Position numbers and translations under genes: made by a program. From positions 1 through 21,395 of the IMG/VR virus record IMGVR_UViG_3300027580_000033: a stretch of DNA of 21,395 bases. One strand, written 5' to 3'. The notes beneath the pieces were generated by a model that was not told the origin of the DNA, searched no databases, and saw nothing but the letters and a program-made list of their open reading frames with translations. The stretch's first letter is position 1. The number at the start of each line of letters is the position of its first letter. Source of the DNA: a virus. Shown piece after piece: positions 1 through 21,395 of this stretch.

Positions 1-1
1 C

Positions 2-2044
2 TTGCGCTCACCACGCACTTTCACCAATACTGATGCCCTGCGGCAGCCTGCGCTCCACTATAAGGAGCACGGGTACTACTGCGACCATCCCCAAGGGACC
101 AAGGCATACTGGGACTACTGGGAGGAGCAGAAGCGGCGCTGTCTGGAGGGCTACGAGGTAGACGGCCTGAAAATCACGGGCTACCACTACTTCTACCTCA
201 ATTTCAGTCCCATCCTCCTCGTGGAGGAGGCTGAAGGCAACTCCGCGCAGAAAATCGAGACCTTCCCTCATTTCTGGGACGGGGACTACAACTACTTCTG
301 GACTCTGGAGATTGCCCAGAATGGCATCTCTGAGGAGGAGTACGAAGACCTTCAGCTTGGACTGGACATCACGAACCTGGAGGGCGGCTTCCACATCGTC
401 GTCCTGAAGGCCCGTGGAAAGGGATTCAGTTACAAGGCGGGGTCCATGCTGGCTCGGAATTTCGTCCTGAAACGGAAATCCAAGAATTTTGCCCTGGCCC
501 ACGAGAAGGAGTATCTCACCAAGGACGGGCTCCTCACGAAGGCCTGGGACACGATAGACTTCATCGATGCCAATACCCCATGGAGACAGCCCCGGCTGAA
601 AGACGCCACGATGCACAAAAGGAGCGGCTACCAGCAGAAGCGGGGCGGCTCCTATGTGGAGTTGGGCACGAAGAATGAGATCATGGGCGTGTCCCTGAAG
701 GACAATCCCGACAAGGCCCGTGGAAAGCGGGGTGAGCTGATCTTCTTCGAGGAGGCAGGCAAGTTTCCCGGCCTACAGGAGGCGTGGGAAATCTGTCGTC
801 CCTCTGTAGAGCAGGGAAAGTACACCACCGGGACCATGATTGCCTACGGAACCGGTGGTTCTGAACAGGGGGACTATGAGGACCTGGAAGAGCTATTCTA
901 CAACCCGGAGTCCTACAACGTCCAGCCCATCAACAACCAGTGGGACGAGGGGGCAGACGGCAACAATTGCTCGTTCTTTTTCCCGTCCTACATCAACTGT
1001 GAGGGTTTCATCGACGAGGAGGGCAACTCCGACATTGAAGGGGCCAAGGCGTACCACGAGGACCAGCGTGAGAAGAAGAAGCAGACCGACGAGCCCCGGG
1101 CCTTAGAGCAGTACACCTCTGAGAATCCGTTTACACCCCGGGAAGCCACCCTCCGCGTAGCCACCAACATCTTCCCGACCCGCGAGCTACAGGAGCAGCT
1201 AAACCGCGTCCTGGCAGAAGACCGCCACAACTCTCTCGTCTCGGGTCAGCTCTACACCGATTCCGATGGAGACGCCAAATTCCGACAGACGGAAGATGCA
1301 TCTCCCATTTTCAAGTACCCGGCTCCGGAAGGGATGGATAAGACCGGTGCCGTGGTCATCAAGGAAGCCCCAGTTCGCAACAACGACGGGAAGGTACCCC
1401 AGGGCCTCTACACCATCTGTCATGACCCCTATGCCCACGACGGGCAGCCTGAGAAGGGATCGTTGGGCGCGGCCTTCGTCATCAAGCGAACCAACAACTT
1501 CTCAAAGACCCTCAACGGGTCCATCGTGGCCTCCTATGTTGGCAGGCCCCGCAGGCAGGACGACTACAACCGCAATCTCTTTCTCCTGGCCGACTACTAC
1601 AACTGCAAGATCGGCTTCGAGAACAACCGGGGAGACGTGATTGGCTACGCCAAGCGCTTCAACCGCCTCCACTACCTGGAGGAGGAGTTCGAGATCTTAG
1701 ACAAGAAACAGCGCAAGAAGAAGCCGGGAAAGACCACCAACAGGCCGTATGGAATCAGGATGTCCAAGCCCCGCAAGAACCAGGGGCAAGTGTACCTGCG
1801 AGATTGGCTTCTGACCCCACTCTCGAAGTATGAGGACGGGGAGGAGAAACTGGTCCTGCACACCATCCTGGACCCCGCTCTCCTCAACGAGCTGATTAAG
1901 TACAACCCGGACGGAAACTTTGACCGCGTTTCCGCTCTGCTGATCGGCATGTACTACCTCAAGGACCTGCAAACGAAGCAGGTCCGCTCAGAGAGTGGGC
2001 TCGAAAAGCACCAAGAGTTCTTCAACCGGCCTCTATACCAGTAA
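2..2044 (+). CDS. terL: Terminase large subunit (5' end outside window)
   Basis: DNA-packaging motor ATPase and headful nuclease, acting at the portal vertex during head filling. At least 680 residues are visible. The frame is open to the left edge and only a TTG stands at its start, so the true start is probably upstream. Residues 35-70 form an aromatic N-terminal block (YWDYWEEQKRRC, then ITGYHYFYLNF) that I recall from TerLs of crAss-like and other Bacteroidota phages. The ATPase has a Walker A-like loop at 136-146 (KARGKGFSYKA, lacking the canonical GKS/T), a Walker B at 246-251 (LIFFEE) and a GTGG coupling motif at 283-286. The RNase H-like nuclease shows acidic residues at D475 (HDPYAHD), E540/D545 (FENNRGD) and D641 (NFDRVSAL). 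It ends 15 bases before the portal gene. The function is secure; the family placement is inference. Confidence 0.93.
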   Translation: MRSPRTFTNTDALRQPALHYKEHGYYCDHPQGTKAYWDYWEEQKRRCLEGYEVDGLKITGYHYFYLNFSPILLVEEAEGNSAQKIETFPHFWDGDYNYFWTLEIAQNGISEEEYEDLQLGLDITNLEGGFHIVVLKARGKGFSYKAGSMLARNFVLKRKSKNFALAHEKEYLTKDGLLTKAWDTIDFIDANTPWRQPRLKDATMHKRSGYQQKRGGSYVELGTKNEIMGVSLKDNPDKARGKRGELIFFEEAGKFPGLQEAWEICRPSVEQGKYTTGTMIAYGTGGSEQGDYEDLEELFYNPESYNVQPINNQWDEGADGNNCSFFFPSYINCEGFIDEEGNSDIEGAKAYHEDQREKKKQTDEPRALEQYTSENPFTPREATLRVATNIFPTRELQEQLNRVLAEDRHNSLVSGQLYTDSDGDAKFRQTEDASPIFKYPAPEGMDKTGAVVIKEAPVRNNDGKVPQGLYTICHDPYAHDGQPEKGSLGAAFVIKRTNNFSKTLNGSIVASYVGRPRRQDDYNRNLFLLADYYNCKIGFENNRGDVIGYAKRFNRLHYLEEEFEILDKKQRKKKPGKTTNRPYGIRMSKPRKNQGQVYLRDWLLTPLSKYEDGEEKLVLHTILDPALLNELIKYNPDGNFDRVSALLIGMYYLKDLQTKQVRSESGLEKHQEFFNRPLYQ

Positions 2045-2059
2045 CCCTTCAACCAGCAC
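2043..2059 (+). promoter_or_regulatory. Start-proximal motif before portal gene
   Basis: AACCCTTCAACCAG lies at 2043-2056, three bases before the portal ATG at 2060. It is one base short of the AACCCTTCTAACCAG form seen before other genes in this window. There is no Shine-Dalgarno sequence. Its role (translation enhancer or late promoter) is not known. Confidence 0.5.
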
Positions 2060-4276
2060 ATGCCCAACTCTACCACACAACTCCCCCGGCAGCGGCTTCC
2101 ACGAGAAGAAAAGGATCAGGAGTGGAAGGAAGATGTGATCGACTCCATCATCGGCCTCTCCACCTTTGACCGTCCCTACTCCGTCACGGATAGCGACCTG
2201 AAGAAGGCCTACGAGTACTACAACGGCGTGGTCGATGACTCCGACTACACTCACGTGACGAAGCCCTATGGCAAGAAGCGGGAGAATTTCCCCGCCAAGC
2301 TCCAGAACTACAATATTATCAAGCCGGTCATCGACCTGCTGAAAGGGGAGAAGGCTCGTCGTCCCTTCGACTTCACCACGAAGGTGCTCAACGACGACGT
2401 GGTGACCCGGAAATCGGAAGAGAAGAAGCAGAAGCTCTTCCGCAACCTGATGCAACACTTCCTGGCAGAGCTTGAAGCCCAAGGGGTGCCCATTGAGGAT
2501 CTGAGCCCCGATGAAATGCCCCCGCCGCCGGATGATGTGGAGGAGGCCTTCGAGCAAGACTACCGCGACCAGCGGGCCATCACTGGCCAAAAGGCCCTGA
2601 ACTACCTCGTAGAGACCCTGGGCGTAGAGCGCCAGCTTGTCGAAAAGGGCTGGCATCACTGGCTCGTGGCCGGGGTCGTGGCCACCCTCCGAAATGCGGG
2701 AATGAACGAGGTGGAATACGAGGTTCTCAACCCCCTGAACATCGATTGGGACAAGAGCCCTGACTCAGACTTCATCGAGGATGGACAGTGGGCTGTTCAC
2801 CGACGCCGCTCTACGGTCTCCGACGTGATTGACAGCTTCTACGACGAGCTGACTGATGAAGAAATCGATCAGCTTGAGAAAGGGGAGAAGGACTACTCCA
2901 CGCCCTTCATCAGCTACAGGGACGCTGAGCAGGATGAGCGCCACGACAACAACAACGGGCGCATGGTAGAGGTCATGGAGGTCTATTGGAAGTCCATGAA
3001 GCAGGTGGGGATCGCCACTTACGAAGACGAGATGGGCCTCCTTCAGGAGAAGACGGTGGACGAGGGATATGAGCCCTCCGAAGGGGAGGAAGTGGAATGG
3101 TACTGGGTCAACGAGGTATGGCAGGGCTACCGCATCGACGAGGACATCTACAAGCGCGTCGAACCCTTGGAAGTCCAGCGCCGCGACAAGGACAACATTT
3201 CCGAATGCAAACTCCCGATCAATGGGCGGCGCTACTCCGACATCAATGCCCCCAACATCTCTCTCGCCCAGCTCGGGATTCCCTACCAGATCACCTACAA
3301 CATCTACAAATTCCGGCTGGCCAATGCTGTGGCGAAGAGCAAGGACATGATCGCCCAGCTTGACATCAACCTCGTCCCCGATGAATGGGACCTGGACACC
3401 TGGTTCTACTACATGGATGCCACGGGCATCGCCTTCACCGACTACTCGAAGGAGGAGCTAAACATCAGTCCCCAGCACCAAACGGTTCTGGACATGACCG
3501 TGCAGGTCATCCAGGACTATATCGCACTTCTGGAGGCCATACTCGACGAGTGGGAGCGTCTTTCCGGCGTCTCTGCCCAACGACAGGGCATCATTGCCCC
3601 CTACGAAACACAGGGAGGCTCTGAGCAGGCCATCGTCCAGTCCAGCTACATCACAGAGGACTACTTCAACAAGTACGCCAACTTCGAGGAGCGGGAGCTG
3701 AACGCCATTCTGGACTACTCCAAGTCCGCATGGGTCAATGGCAAGTCTGCAAGCCTCGTGCTTCCGGACAAGAGCCAGGAGATCATCCAGATTGACGGAC
3801 TGGAGCACATGGAGTCTGAATACGGCGTCGTCGTCTCGAACAGTGGAGAAGACATCCAGGCCACCGAACGCCTGAAGACCCTCGCCCAATCCATGATGCA
3901 GAACGGCGTTCCCCTCTCAGATGTGATCGACATTCTGGATGCCAACAGTCTTTCCGGCATCAAGGACAAGATCAAGAAGGCAGAGAAGAGCCGTGAGGAG
4001 TTGGCCAAGGCCCAGCAGGAAGCGGAGAACCAGCAGAAGCAAGCTGAACTCCAGATCGAACAGATGAAGCTCCAGGCCGACCAGCGGCAGGAAGAGATGG
4101 AGCGTCAGACGAAGATGCAGCTTGAGCGCCTCAAGCAGCAGCAGGAAGATGAGGAGCTGGAGTCTGAAGAAGAGCAGGCCGAAAAGGACCGGCAACTTGA
4201 GCGCGACAAGATGAAGCAGGAGAAGGAGCTTCGGGAGAAGGAAATTCGCGCCCAGAAACAGTCCGATTCCGGGTAA
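2060..4276 (+). CDS. Portal protein
   Basis: Dodecameric portal that forms the DNA channel at one capsid vertex, docks TerL during packaging and carries the neck proteins afterwards. It has 738 residues, long for a portal but typical of the crAss-like group. The block around residues 83-105 (NYNIIKPVIDLLKGEKARRP) matches what I recall of the conserved N-terminal region of Bacteroidota phage portals. The middle is rich in aromatic and acidic residues, as expected for clip and stem domains. From about residue 640 to the end the protein is a highly charged Q/E/K-rich coiled coil, which could form an internal barrel or bind the scaffold. Its place between TerL and the scaffold/MCP genes is the strongest support. 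The ATG at 2060 is chosen because the start-site motif lies directly upstream. Confidence 0.88.
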   Translation: MPNSTTQLPRQRLPREEKDQEWKEDVIDSIIGLSTFDRPYSVTDSDLKKAYEYYNGVVDDSDYTHVTKPYGKKRENFPAKLQNYNIIKPVIDLLKGEKARRPFDFTTKVLNDDVVTRKSEEKKQKLFRNLMQHFLAELEAQGVPIEDLSPDEMPPPPDDVEEAFEQDYRDQRAITGQKALNYLVETLGVERQLVEKGWHHWLVAGVVATLRNAGMNEVEYEVLNPLNIDWDKSPDSDFIEDGQWAVHRRRSTVSDVIDSFYDELTDEEIDQLEKGEKDYSTPFISYRDAEQDERHDNNNGRMVEVMEVYWKSMKQVGIATYEDEMGLLQEKTVDEGYEPSEGEEVEWYWVNEVWQGYRIDEDIYKRVEPLEVQRRDKDNISECKLPINGRRYSDINAPNISLAQLGIPYQITYNIYKFRLANAVAKSKDMIAQLDINLVPDEWDLDTWFYYMDATGIAFTDYSKEELNISPQHQTVLDMTVQVIQDYIALLEAILDEWERLSGVSAQRQGIIAPYETQGGSEQAIVQSSYITEDYFNKYANFEERELNAILDYSKSAWVNGKSASLVLPDKSQEIIQIDGLEHMESEYGVVVSNSGEDIQATERLKTLAQSMMQNGVPLSDVIDILDANSLSGIKDKIKKAEKSREELAKAQQEAENQQKQAELQIEQMKLQADQRQEEMERQTKMQLERLKQQQEDEELESEEEQAEKDRQLERDKMKQEKELREKEIRAQKQSDSG

Positions 4277-4289
4277 TGAGGCCCCGAAA

Positions 4290-4308
4290 ACTATAAATGC
4301 ACTATAGT
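4290..4308. repeat. Inverted repeat ACTATA/TATAGT after portal gene
   Basis: A perfect 6-base inverted repeat (ACTATA, 7-base loop AATGCAC, TATAGT) lies 13 bases after the portal stop. It is AT-rich, so thermodynamically weak. It also contains CACTATAG, the core of T7-type promoters, but the surrounding bases do not match. It may be a processing or pausing hairpin, a protein-binding site, or chance. Confidence 0.4.
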
Positions 4309-4336
4309 AGAAGGGTCGCTAAACCCATTAGAACAA

Positions 4337-4362
4337 CCCCTACTAACGTACATACTAACCAG
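4337..4362 (+). promoter_or_regulatory. Start-proximal motif, double copy, before scaffold gene
   Basis: CCCCTACTAAC at 4337-4347 is followed by TACTAACCAG at 4353-4362. Both resemble the CCCTTCTAACCAG element found before other genes. The downstream start codon is at 4382, after a 19-base leader rich in A and C. The rest of the 105-base gap (4277-4381) holds only the inverted repeat at 4290-4308. Confidence 0.4.
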
Positions 4363-4381
4363 CGCATAAACAAGACAGCCT

Positions 4382-5509
4382 ATGCCACTCGTTGACAAAG
4401 TAGAAGACAGCGGACTCTTCGGTGACTTTGACCTTCCTGAAGATGACGTAGAGAAGGAATCCGAAGAGTCTCAGCAGCAGGACGATACCCCTCCGGAAGA
4501 GCCCGAAGAGACTCCCCAGGACGAGCCTGAGATTCAGGACGAGACTGAAGAGGAGCCCTCTGAGGAGGATCTGGAGGAGGAGCCGGAACAGGACCCCGAT
4601 CAGGAGGCCGACGAGGAAGAGACTCCCGACGAGGAAGAGGAGGAGCTTCCATCGGTGGCCGAAGAGGTTCAGGAGGTAACGGGCCTGGAACTTGACGGCG
4701 ACTATGAGGACTCCGTCGAGGGCATCTCCAAGATGATTATGGACGCCGGGGAAGAGCTGGCGAACTCCCAGATCGAGAATCTGATGGAGGAATACCCGGA
4801 TGTCGGGCAGTACCTCCAGTTCCGCGCCAACGGAGGAGATCCGGATGAGTACCGGGACACGTTCTTCAACAGCGAAGGATGGAGTGGCGTCGAGATCCGC
4901 GAGGATGACGCCACTCAACAGGAGAACATTGTCCGGGCACGCCTTCAGGAGGAAGGATACGACGAGGAGGACATCGACGAAACTGTCGAAGAGTACAAGT
5001 CAGCCGGGATTCTGGAAAGCGAAGCTCGCCGCTCCAAGAAGCGCCTAGAGAACCTCGAACAGCAGCAGCAAGAAGAGTTGCTGGAGAAGCAAGAGGAGCG
5101 GGCCAAGGAGCGCCAGCGCGAGCAGCAGGAGTTCCTGAACGAGGTTGAAACCACCGTCCAGGAGAACACGGATTTCAACGGCATCGGTCTTCCGGAAACC
5201 AAGAAGGATGATTTCCTGGAGTACCTCACGGAGCCCGTCGATGACGAGGGCAACACGCAGTATGCCCTGGACACCATGAGTGCGGGAGTGGAGGACCAGA
5301 TCGCCATGGCGCTGATGAGCTTCTACGGCTTCGACATCAGCGACCTTATTCAGCGTGAGGCTTCGTCGGAAAATGCGAAGAGCCTCCGCGAACGCCTCAG
5401 CAGAGGCGGGAAGAAGAAGCCATCGGACAAATCGAAAACCCGACAGAAGTCGAAGAGCGACGAGGTGGACTTCGACGCTCTCAGCACCGATGTCGGCAAC
5501 CTGACCTAA
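4382..5509 (+). CDS. Capsid scaffolding protein (predicted)
   Basis: Probable internal scaffold that co-assembles with the major capsid protein and is lost or retained as core. It has 375 residues. Residues 20-100 are extremely acidic, nearly all E, D, P and Q, and likely disordered. Residues 110-210 form a predicted mixed domain around MEEYPDVGQYLQFRANGGD. Residues 211-262 are a coiled coil rich in Q, E and R. Residues 265-335 form a predicted helical domain, followed by a basic patch at 340-358 (RGGKKKPSDKSKTRQKSK). A coiled coil followed by a basic C-terminal segment is characteristic of phage scaffolds, whose basic end binds the capsid protein. The position directly between portal and MCP agrees. 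A head-internal cargo protein is the alternative. Confidence 0.75.
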   Translation: MPLVDKVEDSGLFGDFDLPEDDVEKESEESQQQDDTPPEEPEETPQDEPEIQDETEEEPSEEDLEEEPEQDPDQEADEEETPDEEEEELPSVAEEVQEVTGLELDGDYEDSVEGISKMIMDAGEELANSQIENLMEEYPDVGQYLQFRANGGDPDEYRDTFFNSEGWSGVEIREDDATQQENIVRARLQEEGYDEEDIDETVEEYKSAGILESEARRSKKRLENLEQQQQEELLEKQEERAKERQREQQEFLNEVETTVQENTDFNGIGLPETKKDDFLEYLTEPVDDEGNTQYALDTMSAGVEDQIAMALMSFYGFDISDLIQREASSENAKSLRERLSRGGKKKPSDKSKTRQKSKSDEVDFDALSTDVGNLT

Positions 5510-5520
5510 CCCGTCAAACC

Positions 5521-5543
5521 CATCTGGCCTCACCAGCCAGATG
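5521..5543 (+). terminator. Hairpin between scaffold and MCP genes
   Basis: A perfect 8-base stem (CATCTGGC / GCCAGATG) encloses the 7-base loop CTCACCA, starting 11 bases after the scaffold stop. It is followed by TAAAGCAACC rather than a U-run. It may therefore be an attenuator, an mRNA 3'-end stabiliser or a processing site rather than a classic terminator. The loop differs by one base from the CTAACCA core of the start-site motif. Confidence 0.6.
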
Positions 5544-5553
5544 TAAAGCAACC

Positions 5554-5567
5554 AACCCTTCTAACCA
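5554..5567 (+). promoter_or_regulatory. Start-proximal motif before MCP gene
   Basis: AACCCTTCTAACCA is one of the best copies of the recurrent element. It lies 21 bases before the MCP ATG at 5589, and a G-poor leader (CCCAGCACATCGCACAGACA) follows. No Shine-Dalgarno sequence is present. Confidence 0.5.
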
Positions 5568-5588
5568 ACCCAGCACATCGCACAGACA

Positions 5589-7019
5589 ATGGCTGACATC
5601 AAAGTCTCAAGAACGTACTACAATGACCAGCAGATGACGGACAGCAACTCGCTGGCCAACGCTATGCTCCAGCGGCCAGCGGAGTTGTCTCCGGTCATCA
5701 CCTTCCTGGGCGGTCGGCAGGACAAGAAGTTCCCGCTGACGATGCTCACGGAGGGAATGCAGAACACGAAATCCATCGACGAGGACGAGTACGAGTACAA
5801 GGTCCAAACCAAGGTCACGCGGACACGTCCCGTGGCTGAGACCCCGGCCAATTCCGCGAACCTTGGCCAGGGTGGGCAGACCTTCAAGCTCGTCTTCCCA
5901 GACCAGTGGTTCATCAAAGACTACGTCCTGGTAAGCCAGAGCGGGGTTCAGGCTCGCGTGATGCGCCAGCCGGTACCCAAGGGCTCGAACTACGAGTACA
6001 CGCTCCAGCTCGTCAACCCCAACACCAATGCCTACGTCCCTCAGAAGGATGTGCAGGCCGGTGCCACTTGGGGCCAGCTCTTCGCGCCTGTCGGCAAGGA
6101 CTTCAGCCGTGGAAACGCCTCCAACTGGACGGCTCCCTCGGAAGTGAAGCACAAGCTGACGAAGATCCGCAAGTCCTACCAGATGAGCGGAGACGCGAAG
6201 GACTACGTGATGAGCGTCGAGCTTCCCACGGAAGGCGGGGGCACGTCCAACCTCTGGATGGACTACGAGGAGTGGCAGCACATGCTTCAGTGGAAGGAAG
6301 AGCTGGAGATGCTGCACTGGTACGGTGAGCGCTCCTACAACGCGCAGGGTGAGACGCATCTGCGGGATGAGAATGGCCAGCCGATTATCATCGGCCCCGG
6401 GATCTTCCAGCAGATCGTGAACAAGGACACGTACAGCGTACTCACCGCCGACAAGCTCCACAACACCATTGGCGACCTCTTCTTCGGTATGACGGATGCC
6501 CAGGAGGTTCAGGTGACGCTCTTTACCGGAACCGGTGGGAAGCGGGAGTTTGACCGCGCCATGAAGGATGAGCTTGCCAGCGGCAAGTTCACGGTTCTGG
6601 ACCAGGGCAAGTTTGTCCAGGGACAGGGCCAGGAGCTGGAGCTGACCGGCTACTTCACCAGCTACCGCCACATTGACGGCCACCTCGTCAACGTGGTCAA
6701 GAACCCGCTCTTCGACCACGGGGCCGTGGCTCAGGCCTCGGAGAAGCACCCGGTGAGCGGCCTCCCGCTGGAGAGTTACCGGATGGTCTTTCTCGACCAG
6801 TCCATCTACAACGGTGAGCCCAACCTCCAGATGGTCAACAAGTCGAACTACGAGTTCAAGCGGTGGGCTGTCCCTGGCAGTGTAACGCCGCCTGGATTCG
6901 ACCAGAGCACCTCTCGGGCGTCGGACATTGACGGAGCCTCGGTTCACTTCATGAAGCAGGGCTCAGTGTGTCTCAAGCGATTTGACACCTCCCTGGATCT
7001 CCAGTGTGTCCGCGCCTAA
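5589..7019 (+). CDS. Major capsid protein (HK97-fold, predicted)
   Basis: Main shell subunit of the icosahedral head, 476 residues, within the usual size for Bacteroidota podovirus MCPs. It follows the scaffold gene, starts at an ATG in an A/C-rich leader, and is flanked by hairpins on both sides, as expected for the most heavily expressed gene of the module. The N-terminal 60 residues are polar (MADIKVSRTYYNDQQM). Residues 195-250 form a candidate spine region (KIRKSYQMSGDAKDYVM, then MDYEEWQHMLQWKEELEMLHWYG). The later GPGIFQQI and FTGTGGKREFDRAMKDEL segments look like P- and A-domain strands of HK97-type shells. Codons are strongly biased, which keeps a long open frame on the opposite strand. 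The fold assignment rests on context and general appearance. Confidence 0.85.
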   Translation: MADIKVSRTYYNDQQMTDSNSLANAMLQRPAELSPVITFLGGRQDKKFPLTMLTEGMQNTKSIDEDEYEYKVQTKVTRTRPVAETPANSANLGQGGQTFKLVFPDQWFIKDYVLVSQSGVQARVMRQPVPKGSNYEYTLQLVNPNTNAYVPQKDVQAGATWGQLFAPVGKDFSRGNASNWTAPSEVKHKLTKIRKSYQMSGDAKDYVMSVELPTEGGGTSNLWMDYEEWQHMLQWKEELEMLHWYGERSYNAQGETHLRDENGQPIIIGPGIFQQIVNKDTYSVLTADKLHNTIGDLFFGMTDAQEVQVTLFTGTGGKREFDRAMKDELASGKFTVLDQGKFVQGQGQELELTGYFTSYRHIDGHLVNVVKNPLFDHGAVAQASEKHPVSGLPLESYRMVFLDQSIYNGEPNLQMVNKSNYEFKRWAVPGSVTPPGFDQSTSRASDIDGASVHFMKQGSVCLKRFDTSLDLQCVRA

Positions 7020-7050
7020 TTGTCGTCGCGTGCAGCGCAAGGGAGAGAAC

Positions 7051-7090
7051 AAAGGCGGGTGGCCCTCGTAAGGTCACCCGCCTTTTCTTT
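7051..7090 (+). terminator. Rho-independent terminator after MCP
   Basis: AAAGGCGGGTGGCC and GGTCACCCGCCTTT form a 14-base stem with one G-U pair around the 7-base loop CTCGTAA. The stem ends in the U-rich run TTTTCTTT. This is the most canonical terminator in the window. It sits 31 bases after the MCP stop and 22 bases before the next start. Confidence 0.88.
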
Positions 7091-7099
7091 GTCACTAAT

Positions 7100-7111
7100 A
7101 ACCCTTCTAAC
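7100..7111 (+). promoter_or_regulatory. Start-proximal motif directly abutting ATG
   Basis: AACCCTTCTAAC is followed immediately by the ATG at 7112, straight after the MCP terminator. This copy fixes the start of the downstream gene: the same frame is open back to 7004, but that would place coding sequence across the terminator hairpin. Confidence 0.5.
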
Positions 7112-7927
7112 ATGGCCAGTAAAGAAGTCCGTATCATGCGGCTTGACGAGGTCAACAGTCACCTCCCTGTAGAGGTCGTTGACCAAGCAAAGGTCAAGCT
7201 GTCGAGCATCCTCGTCCACCAGCGCCCTCTCAAGGGGCTCAACGCCGAACAGGAGAAGGAGTATCTGCCCCGTATCACGGGCGTGGGACCCGACAGCCCT
7301 GACTTCACACAGGCCTGCCGCAAGTTCTGGGCTGAATTGTCGGTCGATGTACCCTCCGATGGAGCCCTTCTGGAGATTGGCACCGGCCCCGATGATGAAC
7401 CTCTGGAGCTTCGAGACTGGATCATCTACCAGTGGGCCAAGAAGCACAAGCAGGTGGCCGACAACAAGCAGGAGGCCCTGGAGAATCCGGACAAGGAGTT
7501 CTGGATCTACGACCCCCACCGCGAGACGCAGAAGGAGAACGCGCAGGTCAAGCACCGGCGCAGCGCCTACCGCGAGTTCATCAAGATGGAGGACGATCAG
7601 GACAAGATCGATCTCATGCTCCGCGTCCTCACCAGCCGTCAGCCTGAACGCATGACGACGGAGGAGAAGGAGAACGAACTCGAAGCTTATCTCCGGGAGA
7701 ACCCCAAGGAGTTCATCTCTGCCGCAAAGGACAAGAAGTTGGAGACACGCGGCCTCATCATGGATCTGATCGAGCACGAAATCCTCCAGAAGGTGGGTGC
7801 TCAGATCATGTACATGGACACGGTGATCGGAGACTCCATCGACGAGGCTGTGGCGTGGTTCGGCAACAAGCGCCACTCCTCGAAGGTCTCGACGATGAAG
7901 GCCAAGCTGAAAGAAGCCAAGCGATAG
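7112..7927 (+). CDS. Conserved-type phage head protein, function unknown
   Basis: 271 residues from the ATG at 7112 (MASKEVRIMRLDEVN). I do not recognise a catalytic motif. The protein is soluble, rich in charged residues and probably mostly helical. An N-terminal segment contains GVGPDSPDFTQACRKFWAEL. A middle aromatic patch reads FWIYDPHRETQKENAQVKHR, and the C-terminal basic helix reads KVSTMKAKLKEAKR. Genes of this size and look follow the MCP in Bacteroidota phages, so a minor head or head-internal protein is the best guess. It is enclosed by terminators on both sides and so is probably monocistronic. No membrane segment or signal peptide is seen. Confidence 0.75.
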   Translation: MASKEVRIMRLDEVNSHLPVEVVDQAKVKLSSILVHQRPLKGLNAEQEKEYLPRITGVGPDSPDFTQACRKFWAELSVDVPSDGALLEIGTGPDDEPLELRDWIIYQWAKKHKQVADNKQEALENPDKEFWIYDPHRETQKENAQVKHRRSAYREFIKMEDDQDKIDLMLRVLTSRQPERMTTEEKENELEAYLRENPKEFISAAKDKKLETRGLIMDLIEHEILQKVGAQIMYMDTVIGDSIDEAVAWFGNKRHSSKVSTMKAKLKEAKR

Positions 7928-7937
7928 TCCCACCGGG

Positions 7938-7960
7938 AAGGGGGCCGCGAGGCCCCTTTT
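7938..7960 (+). terminator. Terminator hairpin GGGGCC-GCGA-GGCCCC with T-run
   Basis: AAGGGGGCC and GGCCCCTTT pair around a GCGA tetraloop of the stable GNRA type, followed by TTTT. It begins 10 bases after the preceding stop. It is a strong candidate intrinsic terminator or 3'-end stabiliser. Confidence 0.85.
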
Positions 7961-7978
7961 CCACATTCCAACACCGTC

Positions 7979-8899
7979 ATGACGATTGCTGAAATGCATC
8001 GGGGGGTACGCACCCAGTTTGAGCAGGTAGCTGCTCAGACTCTGGACAACTTTCTGCCCGGAGAACTGGACTACTACATCAACCGGGCCATCGAGAGCTA
8101 TGTGGACCGGCAGAGAGCCCTGCTTTTGAGCCCAAAGGAGCAGGTCAAGAGCCGGGAGGCCAACGAGAACCTCCGGACCCTTATCGAGACTGAATCTCTT
8201 ACCAGTCTTGCCAATCTCCCCGACTTTGGGGATGGCACCGTCAGCCTTTCCCTATCAGTCCTGGGCAGCACCTACGCCTACTTCCTCAAGGGGCGGGTGA
8301 AGGATGATGAGAATCAGTTCTACAACGCCCGGAAGGTAAGCCTGGAAGAGTGGCATGAGCACGCCCCCACGAAGCATAACGTGCCAATCTTTCGCGAGCC
8401 AGTCATATTTGAGCGAGGTGACGAGATCTGGCTTGCCATGCCCAATGATGCGGGTGACCCCTCCGAACTGATTCTGACGTATCTGAGGCCGCCTGTGGAT
8501 GTGTCCTCAGAGCTACAAATCACCCTCACTGTGCAGGAGAATTCCAGTGCCACGAGCGACGGGAAGCTCCACATCTCCGGCCAGGAGTATCCGGCTCCGT
8601 GGAATACCAACCTTTCCACCACGCTGGACGACTTTGTCGAGTCCCACGCGAATGGCATCTGGACCAATCACGAGGTTCGATTGGAGCGGGAAGGCACCAA
8701 CAAGCTCCTGCTTACCACCTCTGCCTTCTACGTGACCGCCAGCTCTTTGGCCACCACCGATGGTCGCGTAGAATTTACCATTTCCAACAGCGATGGGAGA
8801 GTAGACTCCGACCTCCCTGAAACGACCCATCAGGATCTCGTCAACCACACCGTGCAGATCCTCAGAAGCGACCTTCCTCAACCCGCTAAGAGAGAGTAA
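7979..8899 (+). CDS. Connector/neck-type virion protein with an inserted beta domain
   Basis: 306 residues; probably a head-tail connector (ring) protein mounted under the portal. The N-terminal region (TLDNFLPGELDYYINRAIES) is a helical segment like that of the next gene's product (DTDDILHFLNKAQENF). Both proteins then run through a beta-rich core ending in a matching strand: ILTYLRPPVDV here, VMNYIRAPKEI in the neighbour. In this protein about 100 residues (177-276) are interposed before the shared end segment SDLPETTHQDLVNHTVQIL, which in the neighbour is SELPEALHRELVDRAVRLF. The insert resembles residues 183-265 of the 395-residue protein downstream. The leader TTCCAACACCGTC before the ATG is a weak copy of the start-site motif. 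Function is inferred from position and general resemblance only. Confidence 0.7.
   Translation: MTIAEMHRGVRTQFEQVAAQTLDNFLPGELDYYINRAIESYVDRQRALLLSPKEQVKSREANENLRTLIETESLTSLANLPDFGDGTVSLSLSVLGSTYAYFLKGRVKDDENQFYNARKVSLEEWHEHAPTKHNVPIFREPVIFERGDEIWLAMPNDAGDPSELILTYLRPPVDVSSELQITLTVQENSSATSDGKLHISGQEYPAPWNTNLSTTLDDFVESHANGIWTNHEVRLEREGTNKLLLTTSAFYVTASSLATTDGRVEFTISNSDGRVDSDLPETTHQDLVNHTVQILRSDLPQPAKRE
8507..8806 (+). other. Inserted beta-domain within the connector-type protein
   Basis: About 100 residues absent from the paralogue encoded immediately downstream. The characteristic line is LHISGQEYPAPWNTNLSTT, followed by a helix (LDDFVESHANGIW) and HEVRLEREGTNKLLLTT. The same pattern (I.I.GQ.Y...W.T..TTT...F...A..I...HGIRL...G.N.L.LT) occurs in the protein at 9701-10888. 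It is likely a compact surface-exposed beta module. Confidence 0.6.
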
Positions 8900-9667
8900 A
8901 TGACATCGACAGATCTGGTCCGGGCCTTCCAGTCAGAACTCCATCAACAGGACCGGGGGCCAGTGGCTGACACCGACGACATTCTGCACTTCCTCAACAA
9001 GGCCCAAGAGAACTTCGTCAAGGACAAGTTCGCCGGGAGCCGATCTTCTACCCTGGGCTTCGAGCAAAGCCAGGACTTGACAGACGATCTTCGGGTGTTC
9101 TTCGAGAAGGATTGCGTGAACGAGACCCTTTACGGCGGGGCCGCAGCCCGGTGGGAGAACATTGAGGTTGACTGGGCACCGATGCCGAAGGACTACCTAC
9201 ATCTGGTGTCTGTTCGGGCCAGGGTTCACGTCTCCGACATATTCTCTGGAATGGATCGGGAGGACTTCGCCTGGGATCTCCAGGATGCCACCTACGAGGA
9301 AACCACCTACGATAAGCGAGTGGCTTCTGCCAGCCAGTCCTTCGAGGAGAAAATCGTCACTCTTCGATTCTCTCAATCCGACGACATTTTCCGTAAGCTC
9401 GACGACCCATTCCACACTACATCGCATAATAGCCCACTTTGTGACCTGAACAATGATAGGGTTAATGTCTATACCAGTAGTGACTTCATCGCAGACGCTG
9501 TTGTGATGAATTACATCCGGGCTCCCAAGGAGATTACCTTGGACGGCCCCTCACCACAGACCTCCGAACTTCCGGAGGCTCTACACAGAGAACTGGTGGA
9601 TCGGGCAGTACGCCTTTTCGCTCAGTTCTCGCCTCGCACCTCCCAACCAGAGGGCGAGTCCTCATAG
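8900..9667 (+). CDS. Connector/neck-type virion protein, paralogue of the preceding gene
   Basis: 255 residues, starting one base after the previous stop (TAAATG), so very likely translationally coupled. It has an N-terminal helical segment (DTDDILHFLNKAQENF), then a strand region containing WAPMPKDYLHLVSVRARVHV, then YIRAPKEITLDG and a terminal helix SELPEALHRELVDRAVRLF. This layout matches the preceding protein minus its inserted domain. The two may form successive or mixed rings at the neck. It is strongly acidic. There are no recognisable catalytic residues. Stacked connector rings made from related proteins are known in crAss-like phages, but which ring this would be cannot be decided from sequence alone. 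Confidence 0.72.
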   Translation: MTSTDLVRAFQSELHQQDRGPVADTDDILHFLNKAQENFVKDKFAGSRSSTLGFEQSQDLTDDLRVFFEKDCVNETLYGGAAARWENIEVDWAPMPKDYLHLVSVRARVHVSDIFSGMDREDFAWDLQDATYEETTYDKRVASASQSFEEKIVTLRFSQSDDIFRKLDDPFHTTSHNSPLCDLNNDRVNVYTSSDFIADAVVMNYIRAPKEITLDGPSPQTSELPEALHRELVDRAVRLFAQFSPRTSQPEGESS

Positions 9668-9684
9668 CCATATCGACAACCTGA

Positions 9685-9700
9685 CTCCTTCTAACCAGTC
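9685..9700 (+). promoter_or_regulatory. Start-proximal motif before the 395-residue virion protein
   Basis: CTCCTTCTAACCAGTC ends directly before the ATG at 9701, within a 33-base gap that otherwise holds nothing recognisable. There is no Shine-Dalgarno sequence. Confidence 0.5.
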
Positions 9701-10888
9701 ATGGCTCTTAACCAAGTCCTCGTACAGAACACCGGAGAGATCAACGGAGCTGGCGGCAATGGAGACTTTGCCACCCCCGATGAGGTCCCTGCCGGAACCA
9801 TCGCTTTCTTCCCGGCCTCGGGGGGAAGCTCCATCGACATTTCGAGCACCCAACTTGAGAATCAGGGAGAGATCCTGATCGTCCGGGGAACCCCGGATGG
9901 ACACCGCATCACCAACATCCTCGACGCCGAAGATCTGCGTGTCGATTCCCTGGCCTACCAGGCCCCCTCGGCCCAGGTCACGGAAGTGGATGTGGGCACT
10001 GTGAGCGAAGACACGTTCCTCTCGCTCAAAATCACCAACCTTGAACAGGGCTACGAGCCCTATGACCGGCGCACCTTCGAGATTGAGGCGCTGTCCGGCG
10101 ACACTGAGGTGGACATCATCACGAAGTTTGCAGACGCCTTCCTGAGCCGCCCGGATGCCATTATGGGCGAGGAGGGATCCACGGTTCTCGCCGCTGGAAA
10201 CGCCTCTGTGGAGTTCGTGCCTTCCAGCGCTGGAGGTTCGGCCAACCCGGCCACCATCACCATCGATGGTCAGTCCTACGACATCCAGTGGGACACGGAC
10301 AAGACCACAACGGTGAGCAACTTCATCGACGCCAACGCTGGTGTTATCCTCTCGCGCCACGGGATTCGCCTGTCGGAGAACGGGGACAACAACCTCGTTC
10401 TGACTTTCGTCAACAACGCGCTCACCGTCAACGATGTGAGTCACGACGACAACAGCGGCTCTCTGGACTCGGACACGGATCTGGCCCAAAACAACACCGC
10501 TGCCACGGCCCTGCGCCTGGAGGCCAAAGAGAACGGCGAGATCTTCGACGTGGCCGCCATTGGCTTGGAGCCCACTATCACCGCTGTCACTGACCCTGTG
10601 GAGGGTTCGGGGACCGGTGAGCAGGTCCGCGAAATGGAGTCCAGAGTCACCGCCGTCACCACGGGGCGTTACAACGTGGAGGACCCGGTTCTCGGCTCTC
10701 TCGATGACGTGGACCTCTTCGCTGATGAGGCCAACACCTACGATCTGGTGATCCTGCGGCAGGAAACGGACTACAACCGCGCCATCAACAAGTCTGCGCG
10801 GTGGCAGGATGTCGTGCTTGCTCTGGAGACGGGTCTGGACAAGACCCACATCAACTCCTTCCTCAGCAACCACGGCGTGTCTCTCTAA
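9701..10888 (+). CDS. Virion structural protein with inserted beta domain, function unknown
   Basis: 395 residues. The beginning (MALNQVLVQNTGEINGAGG, then AGTIAFFPASG) and the acidic, Gly/Ser/Thr-rich beta composition are typical of abundant virion proteins in Bacteroidota phages, but I cannot name the family. Residues 55-115 read like a repeated strand fold (ENQGEILIVRGTPDGHRI, SLAYQAPSAQVTEVDVG). Residues 183-265 match the insert of the connector-type protein at 7979. The C-terminal part (VILRQETDYNRAINKSARWQDVVLALETG) looks helical. A capsid decoration, spike or neck protein are all possible. It has its own start-site motif upstream and a strong hairpin downstream, suggesting separate and abundant expression. 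Confidence 0.72.
   Translation: MALNQVLVQNTGEINGAGGNGDFATPDEVPAGTIAFFPASGGSSIDISSTQLENQGEILIVRGTPDGHRITNILDAEDLRVDSLAYQAPSAQVTEVDVGTVSEDTFLSLKITNLEQGYEPYDRRTFEIEALSGDTEVDIITKFADAFLSRPDAIMGEEGSTVLAAGNASVEFVPSSAGGSANPATITIDGQSYDIQWDTDKTTTVSNFIDANAGVILSRHGIRLSENGDNNLVLTFVNNALTVNDVSHDDNSGSLDSDTDLAQNNTAATALRLEAKENGEIFDVAAIGLEPTITAVTDPVEGSGTGEQVREMESRVTAVTTGRYNVEDPVLGSLDDVDLFADEANTYDLVILRQETDYNRAINKSARWQDVVLALETGLDKTHINSFLSNHGVSL
10247..10495 (+). other. Second copy of the inserted beta-domain
   Basis: Residues 183-265 of the 395-residue protein. Key line: ATITIDGQSYDIQWDTDKTTT, then a helix (VSNFIDANAGVIL), then HGIRLSENGDNNLVLTF. It aligns by eye with 8507-8806. The boundaries are approximate. 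Confidence 0.55.
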
Positions 10889-10913
10889 ACGAGTCACCCG
10901 GCAAGGATCGGTA

Positions 10914-10943
10914 GGGGGCGCGTGAACAGGCACACGCGCCCCC
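10914..10943 (+). terminator. Strong GC hairpin after the 395-residue virion gene
   Basis: A perfect 11-base stem (GGGGGCGCGTG / CACGCGCCCCC) encloses the 8-base loop AACAGGCA, starting 26 bases after the stop. It is followed by ATCCGGTTCTTATT rather than a U-run, so it may be a terminator of modest efficiency or a 3' stabiliser. A GTG inside the left arm opens a reading frame, but it is unlikely to be a start because it is buried in the stem. Confidence 0.75.
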
Positions 10944-11035
10944 ATCCGGTTCTTATTCATGCTTGTGCTCACGCCCCATCTGTGTCCATCGTGTTGCTGT
11001 GCTACGTCCTTGCGCTACTTCCCCAGGCCGCTGAA

Positions 11036-11293
11036 ATGGCCGACAGAGCCATGCAAGTCACGCCTTATTCCGGGGCTGCTTATGGGGCTCTTGTCTTTGT
11101 TCTGGGGGCGGCGTGCTACCTCCTCTACAAGGAGCTTCAGGACCAGCAGCGACGGCACGAGGAGCACTTGAAGAAGACCCTTGGTGTGCTTCAGATGATC
11201 GAGTCCAAGCTACCTGTGCTCGGGGACATGAATCAGACCATCAAGGACATTGAGCGGCAAGTGCAATCGGTCCAAGATGACATCAACCAATGA
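11036..11293 (+). CDS. Small membrane protein with coiled-coil tail, holin-like
   Basis: From the ATG at 11036 the product has 85 residues: a short N-terminus, one transmembrane helix at about 12-30 (GAAYGALVFVLGAACYLLY), then a charged amphipathic coil containing DQQRRHEEHLKKTLGVLQM. One helix followed by a charged cytoplasmic coil is common for small holins or holin-associated proteins. The frame extends upstream; a GTG at 10982 would add a second hydrophobic segment (SIVLLCYVLALLP), giving a two-helix protein of 103 residues. The start is therefore uncertain, and no clear start-site motif marks either option. Its stop overlaps the next start (ATGA). The position beside a cupin and a membrane-anchored protein suggests a lysis or envelope role. 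Confidence 0.65.
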   Translation: MADRAMQVTPYSGAAYGALVFVLGAACYLLYKELQDQQRRHEEHLKKTLGVLQMIESKLPVLGDMNQTIKDIERQVQSVQDDINQ

Positions 11294-11790
11294 TTCGATC
11301 CCTCTTTCGCAGCAAGTCCATGGAAAGCCTCTCCCAGGAGGTGGACGAGAAGGTTCAGAATATCACGGACCGCCTCCAGATGGAGGAAGATGCCCGGATT
11401 GAGATCGGTATCGACTTCCCGGCTGTCTTCAAACAGCAATCGGAAGAGATTGCAGAGGGGAAGGTGGAGTGGAGAAACTTCTTTTCAGATCCGGAGAGCG
11501 GCATCTATTCCATCCACTGCCGGATGGAAAAGGGGGCATACATCCGGGAGCACTCACACCCTGGGGCCAACGAGTACATCTACGTCGTCACCGGAGGACT
11601 GGTGGACTGGCGAGGAGACTCCTTCAGCGGAGATCTGATCTACCCGCCTGAGCACGTCTACGAGGCCAATTTGGAGCTGGAAAGCCCCACAGTAAGAGGT
11701 TGGCATAGGATTCCCGCTGGCAAGATCCACCGTCTACAGGCCACACAGGACGACACCCACTTCGTGAGCAAATTCATCCTCGATGGTTAG
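11290..11790 (+). CDS. Cupin-domain protein
   Basis: 166 residues, overlapping the previous stop by four bases (ATGA), hence coupled to the holin-like gene. Cupin motif 1 is complete: G82, five residues, H88-S-H90, four residues, E95, six residues, G102 (GAYIREHSHPGANEYIYVVTG). Motif 2 follows as P142-A-G144-K-I-H147. H88, H90, E95 and H147 would hold one divalent metal. The first 60 residues are helical and polar (SKSMESLSQEVDEKVQNITD), an extension before the single barrel. Known cupins include sugar isomerases, dioxygenases and ligand sensors, so the reaction cannot be stated. There is no signal peptide. The domain is unusual for a phage structural/lysis region, and it stands where an endolysin might be expected. 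Confidence 0.82.
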   Translation: MIRSLFRSKSMESLSQEVDEKVQNITDRLQMEEDARIEIGIDFPAVFKQQSEEIAEGKVEWRNFFSDPESGIYSIHCRMEKGAYIREHSHPGANEYIYVVTGGLVDWRGDSFSGDLIYPPEHVYEANLELESPTVRGWHRIPAGKIHRLQATQDDTHFVSKFILDG

Positions 11791-12454
11791 ACTCATCAAC
11801 TCCCTGGTTCGCTTGTCTCAATCATCTCTCCTCGTCCGCATTGCTGTCGTTGAGTTTCTGGTGATCGTGGCTCTGGGAGCTACCCTGTACTACCAGGGAG
11901 AAGAGACGGTGCGGACTGTTGTCAAGCGGGACACGACGCAGACCACGAAGGTGGATACAGTTTGGATGCAGGAGGACGGACTTGAGGAATGGTCCCTTGC
12001 CGACCTCCCAGATCCCACGCTTCTTCAGGCAGCCCAGCGAGACACAACCGTCGAAGAGAGCCCTGATTCCACGGCGGCTCCAGATACGGTCTATATCTCG
12101 CGGATCCCGCCGATTCAGCGCTACTCGACGCCGATTACCAACCCCCACTTCACAGGCACCATAACCTCTACTGTCCAGGGCTCGCTCCTCCACCAGGAGC
12201 TTGACTACAGCCTCCGGACCTACAGGATCAATCACCTGAAGACACAGACAATTAGAACTCGCACAACGCATTACCAGCGTGAGCGCTTCAGGCTCAACGC
12301 TGGTTTTTCTGTTGGAGCCAACTCCAAGGCCCTCACTCAACTAACCCCAATGATCGGCCTGGAGAGGCCCGGAAGATGGCAGGTCTACTACGGCTTCAAT
12401 CCGCTCCGTGAGTCTCACCAACTCACGCTGATTACACCCCTTCTAACCCGCTAA
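11783..12454 (+). CDS. Membrane-anchored periplasmic-type protein, candidate spanin
   Basis: 223 residues, overlapping the cupin gene by eight bases. A single transmembrane helix at about 17-36 (LVRIAVVEFLVIVALGATLY) is followed by a long T/D/P-rich stretch (TVVKRDTTQTTKVDTVWM) with no further membrane segment. The C-terminal 60 residues look like short beta strands (RFRLNAGFSVGANSKAL, then GRWQVYYGFNPL). An N-terminal anchor with an extended periplasmic part resembles membrane-anchored proteins in Bacteroidota phage lysis regions and would suit a spanin-like bridge to the outer membrane. No lipobox partner is embedded or nearby, so the lysis role is inference. The stop lies inside the start-site motif of the next gene. 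Confidence 0.65.
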   Translation: MVRLINSLVRLSQSSLLVRIAVVEFLVIVALGATLYYQGEETVRTVVKRDTTQTTKVDTVWMQEDGLEEWSLADLPDPTLLQAAQRDTTVEESPDSTAAPDTVYISRIPPIQRYSTPITNPHFTGTITSTVQGSLLHQELDYSLRTYRINHLKTQTIRTRTTHYQRERFRLNAGFSVGANSKALTQLTPMIGLERPGRWQVYYGFNPLRESHQLTLITPLLTR

Positions 12455-12458
12455 CCAG
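12436..12458 (+). promoter_or_regulatory. Start-proximal motif, double copy, before metallophosphoesterase
   Basis: ACCCCTTCTAACC at 12436-12448 is followed by CTAACCAG at 12451-12458. Both overlap the end and stop codon of the upstream gene. The ATG follows at 12473 after a 14-base leader. Overlap with coding sequence did not prevent the motif from being kept. Confidence 0.45.
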
Positions 12459-12472
12459 ACAGGCATCGCTCC

Positions 12473-13720
12473 ATGGGACGAAAAGAGTTGAAGAACCACT
12501 TGATTGAAAACCAGGGATACCTCAAGTGGGCCGCCAGCAAGATTGCAGACAAGTTTGGAGATGAGACCGTTGACGAGGAAACCGTCAGTGAGATCCGGAA
12601 GGAGATCCGTCAGAACTTCGACAATAAAAACCGCTCCACCAGCGACCAGAACCAATACTCAACCACCTCTGAGGACATCCCGGAAGGAGCCCGGGGTGAG
12701 TACCTGAAGCATCTCGAAGACTTGGGAATCGAGGAGGAGGACGTAGACAGCGTCAAGTACTGGCAGACGTTCTTCGGAGAACACCGCTTCAGCGTTGTCA
12801 CGAAGTCCGATGACCCGGAAGAGCCCGGAGAGGATGAAATGCTCCAGGTGATCGAGGAGCATCTTGCGGACTACGAGATGCCGGATGCCATACCTCAAAA
12901 GATGGAGCCGAAGGGGGATAATCTCGGGGTCATCAACCTCTATGACGCCCACCTGGACAAGGTCTCACTGGCTGCCGAAACCACGGAGGAGATTGACGGG
13001 AGCATTCAGGAAAACATCCAGAACTTCGAGAGTGCTTTCGACGAGTTCCTCCATACCCTGGTGGACAACGGAGTGAGACACGTTCACTTCCCCCTCGGGC
13101 ACGATCTTTGGGAGGTCAACGACCACTACTTGCTCACGAAGAATGGAACCCCTCAGCGGGTAAATGTCCCCTGGCAACAGGGTTTTTCCGTTGGGCTGGA
13201 CATGGTCCGTCGCTGCATTGACAAGGCAGCTCAGGTCGTGGACTCTATCGACGTGATCCTGATCCCAGGCAACCACGACGAGGATCAGAATTTTTACCTG
13301 GGCGAGGTGCTGCGCCACATCTACCAGTCCAGCGACAGAGTTAACGTCGGATACTCCCGTAGGAAGCGTAAGTACCGTCTCTTCGGAGATGTGCTTCTGG
13401 GCTACTCCCACGGGGAGAACACCACCAGCCAGAAGAAGATCGAGCGCCTACCCCTAAACATGGCCCACGAGGCCGCCGAAAAGTGGGCTCAGGCCACCGT
13501 CCGGATGATGTTGTTGGGCCATATTCACCGTAAGCTCCAGTACAAGATTCTCCACAACCTTGACGCCATTGGTTGCGAGATTAAGTTCCTGCGCTCCGTG
13601 GGAACGGAGAACAAGTACGAGTTTGACAACGGCTACACCGGCATTCCGAAGACCGCCGAACTCTACGTTTTCTCCGAAGATGGCAGGAAGCGCTGGAATG
13701 CTCAGAAGGTATGGTGGTGA
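12473..13720 (+). CDS. Calcineurin-like metallophosphoesterase with N-terminal helical domain
   Basis: 415 residues. The C-terminal two-thirds carry the metallophosphoesterase signature: D158-A-H160 (NLYDAHLD), G209-H-D211 followed by N216-D217 (where GD.xxD..D is usual), G266-N-H-D-E270, H313 (GYSHGE) and G349-H-I-H352. These residues bind two metals and hydrolyse phosphoesters. Residues 1-50 (HLIENQGYLKWAASKIADKF) look like a helix-turn-helix, suggesting nucleic-acid binding and hence a nuclease. Residues 50-145 form an acidic linker. Related large phosphoesterases occur in Bacteroidota phages, where their task is unclear. The GHD in place of GD at the second motif is worth noting but may be normal for this subfamily. 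Substrate is unknown. Confidence 0.85.
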   Translation: MGRKELKNHLIENQGYLKWAASKIADKFGDETVDEETVSEIRKEIRQNFDNKNRSTSDQNQYSTTSEDIPEGARGEYLKHLEDLGIEEEDVDSVKYWQTFFGEHRFSVVTKSDDPEEPGEDEMLQVIEEHLADYEMPDAIPQKMEPKGDNLGVINLYDAHLDKVSLAAETTEEIDGSIQENIQNFESAFDEFLHTLVDNGVRHVHFPLGHDLWEVNDHYLLTKNGTPQRVNVPWQQGFSVGLDMVRRCIDKAAQVVDSIDVILIPGNHDEDQNFYLGEVLRHIYQSSDRVNVGYSRRKRKYRLFGDVLLGYSHGENTTSQKKIERLPLNMAHEAAEKWAQATVRMMLLGHIHRKLQYKILHNLDAIGCEIKFLRSVGTENKYEFDNGYTGIPKTAELYVFSEDGRKRWNAQKVWW

Positions 13721-13761
13721 TTGTGCGGGCCAGTGATGAGTCTGTGAAGCCGTTCTCGAAG

Positions 13762-13793
13762 GTTGTCTAAATGTGTCCACCATATTACATTTT
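13762..13793 (+). promoter_or_regulatory. Candidate Bacteroidota-type promoter
   Basis: GTTG at 13762-13765, a 20-base spacer, then TACATTTT at 13786-13793. The Bacteroidota housekeeping consensus is TTTG, 19-21 bases, TAnnTTTG, so each element misses one base. It lies in the most AT-rich stretch of the window. Transcription would start near 13800 and drive the PAS-like gene. It is the only such match I noticed between genes. Confidence 0.45.
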
Positions 13794-13804
13794 TCGTGAC
13801 CACA

Positions 13805-13823
13805 GGCTTACCCCGCGTAAGCC
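13805..13823 (+). repeat. Hairpin GGCTTAC/GTAAGCC in leader of the PAS-like gene
   Basis: A perfect 7-base stem with the 5-base loop CCCGC, followed by ATTAGAGAAG and no U-run. It lies between the candidate promoter and the ATG at 13866, so it may sit in the 5' leader, or end transcripts coming from the metallophosphoesterase gene. Apart from this hairpin and the promoter, the 145-base gap 13721-13865 shows nothing else. Confidence 0.5.
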
Positions 13824-13865
13824 ATTAGAGAAGCACCTCTTCAGCCACTGTCTGAGACACACACT

Positions 13866-14399
13866 ATGTCACCTACAGACCCTCGTACAGAGAGGTTAAG
13901 GGAGGAGGACCTCTTTCAGATCATTGATGACGGGGAGGGTCAGATTTGCGGAGTTGTCGTTAGCGTCGATGCTCTTCTAAGGTCGTTCGACCAAACTGTG
14001 AGTATTTGCGAGACGCTTCTACAAGACATCATATACATCCATCGCCTTTGCGATCTGAAGGGATGGAGGTACATCACTACAGAGACCGCCTGGGAGCTTT
14101 CAAAGGAGAACGTAAGCATCCATGACCACGAAGGACGTTGCCTTGCTGTAGACCCTACTCTGGATGGCAGAGGGAGACAATGGTGGAGGAGTGCCATCGG
14201 AAAGAGCAGCTACAAGCAACTTCTCCCAGAGGATCGCCATCAGACCCGATTTTTCCACAACGAGGCTCTTCGGGGAAACGCCAATCAATTCAGCTACCGG
14301 GCAAAGCTCAACGGCACTTACTTCGAGAAAACCGTCAGATTTGAACCCTTCGACTCGTTAAGCAAGCGCCTTTTGCGCGTCCAACACCATATCCACTAA
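13866..14399 (+). CDS. PAS-like sensor domain protein (accessory gene)
   Basis: 177 residues. Residues 78-166 follow the order of a PAS fold: a short strand pair (VSIHDHEGRCLAVDP), a helix and loop (WWRSAIGKSSYKQLLPEDR, compare the common pattern IGKS..LLHPEDR), a helix (NEALRGNA), then strands FSYRAKLNGTYFEKTVRFEP. Residues 30-65 form a helical segment (LLRSFDQTVSICETLLQDI) that could dimerise. No kinase, DNA-binding or cyclase domain is attached. PAS domains sense ligands, redox or light, or mediate dimerisation; which applies is unknown. The gene uses codons that its neighbours mostly avoid (TTA, CTA, AGG, ACA, TCA), has its own likely promoter and lacks the start-site motif. All this suggests a recently acquired gene. 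Confidence 0.6.
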   Translation: MSPTDPRTERLREEDLFQIIDDGEGQICGVVVSVDALLRSFDQTVSICETLLQDIIYIHRLCDLKGWRYITTETAWELSKENVSIHDHEGRCLAVDPTLDGRGRQWWRSAIGKSSYKQLLPEDRHQTRFFHNEALRGNANQFSYRAKLNGTYFEKTVRFEPFDSLSKRLLRVQHHIH

Positions 14400-14401
14400 C
14401 C
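14394..14401 (+). promoter_or_regulatory. Short start-proximal motif before ring-type gene
   Basis: CACTAACC lies directly before the ATG at 14402, across the stop of the PAS-like gene. It is a shortened copy of the CTTCTAACCAG element. Confidence 0.35.
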
Positions 14402-15163
14402 ATGGCCACTCTGAACGAAATCACCTACAACATCCTGGACTCGATGAGCGGGGGTCACTCGACGAATGATGCCCCGTACAGTCCCCGGCAGATCCGGTTT
14501 ATGGTCCGTTACTACCGGCACCTCCTCATCCGTCGAGACACCGACTACTGGAAGCGCCTTTCAGACCTGGAGCAAGACCTGGGGACTCTCGCTGTTACCA
14601 CGGTTCAGGAGCCGGTGGGCAAGATCCACGAAACCCCCAGCAGCGCCCTTCAAACCAGCATCGAGATTCCGGAGCCCGTGAGGCTGCGAAAGCGGAGTCC
14701 TTTCACGTTCATCGGAAGCCCTGATCTGGAGGAGCACTACGACTTGATGCCTTCCGGACAGCTCCGGTACCAAAGCTACTCGAAGTACACATCCTCTACG
14801 CCCCGGGCATATCTTCATGACGGGCGTATCTACATCACCTCAGACGCGGTAGCTACGCTGATCCAAAAGGTGCAGTCTGGAGAGGCAGACATCGATGATT
14901 ACTCCACGTCGGACTTTGAGGATGGAATTACCACCATCCGGGTGAAGGGCGTCTTTGCTCATCCGGAGGTGGCCTTCCAGGTGGCCCATGGCCGCCCCTA
15001 TGACCCGGATATGGAATACCCAGGAATGCCGGAAGACATGGTTCAGCGTATCACTCAGTCCATTCTCAGCGGAGAGGCGCAGGCCATGATTCGCACTCGC
15101 ATGGATACGGAGGCCGACCATCTCCCCACAAACGTGGAGGCGGTGGACAATGAAGGGGGATAA
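14402..15163 (+). CDS. Ring/connector-type virion protein
   Basis: 253 residues. An N-terminal helical region (PRQIRFMVRYYRHLLIRRDTDYW) leads into a beta core with the aromatic line LRYQSYSKYTSSTPRAYLHD and then GRIYITSD. I recall this combination (RQI..mi..YR..Lir.., then Y..Y.KYTs..pRay..dGriYI) from structural proteins of Bacteroidota podoviruses, where such proteins build rings between portal and tail. The C-terminal part (AHPEVAFQVAHGRPYDPDMEYPG, split by loops, ending in a helix with MVQRITQSILSGEAQAMI) agrees with this. Exact ring identity is unknown. It is followed by a hairpin with a CTAACCA loop. Confidence 0.75.
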   Translation: MATLNEITYNILDSMSGGHSTNDAPYSPRQIRFMVRYYRHLLIRRDTDYWKRLSDLEQDLGTLAVTTVQEPVGKIHETPSSALQTSIEIPEPVRLRKRSPFTFIGSPDLEEHYDLMPSGQLRYQSYSKYTSSTPRAYLHDGRIYITSDAVATLIQKVQSGEADIDDYSTSDFEDGITTIRVKGVFAHPEVAFQVAHGRPYDPDMEYPGMPEDMVQRITQSILSGEAQAMIRTRMDTEADHLPTNVEAVDNEGG

Positions 15164-15193
15164 TTGGTGAGAACAAACTGGAAGATCAGGTGT

Positions 15194-15226
15194 AATACTG
15201 GTAGGTCTAACCAACCTGTCAGTATT
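15194..15226 (+). terminator. 13-base hairpin with CTAACCA loop
   Basis: AATACTGGTAGGT and ACCTGTCAGTATT pair (two G-U pairs) around the 7-base loop CTAACCA, followed by CTTCC. The loop is identical to the core of the start-site motif, a full copy of which begins ten bases further on. It may be a terminator, a processing site, or a regulatory structure that presents the motif. Confidence 0.65.
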
Positions 15227-15235
15227 CTTCCTAGC

Positions 15236-15249
15236 TACCCTTCTAACCA
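15236..15249 (+). promoter_or_regulatory. Start-proximal motif directly abutting a GTG start
   Basis: TACCCTTCTAACCA is followed at once by GTG GCT CAT at 15250. With no ATG at a suitable place, the motif is what marks the GTG as the start codon. Confidence 0.5.
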
Positions 15250-15756
15250 GTGGCTCATACCCTCCCGAATATCTATGATCGCTACCAGGAGGAAGAGGAC
15301 GGCGATCTGACCTACAAGGAGTTCTCTGCGGCGTGCTCGGAGTTTAACATTGCCGCCATGGAGCGCATCCTCGAAGGGGAGGAGCTGAACATGGGGCATC
15401 GTCTTTCCACCCTGTCGGTGATCCGCATCAAGCGGGATTTCAAGAACCCCAATGTCAACTGGCCTGCATCCTTCGAGCTGAAGGAGCAGATCATTGAGGA
15501 GGGGGGTACCCCCAAGTCCGATGAAAACCCCGATGGGGAAGAGTGGCTCGTGTACTACGATGATCCGTGGTACGCCCGGTTCTACTGGCAGAAAAGTCGC
15601 TGCCAAGTCCCCAACAAGACGGCCTACAGCTTTCGGGCCACGAGAGGGGACAAGGGCAACAAGACGAAGCTCCACGAACTGCTGGAGGAAAACAAAGAGA
15701 ACGATGGGTTGGCCCACCTCAACTTTGAACTCGTCGAGCACATCTCCTCACAGTAG
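15250..15756 (+). CDS. Conserved-type phage protein of Bacteroidota phages, function unknown
   Basis: 168 residues starting with GTG. N-terminal helices (YDRYQEEEDGDLTYKEFSAA, then FNIAAMERILEGEELNMG) lead to a beta part with LSVIRIKRDFKNPNVNW and WLVYYDDPWYARFYWQKSR, and then to a Gly/Lys-rich loop (RATRGDKGNKTKLHELLEEN). I recall proteins with this layout (is..eF......fn..i...il.G..l.lG..lg...i.r, then wlvy..d.wy.r..W.K) beside ring-protein genes in Bacteroidota podoviruses, but no function is known to me. Its position suggests a virion or assembly factor. The next gene starts nine bases after its stop. Confidence 0.7.
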   Translation: MAHTLPNIYDRYQEEEDGDLTYKEFSAACSEFNIAAMERILEGEELNMGHRLSTLSVIRIKRDFKNPNVNWPASFELKEQIIEEGGTPKSDENPDGEEWLVYYDDPWYARFYWQKSRCQVPNKTAYSFRATRGDKGNKTKLHELLEENKENDGLAHLNFELVEHISSQ

Positions 15757-15765
15757 GCCAACCTC

Positions 15766-16554
15766 ATGCTTTATGACACCACCTCCTGCAAGGAGGTCCT
15801 CGCCAAAGTCTATCGAGACCTCCAGATGGAAGACTCCCACTGGGAGGCTGACGCCATCGAGTGGATCGGCGAAGGCCTGGAAATGATCGGGGCCGGGGTG
15901 CAGCTTGAACGCCGCCAGGAAGTGATGAGCGTGCAGAACTTCAAGCTCGCCATCCCCAGCGATTTGGTTTTCATCGAGGCCCTCTACAAGCTCCCGGACA
16001 GCGTCAGCTTCACCGGGGCTGGGGAGAGCCTCAGCTACGATGCCCAGCAGGTGGAGCATGGCACGAAGCATCGCGTGCCCCGCAAGGGCAAAGCTCGGTC
16101 ACGTGGTCTACTGGGGACGCTCCACGAAGGAATCGGGAAAGAGGAGACCCAGCACAAGGCCGCCGACATCGAGGAGACGTATATGCTCAATCCCGGCGTC
16201 ATTCACGCTTCCTGGGAGCGGAGCCTCGTGATCTTGGACTATAAGGCCGTGGCCACCGACGATGAGGGCTACCCACTGGTCCCCGATGAGGCGCACTACA
16301 AGGAGGCTCTGTTCTGGCGCATCGTCATGAAGCTCTTTCTCCGGGGCTACGAGCACCCCCAGCTCAACTATCCTCGCGCCCAACAGCAGTGGAAGCACTA
16401 CGCCGCTGCTGCACGCACCAAGGCCAAGATGCCGGATGTGGACGAGATGGAGAACTTCCGTCAAATGTGGGTCCGCTTCGTCAACCAAGGCTTTCGGGGT
16501 CGGGGAGGGCGCATTTCCAATTCATCCTACGGCACAGACCACGTCACTGACTAA
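15766..16554 (+). CDS. Head-tail ring/stabilisation-type protein
   Basis: 262 residues. The N-terminal helical part (CKEVLAKVYRDLQMEDSHWE, then IEWIGEGLEMIGAG) and a beta segment (FKLAIPSDLVFIEALYKL) lead to the line VIHASWERSLVILDYKAVAT, followed by DDEGYPLVPDEAHYKEALFW and LFLRGYEHPQLNYPRAQQQW. The pattern 'y.a...DeeGyPlvPD...y.eAl.w' is one I associate with connector or tail-stabilisation proteins of crAss-like and related podoviruses. The C-terminus is Arg/Gly/Ser-rich (FRGRGGRISNSSYG) and probably flexible. The stop overlaps the next ATG (TAATG), so the two are translationally coupled. The ATG follows GGCCAACCTC, a weak trace of the start-site motif. Confidence 0.75.
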   Translation: MLYDTTSCKEVLAKVYRDLQMEDSHWEADAIEWIGEGLEMIGAGVQLERRQEVMSVQNFKLAIPSDLVFIEALYKLPDSVSFTGAGESLSYDAQQVEHGTKHRVPRKGKARSRGLLGTLHEGIGKEETQHKAADIEETYMLNPGVIHASWERSLVILDYKAVATDDEGYPLVPDEAHYKEALFWRIVMKLFLRGYEHPQLNYPRAQQQWKHYAAAARTKAKMPDVDEMENFRQMWVRFVNQGFRGRGGRISNSSYGTDHVTD

Positions 16555-17090
16555 TGAACATTGTCCCCTTCGTATTTGACAACGTGAAGGAGTTCTCCAA
16601 CGACTCGGAAATCCTCCTGATGCTGATTGATGATGCCGTGCAGGAGGCCCCAGCAGAAGTGCGTGGGACCCTCGCGGAGATGCTCAAAACCATCGATGCC
16701 AACAGCCCACAGGTCAAGAAAGACTGGGTCGAGGAGATCCTTCGGGAGATCGTCTACTACGACTACATCCCACCTCTCTTCCGGGTGAACCAGGGTGAGG
16801 ACTTTTCCATCCGGATTGACCTTGAGCAGGGCCGCGACTTTACGGGCTTCAACCTCACGATCCGCAGAGCGGATACCAGCGCCCTGCTCTCGCCCAATGA
16901 CACCGCAGGCCAGTCCTACACCCAGGCCCCCACGCAATACGCTTACATCTCCGATCTGAGCCTCTCACAGGACGAGGTTTTCAAGGTTCACGTACTTCTG
17001 GAGAACACCGATGGGAATGACTTGGCCAATGGAGATGTGGCCACGCTTCTCACCAATGCCTACCTGCTGGTTGATGACAGCCTTGAGTAA
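16554..17090 (+). CDS. Small virion protein, possible fibre adaptor
   Basis: 178 residues, coupled to both neighbours by TAATG overlaps. Residues 1-70 are helical and acidic (SEILLMLIDDAVQEAPAEV). Residues 75-178 form a beta region (FRVNQGEDFSIRIDLEQGRD, then GFNLTIRRADTSALL and VFKVHVLLENTDGN) that reads like an immunoglobulin-like sandwich. Such folds are common in proteins that join fibres to the tail. No enzyme motif is visible. The lockstep coupling to the giant fibre gene suggests matched production, and hence an adaptor or assembly partner. This is inference; I do not recognise the family. Confidence 0.6.
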   Translation: MNIVPFVFDNVKEFSNDSEILLMLIDDAVQEAPAEVRGTLAEMLKTIDANSPQVKKDWVEEILREIVYYDYIPPLFRVNQGEDFSIRIDLEQGRDFTGFNLTIRRADTSALLSPNDTAGQSYTQAPTQYAYISDLSLSQDEVFKVHVLLENTDGNDLANGDVATLLTNAYLLVDDSLE

Positions 17091-20000
17091 TGAGCAACCT
17101 GATCGACAAAATTGTCGTTGACCGCCAGAAGAACGGCTTCCGGCGTGGCGGTGAGATCCACTACGATGGTCAGAACTGGGAGGACCACTGTAGCCAGATC
17201 TACATCGACGACATCACCCTGGATCGCCCCACTCAGACCATCACGGTCTTTGCCGTGGATGACGGCGACGACAACCCCGACTTCCGATACCGGGTAAACC
17301 AGGGAACGTGGACCGATACTCCGGACTTCGTGGGCCTTTCTCCGGGCCACTACGACGTATTCGTAGAGAACCAGAACACCGGCTGCGTGGTCAACGCCGC
17401 CGTACAGGTAATTGCCTGCGACCTCACCATCGATCAGTTTCTCTACGACGACGAGTACTACGATCTCACCAATGGCTGGATAGAGCTAACCGTCTCTACC
17501 ACCAGTGAGAATCCGGTAGAGGTCCGGTTCAACGGCGGTTCCTGGATTGAAAAAGAGGGCCGCACCTTCCGATGGGAGGGGCTCAATGAAGGGGATTATA
17601 CCATCGAGGTGCGCGACGAATGGGGTTGTGCGGTGTCTAAGAGCATCACTCTCATCAACATTGCGGACACCGAAGAGCCCACTGCCCCTGATAAACTTGA
17701 GACCCAGGACGTACAGGAAGGGGAGGCGCTTCGCATTGACTGGGAGAAATCCGTCGATTCCCAGACGTGGGTAGTCTACTACCGAATCCATCGGTCCACC
17801 ACACAGGGCTTCACTCCAGATGCCTCCACCATCATCAAGGACACCTATAACGGTGGGGTCAACACCACGGGAAATGACAGCGAGTGGGAGGAGCCCTTTT
17901 GGGTAGATGAGAATGTCACCCACGGGCAGACTTACTACTATCGCATCACGGCCTTCGATGCCCGGGGCAATGAATCTGCCCCTTCCGACGAGTTGGCCAT
18001 CACCTTCACGGATGATGTACAGCCCAATCCCCCAACGTCGCTGGGCACTCTAAGTGGCAACACGGAAGCGGAGCTTTACTGGAATCTCTCGTCTACGGGG
18101 GATGTCCAAAAGTACCGCATCTACCGGAGTCTGGATGGGCAGAGCTGGATGCAGATCGCAGAGCAGCAAGTCCTGACCTACCTGGACACCGGCCTCACCA
18201 ATGGCACTCAGTACCACTACCGGGTGACGGCCATCGACGAGGCCGGGAATGAATCGGTACCCACGCAGCCGGAAAGCGTCATTCCTGCGGACGTAACTCC
18301 ACCTGCGGTTCCCTCGATCAACGCTTCCGTGACGGAGGACGTAAAGCAGGTAGACCTCTCCATCACGATGGACGACACCTCAGACCTTCAGGGGTACCGC
18401 ATCTACCGGGCCTACGAGAAAAGCGACGGCACCCTCACTGCCTACAAACGAGTCCACCAAATCGACGCCACGCAAGGTACAGCCTCGTGGGTTGATACCA
18501 ACGTCGAGTGGGACCGGAAATACTACTACAAGGTGACCTCCATCGATGAGGTCCCCAACGAAAGCCCTCAGTCTGCCCGGACTCCCGCCACTCCGTTTCC
18601 TGATCGCACTCCACCGGCACTGCCCTCCATCACGGGGAAGCAGAAGTTTTTCGGTGAGCCGGAAGTGGAGCTTACGGTGACGATTCAGGATACCACTGAC
18701 CTTCAGGGCTACAACATTTACCGGGCTACGTCCAGCGGAGGCCCCTACACACTGGTCAAGCAAATCAGCAGCACCAAGGCCAGCGAGACGTGGCTGGATA
18801 CGACAACCCAACTCTCCACAGAGTATTTCTACGTCGCAACCAGCTTCGACGAAGGCCCGAATATTCCCGGAGCAGACCCCAACGAGTCTGCCTACTCAAC
18901 GGAGATTAGTGTTCTTCCGGAACCGGTCCCCCAGGACCAGAGCGTTGAAGTCAATCTTGCGGCCAACACTGCTGGAGCTGACCCGGGATTCTTGGGCTAC
19001 GACCTCTCCACACTGGCCGATACCATCTTCTGGGACTATGTCCTGGAAAGCGGAGATGACATCCGGATTCGTCGGCCTGATGGGGACAATCTGCCGATGG
19101 TGCTCCTGGAGTTCGATAAGCAGAACTCCAGCGGATACGTCCTCTTCTCGGACCCGGAATTTGACCCCACCTCTGACCACAAGTACTTCATCTGGTTCGA
19201 TGACCCGGACAATGCCGGGAGAGAAGGGACCCCGGCAGGTAGACAGGCCTTTGCCGACGACGTGTACCAGAAGATCCCCAACCTCCAGTTTTTGATGCTG
19301 AACGGGGAGACGCAGAATCGCATCTCTGCACAGAGCGGAGTCACCATCCACTATGTCCATGACCACCTCCCGGAAGGCTGGCAGAAGGCCACCTTCAGCG
19401 GCACCCAGAATAAAGGAGCTGTCACTTACAACGGAGACCAGTCCTACACCTTTGAGGCCTACGGGGACGACATCTGGAATAACACCAGTCATGGAGAATA
19501 CCTCTTCAAACCCATCGTCGGGGATTGCAAGATCACGACGAAAGTGATCCTCCAGGATGACACCGACCAGTGGGCCAAGTTCGGTCCCTACATCACGTCG
19601 GATGTCTATGAAAGGGCTCCGATGGCTGCCCTACTTCTGACCCCCAACGATGGCCTCTTCGGGGATGTCCGCAAATCCAGGAACGGCAACAACACACACG
19701 CAGCAGAGGACCGGAATATCGATCTCTCTCCGCAGTCCACCAGCGAGGATCCGGTTTGGCTTCAGATGGAGCGGACTGGTGGAGAGATCATCTATCGCTA
19801 CTCGACAGATGGCTCCACCTGGACGGAGTTGGGAAGGGCTCAGGACTTTCTCCCGAAGAGGATTGCCGCTGGGCTGGCGGCCACCTCCCACAACCAGTCT
19901 ACCGCCTGCACAGTGGAGACCCGGGAAGTCTCTGTTGAGGGCGCTGAAGGCAATTTCATGCACGGAGACGATCAGATCCTTGCCCTCGATGGGATTCACT

Positions 20001-21395
20001 TTGACCCGGCCAACAGTGACACCATCGAGAACATGCACACCACCCTCCTGATCGAGCCCCGGATGGTGGTGGATAACGCCGGGGAGGGGATGGTCCTCAG
20101 CTTCGACCGGAATGAGTATTTCCGGCTCTCTGCTCCCGATGGGTATGCCAACCGCATTGGTTTCGACAGCCAACACAACGGGAGCCAGTACGACAGTGAC
20201 CAGATGGATCAGGGATATGATTTCGATCAGCAGGTCGAAGCCCTGATTCAGTGGATGTTCGAGAAGGAGGGCTCCTCAGACTACCGCAAGGAGAAGTGGA
20301 TGAATGGAGCCCGGGAGGACTATCAGAACACCTCGGATCCAATGATCGGGTCAAACAAGAGATACGGCCTCATTGGGGGCAACAGTGAGAGTGCAGCCTT
20401 CATGGACGAAAATTGGTCGGAGAAGGGGCCACATCACATCTTCAAGTTCTTCCTGTGGGCGCTCACCGCCAGAACGGGAGCTGAACGACAAGCGGAGGAG
20501 GATTTCCTGTGGCGTGCGAAGAGACTTTGGGACTACCCTATCATCTACATCTACCGGGATGTCTCCGACCCCGACCCCACCTTCCTGAAAATGGCCGGGG
20601 AGCCGATGCAGGGAGATATTCTCACGATGGACCTTCAGAGCGATGTCTTCACGGAGAAGCTGGTTGGAGAACCAACCCAACGCCCAACTCTCATCGTCCA
20701 GGGTAGCACTGACCCACAATTTGCACCCCCGACGCCGACGAATATCACCAATCTGTCGGCAGCCCAGGAAGCGAAGTTGGAGACGGAGCTGCCCACGACG
20801 GAAGGAGTGGATACCATTGAGGTCTATCGATCCAAGAATCCAGGCGGCCCCTACTCCCACGTGGCGTCGGTCTCTGTGGCCTCAACCATCGAGACATGGA
20901 CTGACACTACACTCACCCCCTTCGGAGAGTACTACTACGTTCTGAAGGCCGCCACTTCTGTGGGGGATGAATCTCTTCAGTCTTCCTCTGAAGAGGGTGT
21001 AATGACTGGCTCTGGCAATGACATCAATCTACGGAGTATAGGGGTGAACTCCGTAAGCGGTGGCAATGAGATGGTGATCGAGGCCTCAAGCCCCAATGGC
21101 GGGATGGAATACAGCTTAGATGGAGGAGCCTATCAGACCTCCAACACCTTCTCAAACATCTCTCAAGGAACCCACACTCTTGATCTTCGGGATGTCAACG
21201 GAATCACAGCATCAATCGAGGTAGAGTTCTCAGGGGAGGATGGTGCTGTGCTCTTCGAGAACACCCCTCCACCGGCTCCTTCTGCCAAGCATGAAAGCTC
21301 CGGGAGTGGGTCTTTCACCCTGGAGGTGGACACCCAGAGCATCGACATCGACAAGCTGGAGATCTACCGGAAGGCTGAGGCAGACTCCTCTTACA
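17090..21395 (+). CDS. Giant modular tail fibre / receptor-binding protein (3' end outside window)
   Basis: At least 1435 residues with no stop before the right edge; it starts at the TAATG overlap with the preceding gene. Modules by eye: two SprB-like repeats (48-108, 112-190; FNGGSW...LNEGDYTIEVRDEWGC), four fibronectin type III repeats (196-306, 308-398, 401-503, 505-612; typical YRIYRS...YYYRVTAIDEAGNES), a DUF2341-like module (618-735), a concanavalin-like module of the DUF1349 type (760-950), a LamG-like or unassigned module (about 955-1200), a further FnIII repeat, a third SprB-like repeat and the start of another FnIII. There is no signal peptide or membrane segment, as expected for a virion protein. 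The probable job is reaching and binding surface glycans or adhesins. Being last in the late cluster fits a receptor-binding protein. Confidence 0.85.
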   Translation, partial: MSNLIDKIVVDRQKNGFRRGGEIHYDGQNWEDHCSQIYIDDITLDRPTQTITVFAVDDGDDNPDFRYRVNQGTWTDTPDFVGLSPGHYDVFVENQNTGCVVNAAVQVIACDLTIDQFLYDDEYYDLTNGWIELTVSTTSENPVEVRFNGGSWIEKEGRTFRWEGLNEGDYTIEVRDEWGCAVSKSITLINIADTEEPTAPDKLETQDVQEGEALRIDWEKSVDSQTWVVYYRIHRSTTQGFTPDASTIIKDTYNGGVNTTGNDSEWEEPFWVDENVTHGQTYYYRITAFDARGNESAPSDELAITFTDDVQPNPPTSLGTLSGNTEAELYWNLSSTGDVQKYRIYRSLDGQSWMQIAEQQVLTYLDTGLTNGTQYHYRVTAIDEAGNESVPTQPESVIPADVTPPAVPSINASVTEDVKQVDLSITMDDTSDLQGYRIYRAYEKSDGTLTAYKRVHQIDATQGTASWVDTNVEWDRKYYYKVTSIDEVPNESPQSARTPATPFPDRTPPALPSITGKQKFFGEPEVELTVTIQDTTDLQGYNIYRATSSGGPYTLVKQISSTKASETWLDTTTQLSTEYFYVATSFDEGPNIPGADPNESAYSTEISVLPEPVPQDQSVEVNLAANTAGADPGFLGYDLSTLADTIFWDYVLESGDDIRIRRPDGDNLPMVLLEFDKQNSSGYVLFSDPEFDPTSDHKYFIWFDDPDNAGREGTPAGRQAFADDVYQKIPNLQFLMLNGETQNRISAQSGVTIHYVHDHLPEGWQKATFSGTQNKGAVTYNGDQSYTFEAYGDDIWNNTSHGEYLFKPIVGDCKITTKVILQDDTDQWAKFGPYITSDVYERAPMAALLLTPNDGLFGDVRKSRNGNNTHAAEDRNIDLSPQSTSEDPVWLQMERTGGEIIYRYSTDGSTWTELGRAQDFLPKRIAAGLAATSHNQSTACTVETREVSVEGAEGNFMHGDDQILALDGIHFDPANSDTIENMHTTLLIEPRMVVDNAGEGMVLSFDRNEYFRLSAPDGYANRIGFDSQHNGSQYDSDQMDQGYDFDQQVEALIQWMFEKEGSSDYRKEKWMNGAREDYQNTSDPMIGSNKRYGLIGGNSESAAFMDENWSEKGPHHIFKFFLWALTARTGAERQAEEDFLWRAKRLWDYPIIYIYRDVSDPDPTFLKMAGEPMQGDILTMDLQSDVFTEKLVGEPTQRPTLIVQGSTDPQFAPPTPTNITNLSAAQEAKLETELPTTEGVDTIEVYRSKNPGGPYSHVASVSVASTIETWTDTTLTPFGEYYYVLKAATSVGDESLQSSSEEGVMTGSGNDINLRSIGVNSVSGGNEMVIEASSPNGGMEYSLDGGAYQTSNTFSNISQGTHTLDLRDVNGITASIEVEFSGEDGAVLFENTPPPAPSAKHESSGSGSFTLEVDTQSIDIDKLEIYRKAEADSSY
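17231..17659 (+). other. Two N-terminal SprB-like repeats in the fibre
   Basis: Residues 48-108 (FRYRVNQGTWTDTPDFVGL then SPGHYDVFVENQNTGC) and 112-190 (VEVRFNGGSWIEKEGRTF then LNEGDYTIEVRDEWGC) share the order 'y..n.G.w.....F..L..G.Y.v.V.d..GC' of SprB repeats, known from Bacteroidota adhesins and gliding proteins. Confidence 0.55.
17675..18925 (+). repeat. Four tandem FnIII-encoding repeats
   Basis: Residues 196-612 encode four fibronectin type III units of about 90-110 residues. DNA-level similarity is visible between units 3 and 4: GACCTTCAGGGGTACCGCAT near 18383 and GACCTTCAGGGCTACAACAT near 18700, both followed by TACCGGGC. This suggests expansion by duplication. Confidence 0.7.
19367..19939 (+). 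other. Concanavalin-like (DUF1349-type) module in the fibre
   Basis: Residues 760-950. The diagnostic line runs GDDIWNNTSHGEYLFKPIVG, DCKITTKVILQDDTDQWAKF, then YRYSTDGSTWTELG and AAGLAATSHNQSTACTVE. This is the pattern of the jelly-roll domain often annotated as regulation-of-enolase/DUF1349 in secreted bacterial proteins, and it may bind a polysaccharide. Confidence 0.65.
21019..21233 (+). other. Third SprB-like repeat in the fibre
   Basis: The segment MEYSLDGGAYQTSNTFSNIS followed by QGTHTLDLRDVNGITASIEV is the best match to the SprB repeat consensus (Y.yslDGg.fq.s..F..l..G.yt..v.D.nG) in the window. It lies between two FnIII units. Confidence 0.6.

Follow-up and report, generated by a model that had tools for sequence, protein, structure and literature searches.

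Phage-borne PAS proteins are already known, and the gene described here adds another one. That a phage PAS protein can work as a sensor has a precedent in VqmA of phage VP882, a quorum-sensing receptor that combines PAS and HTH domains and is carried by a linear plasmid phage (PMC12802170, PMC8284805). For crAss-like phages, earlier work has proposed a plasmid-like way of life (PMC11652158), and Salinibacter virus EM1, whose genome is 35 kb long, has been shown to be maintained as an episome (PMC12064560). Small phage PAS_4 proteins had been annotated before, and our literature search for PAS in crAss-like phages found no paper.

The window, by which we mean the whole stretch of 21,395 nucleotides analysed here (a 21.4-kb viral record), is part of a crAss-like phage genome and carries the Crassvirales-type marker set of terminase, portal, capsid and ring proteins (Table 1). 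Its terminase and capsid protein are about 40% and about 31% identical, respectively, to those of gut crAss-like phages, and relatives of the capsid protein occur in 80 viral contigs at 59–100% identity. The host is probably a salt-loving bacterium; a search of bacterial genomes with the capsid protein, made in the hope of a pointer to the host, returned no match. The sequence-only reading had picked out a PAS-like accessory gene inserted between late genes, and this arrangement holds: a leader and an open reading frame (ORF) lie with an SbcD-like nuclease gene on one side, whose product also gives a weak Metallophos match under the cut-off, and CrAss_Ring_2 on the other. Two related phages, L005 (a 96-kb record) and L084 (a 44.6-kb record), have orthologs in the same nuclease/ring 2 interval, at 32% identity to the window protein. 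The ring-2 gene begins 2 nt past the PAS stop codon in the window, whereas in L005 and L084 the two genes overlap by 14 nt.

Table 1. Features of the window and start-site motif positions in L005
Feature	Position	Strand	Details
Terminase	2–2044		
Portal	2060–4276		
Capsid protein	5589–7019		
Cupin gene	11290–11790		
Start-site motif TAACCCGCTAACCAG	12443–12458	+	upstream of nuclease gene; nearest recurrent motif upstream of PAS gene
SbcD-like nuclease / metallophosphoesterase	12473–13720	+	upstream neighbour; phrog_704, E 9e-40
Leader	13721–13865	+	145 nt, GC 0.50
Loose Bacteroidota-type promoter match	13763–13792	+	TTG-N20-TACATTT; weak
Hairpin	13805–13823	+	GGCTTAC-CCCGC-GTAAGCC, 7 bp, without T-run
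PAS accessory gene	13866–14399	+	177 aa
N-terminal region, residues 1–72	13866–14081	+	conserved in orthologs (L..SFDQT)
PAS domain (predicted), residues 73–177	14082–14396	+	model matches; PAS_4 in orthologs
CrAss_Ring_2 tail ring protein	14402–15163	+	downstream neighbour; PF25702, E 2e-24
CrAss_Ring_1	15766–16554		E 1.5e-44
Start-site motif, window	4356, 5562, 9692, 12443–12458, 15244		
Start-site motif, L005	6479, 8800, 9978, 14423, 16915–16935		

Two other genes deserve mention in their own right. The cupin gene, also in the late block, is of the ChrR-type Cupin_7 family (E 7.9e-9) and has matches in L004, L005, L008, L011 and L084. The gene at 11783–12454, whose window copy gives a weak holin-type match (phrog_175, E 0.018), corresponds to L005:16269–16913 and L084:5927–6571; these two copies have a nucleotide identity of 0.65 and a dN of 0.42, in phages otherwise ~90–94% identical, a contrast that points to either local replacement or fast divergence of the gene.

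The PAS assignment draws on the orthologs as well as on the window protein, which by itself matches no Pfam or PHROG family and, against the PDB (phmmer), gives weak matches only (E 0.05, both PAS). The L005 and L084 orthologs score 24.8 and 23.8 bits against Pfam PAS_4 (PF08448; E 2.6e-5 and 5.4e-5), both above the cut-off of 23.1 bits, with the window protein under detection; we join the latter to them because of its identity to them and the shared synteny. When the PDB was searched with a profile of the three orthologs, most of the chains matched were PAS (NCOA1, BMAL1, ARNT and PYP; best E 0.006). AF2 modelled the window protein and L005 with low confidence (pLDDT 56 and 53, respectively), yet each model has only PAS or LOV domains, or proteins with such domains, among the 50 matches listed for it, with best Z scores of 5.8 and 8.5, respectively; these matches cover about residues 72–177 of the window protein. 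Given the ortholog PAS_4 scores, the PDB profile and the model matches, we consider the call of a predicted PAS domain sound for the C-terminal ~105 residues, and the earlier suggestion of a PAS-like protein is upheld. Residues 1–72 are conserved in the orthologs, although no family match could be assigned to them.

Pfam, NCBIfam and PADLOC revealed no output domain (kinase, GGDEF or DNA-binding) in any member, and none of the three orthologs contains an HTH family. By eye we recognised in the PAS protein no known cofactor motif (LOV cysteine motif, FixL haem histidine). Single-sequence and profile searches of viral contigs returned no homolog beyond L005, L084 having been reached via ring 2 and not via the PAS protein, and searches of genome contigs, annotated phages and plasmids yielded none either. 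Nor did we find a close cellular relative that points to a host target. Among 13 records of related phages, 11 hold no PAS_4 copy, and the matches in the other two are the orthologs themselves.

Because the protein has no output domain, we propose that it acts through PAS pairing. Transcripts of the nuclease gene would read through into the PAS gene, and the protein would be made late. Its PAS domain would form pairs, either with another copy of itself or with a host (or phage) sensor or regulator that contains PAS. A small ligand may gate this pairing, which would thereby adjust host signalling. We favour this reading, in which the protein partners or interferes with host PAS signalling, tentatively and at a little short of an even chance. 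The earlier idea that this putative PAS protein senses a host state or dimerises with a host PAS regulator is plausible. In favour of this reading, the corresponding site in other clades holds unrelated small genes, as an accessory site would; against it, orthologs are known from two independent lineages only, and the location before ring 2 fits an assembly role equally.

The PAS domain could instead be part of the phage's own switch, binding a host metabolite or autoinducer, dimerising and setting late expression against episomal persistence in a VqmA-like manner. A plasmid-type phage that carries a PAS sensor provides the precedent (PMC12802170, PMC8284805), and the close relative L005 is itself plasmid-like: its record holds a Rep3 initiator (L104:13684–14613, minus strand), which shares 62% identity over 98% with its counterpart on a Salinibacter ruber plasmid, and has a ParA-type ATPase nearby (L104:15230–15943, minus strand). 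Because of this Salinibacter-type plasmid Rep and the accompanying ATPase, gene content suggests that the sister phage is a phage-plasmid of a Salinibacter-like host. However, Rep3 was found in 1 of the 12 related records and not in the PAS-bearing L084, which is a 44.6-kb fragment. Further, the PAS gene is located in the late block, no DNA-binding domain was found and the domain order is reversed, with PAS C-terminal. We consider such a switch unlikely.

In an assembly or virion role, the protein would be associated with ring 2 as a chaperone or as a minor component, with the PAS fold as a scaffold for protein contacts. Its gene lies immediately before the ring-2 gene, overlapping it in two relatives, and the tail-hub genes gp38 and gp39 of phicrAss001 hold the same position (PMC10172136). 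In other clades, too, a small ORF is kept at this place and in many cases overlaps ring 2. Among loci with both flanks in view, the PAS gene occupies the site in all three members of its clade in which the site is visible (the window, L005 and L084), and most relatives have another small ORF instead: 77–97 aa in L008 and L011, 56 aa in L032, 49 aa in L099 and, in one large clade, an acidic family of 100–121 aa at 11 loci (L035:10222–10530 and ten more) that matches no Pfam or PHROG family and often overlaps both neighbouring genes. The L021 site (16766–20542) contains two long ORFs of 656 and 442 aa, fibre-like by eye and 37% identical to each other over 126 residues. In L014, L016 and L023 the site is empty, which argues against an assembly role, though these loci also have no ring-2 match after it. 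Codon usage that differs from that of abundant virion genes argues in the same direction, as does the lack of a detected sequence relation to gp38/gp39 or among the small-ORF families, a comparison made with shallow profiles. Taken as a whole, an assembly role seems to us improbable. We also asked whether the PAS protein is homologous to the acidic family of 11 loci, or to phicrAss001 gp39 or gp38; neither idea found support, shallow profiles making this a weak test.

On a capsid-protein tree the site states cluster, with 8 changes versus a shuffled mean of 14.0, and the window, L004, L005 and L084 fall together with moderate support (85/88), L021 beside them. These comparisons indicate a clade-specific accessory gene of a fairly ordinary type, conserved at its site throughout the near clade and missing from the others. 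Conservation at the site coupled with late co-expression, which would speak against an independently expressed accessory gene, is thus seen in part: the gene is conserved in the near clade and missing elsewhere, and the co-expression is read from gene layout.

The sequence-only reading had favoured a moron expressed from a host-type promoter, and several of its observations stand. A classical moron would be independently transcribed cargo, flanked by a promoter and a terminator of its own and active while the late genes are silent. The composition is indeed unlike that of the neighbours: among the 17 genes of the window, the PAS gene ranks last in both GC (0.509) and GC3 (0.584), and it has a synonymous-codon z of −6.5, the next worst gene being at −3.8. 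The orthologs have z values of −5.2 (L005) and −6.7 (L084), and codon usage is non-structural-like in all three. Because orthologs at 32% identity, in the same place, deviate too, the deviant composition is a lasting property, and it marks a long-held, differently used gene. A recent horizontal arrival, the other explanation that we considered, was rejected because of the same shared site and composition. Purifying selection on the gene is indicated by a dN/dS of 0.08 between L005 and L084, a value similar to that of most neighbours.

The leader, too, is in keeping with a moron, being the widest intergenic gap in the window, far longer than the other gaps, and kept at 145–156 nt (156 nt in both L005 and L084). 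Leader identity is 91% between L005 and L084 and 53% between the window and L005 (z 2.5); folding is ordinary (z −0.8 to −1.2), and we rejected a conserved leader element. The recurrent start-site motif that the sequence-only reading had described, and found missing at the PAS gene, is real. TAACCAG occurs four times on the plus strand of the window, each time at most 45 nt upstream of a start, where 0.12 would be expected, and often inside CCTTCTAACCA; the L005 version is CCCTTTACCA (and CTAACCA). No such motif precedes the PAS gene in any of the three phages. A phage RNA polymerase may use the motif as a promoter or transcription start signal.

The signals that would make the PAS gene independent of its neighbours fared less well. 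Over 2.9 kb, a scan for sigma-70 promoters returned a single match, which lies on the opposite strand and is at chance level, and there is no terminator or sigma-70-like site on the plus strand beside the gene. The loose Bacteroidota-type promoter match, which would favour a moron, is missing from the L005 and L084 leaders, and the claim of an own promoter is not supported. The hairpin is present in the window, and such a structure arises in 2.5% of shuffles, but it has no T-run and is missing from the orthologs' leaders. Because of the 2-nt gap or 14-nt overlap with ring 2 and the lack of a conserved promoter or terminator, the simplest reading of the layout is that the nuclease, PAS and ring-2 genes form one transcription unit, in which the PAS gene is probably co-expressed with late genes. 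What survives of the moron idea is a clade-specific gene of deviant composition at a site whose content varies between clades, whereas expression from an independent host-type promoter is not supported; with ring 2 overlapped in two of the three phages as well, a classical moron is doubtful. Mechanisms other than host partnering, a phage switch or a virion or assembly role have between them only a slim chance.

If the PAS protein does meddle with host signalling, it would offer a small, tractable case of steering of the host by a crAss-like phage, a member of a group noted for long host coexistence. The site before the ring-2 gene, with its lineage-specific small genes, is also a place to seek further host-interaction genes. 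A more specific version of the partnering proposal, in which an output-less PAS protein reads or jams host PAS signalling and so sets episomal persistence against virion production in a halophile-infecting crAss-like lineage, is a long shot.

Compared with known systems, the locus resembles VqmA of VP882 in having a phage-borne PAS protein and, in its close relative L005, a plasmid-type lifestyle, but in VqmA the PAS domain is N-terminal and a DNA-binding HTH domain forms the C terminus, whereas here PAS is C-terminal and no HTH was found. With the phicrAss001 tail-hub genes gp38 and gp39 it shares a genomic position before the ring-2 gene (PMC10172136), in contrast to sequence, where no relation is detectable. 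A0A6J5RGP7, a 169-aa PAS_4 protein of an uncultured Caudovirales phage, is similar in its stand-alone size and appears among the structural matches, although with a Foldseek E of 0.89 it falls short of significance. The PAS_4 family itself (PF08448), which includes sensor kinases and regulators, is linked to our protein by two orthologs above the cut-off and by the same predicted fold, but unlike its members the protein has no output domain, carries an unassigned N-terminal region and is encoded within a block of phage virion genes.
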